A stretch of 47,301 nt of DNA, taken from assembly GCA_001628485.1 (NCBI GenBank), contig LURR01000002.1, positions 1-47,301 on the forward strand, in the 5' to 3' direction. The stretch's first letter is position 1; every line of letters starts with the position of its first letter. The notes under the pieces are model-generated. The model was not told the origin of the DNA. It searched no databases and worked only from the letters and a program-made list of their open reading frames with translations. A program made the position numbers and the translations under genes. This document shows, in pieces, positions 1-47,301 of this stretch. This DNA comes from Marine group II euryarchaeote REDSEA-S11_B3N4. GTDB lineage: Archaea > Thermoplasmatota > Poseidoniia > Poseidoniales > Thalassarchaeaceae.

Positions 1-432
1 CACAGGGTTGTTAGCAAGGTTGTCATTACCAATTCCAGAGATGAGGTCCTGTTGGCCAAGGTTTCGAGAGGATTCTTCACAGGTTGCTGGACACTGCCTG
101 GGGGATTCGTCGACTATGGCGAGCACCCCCGTGAAGCGGCTGTAAGAGAAGCCCTAGAAGAGCTAGGCGTGGTGATTGACATACCAGACCCACTGAACAA
201 GCAGGCAAAAATTAAACATCCAGAAGGAGCAATAATCCAATCAAAAATCTTCAATGAAGAAGGGATAAATTGGATTTCATTCACTTACAAGTGTGAGGAT
301 GACTTGCAAGGACAAAAAATATCCCCCAAGGATGATGAGATAGAAGAAGCCAGATGGTTTGCAAAAGAAGAAGCCATTAGAGTAGCAGTTTCAGAATTCG
401 ATATTGACGCCATAAATGCGCATTTGCAATAA
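1..432 (+). CDS. Nudix hydrolase, 5' end outside window
   Basis: The frame is open to the first base of the window, so the start lies upstream. About 143 residues are visible. They contain a complete Nudix box ([20 protein letters not shown] followed by LGV), matching GX5EX7REUXEEXGU. The family hydrolyses nucleoside diphosphates linked to another moiety, using Mg2+ held by the Glu residues of the box. The strand before the box ([18 protein letters not shown]) and the C-terminal [11 protein letters not shown] segment are typical of small cytoplasmic Nudix enzymes of 140-160 residues, so little is likely missing. The substrate cannot be told from the sequence. The 3' end faces a tRNA gene on the other strand. 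Confidence 0.85.
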
Positions 433-465
433 TTTCACGGATGTTCTGAATTAGAAATTTTCGTG

Positions 466-543
466 TGGTGGGCCTGCCTGGATTCGAACCAGGGTCTATT
501 GCTCCCAAAGCAACAAGCATAGACCAGACTAACCCACAGGCCC
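466..543 (-). tRNA. tRNA-Pro (anticodon UGG), CCA encoded
   Basis: On the minus strand GGGCCTG (537-543) pairs with CAGGCCC (470-476) to form the acceptor stem. The anticodon stem GTTGC/GCAAT closes the loop TTTGGGA, giving anticodon TGG for proline. The T arm reads CCTGG-TTCGAAT-CCAGG. Discriminator A is followed by a genomically encoded CCA at 466-468. The D stem is weak, with G-U pairs, but the D loop GGT is present. No intron is seen. The body is 75 nt plus CCA. Confidence 0.9.
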
Positions 544-581
544 CTTAGCTCAAAGCGCACTTGTTGTGGTCATGAACTTTG

Positions 582-1019
582 CTAGACCCATCTCCATGAG
601 TCATTACTGCATCTAACTAAGATTCCCTCCAGTTCTGCGCCTCCAATGATGGATTCCCATGATTCTGAATCTAGACCAGCACTGTCTAATTCTCTTCTAA
701 TGGCGCTTAATTGTAAAACTCCGTGTTCATCGGTCGCACTACGCAATATTCTCCTGACCTTTTCCCTAATGCTAACGGGAGCTTGCTGTCTGCTTTCTTC
801 AATAGCAAACTTGGATTCGAGTCTTGATGACAGTTCTTTTGCGAGTTCTTTCGGAAGATTTGCATCAGAAACGGCATATGCCAGTGATCTTGAATCTGAG
901 AACTGTTGGACATTAGTCACTTCATTGGAGCCGCATATTGTACATTTTGGTTTGGTCCCATTTCTATGTCCGAAGGAATGGCCGCACTTACACCGAACTA
1001 GACACCAGTCGAGTCCCAT
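582..1019 (-). CDS. Zinc-ribbon protein, DUF5817-like, hypothetical
   Basis: A 145-residue protein with an N-terminal zinc-binding module: C10-x-C12 then C26-x2-C29 (CTICGS), followed by the QQFSDSR segment. This resembles the short archaeal zinc-ribbon family I know as DUF5817, a match made from memory of the pattern. The C-terminal half (REKVRRILRSATDEHGVLQL, then IRRELDSAGLDSESWESII) looks like a winged-helix or small helical domain. A nucleic-acid-binding role is plausible but not shown. The ATG at 1019 is the natural start. It is transcribed towards the tRNA-Pro gene and diverges from the small membrane protein gene at 1097. Confidence 0.7.
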   Translation of the reverse strand: MGLDWCLVRCKCGHSFGHRNGTKPKCTICGSNEVTNVQQFSDSRSLAYAVSDANLPKELAKELSSRLESKFAIEESRQQAPVSIREKVRRILRSATDEHGVLQLSAIRRELDSAGLDSESWESIIGGAELEGILVRCSNDSWRWV

Positions 1020-1096
1020 ACAAGGTGAGTTAATCCAAGGTTCATCACCTTGTCGTTAAAAAGATAACAAACATCTGCTCGGAGCAATACGAAAAT

Positions 1097-1366
1097 ATGC
1101 TCAGAAGCGTAATTGCGGCTGCGATTTCATGTTTAATCGCAATGATATCAGTAGTTATCATGATAGTTGAGGGGACCATAACCCCTGAAGCCTGGGCATT
1201 GCTACTGATTACGCCCATTCCTATTGCCGTGTCAATAACCACGAATCATGACTTGGTTGACGAAGCACCTGATTCTATGGAAGACTGGGACGAAGTTAAC
1301 GAAGAAGAAACAGCTGGGAATGTGGGCGATCCTGCTGATGCCGGTTTCGATGTTCCTGTGCTATAA
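1097..1366 (+). CDS. Small membrane protein, hypothetical
   Basis: An 89-residue protein with two predicted membrane segments (about residues 4-24 and 33-48) and an acidic cytosolic or exposed tail rich in Asp/Glu. I recognise no family. It ends one base before the stop of the convergent aCPSF1 gene, a tight packing seen elsewhere in this window and consistent with a real gene. The composition (hydrophobic helices, then acidic tail) and the ATG start support coding. The function is unknown. Confidence 0.55.
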   Translation: MLRSVIAAAISCLIAMISVVIMIVEGTITPEAWALLLITPIPIAVSITTNHDLVDEAPDSMEDWDEVNEEETAGNVGDPADAGFDVPVL

Positions 1367-3283
1367 TCAAGAAAGTCGAAGAGTCTCTAGATTTGCAGGC
1401 GCATATGTCTGTACCTTGAATTTCTCACGAAGACCCATTCTGAAGGCATTACAGGTCTGGGGATCGCCATGATGGCAGATGATCTTCCTTGGTGTTGGAT
1501 TTAGAGCCGAAACATAGTCCATAAGTTGGTTCCTGTCCGAATGACCGCTGAATCCGTCAATTATCACCATGTTGCAATTCACGTCGAGCATCAGTGTCTG
1601 TCCTTTGTCCATTAACGGAACGTGGGAATGGCCCTCCTGTAGCCTCCTTCCAAGGGTTCCAGAGGCCTGATAGCCTACGAAGCATAGGGTGTTCCCGGGC
1701 TCTGGTGCCCAGTGCTTGAGGTACTCTATGATGGGCCCGCCAGTCATCATACCACTGGTAGCTAGAACTATGCAAGGACTTGGATCGAGGAGAATTGTCT
1801 CACGCATCTCCCTAGAGTCTACCTGCTTGAACCAAGAGGAGTTGAAAGGATTCTCATCCCCACCTCTAAGCATGCTCTTCTTGAGCTCTCTATTTAGGAA
1901 GTTGGGATGACTTGAATGAATCGCACTCGCCTCGCTAATCATTCCGTCGAGCCACACAGTGACAGGTGGCACACGTCCTGACTTGAATAGCTCATCAATT
2001 GCCAGCATTACCTCCTGGGATCGTCCAACTGCGAAGACGGGACAGAATATCTTTCCCTTCCTACTAAGGGTGTCGGAGACGAGATCCTGGAGCTCCTGGC
2101 TAGCTTGATGCCTTGTGGGCTGAATGCTCTGAGGTCCGCCATATGTGGACTCAATCACGAGTGTGTCAACTTTTGGAAACCTTACCGTAGCCGCGTCGAA
2201 AAGCCAGGATTTCTCATACTTTATGTCGCCTGAAAACAAAAGTCTGTGCTCTGACTTTCCCTCTCCTATTTGCATGTAGACGCTGGATGAGCCCAAAATG
2301 TGGCCTGCATTCTCCATTGTCATCTTAATATCGGGAGCGATGTCCGTCTTGTCCCCATAATTCACATCTACAACGTGCTTGATGCACTCCTGTATATCGG
2401 CCTTGGAATATGGGGGTTCGTTACCCTCTGCTTGTGACACCTTGATGTAATCAATTTGGAGAAGGGTCATCAGATCTCTTGTCGGGGGCGTGCAATACAC
2501 TGGTCCCTTGTATCCATACCTGAAGAGAACTGGGAGCATCCCTATGTGATCCACGTGAGCATGGGTGATGACTACGGCATCTAGATTGTCCAGTGGTAGA
2601 AGTTCTGGTGCTGAGAAGAATGGCTGAACCTCGCTCTGGTTATTGGTAGGTTTTGCTCCTACATCTACCAGAACTTTGGACTCGTTAGTCGTGACCAAGT
2701 GCATTGCTCGCCCAACTTCTCGATATGATCCGAGTGCTGAAACTCTAACCCATGACTCCCCTGGCCTCTGAGGGCGATATATCCGTGTCCCGAATTTCTT
2801 CAGCAAGGACTTCCTCTCATCGGCTAACTCCTTGCGGTAACGACGGATGTCGTGCTGGGTTCTGCTCTCTCTGGCAGGAGCACGTTCTACCTTTACAAGC
2901 CAGCCAATTTCATCTCTCAACGAGTTGACGTGGGAGCCTTTCGGACCCACGGCCGATGATGGGTCATCGCATTCCAGAATAACCTCAGATAGCGCCGGAT
3001 CAAGCCACGTATTTCTGACCATTGCCTCGGCAGGAATTATTCTATTGACAGCATCGTGAACTTCCTGCTCATCGGATAGGATTTCTGGATGGGGCCGAAT
3101 TACAACCCTACGCTTCACAGATTTGGCAATCCTTACCGTTAGGCTCTCACCACCTCCTGAGAACTCCTTTGGCTGTTTTGTGATGATTGCGATAGAGCCG
3201 GCTTCCAGTGTTACTTCGTGATCTATACCATCGGGTACAATCTTCGAAATCTTCTTCTTTATGTCGGGCAGAGTCAAACGCAT
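1367..3283 (-). CDS. aCPSF1/FttA: KH-domain beta-CASP ribonuclease, archaeal transcription termination factor
   Basis: A 638-residue protein from the ATG at 3283; a TTG 30 bases upstream gives a less likely extension. The N-terminal ~140 residues are KH-like domains (VGPKG at about 112-116). The metallo-beta-lactamase core follows with HAHVDH (241-246), then SGDIKYE, ESTYGG, PVFAVGRSQE and the beta-CASP ATSGMMTGG, GFSGHSD and CHHGD motifs. This order and length match archaeal aCPSF1 (FttA), which cleaves nascent RNA downstream of U-rich tracts and mediates 3'-end formation. All metal ligands visible by eye are present, so it should be active. It lies directly downstream of psmB, a pairing common in archaea. 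Confidence 0.95.
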   Translation of the reverse strand: MRLTLPDIKKKISKIVPDGIDHEVTLEAGSIAIITKQPKEFSGGGESLTVRIAKSVKRRVVIRPHPEILSDEQEVHDAVNRIIPAEAMVRNTWLDPALSEVILECDDPSSAVGPKGSHVNSLRDEIGWLVKVERAPARESRTQHDIRRYRKELADERKSLLKKFGTRIYRPQRPGESWVRVSALGSYREVGRAMHLVTTNESKVLVDVGAKPTNNQSEVQPFFSAPELLPLDNLDAVVITHAHVDHIGMLPVLFRYGYKGPVYCTPPTRDLMTLLQIDYIKVSQAEGNEPPYSKADIQECIKHVVDVNYGDKTDIAPDIKMTMENAGHILGSSSVYMQIGEGKSEHRLLFSGDIKYEKSWLFDAATVRFPKVDTLVIESTYGGPQSIQPTRHQASQELQDLVSDTLSRKGKIFCPVFAVGRSQEVMLAIDELFKSGRVPPVTVWLDGMISEASAIHSSHPNFLNRELKKSMLRGGDENPFNSSWFKQVDSREMRETILLDPSPCIVLATSGMMTGGPIIEYLKHWAPEPGNTLCFVGYQASGTLGRRLQEGHSHVPLMDKGQTLMLDVNCNMVIIDGFSGHSDRNQLMDYVSALNPTPRKIICHHGDPQTCNAFRMGLREKFKVQTYAPANLETLRLS

Positions 3284-3338
3284 AATATCCCTCGTGTCAA
3301 GAAACCTAGGCAATTACTGCTCTAGGTCGGGAATGTAA

Positions 3339-3965
3339 TCAGATAGTCGAGAGGAGAGTCGCCACTTCCTCTTCGGATAGCTGTGTGAATCCAGTTTCGT
3401 TCGTGATGAATGCTAAGTCCATTCCGTTGCCACTTGCAGCGTCTCTCTGGGCTGATGCTAGAAGTGCCTTAGCAGCAAGTGATAGTGCTTGTTCCTTGGA
3501 CATGCCTGTTTTGAATTGGTCTTCGAGTACACCATACATGTAGGGACTTCCAGAGCCAGTTGCACAGTACGTGTCTGGGATAGAGCCACCAGCGGAATCG
3601 ATACTGTATACGCTTGGACCGGAGGAATCTACTCCTACAATCAGTAGCTGTACATAGTGTGGCCTTCCAGATAGGATGTTGGCAGTGAATGTGGCCGCTC
3701 CTTTTACTGTCATAGGCATGTCCCTTTTCAGTTCGAAGAGCTTCAATTCAGCGGCTAGAACGCGGGAAAGTGATTGGGCATGGCCAACCAGTCCGGCTGT
3801 AGTTAGAGCAATATTGTCCGAGATTCGGAAAAGCTTCTGAACCGACTTGTTAGCTATGAAATGCCCCATAGTGGCCCTGTGGTCTGCCCCTACAACAACC
3901 CCGCCGTCATAGGTAATTCCAACGGTACTTGTACCGGTCTTTATCGCGCTAGAAGTTGCATCCAT
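3339..3965 (-). CDS. psmB: Proteasome beta subunit (20S core)
   Basis: A catalytic beta subunit of the archaeal 20S proteasome. A short propeptide ends in KTG, and mature Thr1 is residue 12 of the protein started at ATG 3965 (a GTG at 3974 is possible). Counting from Thr1, Asp17 (in GADHRAT) and Lys33 (in KSVQKLF) fall exactly at the catalytic positions, so the subunit should be autoprocessed and active. The length, about 208 residues, is normal. The gene precedes aCPSF1 on the same strand with a ~55-base gap, and the alpha subunit gene lies 40 kb away at 43736. It diverges from sepF. Confidence 0.96.
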   Translation of the reverse strand: MDATSSAIKTGTSTVGITYDGGVVVGADHRATMGHFIANKSVQKLFRISDNIALTTAGLVGHAQSLSRVLAAELKLFELKRDMPMTVKGAATFTANILSGRPHYVQLLIVGVDSSGPSVYSIDSAGGSIPDTYCATGSGSPYMYGVLEDQFKTGMSKEQALSLAAKALLASAQRDAASGNGMDLAFITNETGFTQLSEEEVATLLSTI

Positions 3966-4116
3966 GGTAATCACCGGCGGAGTTGCCAGTGATATTCTCT
4001 AGAATCGACCCCTTATCAATGCGACGGGAGCCGGTCTTGCCGAATAGCATTAATTTTCGAAAAAACCTAAGCTCGTATTCAGAAGATATCAAGGCCACAA
4101 AGCATGTCGACAGATT

Positions 4117-4506
4117 GTGTCTGTAGAAGATGATGGCCCTAAGTGGGTAGAGATGCCCAGCATAGCGGACCAAAGTATGAGCATCATTGATCCAGGCGAG
4201 CCATACCATGATTTGGGCATGAGGTTCCCTGATGCCCCGGTACCCAGGTTGGATGGAGACGTCATCATTCACAGAGCAGTTCTAGAGGATGTTACCGGAA
4301 TTTCACAAATTATGGACTGGGTGTCTGACGGGGACATTGTAATTATCGAGATGTCAGATCTGATGTCTAGGGACATGGAACTACAACTAGCAGTCGGAAA
4401 AATCCAAGATTTTGTAGAAGACGACGTAAATGGCCAGGTGGTTCGACTTGGGAACACCCGACTCCTACTACTTCCTCCAACTTTTGATAGCGCCAGGGTG
4501 AATTGA
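4117..4506 (+). CDS. sepF: SepF-like cell division protein
   Basis: A 129-residue protein whose last ~80 residues show the SepF/DUF552 fold pattern: VIIHRAVLEDV, then SDGDIVIIEMSDL, KIQDFVEDDVNGQVVRLG and LLLLPPTF. In archaea with FtsZ, SepF anchors the Z-ring to the membrane. The usual short amphipathic N-terminal helix is not obvious from the GTG start used here. The frame is open upstream to 4054 and encodes a basic-hydrophobic stretch (KKPKLVFRR), but no ATG/GTG/TTG lies in it. The start is therefore uncertain. The zpr1-like gene follows after 3 bases, probably in one operon. Confidence 0.75.
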   Translation: MSVEDDGPKWVEMPSIADQSMSIIDPGEPYHDLGMRFPDAPVPRLDGDVIIHRAVLEDVTGISQIMDWVSDGDIVIIEMSDLMSRDMELQLAVGKIQDFVEDDVNGQVVRLGNTRLLLLPPTFDSARVN

Positions 4507-4509
4507 GAA

Positions 4510-5091
4510 ATGCAAAGTAAGGTAGATGCACCATGTCCCCAATGTCACGAAGACGGCGCATTGACGATGCTGGCAATGAGTTCCGAAATTCCATACTTCG
4601 GAGAACATACACAAATAACTGTAATTTGTGAATCATGCGGTTGGAAGCATACGGACTTCATTCCCTCGGACGGTGAGAAGCCCGGCTACTCATCTTTAAT
4701 CGTAGACGAACCAGAAAAATGCTCGGCAAGAGTGGTCCGATCTTCATCCTGCACTATCAGGATACCTGAATTAGATTTGGAGGTCTCACCGGGCGGTTCT
4801 TCCAGTGGTTTTGTGTCAAATATTGAAGGGGTCATAAATAGATTCGAAGATGCTGTAGGCTCTATTATGAGGGGGAACTCGGATGATGAAAAGGTACTAG
4901 ACGCGTCTATGGAACTGTTGGAGGGACTGAGAAAGATGAAAGACGGAGGTTCTCATTTTCTTATCGAGCTTCTGGACCCAAGAGGCAGGAGCCAGATAAT
5001 TCACAGTGATGCAACCATTAGGGAGCTAATGGAAAACGAGAAGCAGTCTTTGGACATGGGGCCAGAGGTTCCAGTTTTCGACATTCGCTAA
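4510..5091 (+). CDS. ZPR1-type zinc finger protein
   Basis: A 193-residue protein with CPQCHEDGALTM and, 30 residues later, CESCGWKHTDF: the Cys4 zinc finger of the ZPR1 family. The following beta domain carries the characteristic acidic and hydrophobic strands (RSSSCTIRIPELDLEV). Eukaryotic ZPR1 has two such modules; the archaeal form has one, as here. Eukaryotic ZPR1 is an EF-1A folding chaperone. Whether the archaeal form does the same is unproven. The gene follows sepF by 3 bases, and its stop overlaps that of the convergent trpS by 4 bases. Confidence 0.85.
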   Translation: MQSKVDAPCPQCHEDGALTMLAMSSEIPYFGEHTQITVICESCGWKHTDFIPSDGEKPGYSSLIVDEPEKCSARVVRSSSCTIRIPELDLEVSPGGSSSGFVSNIEGVINRFEDAVGSIMRGNSDDEKVLDASMELLEGLRKMKDGGSHFLIELLDPRGRSQIIHSDATIRELMENEKQSLDMGPEVPVFDIR

Positions 5092-6470
5092 ATTGCATCA
5101 GGAGCGAGGAAATCGGCTATACTATCCTCCATCTGATCTCTTCTTTGCTTAATATCAATGAGCCAGTCTGTGGCCCTGTCAATACAAATTTGCTTCACTT
5201 CTCCGGCCAGCATCCTGCCGCTTTCATATTCAGACTTGACCTCTGCTAGGGCCGCATCGTCACTTTCGAAGAAAAATTGCAGATACTGGTATGCCACGTC
5301 CTTTGAGACATCCCCTCCTAGCCTTCTGTGCTCTTCCACCGTGGGTTGTCCACCGCTGATTGCCCGCTTCACCTTCCTCTCCATGGATTCAATTTCGTCA
5401 TCCATGAAGATTGTACTCTCGGGTTTAGATGAAGACATCTTATCACCAGTCATCCCTACAGCGAATCTGTGGTAAGTGGAACATGGGGGCATTAGCCCTA
5501 GGCCACCCAAATCCCTCTCAATTTGGAGCAACATTATCCTAATTCTGGAGCGATCCCCCATTGTTGCGCCGGGAATCTCGATTGTTCCATGCTTGGGATT
5601 AGACTTGATATCGGAAAATCCTAGTTCAGCAATTGAGTCGACAATGTTTCCAACGAGCTTTGCCCTAGAATCCATATCTATCCTACCAGAGTGGGAAACC
5701 CCCATCTCTGCCTGATTATCTTCCTGGACTGAAAGAGCCACGGTGAGCCCTCCAGACTTCCTCTTCTTCACATTAAACCAGTTCGTCTTCTGAGTTATGT
5801 CTCTGGTCAATCTCAGATGCGGATCCTGGTCAACCCCTACTGGCACAACTATTGGCCTTAATCCTCCGAAATCATCCAATTGAGGATGTACAATATCTCC
5901 AACCTGTACAAGAGGCGCCTGGACGTGAGCCAGATTTGTTCCTCCACCAAATCCGTATATCGCGTCTAATTCCGATAGGTTAGTACGTTTTCCTAGAGTG
6001 AAGGCCAGTCTCTGAACTTCAGGCCTAGAGCTCTGAAAGTATACGCTAGTCTTGTCAGAGTCCAAGCCCAATGCAGCATAATTCAACACGTACTCGCGTA
6101 ACGCCGTCTCCCTTCCATTAGAAAGAGGGGTCCCTCTAGTCGCAAGTGCCTCCAAGTCGGCAACGGCAACGGTTACGTCGGCACCCTGCTCCTGAAACCA
6201 GCGAACCTGCTCTATAACCATGCTATGTCCAAGATGCATCCTGCCGCTGGGCATTAGGCCGGTAAGAACTCCGAATGGATCCCCCTTGGTTATCGAATCC
6301 GTAATCACGTCCAAATCCCTGTGTGCAAATACTATTCCTCGTCTATGCAACATTCCTGGATTTGGAACAGACCCGAGTTCCATTGGAGTCAAGCCGAATT
6401 GCTCGATCATTCTATCATAGTCGGTAGATTGCTCAGAGGACCAAGGATCAATGTTACCTCCCCCTACCAT
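5088..6470 (-). CDS. trpS: Tryptophanyl-tRNA synthetase (archaeal type)
   Basis: A class I aminoacyl-tRNA synthetase of 460 residues. The HIGH motif appears as PSGRMHLGHSM and the KMSKS loop as DKMSSSKPES. The N-terminal extension before the Rossmann fold and the segment VDQDPHLRLTRD are typical of archaeal/eukaryotic TrpRS rather than the shorter bacterial enzyme. It charges tRNA-Trp in the cytoplasm. The ATG at 6470 gives a normal length. The gene diverges from the saccharopine-dehydrogenase-like gene across about 100 bases that must hold both promoters. Confidence 0.94.
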   Translation of the reverse strand: MVGGGNIDPWSSEQSTDYDRMIEQFGLTPMELGSVPNPGMLHRRGIVFAHRDLDVITDSITKGDPFGVLTGLMPSGRMHLGHSMVIEQVRWFQEQGADVTVAVADLEALATRGTPLSNGRETALREYVLNYAALGLDSDKTSVYFQSSRPEVQRLAFTLGKRTNLSELDAIYGFGGGTNLAHVQAPLVQVGDIVHPQLDDFGGLRPIVVPVGVDQDPHLRLTRDITQKTNWFNVKKRKSGGLTVALSVQEDNQAEMGVSHSGRIDMDSRAKLVGNIVDSIAELGFSDIKSNPKHGTIEIPGATMGDRSRIRIMLLQIERDLGGLGLMPPCSTYHRFAVGMTGDKMSSSKPESTIFMDDEIESMERKVKRAISGGQPTVEEHRRLGGDVSKDVAYQYLQFFFESDDAALAEVKSEYESGRMLAGEVKQICIDRATDWLIDIKQRRDQMEDSIADFLAPDAI

Positions 6471-6561
6471 GAATTGCGGCTTGTATTACACCCAATCAAA
6501 GCATCGCTAGATTTCGCTCTAAGAACTGCGAACAGTTACAACGAATAGCGAACTCGTCTAC

Positions 6562-6567
6562 GGTGAT
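6562..6567 (+). promoter_or_regulatory. Shine-Dalgarno site for the 6570 gene
   Basis: GGTGAT, two bases before the ATG at 6570, is complementary to the 3' end of archaeal 16S rRNA. It fixes this start. Confidence 0.55.
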
Positions 6568-6569
6568 AT

Positions 6570-7670
6570 ATGGCTAATATCCATTGCTTCGGAGTGGGGC
6601 TCGTCGGTTCCTATGTTGCAGAAAAGTTAGCCAAGTCAGGCCACAACGTACACGCATACGACCCACAACCGTTCCGTGTTTTCGGAATTCCTGGTGTGGA
6701 GGTGCATCACCTCGAGAAGGATGAGAATCCAATAGATTTGATGTTAGATATGATTGTACACCAAGATGGTTTCGAATTCAATCCACTTCAGGATATCGTA
6801 GTGAACATGCTGCCGGGAGACATAGGACACTCGAGTACAACAGCTCTCGCGGAGCTTCCCTGGAGAACGGTGGATCTCAGCTTCAGCGAGTTTACTCCGG
6901 ACAGAGATGACGATAAGGCCAAAGAATACGGTGCAAGAATCCTATGGGATACAGGGATAGCGCCCGGTCTGTCAAACATGCTTCTTTCCAGAGCATACGA
7001 TGAAATGGGCCCTCTAGAGAAAGGCGAAGTTCGAGTTGGTGGAAACCCAACCGGACCCACTGGAGGTTGGAATTACATGGCTCCATTCTCTCCAATAGAT
7101 GTGATTGCTGAGTACACCAGGCCGGCTAGAGTAATCAGAGGTTCAGAACTGGTCACATTGCCTGCATTATCAGAGAGGCATGAGATCGAAGTCAATGAGA
7201 AAGGAACCATGGAGGCATTTCTCACCGACGGATTGAGGAGCGTGTTGAACACTATACCCGCAGAAGAGCTTTCAGAATACACAGTCAGGTGGCCTGGGCA
7301 CATCCAGATGTTCATCAATAAGACAGAGAATGCAGAGATTGACCTTGAAAGGATTACTGCAGAGTGGCAGTATAACGAAAAGACTCCCGAGTTCACATGG
7401 ATGGAAGTATTTGCCCAAGGAAGAGATGGCACCAGCATGAGGTGGACTGTCCAAGATCATGGTAGTGATGACGGCCACTCAATGGCACGGTCGACCGGGT
7501 TAGTAACAATATGCTGCATAGAGGAGTGGTTGAATGATCCAGAGATGCTGCCACCAGGGGTGCACCCCCCCGAGGCAATGTCGCCCGAATCTGTTAGAAG
7601 AATCGTTAGTAGGTTGGTCGAAGAGGGTGTGGAGATCCAAGGACCTATCATTACTCCTCCTGACCAATAG
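6570..7670 (+). CDS. Saccharopine dehydrogenase-like oxidoreductase
   Basis: A 366-residue NAD(P)-dependent oxidoreductase. The N-terminal Rossmann fold has GVGLVGSYVAEKL (GxGxxG) and an acidic residue after the second strand (HAYDP). The central segment with DTGIAPGLSNMLLSR is the hallmark of the saccharopine dehydrogenase / lysine 6-dehydrogenase family (consensus GxxPGxxN). The C-terminal part carries the family's alpha/beta catalytic domain. It probably acts on an amino-acid substrate, but lysine-ring dehydrogenase and related roles cannot be told apart by eye. A strong GGTGAT site precedes the ATG. Its 3' end overlaps the convergent membrane-protein gene by 20 bases. Confidence 0.85.
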   Translation: MANIHCFGVGLVGSYVAEKLAKSGHNVHAYDPQPFRVFGIPGVEVHHLEKDENPIDLMLDMIVHQDGFEFNPLQDIVVNMLPGDIGHSSTTALAELPWRTVDLSFSEFTPDRDDDKAKEYGARILWDTGIAPGLSNMLLSRAYDEMGPLEKGEVRVGGNPTGPTGGWNYMAPFSPIDVIAEYTRPARVIRGSELVTLPALSERHEIEVNEKGTMEAFLTDGLRSVLNTIPAEELSEYTVRWPGHIQMFINKTENAEIDLERITAEWQYNEKTPEFTWMEVFAQGRDGTSMRWTVQDHGSDDGHSMARSTGLVTICCIEEWLNDPEMLPPGVHPPEAMSPESVRRIVSRLVEEGVEIQGPIITPPDQ

Positions 7671-8763
7671 ACATCATGCTGCCGTCTTTTTTCACTAGGA
7701 AGTATATGGATGCAGGCACCGCAATAATCATTGATACTGCGAATGCGGGGATAATCCAGCCAATCCCCTCTTTCTCTGGCCTTTCGACTAGCCATGTAAA
7801 AGAAAGGATGGATTCAGGGAAGTCTTGTGTCCATCTGAATAGATTCGATGTGTGATGACCTACTATCGTTACGCCATGATGTAGATCATTGAACGTACTC
7901 ATAGGAATCGTTTCGATTGCATCGGCTGAGCTATCTAATTCTATTGTGATGTTTGTTCCTGGGGCCTGGGTTAGAAGCATACCTGTTTCAATCGGCCTCC
8001 AACCGATTGAGAGATCTCTCGAATCTGGTGGAATCAGAGGAATCTCAGCACCGTTGGAGTCGGAAACAGATACGACATCCTGCTCGAACTGGAGCATGAT
8101 CGTTCCTGGGACGTTCCACCTTTCCGAAGGGGGAGATGTTGAAATTAGAACTGATCCTTCTGAGATCACCGAAATAGCCCGTCCGGATATTCCGTGAAAA
8201 TGCCATTCTCCCCATGTGGTGAACCATACCTGCTGATTCTCTAACCAAGATATAACCTCAGCATCATCCCTCACGCGGAAGTCTCCAACCCTTGCCCTCC
8301 AGTAAACAGAGACTAGTGAGTCCTCCTCCGCCAACTCAAGCAGTTCTATGTCGGCAACTCCCTTCTCTAGACTACCACCGTTCCTCACCATAGAAACGAT
8401 TTCATCTGGTACTTCTTTCAGAGAATCTCCAACAATTACGAATCCGGAATCTATCAGCGAGTCAACTGTATCCTGATCAAGCACGTCGGCCTCTATTCCG
8501 AATGAAACAGGATCGCTGCCCCATTTTGAGGAGTCTGTCAGTCCTGCGAGATAATCCCTGCATCCTGGAATTACCCAGTTTTCCTCTATGGTATCAACCC
8601 CCTCAAAACCGTGGCACCCGAATTCATCACCTTGTTCCAATCTCTCAGGGCCGATTATGTTCGTCAGCCAGGTATCGGTCCCCCATTCCCCAACAGCAGA
8701 TGGCGCAATAATTGGAGAGAGTAGAATCAGACCTAGTGAAAGGGCCCAGCATCTGCTGTGCAT
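7651..8763 (-). CDS. Secreted, C-terminally membrane-anchored protein, unknown function
   Basis: A 370-residue protein. An N-terminal signal peptide (hydrophobic residues about 6-22, cleavage probably near AVG-EWG) is followed by a ~310-residue external domain rich in beta-strand patterns with few Lys. One membrane helix (IIPAFAVSMIIAVPASIYFL, about residues 335-355) and a short basic cytosolic tail end the protein. It has type I topology. Only two conserved-looking Cys occur in the external part (FGCHGF and IPGCRDY). I recognise no family. It is the likely surface product of a lineage-specific gene. The start ATG at 8763 diverges from plsC, leaving a ~75-base shared promoter region. Confidence 0.75.
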   Translation of the reverse strand: MHSRCWALSLGLILLSPIIAPSAVGEWGTDTWLTNIIGPERLEQGDEFGCHGFEGVDTIEENWVIPGCRDYLAGLTDSSKWGSDPVSFGIEADVLDQDTVDSLIDSGFVIVGDSLKEVPDEIVSMVRNGGSLEKGVADIELLELAEEDSLVSVYWRARVGDFRVRDDAEVISWLENQQVWFTTWGEWHFHGISGRAISVISEGSVLISTSPPSERWNVPGTIMLQFEQDVVSVSDSNGAEIPLIPPDSRDLSIGWRPIETGMLLTQAPGTNITIELDSSADAIETIPMSTFNDLHHGVTIVGHHTSNLFRWTQDFPESILSFTWLVERPEKEGIGWIIPAFAVSMIIAVPASIYFLVKKDGSMMSIGQEE

Positions 8764-8837
8764 GGTACTAACCAGGCATTATGCCACTTCAACATTTCAA
8801 CTGTAAAGTATGAAACTGAATACTCGGTGGCGTTGAT

Positions 8838-9614
8838 ATGGGCCTGTCTGAGAGATCTATGAAGAATATTAGCTCCTGGGTCAAGTTGGAGGGCACAGGA
8901 CAGGCCTTCTCCACCCCACTAATCTACAGGTTCCTGGAAAAGTACGTCCCTGCCATCCTGAGAAGCGTGACCAATGTTCACATAAAGGGGGCTCACAAGG
9001 TTCCCTTGGAAGGTCCGGCAATATTCTGTGGCAACCACCTAGGTAATCTTGATCCATTCATCAAGATCTTAGCATCTCAGAGGCCTATTCACTTTTTGGC
9101 GAAGGAGGGTCACTTTGAAAAGCAACCAAATCGATTTGTGATGATCTCTACGGGTCAAATTGAGACTTTCAGAGGTTCCGGTGCTAGGGACGCTCTAGCA
9201 AGAGCGGTAGATGTGATAGAGAGTGGCTGTTGTCTGGGAATATTTCCCGAGGGAACAAGATCGAGAAGGACAGAAGCACCTTTACTACAGCCCTCTAAAA
9301 CTGGTTTTGCAAGGTTGGCAGCACTATTTCCAGATGTGCCAATTGTTCCTGTAACTCTATCCATTGGAGCGAGAGACTTCATGCCACCAGGAACAATGCT
9401 GCCAAAGCCATGGAAGAGGATCGATTTGATTGTGGACGACCCGATAACATTCTCAGAATGGGCAGCGCATTCAGATGGCGGCTCCATAGATGACCATTGG
9501 GTAGATTCAATGATGGCAAAAAGCAAAGATGAACGCCAGGAAGAAATGGGGATATTGTATCGCAAGTTCTCAGACCAACTAGTAAACACGCTTGCAATGA
9601 GGGGAGCGCCCTAG
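8838..9614 (+). CDS. plsC: PlsC-like 1-acyl-glycerol-3-phosphate acyltransferase
   Basis: A 258-residue protein with all classic PlsC/LPLAT motifs in order: motif I NHLGNLD (HX4D catalytic dyad), a motif II region around [11 protein letters not shown], motif [11 protein letters not shown] and motif IV VPVTL. In bacteria the enzyme puts the second fatty acyl chain onto lysophosphatidate at the membrane. Archaeal membranes use isoprenoid ethers, so a PlsC homologue is of interest; homologues have been reported in some uncultured Euryarchaeota. The acyl acceptor here is unknown. It is the first gene of an apparent plsC-thyA-folA operon, with a 40-base gap to thyA. The ATG 8838 start is reasonable. 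Confidence 0.88.
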
Positions 9615-9654
9615 CGCATTCTTGATGGACTACCTGGTTACACACACCAACCAC

Positions 9655-10449
9655 ATGAGGCAGTATCTTGACTTACTAAGCCGAATCCTCGAGGAGGGCG
9701 AGGCCAAGGGAGATAGGACTGGGACAGGAACGATCTCACTTTTCGGTCATCAGATGAGGTTCAATCTAAGCGAGGGTTTTCCTGCAATTACCACGAAAAG
9801 AGTCCATTGGCCGAGCGTTATACACGAGTTACTTTGGTTCCTTTCCGGAGATACCAATATCGAGTACCTCATTCAGAACAAAGTAAGGATATGGAACGAG
9901 TGGGCAGATGAGAATGGTGATCTAGGTCCAGTTTATGGTAAACAGTGGAGGAAATGGGAGTCAAACGACGGTAGGGTAATAGATCAAATCGAAGAAGCGA
10001 TAGATCTTATCAAAAAAGATCCGAACAGCAGACGCATCATTGTTTCAGCATGGAACGTGGGGGAACTACGGGACATGGCATTGATGCCCTGTCACGCATT
10101 CTTCCAATTTTACGTAAACGATGGAAGGCTGTCTTGTAACCTATATCAGAGGAGTGCAGACGTTTTCCTTGGAGTGCCATTCAACATATCTTCCTACAGC
10201 CTCTTGACTTGCATGATTGCCCAGGTTTGCGATCTAGAGCCTGGCGATTTTATCTGGACCGGGGGGGATTGTCACTTGTACCTGAATCATATGGAGCAAG
10301 CTCGTTTGCAGGTCTCTAGAGAGCCCCTGAGTCTACCGATTCTGAGACTGGATCCATCGATAAAATCAATTGATGATTTCAGATTCGAGCACATATCCAT
10401 AGTCGGATATGAGCATCACCCACATATAGCGGCTCCAATATCGGTTTAG
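9655..10449 (+). CDS. thyA: Thymidylate synthase ThyA, bacterial type
   Basis: Methylates dUMP to dTMP using methylene-tetrahydrofolate, releasing dihydrofolate. The sequence is close to E. coli ThyA along its length: [62 protein letters not shown] and the active-site [11 protein letters not shown]. Starting at the ATG 9655 ([11 protein letters not shown]) gives 264 residues, the same as E. coli ThyA. The in-frame ATG at 9625 (or TTG 9622) would add about 10 residues. No clear ribosome-binding site precedes any of them. The paired dihydrofolate reductase gene follows after 7 bases. The likeness suggests transfer from bacteria. Confidence 0.95.
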
Positions 10450-10456
10450 TGATATA

Positions 10457-10966
10457 ATGAAAATGGCGATGATCGTTGCTATGGATATGGACGGTTGCAT
10501 AGGAAAGGGAAATGGTTTGCCATGGAGGCTATCTAGCGATATGGCCCGTTTCAAGAGGTTGACTGAAGCTGATGGATTCAACTCGGTGGTCATGGGGAGG
10601 CGAACATGGGAGTCCCTACCAGATAGATTCCGCCCGCTTCCGGAGAGAGTTAACATCGTAATGTCTAGGGATACAGATTGGGAGGGCGAGGGTGCTGTCA
10701 CAGCCCTCTATGTTGGTCGAGCGATAGAGATAGCATTTGCAGAAGGAAGCGATGAGTGTTGGATAATAGGTGGAGCCCAGATATATGAGATGTTCATGGA
10801 CAGAGTGGAGGAAATTCACGTTACTGAGGTTCAAACGAATAAGAGTGGCGATGTTTTCTTCCCAAAGTGGGATCGATCACTGTGGAGCCAACAGTTAATC
10901 GAGACTGTTGGGGCTGATGAGGAAAACGAATACGATTCCACCTACTCAATCTGGACAAAGGGTTGA
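10457..10966 (+). CDS. folA: Dihydrofolate reductase
   Basis: A 169-residue DHFR that regenerates tetrahydrofolate after the ThyA reaction. The N-terminus IVAMDMDGCIGKGNGLPWRL is diagnostic, followed by the catalytic Asp in SSDMARFK, the NADPH-binding VVMGRRTWESLP and NIVMSRD, then the WIIGGAQIYEMFM glycine motif. All core residues are present and the length is normal. It starts 7 bases after the thyA stop. The tight thyA-folA pairing is a common bacterial arrangement. The next gene, a lipoprotein, starts 25 bases downstream and may be co-transcribed. Confidence 0.94.
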   Translation: MKMAMIVAMDMDGCIGKGNGLPWRLSSDMARFKRLTEADGFNSVVMGRRTWESLPDRFRPLPERVNIVMSRDTDWEGEGAVTALYVGRAIEIAFAEGSDECWIIGGAQIYEMFMDRVEEIHVTEVQTNKSGDVFFPKWDRSLWSQQLIETVGADEENEYDSTYSIWTKG

Positions 10967-10991
10967 TTTGCACCTCTTCCAGCGAAAAAAT

Positions 10992-11906
10992 ATGAGGCCA
11001 CTGCTAATTTGCATAATCCTGATATCACCAATTTTGATGTCCGGATGCACACAATCTGATATTGATACTTCTGAACAATCGATGGGCTGCACCTATCCGG
11101 AGGCTGTTAACTTCAACTCATCTTCCATTATTGACGATGGATCCTGCATTTACCCGGACGCACCTGCCCAAATCCTTGGGTGCACGTACTCAGATGCCCT
11201 GAATCATAATCCATCAGCCACAGAGGACGATGGCTCATGCCGCTACCCAGTTGTCCCAGAACCTGTCCCTGGGTGCACGTACCCTGAAGCATACAATTAC
11301 GAAATAAACGCAACAGAAGATGATGGTACCTGCGTCTACGATAGTGACGGAGACGGGATAATAGACGCATTCGAGCAGCCTGGTTGCACGGATATCAATG
11401 CCAACAATCACAACTCTTCATCTACCGATGATGATGGATCATGCGACTACGACGAGGATGATGACGGAGTATATGACTGGGCAGAGTCAGAGGGCTGCGC
11501 TGATATTACTGCGACTAACTACGATTCTAGCGCCACAGAAAACAACCAGACAATGTGCGAATACCCGTTCGTTATGACTTTGGAGAATCTTGAGGCGTTC
11601 CTAGCAGATAGCAATAACGACGGGGACCCTGATGGCTTTGAGGCGTCGATTGATGCACTAAGTAACGATACTGCATTCATCAGAGTAATTGTGGTCGAAG
11701 AAAGCACCGAAGAAGGCGGGTTAGAAAGCGACACTAATGCTAATACGACATCAGTGGAGATAATCATGGGCCATGATCCCACGAACGAAATAATGTACAA
11801 CAGCATGGTTATGAGATTCATGGGGGACATTTCTATCGAACAAACCACAGTTCAGAGCCCAGAAGGGATAAACTACCGAATTGGTAATTCCGACTCCGGA
11901 TCATAG
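10992..11906 (+). CDS. Cys-repeat lipoprotein, N-terminal part, ends at an in-frame TAG
   Basis: A 304-residue protein from ATG 10992. The signal peptide (hydrophobic residues 4-16) ends in a lipobox MSGC, so Cys19 is the probable lipidation site. Five copies of a GC(T/A)-x-A-x-N-(10 or so)-DDGSC-x-Y repeat follow (see repeat entry), with calcium-type Asp motifs (DSDGDGIID, DEDDDGVYD) after repeats 3 and 4. After them comes a domain beginning MTLENLEAFLADSNNDGDPD. The reading frame is stopped by TAG at 11904-11906, but the same frame continues open for another 279 codons. The product is probably an exported surface protein. Repeats of this kind are common in marine bacterial and archaeal surface proteins. 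Confidence 0.75.
   Translation: MRPLLICIILISPILMSGCTQSDIDTSEQSMGCTYPEAVNFNSSSIIDDGSCIYPDAPAQILGCTYSDALNHNPSATEDDGSCRYPVVPEPVPGCTYPEAYNYEINATEDDGTCVYDSDGDGIIDAFEQPGCTDINANNHNSSSTDDDGSCDYDEDDDGVYDWAESEGCADITATNYDSSATENNQTMCEYPFVMTLENLEAFLADSNNDGDPDGFEASIDALSNDTAFIRVIVVEESTEEGGLESDTNANTTSVEIIMGHDPTNEIMYNSMVMRFMGDISIEQTTVQSPEGINYRIGNSDSGS
11085..11567 (+). repeat. Five tandem Cys/Asp-rich protein repeats
   Basis: Units start at about 11085, 11178, 11271, 11382 and 11493, with spacing of 31, 31, 37 and 37 codons. Each begins Gly-Cys and carries a second Cys about 20 residues later in DDGSC-x-Y (DDGTC in unit 3; degenerate NNQTMCEY in unit 5). Two Cys per unit suggest one internal disulfide, fitting an external location. 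Confidence 0.8.
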
Positions 11907-12743
11907 TACTATGCGAGAGATGAGGTCTACCAATACGAAAACCCATTCTCGGAAGACGAGGGGGGAGATGGAGGAGATGGCGAGAGTGATGACGGAGAGT
12001 CCGAATGCGATGGGTTCCTCGATAATTATCCATTTGGTTGGACGGATAATTGGACACTGTCATACGATGATGGAGTCAACACGGCCGAAGGAATAAACGA
12101 GGGAGAGGGGTTAGTCGCGAGTCTCGAATTTGTTGGAAGCACCCCTGAACTGAAGCTTTTACAGATTTCATCGATTGAAGGTATGGAGAGTTGCTCGATA
12201 GAGATCTTGGATGCTTCGTTGATTGATATTGGAATTGATACCTCGCTCCCACGAACCTCAATGACTATGAAGATAGAGAACGATATCGAGGAGGATTCGG
12301 GCAATGCCAAGACGAGGTCTGCAGAACTCAGCGAGGAGCACTTCGAGGAAGTCAACCTGAACGAGATCATCATGCGCGTCTATGCAAACGATGGGGAATC
12401 AGGGGAGAGCGGTGGTGAGGACGCTTTAGTCACTGAGATGCAACTGAGCGAACAGTCGTCGACTTACACCGACCAGTGCTACCAATGGACGCTATCATGG
12501 TCCGACAATGATAACGACGGGTATACGTCTGCAGGCGATGCCTATTCGATTTCTAGGACTGAGAAGGTAATCGACCCCTGCGATGACGATGATGAGTATA
12601 GGGACAGAGACTTCCAGTTCATGTTCTACGACTCGTGGGCGGGAATGCCGACTGGAGGAGTATTCACACCGGGATTCGGACTCTTAGTGGCAATATCGAG
12701 TATTTTGGCATCATCTACGGTAATAGGCAGGAGAGTTGTCTGA
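11907..12743 (+). pseudogene. C-terminal continuation of the lipoprotein gene beyond the TAG; PGF-CTERM-like end
   Basis: This is in the same frame as the preceding lipoprotein and separated from it by a single TAG. Its 278 codons are free of stops and look coding: Asp/Glu-rich linker (GGDGGDGESDDGES), a beta-rich region, a calcium-type loop (DNDNDGYTSAGD) and a C-terminal TPGFGLLVAISSILASS helix followed by GRRVV. The PGF, hydrophobic helix and terminal Arg match the PGF-CTERM tripartite signal processed by archaeosortase. The only likely internal start is ATG 12183, with no ribosome-binding site. The simplest reading is one 583-codon gene broken by a point nonsense mutation or a base-call error. 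The stop abuts the metG stop. Confidence 0.7.
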
Positions 12744-14936
12744 CTACCTCACCCTTGAACCCGATAGGATATCGCCCTCTGTAGTTAGGACCTTGACCCC
12801 GCCTTCGCCGTCGTCTGCAGCAAGTATCATTCCCTCGGACATTACGCCCCTGAGTTTCCTAGGCTCTAGATTGGCTACGAATACAACGTTCAGACCCTCC
12901 AGATCGGATGGCTCGTAATGCCCCTTCAGACCTGCGCAAACAGTTCTGGTTGAGTCTGATCCTTCATCGATCGTGATTACGAAGAGTTTGTCCGCATTGG
13001 GGTGGTCATCCACAGAGACGATTCTCCCAGTCCGCATTTCTACTTTCATGAAATCTTCGAAGTCGATGTAACTGCCCCCATCATCGGGGAGGGGCGATTC
13101 GTCATTGTCCTTACTGTCGATGAGGGAGTTCTCTCGCTCGAGAATCTCGTCTAGTTCGAGCCTTGAGAATAGTGGCTCAGGGGTTTCCTTATTCCAGAAG
13201 AGGTTGGTCCCCACATCCATCGAATCCTCCCAAAGTACGTTGTCTATGTCATTCTCGTTTCCTAACATATTCCATAGTCTGTCAGAAGAAAAAGGTGTGA
13301 ATGGCCTCATGCAGACTGCGAGACATGAACAAATCCTCCATGAAAGTGATAGCGAGGACAAGGATGAGCTCCTCTCATCGGATTCGTCTTCGTTAATGTA
13401 CTTCCAAGGGGCTGCTTCCTGGAGTAGAGAATTTCCAATCTGAGCAATCCCCATAATGCTACGAAGAGCCTCTTTGAACCTCTGCTTCTCCATTGACTCA
13501 ATAGCGCTGGAGATCTGATTGTCAACCTCCTGCAGGGTCTTGCTGTGATCAGAGAAGCGGTCATATTTCGAAAGCGGGTTTCCTTCATCGCATTCCAACC
13601 TATGAGTTAGTGTCATTACCCTATGGACGAAGTTTCCGTAGGTTCCTATCAATTCGTTGTTCACCCTATCGACGTATTCGTCCCACCTGAAGTCCGTATC
13701 ATGAGTCTCTGGCATGTTTATCGATAAGTAATACCTCAACGAGTCGGCATCGTACTGCTCTAGGTATGATGGCAGCCACACAGCGTGCTTCCTACTCTTG
13801 CTGAATTGGCCCCCCTGCAGCATCAGATACTCGTTGGCAGAGACGTTTTCCTCAAGTACTAAATCTCCTGGCCCAGGCAAATGTGAAACTTCTGAGGATT
13901 TTGAGGCGTTCAATCCCATTATTATCGCAGGCCAGATGATTGTATGGAATGGAATGTTGTCCTTGCCCATGAAGTAGATGTGCCTGGGCGATTCTCCGGT
14001 CTCGGAAACTTGCCACCAATTCTTCCATGCGTCGTCTCCATCTGGATGCCCAGCAGTACTGGCAATCCTAGAAGCCCAGATTCGTGCGCATGAGTAGTAT
14101 CCCTGAACCGCCTCGAACCAAACATAGACCCTTTTGGATTGCCAATCTTCACCTTCAAGTGGGATGGTAATCCCCCACTCAATATCTCTAGTAACTGCAC
14201 GTGGCCGAAGACCCATGTCGAGCCAATTCTTCGACATGGCCCGCACGTTCGGCTTCCAAACCTTCTGCTTCTCCGATGAATGGAGGCTCAGAGAGCTTTG
14301 GAAGTCGTTAAGACGCAAGAAAAAGTGTTCCGTGTCCCTGACCTCTATGTCAGATTCTGGATCGAGCTTGGACTTCGGATTGACCAACTCATGGGCTTCG
14401 TATGTTGCACCGCAGGAGTCGCACTGGTCACCCCTTGCTCCCTCTTCTGAACATTCTGGGCACTGGCCCTCCACATATCTGTCAGGAAGAAACCTGACTT
14501 CTCCTTCCTGAGAAACTGAACAGTACTGCTGCATAGTCATCTTTTCGAGGAATCCCGAGTCCATCAGATTCGTGAAAACTTCGTGGACGATTTCCTTGTG
14601 CATTACATCAGAAGTCCTATTGTAGAGGGCGCCCCCATACTCGATGCCCCTGGAATCAACAGTGTTAACCCACGAGCACCCGAGATCTGCTAGTGCCTGT
14701 GTGTTTATTCGGTGATATTTGTCCACGACCTCCTGTGGACTAACACCCATCTCATCAGCAGTAATCGTGATTGGCGTCCCGTGCTCATCCGAACCGCTAC
14801 ACATCAGTACCCGTCTGCCTCTGGCTCTCTCATACCTATACTGGATATCTGCAGGGAGGCAGTTTCCTGCAACGTGGCCAAGATGAAGTGGACCGTTTGC
14901 ATATGGCCATGCCATGAAAATTGCAACGTAGTCCAT
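12744..14936 (-). CDS. metG: Methionyl-tRNA synthetase with C-terminal tRNA-binding domain
   Basis: A class I synthetase of about 730 residues. From ATG 14936 the protein begins MDYVAIFMAWPYANG, with the HIGH motif as LHLGH (17-21). A zinc knuckle CPECSEEGARGDQCDSCG, the KMSKS loop as FSKSR and the anticodon-binding helical domain follow. The last ~110 residues are a fused EMAP-II/Trbp111 OB-fold (FEDFMKVEMRTGRIV, then HPNADKL, then GLNVVFVANL) that binds tRNA and is found fused in some MetRS and separate in others. A TTG 24 bases upstream is less likely, because an AT-rich TATA-like box would place transcription start between the two. It converges with the lipoprotein gene. Confidence 0.95.
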   Translation of the reverse strand: MDYVAIFMAWPYANGPLHLGHVAGNCLPADIQYRYERARGRRVLMCSGSDEHGTPITITADEMGVSPQEVVDKYHRINTQALADLGCSWVNTVDSRGIEYGGALYNRTSDVMHKEIVHEVFTNLMDSGFLEKMTMQQYCSVSQEGEVRFLPDRYVEGQCPECSEEGARGDQCDSCGATYEAHELVNPKSKLDPESDIEVRDTEHFFLRLNDFQSSLSLHSSEKQKVWKPNVRAMSKNWLDMGLRPRAVTRDIEWGITIPLEGEDWQSKRVYVWFEAVQGYYSCARIWASRIASTAGHPDGDDAWKNWWQVSETGESPRHIYFMGKDNIPFHTIIWPAIIMGLNASKSSEVSHLPGPGDLVLEENVSANEYLMLQGGQFSKSRKHAVWLPSYLEQYDADSLRYYLSINMPETHDTDFRWDEYVDRVNNELIGTYGNFVHRVMTLTHRLECDEGNPLSKYDRFSDHSKTLQEVDNQISSAIESMEKQRFKEALRSIMGIAQIGNSLLQEAAPWKYINEDESDERSSSLSSLSLSWRICSCLAVCMRPFTPFSSDRLWNMLGNENDIDNVLWEDSMDVGTNLFWNKETPEPLFSRLELDEILERENSLIDSKDNDESPLPDDGGSYIDFEDFMKVEMRTGRIVSVDDHPNADKLFVITIDEGSDSTRTVCAGLKGHYEPSDLEGLNVVFVANLEPRKLRGVMSEGMILAADDGEGGVKVLTTEGDILSGSRVR

Positions 14937-14963
14937 GATAGCTCGCCATTGCCCCGTCAAGTT

Positions 14964-14975
14964 AGATATTTATGT
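14964..14975 (-). promoter_or_regulatory. TATA-like box upstream of metG
   Basis: On the minus strand this reads ACATAAATATCTAA-like sequence centred about 33 bases before the metG ATG at 14936. The spacing fits an archaeal TATA box driving a nearly leaderless transcript, and argues against the upstream TTG start. Confidence 0.4.
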
Positions 14976-15066
14976 CATGTTCGCCCGGAGGGTGTTGGAG
15001 CTAAGCGCTGTGGAGAGCCAAACTGGATCTATCTCGTTGCCTCAGAATCTCCAAGAGGCATAGGAA

Positions 15067-16125
15067 TTGGCAGACTATACTTTGATGATTGCATACGCCG
15101 TTCTGGCGTTAGGTGCCTCTTTTCTTTGCAGTATTCTTGAGGCAGTACTACTGTCCACCTCTCATGGACATATCGTTGCATTGAAGGACACACATGCGAA
15201 AGTAAGTGCGACATGGTCCAAATGGAAAGAGGACCCAGAGGGGCCATTGACGGCAATACTCACTCTAAACACAATAGCTCATACAGTCGGAGCACTAGGG
15301 GTTGGTTCAGAGGTTGAGAACAATTTCGAAGGAGAGTATGTCATAGCCGGTTCAGCTGCAATACTTACCATAGCAATACTTCTGCTAAGCGAGATTCTGC
15401 CAAAAACTATCGGAGCTCTGTATTGGAGAAGGCTTACAGTAACCTCCTACCATGTACTTAGAGGGTTGATGTGGATCCTATGGCCTATAGTGGTGATCAT
15501 AGAGGTAATGAGGGCTCCGTTCCCCCAGGTTGAGACAGAGACAGTGACCCGGACGGAGCTATCAGTACTAGCAGATATTGCTGAGGAGTCGGACGTAATA
15601 GAAGAAGACGAGGAGGCAGTTATTCAGAATCTGTTAAGGCTAAGAGAGATGAAAGTGACAGAAATCATGACTCCTAGAGTTGTAATTACCTCTGTTAAGG
15701 CAACTGAATCTGTCAGAGAGGTGATTGAGAGGATTCCCATTATGACTCATGGCAGGATGCCTGTGTACGAGGAGAATGTCGATGAAATGGTAGGTCTAGT
15801 TCTTCGTAGCGAGATTCTTAGAAGAGCCGCTGATGACGACTTTGACACCAAGATGGCAGAGATTTGTCGAGATCTTGTGACGTGTGATGTAGATACATCT
15901 GTGGACAGAGCCCTTGACATTCTATTGGAGAAGAAGGAGCAGTTGCTGGTCGCCAAGGACCAGTTCGGCGGTACCGCTGGATTGGTAACTATGGAGGACA
16001 TTATAGAGACTCTACTGGGAGTCGAGATAGTTGATGAATCGGATCAAGATGCTATAGACGATGGCGTGCTACACGAAGACATGCGAGAACTTGCCAAGAG
16101 AAGATTTGACTCCGAGTCGGAGTAG
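15067..16125 (+). CDS. CNNM/CorC-family protein (DUF21 plus CBS pair)
   Basis: A 352-residue integral membrane protein. The N-terminal DUF21/CNNM domain (residues ~1-150) has three to four membrane helices and the family motifs EAVLLSTSHGHI, NTIAHTVGALG and SEILPKTIGALYW. It is followed by MTPRVVI and a CBS-domain pair (~185-310) ending in FGGTAGLVTMEDIIETLLG. Members act in Mg2+/Co2+ efflux or homeostasis; the CBS pair usually senses ATP-Mg. The CorC_HlyC domain found in bacterial proteins seems absent or very short. The TTG at 15067 follows TAGGAA closely; the ATG at 15085 is an alternative that still keeps helix 1. It diverges from metG. Confidence 0.88.
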   Translation: MADYTLMIAYAVLALGASFLCSILEAVLLSTSHGHIVALKDTHAKVSATWSKWKEDPEGPLTAILTLNTIAHTVGALGVGSEVENNFEGEYVIAGSAAILTIAILLLSEILPKTIGALYWRRLTVTSYHVLRGLMWILWPIVVIIEVMRAPFPQVETETVTRTELSVLADIAEESDVIEEDEEAVIQNLLRLREMKVTEIMTPRVVITSVKATESVREVIERIPIMTHGRMPVYEENVDEMVGLVLRSEILRRAADDDFDTKMAEICRDLVTCDVDTSVDRALDILLEKKEQLLVAKDQFGGTAGLVTMEDIIETLLGVEIVDESDQDAIDDGVLHEDMRELAKRRFDSESE

Positions 16126-16136
16126 AAGAGATTCTA

Positions 16137-16940
16137 TCAGTCAGAAGAATCCTTCGAGTCGCCGTCCGACAACCATCCCTGAGCCTCGGTATAGTCTCCT
16201 AGTTGCTCTAGCCTCTTCAGCCAGCCCTTTGACTCGGCTGTCTTTGCAGTCTTGACAAGCCACACACCACCGAATAGGGTATCCCATAGTCCAAGATTAT
16301 CGCTCTTGAATCTGTAGAAGAGGTAGTCTAGAAGGGGAGGCAGGAGGAAGAACAAACCAAGAGCTAGCTGTATCTTCCCTGCACTCTCTGACAACCCAGT
16401 GGCTGTGGCAGTAAGAATGGCTATAATGCCGAGAATAACAAGTGGGAATGTCATGCCCTTAAGGAAAACAAACGATTGATGGGGCTTCTCGGCCTTAGCG
16501 TTGATGTACGTCGTACGGGTGATCCAGTTGCCAGTCGTCCTGCCCGTTGAGTAAGGCATGAACCCTAGGTTGAACGATATCAGACCCAAACCGGCGAGAA
16601 CGAAAATAGTAGGCTGGAAATCGTTACCCCACGCGGTGAAAGCTACCAGCGGAATGGTCCACCCCCAGGAAACTAGGAAGTCGGAGTATTTTCTTATCCT
16701 GAACTGCGTCGGAGACGCAGGCTCAGAGTCCTCCGGCAAAACTTTGGGTGCCCTTACCTTCTTCTCCCTAGGTTTCCTGGCCCTTTTCTTTCTACTCCTC
16801 TTTTCCTTCTTGGTCTTGACGGGCTCAGGCTGAGCAACTGGTTCTGGTGCCGCTTTTACAGTCTCGGGCTCGGCTACCTTTGGTTTCTCGGCAGAGGTTT
16901 TTTCGCCCTCTATCTGGCCAGCCTTCTCCAGCAGTCCCAA
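16137..16940 (-). CDS. RDD-like membrane protein with basic N-terminal tail
   Basis: A 267-residue protein. Residues 1-70 are a disordered tail: acidic and Pro/Glu-rich, then a strongly basic run (KKEKRSRKKRARKPREKK). Residues ~85-235 have about four membrane helices. STGRTTGNWITRTTYINAKAEK, shown here only by its key Gly/Arg positions, and the closing FKSDNLGLWDTLFGGVWLV resemble the RDD family (consensus G-x-x-L-D-x-x-x-G-x-V-V near the end). This is a pattern match, not a certain assignment; the transport or other role is unknown. The TTG start follows directly after the TGA of the EF-hand gene, so the pair is translationally coupled. Confidence 0.65.
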   Translation of the reverse strand: MGLLEKAGQIEGEKTSAEKPKVAEPETVKAAPEPVAQPEPVKTKKEKRSRKKRARKPREKKVRAPKVLPEDSEPASPTQFRIRKYSDFLVSWGWTIPLVAFTAWGNDFQPTIFVLAGLGLISFNLGFMPYSTGRTTGNWITRTTYINAKAEKPHQSFVFLKGMTFPLVILGIIAILTATATGLSESAGKIQLALGLFFLLPPLLDYLFYRFKSDNLGLWDTLFGGVWLVKTAKTAESKGWLKRLEQLGDYTEAQGWLSDGDSKDSSD

Positions 16941-17951
16941 TCAACCACCATACCTTTCTGCAATCACCTTGTACAACTCAAAGTCCTGAGATTCAGTGAA
17001 TGACTTCATAACTGCTTCAGGCAAGTCTACAAGCAGTTCATTAACCATCGTGAAGAACTGCCCTCTGGTATCCGAATCTGTGGACAAGGGGTCTTCACCG
17101 ACACTCTTGAACATTTCAAAACCATCTGATGAAATGAAGTCACTAGTTTTCTCATCTGGCAATTCTCCGAGTAATCCGTTGACTACCGTGAAGAAGTGAG
17201 AGAAATCCTCGTCATAACTTCGGAAGCTCTGAATGATGCCATTCACGAACTCGTCAAAGTCTAGAGTGCCCGAGTTGTCTATATCTGCTTGTTCGAAAAA
17301 CGATTTCATCGAGTCCATATCTAATTCACCTATCTTCCCTACGGAAACCCCTGTTTTCTCGGAAACTCTAGCGATGAAGTCCGTGTCTTCCATTGCCTCA
17401 ATGAATTCATCTAGGGACATCTCATTGTTAGTTGATCCAGATATTACCTCAACTGTAGGCTTTATACTGGCAAGATCCTGTTGATCTTTCTTCCTGAGAA
17501 CGATGATCTCCCTATCTAGGTCCGAACCAAACCTATCAGCGTACCTTTCCATTAGGGAGTCGCCCTTTCCTGTTGAGATTCTTTCGATCCTGTTGTATAT
17601 GCTATCTCTGGAGTTGCTAGAAATGGAAGGATCATTGGACTTTCTCCTATTCCATACCGATTTGAAATCCGAAGAGTCGTCTGTAATCGAAGATTCTGCA
17701 GGTGATGAAAGGGAGCTTGCCGCGTCCAGTAAGTCTCCGTCAGAGGATTGCTCTGGTGAGAATCCGAACTTAGGCCCCGGAGGATCAAGTGGTAGTGGGG
17801 GTATCTCTGGGAGCTCAGAATCGAGAAGTGGAGGTGGCATTGAAATTCCTGGAGGCGGCGGCGGCAAGACATCAGAAGACCCATCGGAGTCTTCTTCTAC
17901 GTCGTCTAAAGGGTCAATCACGGAGTCATTCCGCAGTTCACCACTATTCAA
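16941..17951 (-). CDS. EF-hand protein with proline-rich N-terminus, unknown function
   Basis: A 336-residue soluble-looking protein. Residues ~20-65 are Asp/Ser- and Pro-rich (LPPPPPG, IPPLPLDPPGP), low complexity. Residues ~140-215 are helical. A canonical EF-hand loop DIDNSGTLDFDE starts at about residue 223, with all calcium ligands at positions 1, 3, 5, 9 and 12. The C-terminus holds two copies of a ~34-residue helical module, each beginning FFT(V/M)VN. No membrane segment or signal peptide is seen. The start is TTG 17951; I find no in-frame ATG nearby. The downstream RDD-like membrane protein is coupled to it, so the two may work together in calcium-linked function. That is only an inference. 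Confidence 0.7.
   Translation of the reverse strand: MNSGELRNDSVIDPLDDVEEDSDGSSDVLPPPPPGISMPPPLLDSELPEIPPLPLDPPGPKFGFSPEQSSDGDLLDAASSLSSPAESSITDDSSDFKSVWNRRKSNDPSISSNSRDSIYNRIERISTGKGDSLMERYADRFGSDLDREIIVLRKKDQQDLASIKPTVEVISGSTNNEMSLDEFIEAMEDTDFIARVSEKTGVSVGKIGELDMDSMKSFFEQADIDNSGTLDFDEFVNGIIQSFRSYDEDFSHFFTVVNGLLGELPDEKTSDFISSDGFEMFKSVGEDPLSTDSDTRGQFFTMVNELLVDLPEAVMKSFTESQDFELYKVIAERYGG
16956..17195 (-). repeat. Duplicated 34-residue module inside the EF-hand protein
   Basis: The segments 17094-17195 (FFTVVNGLLGELPDE...FEMFKSVGE) and 16956-17057 (FFTMVNELLVDLPEA...FELYKVIAE) are similar over 34 residues and separated by 12 residues. The conserved positions are FFT-x-VN-x-LL-x-x-LP and F-E-(M/L)-(F/Y)-K-(S/V)-(V/I). 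Confidence 0.7.
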
Positions 17952-18009
17952 TATTCTCCGTATTCGTAAACATGATGAGTCGATTAATGCATAGATGCGG
18001 TGAAACGGA

Positions 18010-19224
18010 TTATTTGCATATCTCTGCCCATCCTTTCAGGCACAGGAACATAGCCATTGACTCCTTGACAATGATTTCATCGCCTAGTGATGGCTCTATT
18101 TGTTCTCCGGAAATGCTCGCACGTACATCATCTGCAAGAATTCGTACCTTCACAGAGCCTCCGGTGAATACGACTGCCTCTTTTAGTGGGTCGAAACAAT
18201 TGCTCGAGTCTGGATCTAAGCGATTGAGTGGCAATTCAGTAACTTTCAGCCCGGATTTCCCATGAAGGCTACCGACCCATCTAATCACTCTCTTTGTGTC
18301 CACCGTTACTACTTCGTCGGTCTCACCGGCTGTCCCAATTACTACGGATGAGTCTCCCTTGACAAGCTCCCAGAATAAGGGGGTGAGTTTTCCGAAAACC
18401 TCCAAAGATGGATCATCTTTCAGCCTAGATATCCTATCAAGGCCGAATTCATCTCTGCCGTCCGCTAGCTTTGCTAATTCCTCGATACTAGCTTTGCTTG
18501 AGGACTTGAGATTGACATTGGGAGATTTGGATCTGGTCTTTATTATCTCATGGAGTTGATCCAGGGCATGCGTCTTTCCTTCCTTTCCAGAGGATATCTG
18601 AGAAAGTTGTCCCAATGTGGAGTCGATTCCATCAATGGCCCTTTTTCCCCAACCAGAGTCTGCATTGATGGTCGATTGGATGTCTATCCCCTCTCCCCTG
18701 ATGTAGTTCACTATCTCCCTTCGTGCGTTCGAGTCTAAGTGTAACAATGAAGGATCTCTCAGATGGATATGAAACCCGCGATGCCCGGAAAATGTGAATT
18801 GTGCGTATTTTTGCTTGAATCCGAATTCCGGTTCCAGAAATTCGTTCCATAGCCTCCAGGCTTGTCCCTGGATGACATCGATCATTGCTGGGAAGTCGTT
18901 GTCAGAAACTCCTGGAAGATGGTCCCCATCGAGGTCAAAAATCAGATCTGCCCCCAACCATCCCTTCTCTGCCATCTTGCCCTTGGAGGGATCTTGGTAG
19001 TAAGCGGTGCTGTGGAAGCATGAGTGCGGCGCTCTTGTTCTGAGATAAGAGTGGAGTGAAGTCTTGTCGGGGAATGCACGATGCCTATCAGGTGGAGCAC
19101 CTCCCCATGGGATGAACATCCACTCCCTGTTCCTTAACCTCGGTGGAGTCCAAATTGAGTCTGGAGATATGGAGTCGTAATACTCGGAAAATCGGAGAGC
19201 GAATCTACTCCAGCCTCCGGCCAT
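18010..19224 (-). CDS. priS: DNA primase small (catalytic) subunit PriS
   Basis: Synthesises RNA primers together with PriL in archaeal replication. The catalytic metal motif DLDGD occurs in GADLIFDLDGDHLPG, and the family signature SGHRGFHIHL follows about 60 residues later. The early GGWSRFALRFSEYYDSI and SIWTPPRLRNREWMFIPWGG segments are typical of the archaeo-eukaryotic primase N-terminus. From ATG 19224 the protein has about 404 residues; a TTG at 19260, immediately after the upstream stop, would add 12 residues. The large subunit gene is not in the window. The small hypothetical gene at 19261-19479 precedes it on the same strand. Confidence 0.93.
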   Translation of the reverse strand: MAGGWSRFALRFSEYYDSISPDSIWTPPRLRNREWMFIPWGGAPPDRHRAFPDKTSLHSYLRTRAPHSCFHSTAYYQDPSKGKMAEKGWLGADLIFDLDGDHLPGVSDNDFPAMIDVIQGQAWRLWNEFLEPEFGFKQKYAQFTFSGHRGFHIHLRDPSLLHLDSNARREIVNYIRGEGIDIQSTINADSGWGKRAIDGIDSTLGQLSQISSGKEGKTHALDQLHEIIKTRSKSPNVNLKSSSKASIEELAKLADGRDEFGLDRISRLKDDPSLEVFGKLTPLFWELVKGDSSVVIGTAGETDEVVTVDTKRVIRWVGSLHGKSGLKVTELPLNRLDPDSSNCFDPLKEAVVFTGGSVKVRILADDVRASISGEQIEPSLGDEIIVKESMAMFLCLKGWAEICK

Positions 19225-19260
19225 GAGGCAAAGCAAGGGGCTAGGGCCATAAGTTTTCAA

Positions 19261-19479
19261 TTAGCCTAGTTCAAGGCCGCCTACTTCCTTACCGTCTGTT
19301 GATGGTGATGCTCCTGTCGCTTCGATGTAGGCCTCCCAGCAAACATACTCATCGTCTAGAACGATTGCCTCTGAGAACTTCAGGGCCTTGCCCGTAATTG
19401 CGCATACCGGACCAAGTTGTCCGGAGGCTGTTGAAAGCTTAGATGGGTCAGGCATAATGACCCCTGCGAAGTTGTCCAT
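19261..19479 (-). CDS. Small conserved-looking hypothetical protein
   Basis: A 72-residue protein from ATG 19479 (MDNFAGVIMPDPSK); a TTG at 19509 could add 10 residues. It has two Cys (VCAITGKAL and YVCWEAYIEA) and an acidic C-terminus. No domain is recognised. It sits directly upstream of priS with no gap, which favours a real, co-transcribed gene. The VCAITGK segment loosely recalls a zinc-knuckle half, but only one such motif is present. Confidence 0.5.
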   Translation of the reverse strand: MDNFAGVIMPDPSKLSTASGQLGPVCAITGKALKFSEAIVLDDEYVCWEAYIEATGASPSTDGKEVGGLELG

Positions 19480-19542
19480 TTCATTATTACGCGGAGGAGT
19501 TCGAATCAAAACTCATTTCAACTGAATCACGACGCAGGGAAT

Positions 19543-20409
19543 GTGAGCGATGACACAGTTACCATCAGAATTGGGCACTCACCGGATCCTGATGATGCTT
19601 TCATGTTCCATGCATTGACAAATGGGGCAATTGACACGGGTAACAGAAGGTATGAGCACGTTCTTGTTGATATTGATACTCTGAACAGAGAGGCAGAGAT
19701 AGGGAGCTTCGAAGTATCTGCCGTAAGCATTCACTCCTATCCTAAAATTTCTGATTCTTACTATCTGATGAATTGTGGCGCCTCTATGGGCGAGGGGTAT
19801 GGGCCAATCTTAATTTCCAAGGAGGAAATGAGTGTTGAAGAAGCAAATAGGTCAGTAATTGCAGTACCAGGAAAGAGTACGAGCTCCTATCTCGCTCTTG
19901 TGCTAGCATTGGGAGAAGTAGAGGTGGTGGAGGTCCCCTTTGACCAAATCCTTCCCGGGGTATTGGATGGAAAGTATGACTCCGGGGTAATCATCCACGA
20001 GGGTCAGTTGACTTGGTCCGACGAAGGCGCTTTCATGGTTTTAGATTTGGGCGTCTGGTGGAACAAGGAGACCGGTCTGCCCCTACCATTGGGCGGGAAT
20101 ATCGTAAGGAAGGATCTAGGAGAGTCGATGTGTGAACAAGTTTGTGACGATATCAAAAGAAGCATCGAGTTCTCACTGGAAAATCCCAAGGATGCACTGA
20201 AGGATGCAATAAAGTGGGGAAGGGGTATAGACGAGGACACCAACGAGGAATTCGTAAGGATGTACGTAAATAGACGAACAATAGACTATGGTAAAGATGG
20301 CCGCAGGGCTGTTAGAATGTTTCTGGAGAGGGGAGTGGGGCTCGGCCTAGTTAGGAGTGATTTCGATGCTAGTGGTCTGAAGTTCATTGGAGCGGGGGAG
20401 CATGACTGA
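19543..20409 (+). CDS. mqnD: 1,4-dihydroxy-6-naphthoate synthase MqnD
   Basis: Part of the futalosine route to menaquinone: it converts cyclic dehypoxanthine futalosine to 1,4-dihydroxy-6-naphthoate. The fold is that of periplasmic-binding-like proteins, and the family N-terminus IRIGHSPDPDDAFMFHAL is diagnostic. VSAVSIHSYP, GASMGEGYGPIL, VPGKSTSSYLAL, DSGVIIHEGQLTW and LPLPLGGNIVRK (with catalytic His in IHEG) follow in order. 288 residues is normal. It starts at GTG 19543. The hydroxylase-like gene overlaps its last 8 bases. mqnA and mqnE lie just beyond on the opposite strand. Confidence 0.93.
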   Translation: MSDDTVTIRIGHSPDPDDAFMFHALTNGAIDTGNRRYEHVLVDIDTLNREAEIGSFEVSAVSIHSYPKISDSYYLMNCGASMGEGYGPILISKEEMSVEEANRSVIAVPGKSTSSYLALVLALGEVEVVEVPFDQILPGVLDGKYDSGVIIHEGQLTWSDEGAFMVLDLGVWWNKETGLPLPLGGNIVRKDLGESMCEQVCDDIKRSIEFSLENPKDALKDAIKWGRGIDEDTNEEFVRMYVNRRTIDYGKDGRRAVRMFLERGVGLGLVRSDFDASGLKFIGAGEHD

Positions 20410-20881
20410 AAGGCCCGAAATTAGCGAGTTTGGATCGGTCGATCCGGCCCCCCCTGCTAGCAATGACGAAAACGTGGAGAAACTGCGCGATACCTTGTGC
20501 GACGAGGGCGAGAAGATGTTTCAGAGGATGAGGGCTCTATTCGCATTGAGGAATATCGGAGGCAGGCCCGCCGTGGATTCACTGGCAGACGCGTTTGACT
20601 CTTCGTCTGCATTACTAAAGCACGAGATTGCTTATGTTTTAGGGCAAATGCAGGATGATAATGCAGTCCCCCACCTGATTGAAAGACTGGAGGATTTGGA
20701 GGAAGATGTAATGGTAAGGCATGAGGCAGCAGAGGCCTTGGGCGCTATTGGTAACAGGATCGCCATGAGTACGCTGGAAAAGTTCGCATCGGACGAAGAG
20801 GTGGTAGTGGCGGAATCCTGCGAAGTGGCCATAGATCTCCTAAACTGGGTATCGAGCAAGAAGCTCGAGTACTCTGACTAA
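20402..20881 (+). CDS. Half-length deoxyhypusine hydroxylase-like HEAT-repeat protein
   Basis: A 159-residue HEAT-repeat protein from ATG 20402. It reads like the C-terminal half of eukaryotic deoxyhypusine hydroxylase (DOHH): the linker SVDPAPP, then MRALFALRNIGG, SALLKHEIAYVLGQMQ, MVRHEAAEALGAIG and the closing VVAESCEVAIDLL. Both His-Glu motifs of one DOHH half (KHE and RHE) are kept. Eukaryotic DOHH has two such halves that together bind a di-iron centre with four His-Glu pairs. A half-size protein could rebuild the site as a homodimer. DOHH completes hypusine on eIF5A; no aIF5A or deoxyhypusine synthase gene is in the window. It overlaps mqnD by 8 bases and mqnA at the stops by 4 bases. 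An unrelated HEAT role cannot be excluded. Confidence 0.75.
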   Translation: MTERPEISEFGSVDPAPPASNDENVEKLRDTLCDEGEKMFQRMRALFALRNIGGRPAVDSLADAFDSSSALLKHEIAYVLGQMQDDNAVPHLIERLEDLEEDVMVRHEAAEALGAIGNRIAMSTLEKFASDEEVVVAESCEVAIDLLNWVSSKKLEYSD

Positions 20882-21675
20882 ATGTGGTCGAACCAGTTCG
20901 GATTGGATTCTATCCCGCAGACTTCCTCTAGGAAGACACTCAAACCTCTGATTGACTCTGGACTGAGTAGGTTAGAGACTTCATTGGCATAGTATTCGGC
21001 CACTCTTTCGACAGATAGGCTAACCTTCTTCGAAGCGTCTGAAATAACAATTTTCCTTACTTCCTCTTGTTCAAGAAAATTGTTGTAATTGCTTAGCATC
21101 AATTCTCTTGCCTTGCTTATTGAATGGTCGTCGGAGTCTTTCCTGGCGGCGAATACCCCGAAGACCATCGGCAGACCAGTAATCTCTACCCATTCCCTAC
21201 CGAGGTCCATCCTAACTAACTCAGGATTATTGATGGCAGCGGCTATTGCTCGATCCCCAATTATTAGTGCTCCATCGCATTCATCAAGCATCGAGTCCAT
21301 ATCAGGCCCCATTTTGACATATTTTGGATCAAGGCCCCTCTGCTTTAGTATCCATCTCATCAGCATATTGGAAGTCGAGGAGTCTGAGGGTAATGCGATG
21401 TCCCTCATTGTCTCAATGGGCCTATTTCCGAACAGAAGAACCGATCCAACAGACTCACGGCCCACTATTCCTATATCCCTGATGAGACTAAGTTTTCCCA
21501 GATTAGATGCATAGTCGGCTGTTGGAATTGGGGCAGTGATGCAGTCTCTACGTAGAAGATGGCCGGTCAACCAAGACGGAGGTGCGGAGAGAACCTTCCA
21601 GCTGTCAGGAATCGTGTGGAAAACCGGATCACAGTTGATGAACGATACTCTGCCAAGAACTCCATCCCATGACAT
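20878..21675 (-). CDS. mqnA: Chorismate dehydratase MqnA
   Basis: First step of futalosine menaquinone synthesis: chorismate to 3-enolpyruvyl-benzoate. It is a 265-residue binding-protein-like fold with family features: RVSFINCDPVFHTI at the N-terminus, CITAPIPTADYASN, IGIVGRESVGSVLLFG, LPSDSSTSNMLMRWIL and GALIIGDRAIAA. The length is normal and it starts at ATG 21675, four bases after the mqnE stop, so mqnE-mqnA form an operon. It converges with the hydroxylase-like gene. Menaquinone would serve a membrane respiratory chain. Confidence 0.9.
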   Translation of the reverse strand: MSWDGVLGRVSFINCDPVFHTIPDSWKVLSAPPSWLTGHLLRRDCITAPIPTADYASNLGKLSLIRDIGIVGRESVGSVLLFGNRPIETMRDIALPSDSSTSNMLMRWILKQRGLDPKYVKMGPDMDSMLDECDGALIIGDRAIAAAINNPELVRMDLGREWVEITGLPMVFGVFAARKDSDDHSISKARELMLSNYNNFLEQEEVRKIVISDASKKVSLSVERVAEYYANEVSNLLSPESIRGLSVFLEEVCGIESNPNWFDHI

Positions 21676-21679
21676 GGGT

Positions 21680-22828
21680 TCACTGACCTATTATTGGAAG
21701 TAGTTTGCCTTCCCTCTTTGATTTAATTTCCAAAGGCTCGAATCGCGTATATGTGGAGTCTCTCTTCACAGGAATCTGGCCCGCAGAGTCAATGAGGTTT
21801 CCTAGCTTGTATGAGTCGTAGTTCAAACTTGTAGTACTACCTGCAACATGCATTATTTCCTCGTGACCGACAGTTCCGTCTATGTCATCTGCTCCAGAGT
21901 TGATTGCAATTGTCGAAAGATGATCTCCAATATTCATCCTGTAAGCCTTGATGTGGGGAATATTGTCCAGCATTATCCTAGAAAGGGAAATTATTCGAAT
22001 CACTTCCTCGCCAGATGCTAGTCGTGCCTCCGGCAATCTCGTATTATCCTTCAGAAATGGGTATGGTACGAAACACTGGAATCCTCCAGAGGAGTCTTGC
22101 TGTTCTCTCAGTTTGTTCAGGTGAGTGATGCGATCTTGGATTGTTTCGATGGTTCCGAAAAGCATGGTGCAATTTGTTGGGATTCCTAATTCGTGTGCAA
22201 TGCCGTGTATTTCCAAGTATTCGGAAGACTTCTCCTTACCCATACAGATACGATCCCTGATAGTATCGACAAGAATCTCTGCCCCTCCTCCTGGTAGGGA
22301 GTCGAGGCCTGAATCTCTCAGAATAGTCAGTGTCTCCAGAACTCCCAATCCAGATTTGGATGCAATATGCTTTACTTCGACAGCAGTTAATGACTTGATG
22401 CTTAATCCAGGAAACCTCTCCTTGGTAAGTCGATAAATCTCTGAATAGTGATTTATGTTCCAATCTGGGTGGAGCCCACCCACTGCATGCACCTCGTCGA
22501 TTTTCCCTTCGAATGGTTCTATCCTGGATACGAACTCTTCGGGAGTAAGAGAATATGCATCTCTGTGCCTTGGACCCTTTCTGAAAGCGCAGAATCTACA
22601 TGCAAGAGTGCAGACATTCGTTGTATTTACATGGAGGTTTTCATTGAAGAATATATTATCTCCAAACCTTGCCTTTTTGATCATCATCGCTAGAGCGGTA
22701 AGGCCAGGCAGTGGGGCGTTAGTATGCAATTCCTCTCCCAGCTCACAAGATACTCGTCCATCATTGATTAAACTGTGAAGGGTTTTGCTGAGTAAAACGT
22801 CATTTTTGACTGAAATTGGAATTGACAT
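21680..22828 (-). CDS. mqnE: Aminodeoxyfutalosine synthase MqnE (radical SAM)
   Basis: A radical SAM enzyme that joins 3-enolpyruvyl-benzoate to SAM-derived adenosyl radical. The 4Fe-4S motif is CTLACRFC (CX3CX2C) after HVNTTNV. SLTAVEVKHIASKSGLGV, SLPGGGAEI and TMLFGTIET with FQCFVPYPF favour MqnE over the paralogue MqnC. ATG 22828 gives 382 residues, close to the family length; an in-frame GTG at 22915 would add 29 residues. It is upstream of mqnA in a two-gene operon and diverges from the transketolase genes across an AT-rich stretch. MqnB and MqnC are not encoded in the window. Confidence 0.88.
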   Translation of the reverse strand: MSIPISVKNDVLLSKTLHSLINDGRVSCELGEELHTNAPLPGLTALAMMIKKARFGDNIFFNENLHVNTTNVCTLACRFCAFRKGPRHRDAYSLTPEEFVSRIEPFEGKIDEVHAVGGLHPDWNINHYSEIYRLTKERFPGLSIKSLTAVEVKHIASKSGLGVLETLTILRDSGLDSLPGGGAEILVDTIRDRICMGKEKSSEYLEIHGIAHELGIPTNCTMLFGTIETIQDRITHLNKLREQQDSSGGFQCFVPYPFLKDNTRLPEARLASGEEVIRIISLSRIMLDNIPHIKAYRMNIGDHLSTIAINSGADDIDGTVGHEEIMHVAGSTTSLNYDSYKLGNLIDSAGQIPVKRDSTYTRFEPLEIKSKREGKLLPIIGQ

Positions 22829-22983
22829 TCTTGATAGTTCTTCACGCCAATTACGCTCAGAGACTGAGAAGTCCGAATTCACGAATGTGCGAACTAATGG
22901 TATGATTTGAATCACTCTACTGGAAGGTTAAACAAAAAATCTCATTGAAAACCATCAATAGCCCTGACGCGCCACTTTTGCAC

Positions 22984-23811
22984 ATGGGAGACGGTACCGA
23001 GGTAGATGTTGGTGAGCTCGAGGAAATGGCTAGGAGATGCAGGGTTGACATTGTTAAAATGACGCATGCGGCAAAATCTGGACATCCTGGAGGTTCACTT
23101 TCATCGATAGACTGTATGGTCGCACTTTATGGTACATGTCTTCGTTTTGATACAAGCAATCCAGATTGGGATGATCGAGATAGATTCATCATGAGCAAAG
23201 GTCATGCAAGTCCTGCTATGTACTCCATTCTACATCAAATGGGAGTCCTTGATGAGGACGACATCATGGGATTCAGGACGCTTGGGTCTGTTTGCCAAGG
23301 TCACGTCGATATGAATTGGACCAAGGGGGTGGATTTCTCTGCAGGAAGTCTGGGAATGGGTTTGTCATTCGGTCTCGGGTGCGCTCTTTCAGCCAAAATG
23401 GATTCAAGTCAAAGGAGAATTTGGGTAATGTTGGGAGACGGGGAAACTCAAGAAGGCCAGATATGGGAGGCTGCTATGGCAGCGAACTACCACAATGCAA
23501 CCAACCTTAGGGTAATTGTTGATCGCAATAGGATTCAGAATGATGACTTCATGGATGTACAGATGGAAATTGGAGATATTGGCGAGAAGTTTCGATCTTT
23601 CGGTTGGACGGTAAAGGAAGTAGATGGCCATGATATGTCTTCTTTGGTTGATGTAGTAGATTGGGCTAACAGCGAAGATGGGGGTCCTGTCGCTATTGTG
23701 GCGAATACTATCAAAGGAAATGGCGTTTCATTCATGGAGAACAATCCATCCTTCCATGGAAAGGCCCCGAATGATGAAGAGTTGCGAATTGCATTGGAGG
23801 AGCTATCATGA
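22984..23811 (+). CDS. Transketolase, N-terminal subunit
   Basis: Carries the thiamine diphosphate-binding domain of a two-subunit transketolase, which moves two-carbon units in pentose metabolism. Seen are SGHPGGSLSSID, SKGHASPAMY, GSLGMGLSFGLG and the TPP/Mg2+ motif GDGETQEGQIWEA with DRNRIQND. From ATG 22984 there are 275 residues; a TTG at 22945 is an alternative start. An AT-rich TATA-like segment at 22926-22942 favours the ATG. The C-terminal subunit overlaps by 4 bases (ATGA). Split transketolase is normal in archaea and some bacteria, not a frameshift. Confidence 0.92.
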   Translation: MGDGTEVDVGELEEMARRCRVDIVKMTHAAKSGHPGGSLSSIDCMVALYGTCLRFDTSNPDWDDRDRFIMSKGHASPAMYSILHQMGVLDEDDIMGFRTLGSVCQGHVDMNWTKGVDFSAGSLGMGLSFGLGCALSAKMDSSQRRIWVMLGDGETQEGQIWEAAMAANYHNATNLRVIVDRNRIQNDDFMDVQMEIGDIGEKFRSFGWTVKEVDGHDMSSLVDVVDWANSEDGGPVAIVANTIKGNGVSFMENNPSFHGKAPNDEELRIALEELS

Positions 23812-24749
23812 GTGCGCCTACATCAGGAGGTGCATCCAGAGATGGATATGGGAAGGGACTTCTGCGTATTGCAGAAGACCCTCGTGTAGTCGTGTTAGAG
23901 GCTGATCTGGGGAAATCGACTAAATCATGCCACTTTCGTGACGAATATCCAGACAGAACTGTTTCATTGGGAATTGCAGAGCAGAATATGATGCTTGTTG
24001 CGGCTGGTATGGCGTCTTCAGGGAAAATCCCATTTGCTAGCACGTTCGCAATATTCACAGAAAGGGCTTTCGAGCAAGTTCGTAATGGGATTGCTCGTCC
24101 TGGACTACCTGTCCATATCTGCGGTAGCCATGGCGGAATCCATACTGGTACAGATGGTAGCAGTGCTCAGTCAATAGAGGATTTAGCCGTCTACAGAACA
24201 ATTCCTAAAATGACTGTGATTCATCCTTGCGACGATATTTCAGCGGAGGAGTTAACCGCTCAACTACTTGATTTGAATGGCCCGTCATACATGAGGACAG
24301 CTCGGAATAAGGTCCCAAGAATGTACGAAGATGGTTCAAACTTGAGAATTGGGTCTGGTTCTGTTCTCAGAGAAGGAGGGGACTTGGCAATCATCTCATG
24401 TGGGGTAATGGTGGGAGTCGCTATCTCTGCTGCAGAAACTCTCTCGAATGAGGGCATAAGCTGCACGGTGGTCGATATGCATACAATCAAGCCGATTGAC
24501 GTGGAGCTAATTGCGGAACTATCAGAATCCTGCGGAGCGTTTGTCACTGCCGAGGACCACTCTGTGATTGGCGGTTTGGGAGGGGCTCTTGCAGAGTGGC
24601 TTTCGACCAATACCTCGACTCCCTTGGAGATGGTCGGAGTTAGAGATAGTTTTGGACAGAGTGGTGGCTCTTCGGAACTGATGGACTTGATGGGTTTGAA
24701 TGAAGCTGGAATCTGTGAGGCCGCAAGAAGAGCGATTAGTAGGAAATAA
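23808..24749 (+). CDS. Transketolase, C-terminal subunit
   Basis: 313 residues holding the pyrimidine-binding and C-terminal domains of transketolase. The catalytic Glu lies in SLGIAEQNMMLVAAGMA, followed by FASTFAIFTERAFEQVRN, GSHGGIHTGTDGSSAQ, DLAVYRTIPKMTVIHP and SYMRTARNK. The C-terminal domain has DMHTIKPID and TAEDHSVIGGLG. It pairs with the upstream subunit (ATGA overlap) to make one enzyme. A 1-deoxyxylulose-5-phosphate synthase is excluded by the split architecture and by the mevalonate-type isoprenoid genes nearby. Confidence 0.92.
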   Translation: MSAPTSGGASRDGYGKGLLRIAEDPRVVVLEADLGKSTKSCHFRDEYPDRTVSLGIAEQNMMLVAAGMASSGKIPFASTFAIFTERAFEQVRNGIARPGLPVHICGSHGGIHTGTDGSSAQSIEDLAVYRTIPKMTVIHPCDDISAEELTAQLLDLNGPSYMRTARNKVPRMYEDGSNLRIGSGSVLREGGDLAIISCGVMVGVAISAAETLSNEGISCTVVDMHTIKPIDVELIAELSESCGAFVTAEDHSVIGGLGGALAEWLSTNTSTPLEMVGVRDSFGQSGGSSELMDLMGLNEAGICEAARRAISRK

Positions 24750-24809
24750 TAGTCCTGATTGACAAGTATGGGTTCATTTGATAGGGACCTCAATCCGACA
24801 ACAGTATAG

Positions 24810-25355
24810 ATGCCTGATAGCGACGCAGTCAGAAGGTTACTCGAGGGGAATATCGATCCAGTTGAGATTGAGCAGGATCCGGAACTGTACTCTATGGCTG
24901 AGAGGATTTACGGGAGCGAGGCATTAGAGGAGATGGGGGTTCATGCCCCGGAGATAGGTGAAGCCTCTGAGGAAGTTGATTTCGGACTGATTTCTGATGA
25001 CATCAGCCTTCCTGATTTTATCCCCGACCTGCCTGACATGAAAGTAGAGGCCGGTGGGAAATCTAGAAGATGGGGATTGGTGTTTCTCGGTTTCTGTGGA
25101 TTAGCTGGTACAATCTTCAACATGGTTATCGGGGTTGGGGCAATATTATGCTCAACTGGAATCGCAAACATGAGGCAAATATGTAGCGAAGACTACTCAC
25201 AGACCAAGGTTGTCTGGACCAAGGGATACACTTGGGATGGCCTTCACCAGATAGAAACATGGGTAAAGCCGATGACAGAACCCTTACTTGGTGACTTGCT
25301 GATTCTTTCTGTTTTCACAGTTATTTCGATTACAGGCTTATTTCTCAAGAAGTGA
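24810..25355 (+). CDS. Membrane protein, hypothetical
   Basis: A 181-residue protein. Its N-terminal ~85 residues are soluble and acidic (SDAVRRLLEGNIDP, EQDPELYSMAERIYG). Two membrane helices follow (about 89-115, rich in Gly, and 160-178), with an ~45-residue loop between that contains two Cys and several aromatic residues. No family is recognised. Its stop is one base from the stop of the convergent proS. The start is ATG 24810. Confidence 0.65.
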   Translation: MPDSDAVRRLLEGNIDPVEIEQDPELYSMAERIYGSEALEEMGVHAPEIGEASEEVDFGLISDDISLPDFIPDLPDMKVEAGGKSRRWGLVFLGFCGLAGTIFNMVIGVGAILCSTGIANMRQICSEDYSQTKVVWTKGYTWDGLHQIETWVKPMTEPLLGDLLILSVFTVISITGLFLKK

Positions 25356-25356
25356 G

Positions 25357-26880
25357 TTAGTACATTCTAGCTATATGCTGCATCTTTTTTGTCGCTTTTC
25401 CTGTGATTAGGCAGTTCCTTTCTTCGGGAAATTCGTCATCGCATTCTCCCAGTAGAGTCAGGCCTGTCTTCTTTTCTAGAAATTCTGCATCTGAGTCATT
25501 TCCTTCGAATGCTATCTGGTATACTATCCCACTTTCAATTGAAGATTCTTGGGAGGCATCATAATCCAGATTATCGAAGGGGAAAGGCTGCACTTTATCA
25601 GAAACCAGAGATTTTTCCCTCTGACGCAGATCATCTGCCAATCCTTCAAGTGACTCCAATACCGATTTCTCGGCTTCATCTATTTTAATCTCAGACTTGG
25701 AACCCGTTCTAGGAGTGAGGACGAACTTCCCTGCGGACAAATCCCTAGGTCCCAGCTCTATTCTGATTGGCACCCCCTTTATCTCCCAGTCATAGTGTTT
25801 CACACCTGGCCTAACGTCCCTAGTGTCTAGTTCTACCCTGATTCCGGATGCAGAAAGGCGTTCCGCCAATGCTTTGGCTGCTGGTTCCACGTTGCTGTCT
25901 GCGTGTGCAGCTATTGGCATAACTACCACTTGAATAGGAGCTATGGCAGGGGGGAGGATCAATCCCTTGTCGTCACCATGCATGCCAACCACAGCACCTA
26001 GAAGCCTCTCGGACATTCCGAATGTAGTTTGGTGGCAGGGCTTTGTGTTCCCCTCGGGGTCTTCATAAGAAAGATCGAATGCGTTGGCCCACTGATCCTT
26101 GTAATGGTGATAGGTTGCTACCTGAAGTGTTCTACCGTTGGGCATTACAACGTCCGCGGCCTTAGTGTACCATGCACCCGGAAAGGTATCCCAAACTGGT
26201 CTTTTTGAGACCAAAGAGGGCAAGCACAAATCGTGCATTATTCTCTGAACCATCTCAGCATCTTCTTCTATCTGCTCGTCTGCACCAGCTTGGTCAGCAT
26301 GTACAGTATGTGCCTCAAAGAAGTGAATCTCCCTGACCCTGATGAAAGAGCGCGTTTGCTTTGTCTCATACCTGAAGGTATTGACGATTTGGAATGTCTT
26401 CAGTGGGAGATCGGCATGACTCCTTACCCAAAGTGAGAACATGGTGTACATGGGAGTCTCTGATGTTGGTCTGAGAAACATCGGCTTCTCTAACTTATTC
26501 TCGCCTCCGTGTGTAACCCAATATACTTCTTTCTTGAATCCCGAGGCTTCTTCATCAAACCTCAATTCTGACGGATCGACGCCTGATTCGCGTGCTGCCT
26601 TCAAGATAGAGACGAGTTTGTTTTCCTTGTCCAGAAGATCCTCTGGAACTAGTAGTGGGAAGCGATACTCGTGGTGTCCTGTCCTGTACATCTCCCTTCT
26701 AGCAAGTGAGTCAATTAGTCCCATTGCGGTTAGTCCGTATGGCTTCCAGACATCCATACCTTTTATCGGATACCGTTTGTCTACAAGATCGGCAATTTCG
26801 ACTATTGCGGGGTACCATTTGTTGAATTCGGATTTTGGGGGAATTCCCCGCTTAGCCCTAGAAGGTCCAGACACATTCAT
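25357..26880 (-). CDS. proS: Prolyl-tRNA synthetase (archaeal/eukaryotic type)
   Basis: A class II synthetase of 507 residues of the shorter archaeal/eukaryotic type. Motif 2 occurs around FRYETKQTRSFIRVREIHFFE and motif 3 as GMHGDDKGLILPPAIAP. It lacks the bacterial editing insertion and ends with the archaeal C-terminal zinc-binding-type extension (NCLITGKATKKMQHIARMY). It charges tRNA-Pro, one of whose genes lies at 466-543. The start at ATG 26880 (MNVSGPSRAKRG) fits the family N-terminus. Confidence 0.95.
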   Translation of the reverse strand: MNVSGPSRAKRGIPPKSEFNKWYPAIVEIADLVDKRYPIKGMDVWKPYGLTAMGLIDSLARREMYRTGHHEYRFPLLVPEDLLDKENKLVSILKAARESGVDPSELRFDEEASGFKKEVYWVTHGGENKLEKPMFLRPTSETPMYTMFSLWVRSHADLPLKTFQIVNTFRYETKQTRSFIRVREIHFFEAHTVHADQAGADEQIEEDAEMVQRIMHDLCLPSLVSKRPVWDTFPGAWYTKAADVVMPNGRTLQVATYHHYKDQWANAFDLSYEDPEGNTKPCHQTTFGMSERLLGAVVGMHGDDKGLILPPAIAPIQVVVMPIAAHADSNVEPAAKALAERLSASGIRVELDTRDVRPGVKHYDWEIKGVPIRIELGPRDLSAGKFVLTPRTGSKSEIKIDEAEKSVLESLEGLADDLRQREKSLVSDKVQPFPFDNLDYDASQESSIESGIVYQIAFEGNDSDAEFLEKKTGLTLLGECDDEFPEERNCLITGKATKKMQHIARMY

Positions 26881-26923
26881 GCGCTCCTTGCTAGTAGGCT
26901 TGAATTATTCGATTTAAGTTACG

Positions 26924-28117
26924 TCAAAAAGACGTGAGTATTCTCTCGATTTCTACGCATAAATCACCAATATCTCTGATTTCCGAAACCTCTCCATCGG
27001 AAAATACAATTCTACATCTAGAATTAGATTTTCCTTGTACATCAGTCAGCATATTTGCCACTACTGCTAGTAGTTCGTTTTCGGATATCAAGTCTATTGA
27101 TTTGCCAATAAGAGAGTCCTCTGCGCCAGATACCTCCAGTTTGAATGCAATTCTTTTGCAGCCAATTGTATGCTCCCTTAATTCCTTAAGATGCTTCAAA
27201 GTAGGCTTGAGTGTGATTTCCCAATCTCCAGAATTACTAGGGAATTTACCAGCGATCGGTTCAGGGGAATAGTCCAGAATAGCTGCTGCATGAATCCAAA
27301 ATTCTGGTTTTTTCTCAGAGTTAGCGACAAGAATAGATTCTTCCAGCATCGAATCTGACGACTCGGCAATTCTAATATCTGGCAAACTAAACGTTGGTTT
27401 TCTGCTAGTTATTCCGGAAACACATACCACGTCATGACCCATCCTGTGCAGGTACTCGGCAATTGACCAGCCTGTGTTACCTGAAGACGTGTTCACAATT
27501 TTCCTTATGGAGTCGATTGGGGCCGCATTCGCACCGAGAGTAATTGCTACTCTCTTCCTGCCCGCAATACTCCGGTTTACTAAATTACAGAAGGTCGCTA
27601 CTATATCTACAGGGTCAGGCTGCTTCCTCTTGCCCTCTTGGGGTTCTTCGAACATTATTTCCACCCCCCGATTAGCTGATTCGGATAGTAATTCATCAGT
27701 AACCTTGTCCTGGAAAAGATCGTTATGCATCGATGGAACAAAAAGAATTGGGGTTTCACTTCCAGATGCTGCGGAGATTGCCATCATTATCGGGGAGTCA
27801 ATGATTCCATGAACGAACTTAGCAACGGTATTCCTGGTTGCTGGGGCCAAGATCAATCCATCGAACCCCCCAAGTTGAGACATTTGTGACTCCCAATCAG
27901 TCACTACGTCGATACCAGATCCCCATGACAGAGCAAGCGGAGTGATTACTTTCTCTGCGGACTTAGTCATCATAGGGAACACTTCTGCGCCATGCCTCCT
28001 TAGTTCTCTAGCGAGCTTGACAGACTCTGTGGCGGCAATTCCACCGGAAACTGCCAGGATAACCCTCTTCCCTTCCAAGCTGTCACCGATTACTGAGACC
28101 CCGGTATCCTCGCTCAT
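26924..28117 (-). CDS. coaBC: Bifunctional CoaBC: phosphopantothenoylcysteine synthetase/decarboxylase
   Basis: A 397-residue two-domain enzyme of coenzyme A synthesis. Residues ~12-180 are the FMN-binding decarboxylase: VILAVSGGIAATESVKLAREL, APATRNTVAKFVHGI, PSMHNDLF and EGKRK. Archaeal forms use the last two motifs where bacterial ones have PxMN and a Cys flap. The conserved His that normally precedes the APAT strand (EHxEL in other archaea) is replaced by SQMSQL. Residues ~190-397 are the synthetase: GANAAPIDSIRKIVNTSSGNTG and IHAAAILDYSPEP, with IAFKLE. Decarboxylase activity may thus be altered; the assignment itself is firm. Confidence 0.9.
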   Translation of the reverse strand: MSEDTGVSVIGDSLEGKRVILAVSGGIAATESVKLARELRRHGAEVFPMMTKSAEKVITPLALSWGSGIDVVTDWESQMSQLGGFDGLILAPATRNTVAKFVHGIIDSPIMMAISAASGSETPILFVPSMHNDLFQDKVTDELLSESANRGVEIMFEEPQEGKRKQPDPVDIVATFCNLVNRSIAGRKRVAITLGANAAPIDSIRKIVNTSSGNTGWSIAEYLHRMGHDVVCVSGITSRKPTFSLPDIRIAESSDSMLEESILVANSEKKPEFWIHAAAILDYSPEPIAGKFPSNSGDWEITLKPTLKHLKELREHTIGCKRIAFKLEVSGAEDSLIGKSIDLISENELLAVVANMLTDVQGKSNSRCRIVFSDGEVSEIRDIGDLCVEIERILTSF

Positions 28118-28161
28118 GACTACCCTATTGGATGTTCATTCAAGAGGTCGTCGATGCTTGG

Positions 28162-29295
28162 CTAAAGTGATTCCATGGCAATTGAAATTCCCATTCCCCC
28201 GCCAATACACATAGAGGCAAGAGCTTTTTTCCCCCCTTCCCTGGACAATATGCTGGCAGCCTTACAGGCAATCCTAGCTCCAGAAGCACCCAATGGGTGT
28301 CCTATGGACAATGCGCCTCCATCGATGTTGATTATTTCTGGGTTTAATCCTAGTTCCCTGATACATGCAATACTCTGTGAGGAAAAGGCCTCATTCAATT
28401 CGAAAACGTCGATTTCATCGGATTCCCAACCTGCTCTATCTAGTGCAAGTCTGGTAGAAGAAACGGGCCCTAAACCCATTAGTTCAGGAGGACAACCCGT
28501 GGTTGCGGCAGAAACAATTCTGGCCATTGGTTGCAATTCATTTTTTCTAGCAAAATCTTCACTACAAACAAGAGAAAAAACGGCCCCATCTGTTAGCGGA
28601 GAGGAGGTAGCAGCAGTTACGGTACCCCCATCTATGAAGGCCGGTCCTAGACGAGACATTGATTCCAAGGAGGAGTTCGATCTGATACACCCATCTTTTG
28701 TGATTAAACCATCGTTGTGAACTATGGGTACTATCTCCTCGGCAAATTTACCCGACAATTCCGCATTTGATGACTTTGTATGGGACAGGAGGGAAAATTC
28801 CTCCTGTTCCGTTCTGGATATCCCATACAATTCTGCGACATTCTCCGCAGTGATGCCCATGTTCACGTAGGCCTCCGGAAAATCTGTTTCGAATTTTGGA
28901 TGTGGGCTCCAGTTGAATCCCCTCCTCTTAACTCGAGACATTGATTCTATCCCACCGCATACGAAGCATTCTCCCCAGCCAGCAGAAATGTTTGCCGATG
29001 CGTACATGATTGCCTGCATGGAAGAGCCACAGAGTCTGTTTATTGTTACTCCTGGGACCTCCTTCGGCAGCCCCGACATAAGTGCCATTAAGCGTCCAAT
29101 ATTGTATCCCTGCTCTCCTTCCGGATATGCACAGCCGACTATCACGTCATCTATTTCAGCTGGATTGATGTTTAGGTTGTTAAGCAACTCAACTAGCACC
29201 TGTGAGGCAAATTCATCGGGCCTTACTTCAGATAATTCCCCCTTGTGAGACCTACTGAATGGGGTTCGACGCCAATCAACAATTACTGAACTCAC
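28162..29295 (-). CDS. Thiolase (acetyl-CoA acyltransferase)
   Basis: A 377-residue thiolase with all catalytic elements: the nucleophile Cys in NRLCGSSMQA (near residue 90), NEAFSSQ, IGHPLGASGAR with the catalytic His, and SMCIGGGMGISIAM with the second Cys. The PEGEQGYNIGR and VRRRGF-like features recall bacterial FadA/acetyl-CoA acetyltransferase. It may split 3-ketoacyl-CoA in fatty-acid oxidation or condense acetyl-CoA for mevalonate; sequence alone does not decide. The archaeal mevalonate route usually uses a different thiolase class, so degradation is a little more likely. It starts at GTG 29295 and diverges from kptA. Confidence 0.9.
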   Translation of the reverse strand: MSSVIVDWRRTPFSRSHKGELSEVRPDEFASQVLVELLNNLNINPAEIDDVIVGCAYPEGEQGYNIGRLMALMSGLPKEVPGVTINRLCGSSMQAIMYASANISAGWGECFVCGGIESMSRVKRRGFNWSPHPKFETDFPEAYVNMGITAENVAELYGISRTEQEEFSLLSHTKSSNAELSGKFAEEIVPIVHNDGLITKDGCIRSNSSLESMSRLGPAFIDGGTVTAATSSPLTDGAVFSLVCSEDFARKNELQPMARIVSAATTGCPPELMGLGPVSSTRLALDRAGWESDEIDVFELNEAFSSQSIACIRELGLNPEIINIDGGALSIGHPLGASGARIACKAASILSREGGKKALASMCIGGGMGISIAMESL

Positions 29296-29390
29296 GATGT
29301 TCCGACATGTAGCGACCCCATAACGATTCCCAGAGCAATAAATTCTGAACGACCGAGGGGTTCTTGAATAATCCTCAACGGGCGTTAATC

Positions 29391-30080
29391 ATGATTAGGG
29401 AATGCCCGGTACACGGATACTTCTCAGACGATGACCTATGTCCTGCATGTAACTCAGAAGGCAAGTTCATCATGAGTACCAGAGAAAGGGACGGGATGGC
29501 AAGAAAGCTAGCCCTCGTTCTAAGACATGCTCCTGAGAAGTTCGATCTGGAAATGGACATCAATGGTTGGATAGACGTCAGAGACATAGTAAGGAAATTC
29601 AAAGATGGTGGCAGGCGAAGACAACACTGGCTGAGGCCCCACCATCTAGTTGCTATCTCAGAAACCGATCCAAAGGGAAGATATGAGGTACGAGGGAATA
29701 TGATGAGGGCTACTTATGGCCATACAGTCGAGATAGAGTTGGACCTGCCATCGAGTGATATCCCAGATTCCCTATACTATCCTTGTAATCCAGATGAAGC
29801 AGGAAATCTAGTTGAGATTGGGATAAGCCCCGGAGATAGGGCCCATGTCCATCTTTCTGCATCTATCAGGCATGCTGCCGAGGCAGGAAGGGTACATCAC
29901 GAAGATCCTTCGATAATTGAGGTCGATACTGCTAGGATGGTTGCCTCTGGGGAGACGATTTGGCATGCAGGAGTTACTGTCTACCTATCCGAGAGTGTCG
30001 CGGGCGAGTATCTCTCAATAGTTGGTCAAGATGACCCCGAGCTATCACTTCTGAGAGAGACCTGGTTTGAAGAAGAGTAG
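29391..30080 (+). CDS. kptA: RNA 2'-phosphotransferase KptA/Tpt1 with N-terminal zinc knuckle
   Basis: Removes a 2'-phosphate from RNA by transfer to NAD+. From ATG 29391 (MIRECPVHGYFSDDDLCPAC) the protein opens with a CPxHG-x-CPAC zinc knuckle typical of archaeal KptA. LALVLRHAPEKFDLEMDING and WIDVRDIV follow, then the KptA core with RRQHWLRPHHLVAISE, RYEVRGNMMRATYGHT, LYYPC and GISPGDRAHVHLSA. 229 residues fits. The in-frame TTG at 29364 is less likely. It converges with a small zinc-ribbon gene whose stop abuts. Tpt1 is known from tRNA-splicing organisms; its role in archaea is unsettled. Confidence 0.92.
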   Translation: MIRECPVHGYFSDDDLCPACNSEGKFIMSTRERDGMARKLALVLRHAPEKFDLEMDINGWIDVRDIVRKFKDGGRRRQHWLRPHHLVAISETDPKGRYEVRGNMMRATYGHTVEIELDLPSSDIPDSLYYPCNPDEAGNLVEIGISPGDRAHVHLSASIRHAAEAGRVHHEDPSIIEVDTARMVASGETIWHAGVTVYLSESVAGEYLSIVGQDDPELSLLRETWFEEE

Positions 30081-30329
30081 TCAGAACTCGCCACAAACGG
30101 GGCAGAATTGCAAATCACTCAATTTCTCAGCTCCGCAAGAGTGGCACACTCCGGATGTGGTAACAGGTTTCACTTCAGAGTTATTCGAAATAGCAAGCTC
30201 AATTTGGAGGGTTCGGCGTCCTCTGTCATCCTTGTCGTCGATAAGAGATGCATTGGCTAATTCAGATTGTAGCCATCTCTGAAACCTTTCAAGTTCGGAT
30301 GTGTCGGCCACAGTAAGTGGATAGAGCAT
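30081..30329 (-). CDS. Small C-terminal zinc-ribbon protein, hypothetical
   Basis: An 82-residue protein ending in CHSCGAEKLSDLQFCPVCGEF, a Cys4 zinc ribbon (CX2C-10-CX2C). The N-terminal ~55 residues form a helix-rich segment (DTSELERFQRWLQSELAN). No known family is assigned. It diverges from the isopentenyl phosphate kinase gene. Confidence 0.7.
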   Translation of the reverse strand: MLYPLTVADTSELERFQRWLQSELANASLIDDKDDRGRRTLQIELAISNNSEVKPVTTSGVCHSCGAEKLSDLQFCPVCGEF

Positions 30330-30395
30330 TATCGTTAAACTGTATGTATTGACTTGAAAATGTTAGAATACGAGTCTCCCCAGATTCAATCGTCA

Positions 30396-31190
30396 ATGGC
30401 ATCAAGGGTAGTGATAAAACTGGGCGGGGGCCTTATTAGTGACAAGGGTTCAATGAAGAAGTTTGATTCTGATTCTGTGGAAAGGATCGCTGACTCAATA
30501 TCCTCAATCGTTGAGATGGGGGTTCCCGTAGTCATAGTTCATGGTGCGGGATCTTTCGGCCATTTACTAGCAAAGGAATGGTCAATATCGGAAGGATTGG
30601 ATCGGAAGATTGCTGAAGAGCAGCGAATGATTGTCGATCAAATAAGATTAGACATGAGAGAGTTGAATAAATTGGTGATTGATAGGTTTTCGGACTCAGA
30701 ATTAGAATCCGAGGGCCTGCCTCCCTCGGAATGGGCAATTGGCACTGGACCAGGTTTCCAAGGTGACATCACAAATTTCGAAAGAGTGGTCGAGGCCCCC
30801 CTCCCCATTACCTTCGGAGATGTTGTGAATACAAATGATGAGCTCGAGTTCGGAATACTCTCCGGGGATGATTTGATGGTGAGGCTTTCCAAAGAATTGG
30901 AGGTATCACACTGTATTTTCCTCATTGGAGATGCAGATGGGGTCTTGAGCGGACCACCCAACCAAGAAGGATCGAGTTTGATCAGTAGATTAGGGGCAGA
31001 AGAGGAGATCGAAGGACCCCATTACTCGGAAATAGATGTAACTGGTGGAATCGGTCTGAAAATAGACAGGGCCAGAAAAATTGCTTCGGATGTTGAGGAG
31101 GTATGGATATTAGACGGGCGATGTCCTGAAAGAGTCATAGAATTATTGAGTACAGGGGAAACCAGAGGTACGAAGATTCTGCCCTATTGA
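30396..31190 (+). CDS. Isopentenyl phosphate kinase
   Basis: Phosphorylates isopentenyl phosphate to isopentenyl diphosphate, the last step of the archaeal mevalonate route. It is an amino-acid-kinase fold: RVVIKLGGGLISDKG at the N-terminus, VPVVIVHGAGSFGHLLAKEW (with the His characteristic of this kinase), TGPGFQGDITN, ILSGDDLMVRLSKEL and FLIGDADGVLSGP, then VTGGIGLKIDRARKIAS. From ATG 30396 it has 264 residues; ATG 30360 or TTG 30354 are possible earlier starts, and a TTAAA at 30336 could support a leaderless start at 30360. The prenyl synthase fusion gene starts 36 bases after its stop. Confidence 0.9.
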   Translation: MASRVVIKLGGGLISDKGSMKKFDSDSVERIADSISSIVEMGVPVVIVHGAGSFGHLLAKEWSISEGLDRKIAEEQRMIVDQIRLDMRELNKLVIDRFSDSELESEGLPPSEWAIGTGPGFQGDITNFERVVEAPLPITFGDVVNTNDELEFGILSGDDLMVRLSKELEVSHCIFLIGDADGVLSGPPNQEGSSLISRLGAEEEIEGPHYSEIDVTGGIGLKIDRARKIASDVEEVWILDGRCPERVIELLSTGETRGTKILPY

Positions 31191-31225
31191 GTCTTCATAT
31201 ACGCGTCTCCTTCCGATTGACCAAT

Positions 31226-32914
31226 ATGTCCACGAGAGAAGTTAATCTGGATGGTCATGATTCCTCCCAGTTAGAGATGATGGAAGAGATGTGCCTATTG
31301 GTCGATTCAGAGGACAGAGTGATTGGTTCTGAGACAAAACTAGACTGCCACAGAAATGAAGGCAACAGGCATAGAGCTTTCAGCGTTCTAATCTTCGACT
31401 CTGAAGGAAGACTACTGGTTCAGAAGAGAGCCTCAGAGAAGATTACCTTTCCAGGTGTTTGGGCTAATAGTTGCTGCAGTCATCCACTTGACCTAGAATC
31501 AGAGAAAAACGGCCCAGAGGGGGCCATGACGGCCGCAAGAAGGAAACTATGGCAGGAGCTGGGAATCCCGCAAAATGAAACTGATCAATGGACTTTCCAT
31601 CATGTTGGAAGGATGGAATACTCCTGCAGGTGGAACGAGGATTGGATTGAGAGGGAGATTGATCACATCATGGTAGTTCGGGCAGATGCGACTGTGGACC
31701 ATAATCTCAATGAGATTTCAGAAGTTCTCTGGGCTGAACCTGATGAAGTCAAGAGGATGATGGATGGACAAGGAAAATGGCAAGACCAAGTGATTGCTCC
31801 GTGGTTCAGACTAATTTGGCAACATTATGTAATTCCGAACGATTGCGATTTTATGTCTATGACAAGTGAAATAAACGATGATATTACTTATTGTGGGGAA
31901 GTAGACATGGATGGCAGTCCAGTAAACCCCGGTCAGACCTTGCTGGATGCTCTTTCTGGACATAGGGATAAGGTAGAGGGAGAGATTATGTCTAGTCTAT
32001 CGAAGATGAAGCAGAAGAACCTTCATGGTGCAATGACGCATCTTTTCAAGGGAGGAGGGAAGCGGCTGCGAGCCATACTTCCTAGGCTTGTTGGAGAGGC
32101 AGTGGGGGTTGCAAATGATGGCCACTACACGCTGGGTGCATCGATAGAAATTATTCACAATTTTACATTGATTCACGATGACATTATCGATCAAGACCCC
32201 ATTAGGAGGGGTTTAGACGCTGTTCACGTTGAGTACGACGATGCCACAGCAATCAATGCTGGAGACGCCATGCTCGCAGTCGGGTTCGAGATTCTAGCAG
32301 AGTCAAAAGATGTACCTGACGAACTGCTAGGCCACCTGATCAGATCAATTGGTAAAATGGTAAGGAAGGTCGCAGAAGGGCAGCAAGAAGACATTGAGTT
32401 CGAAGCCAGAGATGAGGTAACTGAAGATGAATACATAGCCATGATTGCGGGGAAGACCAGTGCTATGTTTGAGACCTGTGCCAGAACTGGGGCAATTCTC
32501 GCAGGGGCAAGCGATGAGGAAGTTTCCAATATGGCGCAATGGGGCCTTAATTTGGGGTTATGCTTCCAGTTAATGGATGATTTGATTGACATCACTGGAG
32601 ATACTGAGACACTAGGTAAACCGGCTGGATCAGACATCGTCCAAGGGAAGAGGACGCTCATTGCGATTCATGCGTTACAAAGTGATTCGGATCTTTCAAA
32701 CTTCAATGAGGTGTTCGGATCCGGAGAGTGTAGTGAAGAGGATTTGTCCAGAGCCGTTTCAGAACTGGAAGCTTCCGGTTCGATAAGTTACGCGAAGAAT
32801 AGAGCAATGCACCACCATTCACTCGCACATGAATGTCTAGACAAGCTCGAGGAGTCACCATCCCTATCTGTATTGAGGGAATTGACCGACTTCCAATTGA
32901 TTAGAATAAGCTAA
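31226..32914 (+). CDS. Fused type 1 IPP isomerase and geranylgeranyl/polyprenyl diphosphate synthase
   Basis: One 562-residue chain with two enzymes. Residues ~1-195 are a type 1 (Nudix) isopentenyl diphosphate isomerase: HRAFSVLIFDSEGRLLVQKR, active-site CCSHP (Cys83, Cys84), AARRKLWQELGI and the IEREIDHIMVV segment. Residues ~215-562 are a trans-prenyl diphosphate synthase: GGGKRLRAILPRL, first Asp-rich DDIID (D318, D319, D322) followed by RRG, second Asp-rich DDLID (D451, D452, D455) and LGKPAGSDIVQGKRT. Isomerisation and chain elongation are thus linked for lipid synthesis. ATG 31226 starts it; a TTG 39 bases upstream overlaps the kinase stop. No frameshift joins the domains. It converges with fusA, their stops abutting. 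Confidence 0.9.
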   Translation: MSTREVNLDGHDSSQLEMMEEMCLLVDSEDRVIGSETKLDCHRNEGNRHRAFSVLIFDSEGRLLVQKRASEKITFPGVWANSCCSHPLDLESEKNGPEGAMTAARRKLWQELGIPQNETDQWTFHHVGRMEYSCRWNEDWIEREIDHIMVVRADATVDHNLNEISEVLWAEPDEVKRMMDGQGKWQDQVIAPWFRLIWQHYVIPNDCDFMSMTSEINDDITYCGEVDMDGSPVNPGQTLLDALSGHRDKVEGEIMSSLSKMKQKNLHGAMTHLFKGGGKRLRAILPRLVGEAVGVANDGHYTLGASIEIIHNFTLIHDDIIDQDPIRRGLDAVHVEYDDATAINAGDAMLAVGFEILAESKDVPDELLGHLIRSIGKMVRKVAEGQQEDIEFEARDEVTEDEYIAMIAGKTSAMFETCARTGAILAGASDEEVSNMAQWGLNLGLCFQLMDDLIDITGDTETLGKPAGSDIVQGKRTLIAIHALQSDSDLSNFNEVFGSGECSEEDLSRAVSELEASGSISYAKNRAMHHHSLAHECLDKLEESPSLSVLRELTDFQLIRIS

Positions 32915-35122
32915 TCAGTCCGTGTATTGGGCCTCTCCTGGAATTTCTTCCTTGAGGCCCTTCCTCTGCCTGATATCGCCGACTATCTTGTGGAAAAGCT
33001 CTGGAGGGACCTGGTCATATCCAGCATTCTCAGTATTCCAAACGGCTCTTCCCTGAGTTGCGGCCCTTATGTCATTTGAGAAACCGAATGATTCGGCGAC
33101 CGGCATTTTACCAATCACACATGTAACATCGTTTTCGACGGGCATATCTTCAATCACGCCTCTTCGGGTGATTAGTTGCCTGGTAATCCCTCCGGCCCAT
33201 TCAGAAGGAGCATCGATCCGGATTTTCTGGATTGGTTCGAAAAGTACCGAATCGGCCCTCAGCAAGGCGCCTTTTATTGCATTCCTTACTGCAGGAATAG
33301 TCTGGGCGGGACCCCTGTGAATGGCATCCTCATGCAACTTTGCGTCCACTAGTCTAACCAGGACTCCTGTCAGTGGCTCATCGGCTATTGGTCCCTTCTT
33401 GCAGACGTCGTTGAATGCCTCTATGATAAGTTCCCTCGTTTCATGCAGGTTCTGAATACCCTTCGTATCGTTGACGAGTACGGTGGTGGCATTTATGGCG
33501 TATATCTTCCTCATCAGATCCTTATCCATTCCAAGTTCGCCGAACTTATTGCCGACCTCCTTGGCATCCTTGGTCCTAATTGGTCCATCTCCTAAATCGC
33601 CTTCTCTCAAAGCAGCAATTACGTTCTCTGGAAGTTGCTCCACCTCCACATAGAATCTGTTGTGTCTGTTGGGGGACTTACCTTCGAAAGGCCTGCCCTT
33701 GTTATCCGCCGCTATTGACTCCCTGTAAACCACTATCGGATTACTCTGATTTACCTTGATGCCCTGTTCCTCCTCTAATCGATAAATAGTAATCTCAAGG
33801 TGAAGCTCCCCCATCCCTGAGAGTAGCGCCTCTCCAGTCTCATGGTTGGTATCTACAGATAGGGATGCATCCGACTTGGCCAAACTTCGGAGAGCTCCGA
33901 TGAATTTGGGCAGATCCTTCATTGATTTTGGTTCAATTGCCACCGTAACAACTGGTTCTGAGTAGTGCCTGATTGCCTCGAATGGGGTCTCATCCTTGTC
34001 CCTTGTAATTGTGACTCCTGCAGCTGCGCTCCTCACCCCGGTCAGTGCAGCAATGTTTCCTGCCGATACTCCTGGAACCTGGATCCTGTCACCACCTACC
34101 ATCATACTGACCTGCTGAACACGCTCGGCTTTGCCGGCTCCACTCGCCCAAACTGTCTCTCCTTGCTTTATTGTCCCAGAATACACCCTTCCGACTGCTA
34201 CCTCGCCTGCATGGGGATCCATCCAAATCTTAGTTATCATGAGGGAAAGCGGCCCGTCCGCATCGCAATTGACCATGGTCTTGCCTACTTCCGAGTCAAG
34301 ATCGCCCTGCCAGATATTCGGGATCCTATATTCCTGAGCAACCAAGGGAGATGGTAGTTTTTCAACTGCCATATCGAGTAAAACTTCGTGAACTGGTGCC
34401 TTCTTAGCTAGCTCCTTTTGTTGTTCGTTGTTACAATATTCGAAAATCTCAGGAAAGTTTACTCCGGTCTTTTGCATAAATGGGACTGTTATCCCCCAGT
34501 TGTGGTATGCAGATCCGAAAGCAACCGTTCCCTTCGCGACATCAACTTGCCAGTCGGACTTGTGCTGTTCTGGGGCAAACGTCCTAATCAGGTCGTTTAC
34601 CTTGATTATCTGCTTTTGGAACCTAGCCATCATATCCTCGGGGGTTACCTGTAGTTCGTTGATTAGTCTGTCTACCTTGTTGATGAATAGGACTGGGCGA
34701 ACTTTCTCCTTCAGAGCCTGCCGGACCACGGTCTCCGTTTGCGGCATTGCCCCCTCTACAGCGCAGGTAAGTATGATACATCCATCCACCGCCCTCATTG
34801 CCCTAGTAACGTCACCTCCGAAATCTACGTGACCAGGGGTATCAATTAGGTTGATCAGATAGTCATCGCCATCTACTCCGTGCACCATGGATGCGCTAGC
34901 AGCATTGATTGTGATGCCTCGAGCGCTTTCTTGGTCATCGAAGTCCAATACTCGTGATTTTCCTGCAAGCTCTTCTGACATCATTCCCGCTCCGGCTATC
35001 AGATTGTCGGAAAGAGTGGTCTTTCCATGGTCGATGTGGGCAGCTATAGCTAGATTTCTGATTCTTTCACGGTTGTGCATAACCTCAGTAGCGCGCTTGA
35101 TGTTGTCTTCCTTACGACCCAT
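32915..35122 (-). CDS. fusA: Elongation factor EF-2
   Basis: A 735-residue archaeal EF-2 that drives GTP-dependent ribosome translocation. G1 AHIDHGKTTLSDNL, G3 DTPGHVDFGGDVTRAM and G4 NKVDRL are intact. The diphthamide loop reads LHEDAIHRGPAQTIP, so the modifiable His is residue 602. That His is the substrate of the diphthamide pathway, whose last-step gene dph6 is disrupted at 44542. It is downstream of rps12-rps7 with a 92-base gap that includes its own TATA-like box, so it may be transcribed both with and apart from them. Confidence 0.97.
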   Translation of the reverse strand: MGRKEDNIKRATEVMHNRERIRNLAIAAHIDHGKTTLSDNLIAGAGMMSEELAGKSRVLDFDDQESARGITINAASASMVHGVDGDDYLINLIDTPGHVDFGGDVTRAMRAVDGCIILTCAVEGAMPQTETVVRQALKEKVRPVLFINKVDRLINELQVTPEDMMARFQKQIIKVNDLIRTFAPEQHKSDWQVDVAKGTVAFGSAYHNWGITVPFMQKTGVNFPEIFEYCNNEQQKELAKKAPVHEVLLDMAVEKLPSPLVAQEYRIPNIWQGDLDSEVGKTMVNCDADGPLSLMITKIWMDPHAGEVAVGRVYSGTIKQGETVWASGAGKAERVQQVSMMVGGDRIQVPGVSAGNIAALTGVRSAAAGVTITRDKDETPFEAIRHYSEPVVTVAIEPKSMKDLPKFIGALRSLAKSDASLSVDTNHETGEALLSGMGELHLEITIYRLEEEQGIKVNQSNPIVVYRESIAADNKGRPFEGKSPNRHNRFYVEVEQLPENVIAALREGDLGDGPIRTKDAKEVGNKFGELGMDKDLMRKIYAINATTVLVNDTKGIQNLHETRELIIEAFNDVCKKGPIADEPLTGVLVRLVDAKLHEDAIHRGPAQTIPAVRNAIKGALLRADSVLFEPIQKIRIDAPSEWAGGITRQLITRRGVIEDMPVENDVTCVIGKMPVAESFGFSNDIRAATQGRAVWNTENAGYDQVPPELFHKIVGDIRQRKGLKEEIPGEAQYTD

Positions 35123-35168
35123 ATCCTCACCTGATTATATTTCCGACCTGAAAACGGTTCATAAAGAC
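35123..35168 (-). promoter_or_regulatory. fusA promoter and Shine-Dalgarno site
   Basis: On the minus strand a TATA-like TCTTTATGA (about 35159-35167) lies about 25 bases before a probable start site near 35136. The ribosome-binding AGGTGA (about 35127-35132) follows, four bases before the ATG-proximal GGAT. The spacing agrees with an archaeal TATA box and a short leader. Confidence 0.45.
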
Positions 35169-35214
35169 AATTGAATGGAATTGAAGAAATTCAGAGTTGT
35201 TTCGTGGATTGATA

Positions 35215-35847
35215 TTATCGAGCAGATGCTGCTATCCTCTCCACCTCATGTCTCTTCCCCACGGCAAAGGAGTTGACGTCTCCATCTGCGGCCTTAGTGA
35301 GTTCTGAGATTATTCCCTCTGTGAGTGACTTTTTGCTCTTCATAGTTGCCGAAGCTGCACCTATTGCTAGGTTCCTCAGTGCAACATCAAGTCTCCTACT
35401 GGGAGAGGAATCGACGGCCTTTGGTTGGCTTACAGCACCAATCCTTACTCTAGTGGTCTCTTCGCATGGAGCCGCCTCTGTAATAGCGTCTATGAATTTC
35501 TGAAGTGGATTTTCTCCGCTCTTTTCGTGAATTCTGTCGAAGGCTTCGTCTAGAGACTTCGCACAGTACTGCTTCTTGCCACTATTCTTTCCAGATCTCA
35601 TGAGGTTGTTTATGAACCTCTCAGTAACTGAAAGGTCCTGTTTCCCGAACCACGCGTTCGCATGCCGTCCTCCTGTGTGGGGCGCACCGATCATCTTCAG
35701 ATTCACGTATCTGGAGATACCTGGATCGCTGCACACAACCTCACTCGCATCCCACTTGCCAAAAACCATAGTTCCAATTCCAGCAATTGGAGATTCCGGC
35801 TCCTCTGTGACAGCGGGTGCTTCTGAGATCTCGATATCCTCTTCCAT
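35215..35847 (-). CDS. rps7: 30S ribosomal protein S7
   Basis: A 210-residue archaeal S7, a primary 16S rRNA binder at the small-subunit head. SVTERFINNLMRSGKNSGKK, NPLQKFIDAITEAAP, RRLDVALRNLAIGAA and the closing FAVGKRHEVERIAASAR are typical; the acidic ~25-residue N-terminal extension is common in archaea. ATG 35847 is chosen because the S12 stop codon overlaps a TGAGGT ribosome-binding site located eight bases before it; longer frames would run into S12. It is co-transcribed with rps12. Confidence 0.96.
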   Translation of the reverse strand: MEEDIEISEAPAVTEEPESPIAGIGTMVFGKWDASEVVCSDPGISRYVNLKMIGAPHTGGRHANAWFGKQDLSVTERFINNLMRSGKNSGKKQYCAKSLDEAFDRIHEKSGENPLQKFIDAITEAAPCEETTRVRIGAVSQPKAVDSSPSRRLDVALRNLAIGAASATMKSKKSLTEGIISELTKAADGDVNSFAVGKRHEVERIAASAR

Positions 35848-35854
35848 TAGAAAT

Positions 35855-35860
35855 ACCTCA
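35855..35860 (-). promoter_or_regulatory. S7 ribosome-binding site overlapping the S12 stop
   Basis: Minus-strand TGAGGT contains the rps12 TGA stop and supplies the GAGGT match to 16S rRNA for rps7. This couples the two genes in translation and fixes the S7 start. Confidence 0.6.
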
Positions 35861-36298
35861 GCGCACTGGCTTCTCCTTTCTTCCTCTGACCATCTCATCA
35901 AGAGATACCCCATTTACCTTGATTACTTTGTATCTAACACCTGGGAGGTCGCCGTAGGATCTACCCTTGCTGCCCCCAATTCCCTCAACCATAACCTCGT
36001 CGTGCTCGTCTATGAATGAAATTGCCCCATCCCCGGGCGCAAACGCAGTTAGGCGGTTTCCAGTTCGAATAAGACTGATTTTCACTGCCTTCCTAATTGC
36101 TGAGTTTGGTTGTTTGGCCTCGAATCCTACTTTCTCAATAACTATCCCCTTGGCTTGGGGGCTTCCTCTTAGGGGGTCGTGCTTCAGAACTCCTCCCTGT
36201 TTTCTCTTAGCCTGCCTATTCCTAAACTTCCTCTCCTTCCACCTGTATCTCTTACGATCAGATTTCATTTTAGAACCGGAGAAAAGGCCTCGTCCCAA
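35858..36298 (-). CDS. rps12: 30S ribosomal protein S12
   Basis: Archaeal S12, part of the decoding centre. [18 protein letters not shown], the loop [14 protein letters not shown] and the C-terminal [16 protein letters not shown] with GRKEKPVR are diagnostic. TTG 36298 is chosen as start: it gives [20 protein letters not shown], matching the archaeal N-terminus (GKGLFAGRKL), and GAGGTG sits six bases upstream. That makes 146 residues, the family length. Starting at the internal ATG 36268 would lose a conserved segment. It is the first gene of an rps12-rps7-(fusA) unit. Confidence 0.95.
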
Positions 36299-36304
36299 AT
36301 AATG

Positions 36305-36347
36305 CACCTCAAAATGACGACTTGGCGACCTGCAGTCCATTTATGAT
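36305..36347 (-). promoter_or_regulatory. rps12 TATA-like box and Shine-Dalgarno site
   Basis: Minus-strand ATCATAAATGG (36337-36347) is a TATA-like element about 40 bases before the TTG start. GAGGTG (36305-36310) is the ribosome-binding site, spaced six bases from TTG 36298. The layout matches that seen for fusA. Confidence 0.45.
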
Positions 36348-36434
36348 ACTGACGGGTAACGGGTGATTAATATCGGCCCTAGTTACATCAATAGGAGCCG
36401 AACATTCAAGCGGCTTGGTAGTCCGGAGTAAAAC

Positions 36435-37706
36435 ATGGGATTCAGGGATCTGGTTGATGGAATTCGGACGGTTAAAGACCCAGTTAGTGTGAACTATGAC
36501 ATGAAAATTGCTTCTGAGTCTTCAGGCAACGAGCCTCTGCTTTTCAGTGAAATCATAGAATCTCCTGGGCAAAGAGCAGTTACTAACATACTTACTCGAC
36601 ATAGGCTCTGTGAGGCATTCAATGTTGAGCCTGGAGAATTAATCGATATACTGTCATGGGCCATGGAGAACCCCTCCGATACTGTTCTGGTAGGGGTAGA
36701 TTCAGCTCCAGTATTGGAAAACAAGATGGAGCATACTGACATATCCGTACTTCCAATACCCTGGCACTACAGGGAGGACGGTGGCAGATACCAGTCTTCG
36801 TCAATTATCGTTGCCCAATATGGAGGGCAAAGGAATACCTCATTTCACAGGCAACTCTTGAAAGGGCCGGATAGGACCACTGTAAGGCTGGTCCCCCGGC
36901 ATCTCCGAACAATGGCAGATCAGGCCTTTGAGAACAATGAGGATGTCCCCATTGTAGTTGTAAATGGTCCTGATCCATTGGTTTTACTTGCAGCGGCAAT
37001 GTCATTCAACGAGCCGATAGATGAATTAAGAGTGGCTTCTGCTTTACATGAGCGGTTGTACGGCGCTAAATTGGGACTGGTGGAGTTACCAAATGGGGTT
37101 CAAGTTCCAGCAGATTCTGAATATGCCATGGAGGCAAGGATTACCACGAAACTGGATGATGAGGGGCCATATGTAGACATTACAGGGACCGTCGACGACA
37201 TCAGACAAGAGCCAGTAATCGAATATGACTCAATATACCACAGGAAAGAGCCGATATTCCATGCATTGATTCCGGCGGGAGTGGAACACATGACTTTGAT
37301 GGGAATGCCCAGAGCTCCAACCATCAAGACAGCCGTCTCAGAAGTAGTAACCTGCACGGATGTTTACCTAACAGACGGGGGGAGTGGTTGGCTCTCTTCT
37401 GTGGTTCAAATCATTCCTGAGAATTCTGGCGATAGCATGAGGGCCATACGAGCAGCACTTGACGGCCACAAGTCGATGAAACAAGTAATCGTAGTTGATA
37501 CAGATATCGACGTAACCAATTCAACCAGAGTTGAGTGGGCCCTGATGACCAGGTGGCAGCCAGACAAGGATACGCTAATCCTATCAGACCAAAAGGGATC
37601 TAGTTTGGATCCGAGCCGTTCTCCAGATGGTACTACTAGCAAGATTGGTTTTGACGCTACGATTGAGCCCGGTGCCGACAAAACCCCGTTCGAATCTGTA
37701 CTGTGA
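36435..37706 (+). CDS. UbiD-family decarboxylase, candidate anhydromevalonate phosphate decarboxylase
   Basis: A 423-residue member of the prenylated-FMN UbiD family. The MGFRDLVDGI start, SSIIVAQYGGQRNTSFHRQ, VVNGPDPLVLLAAAMSF, LHERLYGAKLGLVELPNGVQ VPADSEY-type segment with EARITTKLDDEGPYVDITG (the region of the catalytic Glu residues) and KQVIVVDTDIDV are family landmarks. In archaea the enzyme of this size decarboxylates trans-anhydromevalonate 5-phosphate to isopentenyl phosphate, which isopentenyl phosphate kinase (encoded at 30396) then uses. Aromatic-acid decarboxylase cannot be excluded. GGAG at 36425 precedes ATG 36435. It diverges from rps12. Confidence 0.85.
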   Translation: MGFRDLVDGIRTVKDPVSVNYDMKIASESSGNEPLLFSEIIESPGQRAVTNILTRHRLCEAFNVEPGELIDILSWAMENPSDTVLVGVDSAPVLENKMEHTDISVLPIPWHYREDGGRYQSSSIIVAQYGGQRNTSFHRQLLKGPDRTTVRLVPRHLRTMADQAFENNEDVPIVVVNGPDPLVLLAAAMSFNEPIDELRVASALHERLYGAKLGLVELPNGVQVPADSEYAMEARITTKLDDEGPYVDITGTVDDIRQEPVIEYDSIYHRKEPIFHALIPAGVEHMTLMGMPRAPTIKTAVSEVVTCTDVYLTDGGSGWLSSVVQIIPENSGDSMRAIRAALDGHKSMKQVIVVDTDIDVTNSTRVEWALMTRWQPDKDTLILSDQKGSSLDPSRSPDGTTSKIGFDATIEPGADKTPFESVL

Positions 37707-37715
37707 GTAATCAAG

Positions 37716-38687
37716 ATGGAAGAAGATCGTACGCTTTCTGAGTCCCTCCAGCATCCTCGTAGGAGTCTTGGTAACAGATATAGAAGCCAAGCTGAGAAGT
37801 TCCTCAAACTAGGCAACGATGCGGGCAATCTATCTTGGGCCGAGCAGAGTGCTAAACAGAGTGTCCTACATGACTTCACGAATGAAGAAAACTGGAGGGT
37901 TTTGATTCGGATCAAGGTTCTGATGGAGGACTCGGAGGGATCCAGATCGGTGTTATCGGACCTATTTTCTGTTCTGGGCAGGGACCCAGAACTTATGTCT
38001 CAACTATCTGGGATAGACATCATATCATCGTGCGAGGACCTACTAGAGGGGGCTTTCTTATCAGACCCTCTGGATCCGGACAAGTGGTGGTCTGGGATCT
38101 GCGATAAACCAGAGGAATTGCAAGGATTCGTAGAAAGACTCCGTACTCTCGATGTTTCTGATCAGAGATCGAATATACTGTACTCAAGAAGGCTTGAGAG
38201 AGTAAGAGAAGGAGGCTACGAGGATGAGTTCCTGGAGCTATCAAGGATTCTCCTATCCCAAAGGCCGACAAATCATGAATCATGGGAACAACTGGGAAAG
38301 TTGTATGAGAGAAGGAAAGAATATGATGAGGCATGGCTTTGCTATGACCAAGCCAATGTCGTTTACCCTAGATCCTCTGCTAGGGAGGGGTTCAGAGAAA
38401 GGATGGAGGCGAGAGTAGGCGGATCTGCTGAACAACCTTGGAGAGAGCCGTCAATTACCGACAGATCGCAATTCCTTAGTCGTCTTGGTCGACTATCTAG
38501 AAAGGAAGCTCATGATGATGTAAGGCCACCCAGTGATGTGGAGAATCTAGAATTATCAGATTTAGAGGATCTTAGACAACAAGGAAGGGATACTGAGGCC
38601 TTCTTCCTAGCAAGAAGGATGGCTGCACAAGGAGTTGAGGGGGCGAAAGAATTGGTAACAGAGATTTTGGGTGATTTAGATGGATGA
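37716..38687 (+). CDS. TPR-like repeat protein, unknown function
   Basis: A 323-residue helical protein without signal peptide. ESWEQLGKLYERRKEYDEAW and LCYDQANVVYPRSS fit a tetratricopeptide unit, and the N-terminal part (AEKFLKLGNDAGNLSWAEQS) resembles another. The C-terminus includes SDLEDLRQQGRDTEAFFLAR. It probably mediates protein contacts. It begins 9 bases after the decarboxylase stop and overlaps the following Nudix gene by 8 bases, so the three form a likely operon. Confidence 0.75.
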   Translation: MEEDRTLSESLQHPRRSLGNRYRSQAEKFLKLGNDAGNLSWAEQSAKQSVLHDFTNEENWRVLIRIKVLMEDSEGSRSVLSDLFSVLGRDPELMSQLSGIDIISSCEDLLEGAFLSDPLDPDKWWSGICDKPEELQGFVERLRTLDVSDQRSNILYSRRLERVREGGYEDEFLELSRILLSQRPTNHESWEQLGKLYERRKEYDEAWLCYDQANVVYPRSSAREGFRERMEARVGGSAEQPWREPSITDRSQFLSRLGRLSRKEAHDDVRPPSDVENLELSDLEDLRQQGRDTEAFFLARRMAAQGVEGAKELVTEILGDLDG

Positions 38688-39075
38688 AAAGAGGTTCGTC
38701 GTGGTCTTGGCCCTGCCCATGGATATTGACGATACCTGGATTATGGTGAAGAACAAGAGTAGGGGTTGGGAATTTCCTGGAGGTCAATTGGAAAAAGGCG
38801 AATTACCGGAGGAAGCAGCACTTAGGGAGTTGTATGAGGAGACTGGCATCCTCGGTACCGCAAAGTCCGTTGAGGAGGATTTGATACCTGGAGGCTATGT
38901 TGTTCTAGTAAGAGTAGAAAGAGAGGTTAGCCCAGATCCGTGGATTTCTTCAGACGATTCAATCGAGGAGGTAGGATGGTGTCTTCAAATTCCTGAGTCC
39001 TCTGCATGGGGTAGAGAGGAAGTACAGTCAGTTATCGATCATGATTGGAGGGCTTCAAGAAGTCTTGAGTCCTGA
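38680..39075 (+). CDS. Nudix hydrolase, MutT-like
   Basis: A 131-residue cytoplasmic Nudix protein. The box GQLEKGELPEEAALRELYEE-TGI is complete, preceded by SRGWEFPGG. Substrate preference cannot be read. It starts inside the last bases of the TPR-like gene (ATGGATGA overlap) and its 3' end overlaps the convergent gene at 39039 by 37 bases. That overlap is unusually long for this window but both frames look coding. Confidence 0.88.
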   Translation: MDEKRFVVVLALPMDIDDTWIMVKNKSRGWEFPGGQLEKGELPEEAALRELYEETGILGTAKSVEEDLIPGGYVVLVRVEREVSPDPWISSDDSIEEVGWCLQIPESSAWGREEVQSVIDHDWRASRSLES

Positions 39076-39878
39076 ATTTCATGGCTTCTCTTCTCTATCT
39101 CTGACTTCCATTTTGGTTCGTGAATTGCCTCGCTTGCGTCAAGTACCAATCCAAGATCGTCCCGCTGTGTACCAGAGACGTCGACTAGGGCCAGTGAGAG
39201 TATAAGTTCGACACATTCCCTGATGTCATTCGGATTCGAGGGAACTGTTGTCATTCCTGGACTATCTCGCGGTTTTGCATCGACTATTCGCTCATCCATC
39301 ATTGGTGAGTCTTCCTCAATCTCATCCAATGCTATGTCGAGCCATTCGATAGCGCAGACTACTGATTCGGCAGGCATTTCAACAGAGGATAGGCGCCTCA
39401 TTGCTATCCATAGGTGCCTCATTGCTGGCTCTAGGTCCCCTATTGAAGCGAGTATCCTCCCGGATTCCAATCTCGATAGGCCTATTATGTCTGAGGGGTG
39501 CCCCCTGTCTGAGGAGATGTCGGAAAGGGTGACCAAGGACATCATGTGCTCACCTTGATTTCGATGCCATGCTGCTAGATTCAGTAACGATACTCCGTGA
39601 AGAGGGGAGCCCGGGGCTACTGATGCTAGGCGATCTACACACCATCTCAGTTCTTGGCCTAGTTCATTATTTTCCATCTCCCCGAGTAGCGCTCTCTCCA
39701 TCCTAATCCAAGCTTCTGTCTCGAAATCACGTTGATCCAATAGTCTTGATTGGGCTAGGATATCGTCACTCAGCTTCAGGGCCTCTTCTTTTTTTCCCTC
39801 TGAGAGAAGGGACTTGAAAAGAAGGGAGTCGGCAGAGGGGCTTTTTTCATCCGATTGGGGTCTTGTCAAGAGTTTCAC
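39039..39878 (-). CDS. Helical TPR-like protein, unknown function
   Basis: A 279-residue soluble protein. SLLFKSLLSEGKKEEALKL, GVSLLNLAAWHRNQGEHMMS and SGRILASIGDLEPAMRHLW follow a loose TPR pattern. It starts at GTG 39878, overlapping the prefoldin beta stop (GTGA), so it is coupled to the end of the exosome-prefoldin operon. The function is unknown. Confidence 0.7.
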   Translation of the reverse strand: MKLLTRPQSDEKSPSADSLLFKSLLSEGKKEEALKLSDDILAQSRLLDQRDFETEAWIRMERALLGEMENNELGQELRWCVDRLASVAPGSPLHGVSLLNLAAWHRNQGEHMMSLVTLSDISSDRGHPSDIIGLSRLESGRILASIGDLEPAMRHLWIAMRRLSSVEMPAESVVCAIEWLDIALDEIEEDSPMMDERIVDAKPRDSPGMTTVPSNPNDIRECVELILSLALVDVSGTQRDDLGLVLDASEAIHEPKWKSEIEKRSHEIQDSRLLEALQS

Positions 39879-40219
39879 TCCATCTCGAATTGTTCGGCCA
39901 TTTCTTCGTACTTTTCCCTGATGCTTTCTTCCCTCTCCGCTAATCTGGCTAAGTGTTCCGTTAGTGCCTTTTCTGCGGACTTTAGTTCTTCGAGGAGTGA
40001 ATCTCTATCATCCACTTCCAGAAGTATGTTGCCGAGGGAGCGGTATACAGGCTTAGCTGGATCTTGTGCCGAAAGTGACTCTATTGTGATGCCATATTCT
40101 GAACACTGTGAGGAAATGGACTGTATCTGTCCTCTCAGGGCTTGTAGCTCCCTGGCTAGGGCCTGAATATCCTCTGTGGAAGGCCTGGTACTAATTTCTA
40201 TCACCTCTTGTAGCTTCAA
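39875..40219 (-). CDS. pfdB: Prefoldin beta subunit
   Basis: A 114-residue protein made of two long coiled-coil helices (about 15-45 and 75-112) joined by the beta-hairpin region AKPVYRSLGNILLEV, typical of prefoldin beta, which hands unfolded proteins to the chaperonin. It starts at TTG 40219 or GTG 40204; either overlaps the Pcc1-like gene. Gene order L37Ae-Pcc1-prefoldin beta is conserved in archaea and supports the call. Confidence 0.85.
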   Translation of the reverse strand: MKLQEVIEISTRPSTEDIQALARELQALRGQIQSISSQCSEYGITIESLSAQDPAKPVYRSLGNILLEVDDRDSLLEELKSAEKALTEHLARLAEREESIREKYEEMAEQFEME

Positions 40220-40430
40220 GGGACCTATCAGAGGCTATGAGGGCTCTCATTATTGAGTTCCACCTTGCTCTGGCATCATTGAACGAATCGGAATGAAGGG
40301 ATACTGAAAGTTCCCCGTCTTCGCTAACAAATTGGGCCTCTGTAACTAGTGAAGATGAGAGGGAGCGTGTGTCACTATGCTCCAAAGTCAGTTTGAGTGA
40401 AACCGAGTCATTCCTCTTCTGTTCCTTCAT
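40191..40430 (-). CDS. Pcc1-like KEOPS subunit
   Basis: A 79-residue protein. SLKLTLEHSDTRSLSSSLV, GELSVSLHSDSFNDARARWN and SIMRALIASDRSL follow the Pcc1 pattern (strand, strand, helix with conserved Arg-Ala and Asn). Pcc1 is the dimerising subunit of the KEOPS tRNA t6A complex. The position between L37Ae and prefoldin beta is where archaea often encode it. ATG 40430 overlaps the L37Ae end by 23 bases; ATG 40460 is a longer option. Confidence 0.65.
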   Translation of the reverse strand: MKEQKRNDSVSLKLTLEHSDTRSLSSSLVTEAQFVSEDGELSVSLHSDSFNDARARWNSIMRALIASDRSLEATRGDRN

Positions 40431-40776
40431 CTGTCTCTCTCTCGGATATTTTTCTTTCAAATTCCAAAGCTGCCTGTTGTGCTATAACGGTCATATCTGT
40501 TGCAGTTGCGCCCTCTAGTGATCTCCTAACTATCCTCTTGTTGGCATCGCTAGCTCTAGTATAAGGCTCCCAGACTCCGCCAGAGAATGTGTAACCACAC
40601 TTTCTGCATTCCCAAATTCCTGCGGACTTCCTACGTACCTTGCGATAGTGGCAGCTCGGACAAGTGTACACTCTAGATTTCTTCGAGATTGCTGAACCGG
40701 CCCTTCTCCTAACGCTAACACCGTACCTAGCTCCAAATCGAGCAGTTGCGCCAGCCTTCTGAGTCCTCTTTGCCAT
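40408..40776 (-). CDS. rpl37ae: 50S ribosomal protein L37Ae
   Basis: A 122-residue protein with zinc ribbon CPSCHYRKVRRKSAGIWECR-KC (CX2C and CX2C) after the basic N-terminus AKRTQKAGATARFGARYG. GYTFSGGVWEPYT follows. The acidic, helical C-terminal ~45 residues extend beyond the usual ~90-residue archaeal protein. It sits nine bases after the Rrp42 stop on the same strand. Confidence 0.93.
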   Translation of the reverse strand: MAKRTQKAGATARFGARYGVSVRRRAGSAISKKSRVYTCPSCHYRKVRRKSAGIWECRKCGYTFSGGVWEPYTRASDANKRIVRRSLEGATATDMTVIAQQAALEFERKISERETDEGTEEE

Positions 40777-40784
40777 AATATAAC

Positions 40785-41564
40785 CTACAATTCATCGACT
40801 ATTTTTCTTAGTTTCTCTGTCCTTTCTATGGCATTATCCATGATTTCAGTGAACTCGTCCGCTGAGAAAATTCCCTTTAGACCCTTCTGTAGGGAGTGGA
40901 CGTTGTTATCGTCTCCGAGAGTGATGTGGATGCGCTCGTCACCTCCAAGCTCTTCTCTGGCAGTAGCGTCGAATACGAATCTACCCCCGACCCTGTGATA
41001 GGAGCACATTATCGGAGTTTTGGAAACTGACAATTGATAGTCCTCTCCGACCTCGAATCTCTCCGCAGGTACAGTAGCGTTCCTAAGAGCGACAATACCT
41101 GCCAATGCAAACGCGTCGAACAGGTTGCCATCGTCAGAGATGGCAAACAGGTCTAGAATGACCTGCCAAGCCTTTTCTCCGGGAATGATACACAGTGAGT
41201 CGACATCTATGCACCCGGACTCTCTAATACCCCTGTCAACAACCCTTCCGAGTTCTATGGACTCTGGACTGGGTGGGCCAGATTCCCAGTTCCTTCCTGC
41301 TACTGGTCTGACTTCTGCTGAGCACATCAGTCCACCCTGGTTGGGGCGGTCTGGATAAGGAGTCATAATTTGGAACTTGACCCCGGCTAATACGATGGTG
41401 TCCCCCATCCTTACTCGTGCTGAACCCTCTGCTCTGGGAAGTATTGAGTGTTGAACCTCAAGCTCCCTCCCTTCCCATCTTCCCCTACCATCTATCCTGG
41501 CATCTCTTTCTGCGAGATCGGAAAGGTGTGACCTGAGGAGTTTTGGCACTATTGGGATTGTCAT
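40785..41564 (-). CDS. rrp42: Exosome subunit Rrp42
   Basis: A non-catalytic RNase PH-fold subunit of the archaeal exosome hexamer. The 259-residue protein shows the family N-terminus RIDGRGRWEGRELEVQ, GSARVRMGDTIVLAGVKFQI, SGCIDVDSLCIIPGEKAW and DGNLFDAFALAGIVAL. The catalytic Asp pair of Rrp41 is not present, as expected. ATG 41564 overlaps the Rrp41 stop by 4 bases (ATGA). Confidence 0.95.
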   Translation of the reverse strand: MTIPIVPKLLRSHLSDLAERDARIDGRGRWEGRELEVQHSILPRAEGSARVRMGDTIVLAGVKFQIMTPYPDRPNQGGLMCSAEVRPVAGRNWESGPPSPESIELGRVVDRGIRESGCIDVDSLCIIPGEKAWQVILDLFAISDDGNLFDAFALAGIVALRNATVPAERFEVGEDYQLSVSKTPIMCSYHRVGGRFVFDATAREELGGDERIHITLGDDNNVHSLQKGLKGIFSADEFTEIMDNAIERTEKLRKIVDEL

Positions 41565-42280
41565 TGTGAATCCCCCCCATTCAGTGCTTCTACCATCAAT
41601 TTGTGAATTTCCTGTGCAGCATCCATATTATACTTCCAAGCTTGCTTAAATTCATCCTGTGAAAGATCCCCATCCATCTGTAAGAATACTAGTTCACCTG
41701 AATTAGGCATTATTCCCATAGGAAGGTCGGCCTCGCCGTAGTTGTCTTCTTCCTTATTGAGGTCGCAAACGACTACGTCGTTGATCTTGCCACTAGCTAC
41801 GCTGACTACTAAGTCTGTCATGGGTATTCCAGCATCTGCTAGTGCTACGGAGGCAGCTGTAAGGCCCACACATCTCGTTCCGGCTTCTGCAGATACAATC
41901 TCAATGCTTATCCTTATCTTCGAGCGTGGGTATAGCTCAAGAAGAACAACGCTCTCAAGTGCATCCTGGGTAACCTTACTGACCTCTCTGCTTCTACGAT
42001 TGAAGCCAGGCCTCATTCTGTCAGTTGTTGAAAAAGGTGCCATGTTGTATGCTACATCCAAAACAGCACGATCTTGCCGCTGTATCTTCCTGGGATGGGC
42101 CTCCATCGGCCCATAGACTGCGACAATTGCCTCATTAGTCCCCCAGGTCATTCTGCATGATCCATCGGCGACAGGTACGACTCCAGTTTCAATTGTGATT
42201 GGTCGAATATCTCCGGGGCCCCTTCCATCGGCCCGTACTCCGTTTTCATCAATCATCTGAACTTCTCCATAACCTCCCAT
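41561..42280 (-). CDS. rrp41: Exosome catalytic subunit Rrp41
   Basis: A phosphorolytic 3'-5' exoribonuclease subunit that also adds heteropolymeric tails. The 239-residue protein has GVRADGRGPGDIRPI, GSCRMTWGTNEAIVAVYGP, the phosphate-site GTRCVGLTAASVALADAGI and the active-site DLNKEEDNYGEADLPMG. Its ATG shares one base with the Rrp4 stop. The order Rrp4-Rrp41-Rrp42 is the standard archaeal one. Confidence 0.96.
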   Translation of the reverse strand: MGGYGEVQMIDENGVRADGRGPGDIRPITIETGVVPVADGSCRMTWGTNEAIVAVYGPMEAHPRKIQRQDRAVLDVAYNMAPFSTTDRMRPGFNRRSREVSKVTQDALESVVLLELYPRSKIRISIEIVSAEAGTRCVGLTAASVALADAGIPMTDLVVSVASGKINDVVVCDLNKEEDNYGEADLPMGIMPNSGELVFLQMDGDLSQDEFKQAWKYNMDAAQEIHKLMVEALNGGDSQ

Positions 42281-42978
42281 CAGTTTCTACCTCCTCTATT
42301 GTCTCTAGAAATTTCAGATAATCTATTTCGGACATCAAGTATTCCATCGAGTTCGCCGTCTATCCACATCCTTCCGTTGTCGGCCACAACGATACGGCAC
42401 TCCGTCTCCGCTTTCATCCTTCTGAGGGTCTCGCCCCCCTTTCCAATTATCCTTCCAAGCAAATGTGGGTCGATTTCTTCAACCACTCCGGAGCGAATCT
42501 TCCGTAGTCCCATTCCCTTCATGGTGACAACGCTTGAGTGCGTTTCTTCTACTTCCTGGACCCGGCACAGTACAGCATCGCCGATATCCATTACTGATCT
42601 AGTCCCTCCGAAGTCCACCTTCCCAGGTCCTAGGCTCATTGGGAGAATTGCATTAAACGGGGCTCCCAATTCTATGAACCATAGATTATTTGTGCATCCT
42701 TCTATGAAACCAATTACCAGATCTCCCGGTCTGGGAATGTATCTAGTGTGTACGGGCTCGATTGAAATTGATCGGCCCTTTTCCCTTAGCTTTCCTTGCT
42801 TTAATGCCTTGAGTCTGCCTGACATCACCAATACGCCATGTCCGGCCTCAAAGCCCTCTGAGTCGCCCAAATCATCGCCGGGCACTACGAGGTCGTTACC
42901 TCGCTTATTTCCTTGCGGCCCTGCCGCACCATTCTTTTTCGTCATATTATCGAGCCGCGCGACCGGCCCACCGTTCAT
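42280..42978 (-). CDS. rrp4: Exosome cap subunit Rrp4 (S1 and KH domains)
   Basis: An RNA-binding cap of the exosome. The 232-residue protein has an N-terminal domain (VVPGDDLGDSEGFEAGHGVL), an S1 domain (RPGDLVIGFIEGCTNNLWFI) and a KH domain with LGRIIGKGGETLRRM. ATG 42978 is used; ATG 42945 is also possible. It precedes Rrp41 with a 1-base overlap. Confidence 0.95.
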   Translation of the reverse strand: MNGGPVARLDNMTKKNGAAGPQGNKRGNDLVVPGDDLGDSEGFEAGHGVLVMSGRLKALKQGKLREKGRSISIEPVHTRYIPRPGDLVIGFIEGCTNNLWFIELGAPFNAILPMSLGPGKVDFGGTRSVMDIGDAVLCRVQEVEETHSSVVTMKGMGLRKIRSGVVEEIDPHLLGRIIGKGGETLRRMKAETECRIVVADNGRMWIDGELDGILDVRNRLSEISRDNRGGRN

Positions 42979-43007
42979 AACCGTTGATGCTGCGGATTTT
43001 TGCTCAA

Positions 43008-43697
43008 TCAGTCTAATTCTCTGACTTCTACATCGGGCGACCTAGATGCGACTTTGTCGATAATGTCATTTTTCATCCCGCCTGGAACAGAGACAACGCA
43101 TGCCCAATTTCCATTACTCATCCATTCTTCCTTCTTTATTGAGTCCCTGAGCATCTGACTTACTGCTCCGTAGTCCTTGCCTTGGACCATGAAGGCCAAA
43201 TTGACTGTGATGAATTGAAGTGGGATAACCGGCCTTAGCAATTTAACGGCATCTCCCACCTGACTTTCTACTGACTTGAATGGGTCAATTGAGAATCTAA
43301 TCTCATCTAGGGCGTTTTCTATCCTTGTTCTGGGATGGGGGAGTTTCGTCTTAGGGTCTGTCGCAGTAGAAGCTATCTCATTTATGATCTGGCGTTTCTT
43401 TTCATCTACCAGATTCCTTCTCTGGGAAGTAGTTAGCTGGATGCTACCCCTTTCTAGAATAGTACTGGCACAAATGTAGATATCTGTTGTACCGAACGTT
43501 CTTTGGAGAGCCTCGCTGGTTGGTCTCTCTCCTGCCCTGGCATCGGACCAGACCTCTTCAATAGCGAGTAAATCTGAGATTTCGACTGACTCGTTATCTG
43601 ATTTCCAATTGTCCACTAATTGGGGGTCAACAAGAATCTCGTACCTGCTTCCTCCCTTCTCGAGACGAGCGAGAACAGCATCATCAAGACTCACCAT
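43008..43697 (-). CDS. sdo1: SBDS/Sdo1 ribosome maturation protein
   Basis: 229 residues. Archaeal SBDS, which helps release the anti-association factor aIF6 from 60S-type subunits. KGGSRYEILVDPQLVDNWK, VWSDARAGERPTSEALQRTF, GSIQLTTSQRRNLVDEKKRQ and PHPRTRIENALDEIRFSIDP with VIPLQFITVNLAFMV are diagnostic. It lies between psmA and Rrp4, as in many archaea. Confidence 0.95.
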   Translation of the reverse strand: MVSLDDAVLARLEKGGSRYEILVDPQLVDNWKSDNESVEISDLLAIEEVWSDARAGERPTSEALQRTFGTTDIYICASTILERGSIQLTTSQRRNLVDEKKRQIINEIASTATDPKTKLPHPRTRIENALDEIRFSIDPFKSVESQVGDAVKLLRPVIPLQFITVNLAFMVQGKDYGAVSQMLRDSIKKEEWMSNGNWACVVSVPGGMKNDIIDKVASRSPDVEVRELD

Positions 43698-43735
43698 GGG
43701 GTACGATAAGGCCTTTGACTTATGATGGTGGGGTA

Positions 43736-44446
43736 TCAGGACAGCTTGCCTAGGTGCTTGAGGGTAGTCTCCCTATCCAACTTCTCATAGCCGCTCTTGT
43801 CGACGCAGCCGATTTCTACAGTATCTGGATTCAAATCCTCCTCTAGAGACTCTCTTAGTGCCTCTAGGCCCATCTTGATGGCTGCATTCTGGGTCATTCC
43901 CTTCTTCCACTTATCCTCGAAGTGGTCTATTGCTGTCGCCTTTCCTCTGCCTATTGCCCCTGCATTATATGACTGGTAAGCACCAGAAGGATCGGTTTCG
44001 AAAAGATGTGCACCTTCGTCATCGAATCCGGCTATCAGTAGGGCTGTCCCGAAAGGCCTTGCTCCGCCATATTGCGTGAAAGACTGCTTGTAGTCGCACA
44101 TCTTCTTGACTAGAGTGGAGACTGGAATATTGTCGCCGTATGTCATTCGATTTATCTGGCATTGAACTCTCGCCCTGTCTACAAGTTGGCGGGCATCTGC
44201 TACTAGTCCTGAAGTGGTAATTCCCACATGATTGTCGATTTGGTACATCTTCTCGATTGAGTCTGTGATTACCAATTTACTCTGTACCCTCTTATCTACT
44301 ATCAAGACCACACCGTCTTTGTACACCAGTCCTACTGTAGTAGTTCCTCTCTTGACGGATTCCCTAGCATACTCGACCTGGTACAACCTTCCATCTGGAG
44401 AGAAAGTAGAGACGCCGTGGTCATAACCTCGTCCGCTTGGCTGCAT
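43736..44446 (-). CDS. psmA: Proteasome alpha subunit (20S core)
   Basis: Forms the outer rings of the 20S proteasome and the gate. From ATG 44446 it starts MQPSGRGYDHGVSTFSPDGR, the conserved archaeal alpha N-terminus with the gating Tyr-Asp and YARESVKRGTTTVG. 236 residues is normal. A TTG at 44482 would add 12 residues not seen in the family. It lacks the N-terminal catalytic Thr, as expected. The beta subunit is at 3339. It heads the exosome block on this strand and diverges from dph6. Confidence 0.95.
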   Translation of the reverse strand: MQPSGRGYDHGVSTFSPDGRLYQVEYARESVKRGTTTVGLVYKDGVVLIVDKRVQSKLVITDSIEKMYQIDNHVGITTSGLVADARQLVDRARVQCQINRMTYGDNIPVSTLVKKMCDYKQSFTQYGGARPFGTALLIAGFDDEGAHLFETDPSGAYQSYNAGAIGRGKATAIDHFEDKWKKGMTQNAAIKMGLEALRESLEEDLNPDTVEIGCVDKSGYEKLDRETTLKHLGKLS

Positions 44447-44541
44447 CGTAATCAGGTTCTTGTCATAAGGGACTCTTATCAATATTGGTCGGCGGAAGAC
44501 TCAATCGAGCAAGCATTCTGACGGAAATACTAGGTGGGACC

Positions 44542-45138
44542 ATGCGAGTAGCAATTCTGGCTTCAGGAGGAAAGGACTCGACTTATGCTTCATGGTGGGC
44601 ACAACTTCAGGGATGGGAAGTTGTTTCACTAGTCACGGTCTTAGTCAAAGGAGAGGATTCAATGATGTTTCAGTTACAAAAAATCAAATTGAGGCAATTA
44701 AAGATTGGCTAAAATCAAAAAAATCTAAAACAGAAATTGCTTATCGACCTGCAAGAGTGTTACTACAAGATTACACTGGAATTCCTGCTGTAGCTGATCT
44801 TGCTGCTATGCGTGATGCGGTGAAATCAAAAAAAAAAGATCAAAAAAAAATAAACTATGCAGTCTCTTGTAGAACATGGATTCGGAGTGGTATTTACCTC
44901 TGTTTCCACGGAAGGAATGAGTTCGGACTGGGTAGGAAGAACCCTTGAGGAGGAGTCGCTGAACGAATTGGTAGATCTCTCTGAGAGTCATCGATTCAAC
45001 TTGGATGGAGAGGGGGGAGAGTTCGAGACGATTGTAGTTAGTGCCCCCCATATGAGAAGGGACGTAATACTCGAAGGTGAAGTTGTCTGGAAAGGTTCCA
45101 GGGGTTCATTAGAGGTTCTTTCGTGCAAGCTCTCTTGA
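44542..45138 (+). pseudogene. dph6: Disrupted dph6 (diphthine-ammonia ligase): middle replaced by foreign AT-rich sequence
   Basis: Codons 44542-44673 encode an intact Dph6 N-terminus ([22 protein letters not shown]-binding SGGKDS, ending GEDSMMFQ). Codons 44857-45138 encode the Dph6 C-terminus (LVEHGFGVVFTSVSTEGM, DWVGRTLEEESL, DGEGGEFETIVVSAPH). The expected ~90 residues between, including the GAIHSDYQ-type region, are absent. In their place lies 44673-44855, AT-rich and unrelated. The N-terminal frame stops at TAA 44710. AGGTG before ATG 44542 marks the start. Dph6 amidates diphthine on EF-2. The gene as given cannot make the enzyme; a real disruption or a mis-assembly both fit. Confidence 0.8.
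44673..44855 (+). other. Foreign AT-rich segment encoding an aconitase (AcnA-type) fragment
   Basis: The frame starting at 44673 encodes 61 residues ([12 protein letters not shown], then EIAYRPARVLLQDYTGIPAV, ADLAAMRDAV and KKIN). They match the N-terminal region of aconitate hydratase A (compare the known pattern [24 protein letters not shown]). By hand count it has about one third G+C against about half around it, with runs of eight to ten A. Codon use fits an AT-rich marine bacterium such as SAR11. The rest of aconitase is not present. The length resembles a single short sequencing read. Confidence 0.8.
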
Positions 45139-45184
45139 AATCGCTAGGCTCAAACAGGAGACCATAGTCGGACGACTCGTAGTT

Positions 45185-46540
45185 ATGGCAGTTTCCCCTT
45201 TGGACTACAGGTATGGAAGAGACATATCTAAGGAAATCTGGTCCAGGGAGGGGAGGCACGCGAGATCTCTAGAAGTTGAGAGAGCGTTGATTTGGGCACA
45301 TAGCAAGATGGGTAGAGTTTCCCCGGAGGATTATGACGCAGTTGCGGAGATCTCTGATCCTGGAATCGTTACAGCAGACAGGGTTGACGAGCTAGAGGCA
45401 GAGACGAAACATGACATTATGGCACTTACAAAAGCCATGGCTGAAGCTGCAGGAGATGCGGGGTGGTGCATCCATCTCGGAGCAACCAGTAATGATATTG
45501 TGGACTCGGCTGTAGCTCTGCAGATAAGGGACAGCATAGACGTCCAAAGACAGTCCCTTGTCGGACTGATATTGAATATGTGTGGAATCGCTGAGAGAGA
45601 GTCCGGGACAGTGATGCTAGGAAGAACACATGGGCAGGCTGCGGTTCCTATCACGTTCGGCCTGAAGGTTGCGGTGTGGGTAGATGAGATGAGGCGCCAT
45701 CTGGTTAGACTAGAGGAAATGCGACCCCGATGCATAACAGGGAAATTCCTAGGAGCGGTAGGAACTGGAGCAGCACAGGGAGAGGGAGCACTAGAACTGC
45801 AGAGTCTGATTCTCGGTGAATTGGGTTTGGAAGTCCCCGTCGCCACTACTCAAGTGGTTGGAAGGGACAGGTACATCGAATGGGTCGGGTGGATGGCGAA
45901 TGTCGCTACCAGTATTGAGAAGATCCTCCAGGAAGTCAGAAACCTCCAGAGGACTGAGATAGGAGAGGTCGCGGAGGAGTTTGACGCAAAGAAGCAGGTC
46001 GGTTCATCCACTATGGCTCACAAGAAGAATCCCATTACTGCAGAGAATGCATGTGGTCTCGCCAGAGTAGTTCGTTCGATGATTATACCATCTTACGAAA
46101 ATGCACTCTTGTGGCATGAGAGGGACTTGGCTAACTCCTCAAGCGAGAGATTTACTCTTTCACATTCGATGATTCTGCTTGATGATGTTATTTCAAAATG
46201 CGACAAGGTACTTTCAGGGCTGGTTGTCAACAGAGACAGAATGAGGAAAAATATTGAGGATCAGAACGGGCTAATCATGGCAGAGAAGATCATGCTCGAG
46301 TTGGTAGATCGCGGCATGCCGAGGGATCGAGCTCATGAAGAGCTAAGGTCGGCATCCATGGAGGCAGTCGAATCTGGTTCTAACCTACAAGAGATTTGTA
46401 GAAATTCGGATGGAATAATGAAGTTCTTTGAGGAAGAAGAGGTCGCCAACCTTTTCGCACCAGAGACTCATCTTGGCTCGTCGGAAAAGATAGTGGAAAA
46501 TTCGATTTCAATGGCTAGAGAGCTGTGTTCAAAATACTGA
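45185..46540 (+). CDS. purB: Adenylosuccinate lyase
   Basis: A 451-residue purine-synthesis enzyme that makes AICAR and AMP. The fumarase-superfamily signature GSSTMAHKKNP is complete. SPLDYRYGRDI at the start, KHDIMALTKAM, HLGATSNDIVDSA and GRTHGQAAVPITFG are typical. ATG 45185 gives the normal length. It lies 46 bases after dph6 on the same strand. Its 3' end overlaps the convergent small membrane gene by 12 bases. Confidence 0.95.
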   Translation: MAVSPLDYRYGRDISKEIWSREGRHARSLEVERALIWAHSKMGRVSPEDYDAVAEISDPGIVTADRVDELEAETKHDIMALTKAMAEAAGDAGWCIHLGATSNDIVDSAVALQIRDSIDVQRQSLVGLILNMCGIAERESGTVMLGRTHGQAAVPITFGLKVAVWVDEMRRHLVRLEEMRPRCITGKFLGAVGTGAAQGEGALELQSLILGELGLEVPVATTQVVGRDRYIEWVGWMANVATSIEKILQEVRNLQRTEIGEVAEEFDAKKQVGSSTMAHKKNPITAENACGLARVVRSMIIPSYENALLWHERDLANSSSERFTLSHSMILLDDVISKCDKVLSGLVVNRDRMRKNIEDQNGLIMAEKIMLELVDRGMPRDRAHEELRSASMEAVESGSNLQEICRNSDGIMKFFEEEEVANLFAPETHLGSSEKIVENSISMARELCSKY

Positions 46541-46777
46541 TGGGACTAGAAGCAAAAGTGCAGTGATAGATGCTACGGCAAAAAGAAGCATGATCATGGC
46601 GTGAGGACCATACTGGTTAACGTCATCCAGTGCCACATTTAGGAATCCTTCCTCCATAACCCCAGAAATAATTGAAGATTCGGAATGATTGAATTCCGGA
46701 GGAGGTCGTCGTGGAATCCTCTCAGTAGAGTTATCTTGTCTCACAGTTGTTTCTCGAGGCAGAGTCGTAATTATCAT
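46529..46777 (-). CDS. Small tail-anchored membrane protein, hypothetical
   Basis: An 82-residue protein with a polar N-terminal ~58 residues (Arg/Thr- and Pro-rich) and one C-terminal membrane helix (AMIMLLFAVASITALLLLV). No family is recognised. It lies after a similar small membrane protein, 5 bases downstream of its stop, and probably shares the tiaS operon. Confidence 0.55.
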   Translation of the reverse strand: MIITTLPRETTVRQDNSTERIPRRPPPEFNHSESSIISGVMEEGFLNVALDDVNQYGPHAMIMLLFAVASITALLLLVPSVF

Positions 46778-46782
46778 TGCCC

Positions 46783-47019
46783 CTATTCATCTTCTAGCAT
46801 GGAGAAACCGGCCCTTTCCAGAAGAGAATCCATATCTTCCAGAGCATCTGAGTCTGGATTGGAGAGCGCTGCCGGATCTTTCGCATCTCCGCTGTAGTCA
46901 TCCTCTCCTTCTGAGGCGAATCTGAATCTTCGATTCCGTATAACTAGGATTGTACGGATTAGGAATATGGATATACCCACCATTACCAGTGTAAGTATCA
47001 GCTCTGTAGCAACCACCAT
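46783..47019 (-). CDS. Small membrane protein with acidic tail, hypothetical
   Basis: A 78-residue protein. An N-terminal membrane helix (ELILTLVMVGISIFLIRTIL) is followed by a basic patch (RNRRFRF) and a 45-residue acidic, disordered-looking tail. The basic patch places the tail in the cytoplasm. No family is recognised. It lies 21 bases downstream of the tiaS stop. Confidence 0.55.
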   Translation of the reverse strand: MVVATELILTLVMVGISIFLIRTILVIRNRRFRFASEGEDDYSGDAKDPAALSNPDSDALEDMDSLLERAGFSMLEDE

Positions 47020-47040
47020 TTCGATTATCTCCTAAATTTT

Positions 47041-47301
47041 TCAGTTTATTCCCGGGAGACCCTGAGAAAGTGGTCTTGAGAGATGCCGGCGATTGGATGG
47101 GGTTGGTTCTAGCCACTTGCCTGAGGGGTACTCGTGTATATCGTCAAAATGAATGGAATACCATGTCTTTTTCTCCTTTCTTCCACAGGATAGGCACCTA
47201 AGACCCTGATTTCGCCCAGAGCTTCGCATTGTCCTTCTACAACATATGGGCCTACTGAAAATCCTGGGAGTAGCAGAATCTATCCTCAAGCGTTCTAAAT
47301 G
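47041..47301 (-). CDS. tiaS: TiaS (tRNA-Ile2 agmatidine synthase), C-terminal end only
   Basis: The frame is open to the window edge, so only the last 86 residues are seen. A zinc ribbon (ICCRRTMRSSGRNQGLRCLS-CG) and the closing NRRHLSRPLSQ match the TiaS C-terminus, where a zinc ribbon follows the OB fold and the chain ends in a RHLxKPL motif. TiaS puts agmatine on C34 of tRNA-Ile to decode AUA. The first zinc knuckle is shortened to CC rather than CPxC, an oddity if the sequence is right. Confidence 0.7.
   Translation of the reverse strand, partial: HLERLRIDSATPRIFSRPICCRRTMRSSGRNQGLRCLSCGRKEKKTWYSIHFDDIHEYPSGKWLEPTPSNRRHLSRPLSQGLPGIN

Follow-up and report, generated by a model that had tools for sequence, protein, structure and literature searches.

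A stand-alone protein homologous to one half of eukaryotic deoxyhypusine hydroxylase (DOHH) is encoded in the genome of a marine group II euryarchaeote, and it probably acts as a homodimer that rebuilds the di-iron site of the two-half enzyme and hydroxylates the deoxyhypusine of aIF5A. Hypusine is an amino acid found on a translation factor, and DOHH is the iron enzyme that finishes it. Marine Group II archaea are common in the sunlit ocean, and two paired copies of the half that they carry may form the enzyme, supposedly missing from archaea, that completes hypusine. In papers up to 2021, DOHH has been stated to be absent from archaea and bacteria (PMC3306375), and archaea have been stated to have no DOHH orthologue (PMC5178350, PMC8153317); the same three papers report that some archaea contain hypusine. 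No description of an archaeal DOHH was found in the literature searched, a scope outside which lay preprints and most subscription journals.

The gene lies on the forward strand at 20402-20881 of the window, that is, of the whole stretch of 47,301 nucleotides analysed here, which lies on contig 12 of a genome of 1.3 Mb. As a sequence-only reading of this DNA had stated, the open reading frame encodes a product of 159 residues; the frame begins with ATG and shares its first 8 bases with the tail of the mqnD-like gene upstream. Close relatives of the gene differ from it mainly at third codon positions (2, 5, and 28 differences at positions 1, 2, and 3 in the comparison with locus L003), so that it can be regarded as a real protein-coding gene. 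Its near-identical and close loci come from assemblies of uncultured Poseidoniales/Thalassarchaeaceae (Marine Group II), and the window's own genome holds one copy only. Two copies occur in a few genomes, which may include assembly contamination; in G370, for example, a genome of the other family, one of the copies sits on a 3.5 kb contig and shares 76% identity with the protein of the window. The annotation as a half-size DOHH homologue relies on the reading frame, phmmer searches, alignment, an AlphaFold model with four HEAT hairpins, and Foldseek.

Among PDB sequences, the best phmmer match of the protein is human DOHH (4d4z, E 4.2e-74), followed mostly by designed alphaReps, which bears out the resemblance proposed before. 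This likeness goes beyond chance and beyond a generic HEAT likeness. The more specific claim that the protein matches the C-terminal half stands only in part: the C half is indeed matched (129.9 bits, over query residues 5-148, SVDPAPP included), but the N half is matched separately as well (119.8 bits). When 128 shared core columns are compared, the protein is 48% identical to the human C half and 46% identical to the N half; between the two human halves the figure is 40%. For this comparison both human halves were extracted from the phmmer alignment, in which residue numbers of the chain are five higher than in the published numbering. The SVDPAPP linker, whose presence had also been noticed before, was located by alignment at residues 12-18 (20435-20455, forward strand); in human DOHH it stands just before the C half, and its Asp14 and Pro15 are invariant in 116 archaeal sequences. 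It is this element, and not the overall match, that is particular to the C half. Relatives were found neither on viral contigs, for which both the half-size protein and the human C half served as queries, nor on plasmids (tblastn).

The di-iron site of human DOHH is built by H56, H89, E90, H207, H240, and E241, and E57, E90, E208, and E241 are among the residues that bind deoxyhypusine (PMC9117371). All six iron ligands, together with E57 and E208, have equivalents in the half-size protein. His74-Glu75 (20621-20626, forward strand), within the first His-Glu motif SALLKHEIAYVLGQMQ (residues 69-84), corresponds to human H56-E57 and H207-E208, while His107-Glu108 (20720-20725, forward strand), within the second motif MVRHEAAEALGAIG (residues 104-117), corresponds to H89-E90 and H240-E241. 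Both pairs, as picked out by the sequence-only reading, are invariant in 116 of the 116 non-identical archaeal sequences over which invariance was scored; R50, S69, and E111 are invariant too. Gly81 (20642-20644, forward strand), the equivalent of the glycine in the human HELAYCLG and HEVGYVLG motifs, is likewise invariant but not diagnostic, because the HEAT controls also have it. At positions 74, 75, 107, and 108, neither His nor Glu is found in the HEAT_PBS controls from the same phylum or in one alphaRep. As H74, H107, and E108 never vary, each archaeal chain holds a full set of ligands for a single iron.

These data bear directly on the reading of the protein as a non-catalytic, PBS-lyase-like HEAT scaffold, which would fit its profile annotation, since Pfam recognizes only HEAT-type repeats and the best NCBIfam match is NblB, below threshold. 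Such a scaffold is nevertheless highly improbable: the His-Glu pairs kept in all 116 sequences have no counterpart in generic HEAT proteins, DOHH is the best match both by sequence and by fold, and in the tree a branch of 100/100 support splits the archaeal halves and both human halves from four HEAT controls, which places the half-size protein on the DOHH side and not with the PBS-lyase-like proteins. The half-size homologue very likely has a catalytic function.

The predicted fold points in the same direction. An AlphaFold2 model computed from 44 Poseidoniales sequences has a mean pLDDT of 89 and shows eight helices arranged as four hairpins, with ends of low confidence. When this model was compared with the PDB by Foldseek, chains A and B of 4d4z came first (E 1.2e-10, TM 0.79 by query length), and the following matches were mostly designed alphaReps with E of 1e-5 or weaker; nothing significant was matched in a library of viral structures. 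The identification as a half-size DOHH homologue, which had been proposed from the letters of the DNA, is in this way upheld by sequence, invariant ligands, tree, and modelled fold.

According to the mechanism that we propose, each chain would contribute the ligands for one iron (His74, His107, and Glu108) and the equivalents of the substrate-binding glutamates (Glu75 and Glu108). Two identical chains would pair about a two-fold axis, like the symmetrical dyad of the human DOHH halves, and would thereby form a di-iron, O2-activating site. Given that every chain has a complete single-iron ligand set, such a dimer would restore the arrangement of the human site, and because the window's own genome has a single copy of the gene, four His-Glu pairs could come only from two copies of the same chain; we infer that a homodimer is the simplest route to them. 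Deoxyhypusine synthase (DHS) would first put deoxyhypusine on the lysine of the SKPGKHG loop of aIF5A, and the di-iron site would then hydroxylate it to hypusine. A homodimeric deoxyhypusine hydroxylase is most likely what this gene encodes, and if so, it would provide a one-domain model of an unusual di-iron oxygenase.

Both partners needed for this reaction scheme are encoded in these archaea. DHS is present in 22 of 22 genomes examined, half-bearing and half-less alike, and aIF5A was found in 23 of 25. The window's own genome carries one aIF5A, with the loop SKSKPGKHGSAK in which SKPGKHGSAK is intact, and two DHS-family (PF01916) genes (G000 C4:48126-49016 and C6:34000-34899). Of these two genes, which most relatives also have as a pair, one is canonical (E 1e-86) and the other divergent (E 5e-41); the product of the latter may act on another amine.

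The PGKHG core is kept in the loop of every aIF5A read (loci L133 and L169-L190). Three positions beyond the modified lysine, all half-bearing genomes read have Ser or Ala; three half-less genomes have Glu, the residue that stands there in many Thermoplasmatota. When searched as a DNA pattern, PGKHGEA occurs in 184 of 390 genomes, among them no sampled Poseidoniales and none of the nine other half-bearing genomes (Fisher p 1.5e-5 at the genome level outside the window's own class, with totals counted by hand). The absence of GKHGEA would be consistent with a DOHH pocket whose acidic lining disfavours an acid at this +3 residue, and the Ser or Ala of the loop and the half-size DOHH possibly represent an enzyme-substrate match. 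The association is confounded by ancestry, because GKHGEA is also missing from half-less Poseidoniales and from the half-less family f17.

Matches to the half-size protein at E 1e-8 or better were obtained in 108 of 390 Thermoplasmatota genomes. Three of them are weak, near 1e-9, and the two of these that were fetched are generic HEAT proteins devoid of His-Glu pairs. Conservation of the gene extends to about 105 of the 390 genomes. The strong matches belong to Poseidoniales of both families and to nine genomes in six other families, three of which belong to one small class; in a scan of genome contigs, the best 80 of 100 confirmed loci were all of marine euryarchaeal or Poseidoniales type (Thermoplasmatota). 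COX1, the haem-copper oxidase subunit, was detected in 191 of the 390 genomes, including all nine half-bearing genomes outside Poseidoniales. Counted by family outside the window's own class, 13 of 51 families have COX1, and all six half-bearing families are among them (p 9.5e-5, uncorrected for kinship). The half-size gene is thus confined to oxidase-bearing lineages in the sampled genomes; the window's own genome (92% complete) gave no COX1 match, and most of its congeners have COX1. This co-distribution lends indirect support to a predicted O2-dependent hydroxylation, although, like the association with the aIF5A loop, it is confounded by shared ancestry.

Several genera of Poseidoniales have no half at otherwise intact junctions, yet they retain DHS, with aIF5A in all but one genome examined, which shows that the half-size DOHH is dispensable. 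Clean loss is suggested by the loci L194 (G124), L191-L193 (G053, G057, and G089), L196, and L197, and these Poseidoniales would serve as natural comparison strains.

The gene has menaquinone genes as neighbours. Upstream lies an MqnD-like gene of the VitK2_biosynth family (19543-20409, forward strand; PF02621, E 3.5e-69), which is not part of the proposed function, and downstream, in convergent orientation, an MqnA-like gene of the same family (20878-21675, reverse strand; PF02621, E 1.8e-43). An MqnE/MqnC-like radical SAM enzyme (21680-22915, reverse strand; MqnE TIGR03700, E 3e-107, below the equivalog cut-off) and the DNA primase small subunit PriS (18010-19260, reverse strand; profile matches) are also encoded nearby. 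Throughout the sampled Poseidoniales mqnD adjoins the half, mqnA, mqnE, and priS are mostly close, and the genes often overlap or abut. Eukaryotic DNA in the assembly, a suspicion that the high likeness to a eukaryotic enzyme might raise, can be dismissed in view of these archaeal flanks (PriS and the mqn genes), whose gene order is repeated across dozens of separate assemblies. Elsewhere in the window, transketolase is encoded by two adjacent genes for its N- and C-terminal parts, with a 4-base overlap (22945-24749, forward strand), and a 336-residue protein with an EF-hand-like stretch DIDNSGTLDFDEFV (16941-17951, reverse strand) matches nothing in Pfam or NCBIfam at E 1e-5.

That mqnD, and in most cases mqnA and mqnE too, lie consistently beside the gene in sampled Poseidoniales raises the question of whether the protein could be a DOHH-type di-iron hydroxylase that acts on another substrate, for instance in menaquinone synthesis. 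There is little probability in this reading. Among 22 genomes, mqnD is present without the half in seven and the half without mqnD in five; six Poseidoniales genomes that lack the half still have the mqnD-priS or mqnD-mqnA junction. Since the half and mqnD dissociate in both directions and the junctions are kept in its absence, the link looks positional rather than functional, and a role as a gene of the menaquinone (futalosine) pathway was rejected as the main reading. Moreover, the nine half-bearing genomes outside Poseidoniales have different, unrelated neighbours, save for two genomes of one family, as is expected of a stand-alone protein-modifying enzyme, and the equivalents of the glutamates that bind deoxyhypusine are invariant.

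With respect to the origin of the gene, the single-half protein could be a living representative of the ancestor from which duplication and fusion of such an archaeal gene gave rise to eukaryotic DOHH, a scenario that we put forward tentatively, at somewhat less than even chances. Archaea would then be the source of one part of the hypusine pathway that has passed for a eukaryotic invention, and the half-size DOHH might show what the enzyme looked like before it was duplicated. The opposite direction, in which the half is a reduced copy derived from the C half of a eukaryotic DOHH gained by gene transfer, with the same enzyme activity, is rather unlikely. It would account for the retention of SVDPAPP, for the nearly full-length alignment to the human C half, and for the fact that, of the two human halves, the C half is the closer by identity to 113 of 116 archaeal sequences. 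It is harder to reconcile with the identity of the archaeal halves to the human N half, which at a mean of 44.6% exceeds that of the human C half itself (39.8%), and with the presence of the gene, deeply diverged, in seven Thermoplasmatota families besides the window's own. Within the DOHH group, the human halves form long branches without firm placement: in an analysis of about 130 columns with human DOHH as the sole eukaryotic sequence, the AU test rejects neither a tree that keeps the two human halves together (p 0.43) nor one in which the human C half joins two archaeal rows (p 0.32).

A half-size homologue equipped with every catalytic residue makes the question of archaeal DOHH directly testable with one small gene. 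The sequence-only reading had seen in it a candidate for the archaeal hydroxylase that makes hypusine, which is too broad. In Sulfolobus solfataricus, aIF5A carries hypusine and the DHS makes deoxyhypusine only, so that a further enzyme is required (PMC6105217); a hypusine protein of S. acidocaldarius is known through Bartig 1992, as cited in PMC6105217. In the control genomes of S. acidocaldarius and Methanocaldococcus jannaschii, no match to HEAT_PBS or HEAT_2 was found, and since this holds for S. acidocaldarius, the half-size DOHH cannot be the general archaeal enzyme. The Sulfolobus hydroxylase probably belongs to another family, which would have in common with the half the proposed second-step reaction, from deoxyhypusine to hypusine (PMC6105217).

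With the HEAT_PBS and PBS-lyase-like proteins (NblB, CpcE, MTH187, and the designed alphaReps), the archaeal half shares the HEAT_PBS repeat fold, whereas the controls of this type lack His-Glu pairs and lie across the 100/100 branch. Eukaryotic DOHH (EC 1.14.99.29; human 4d4z, yeast Lia1) shares with it the HEAT hairpins, the iron ligands of one half, the substrate-binding glutamates, and SVDPAPP. The eukaryotic enzyme is a single chain of eight hairpins with four His-Glu pairs, while the archaeal half is a free protein of four hairpins with two pairs; on account of these features and of its 159 residues, it is named here a half-size homologue of DOHH and not a member of the two-half family.
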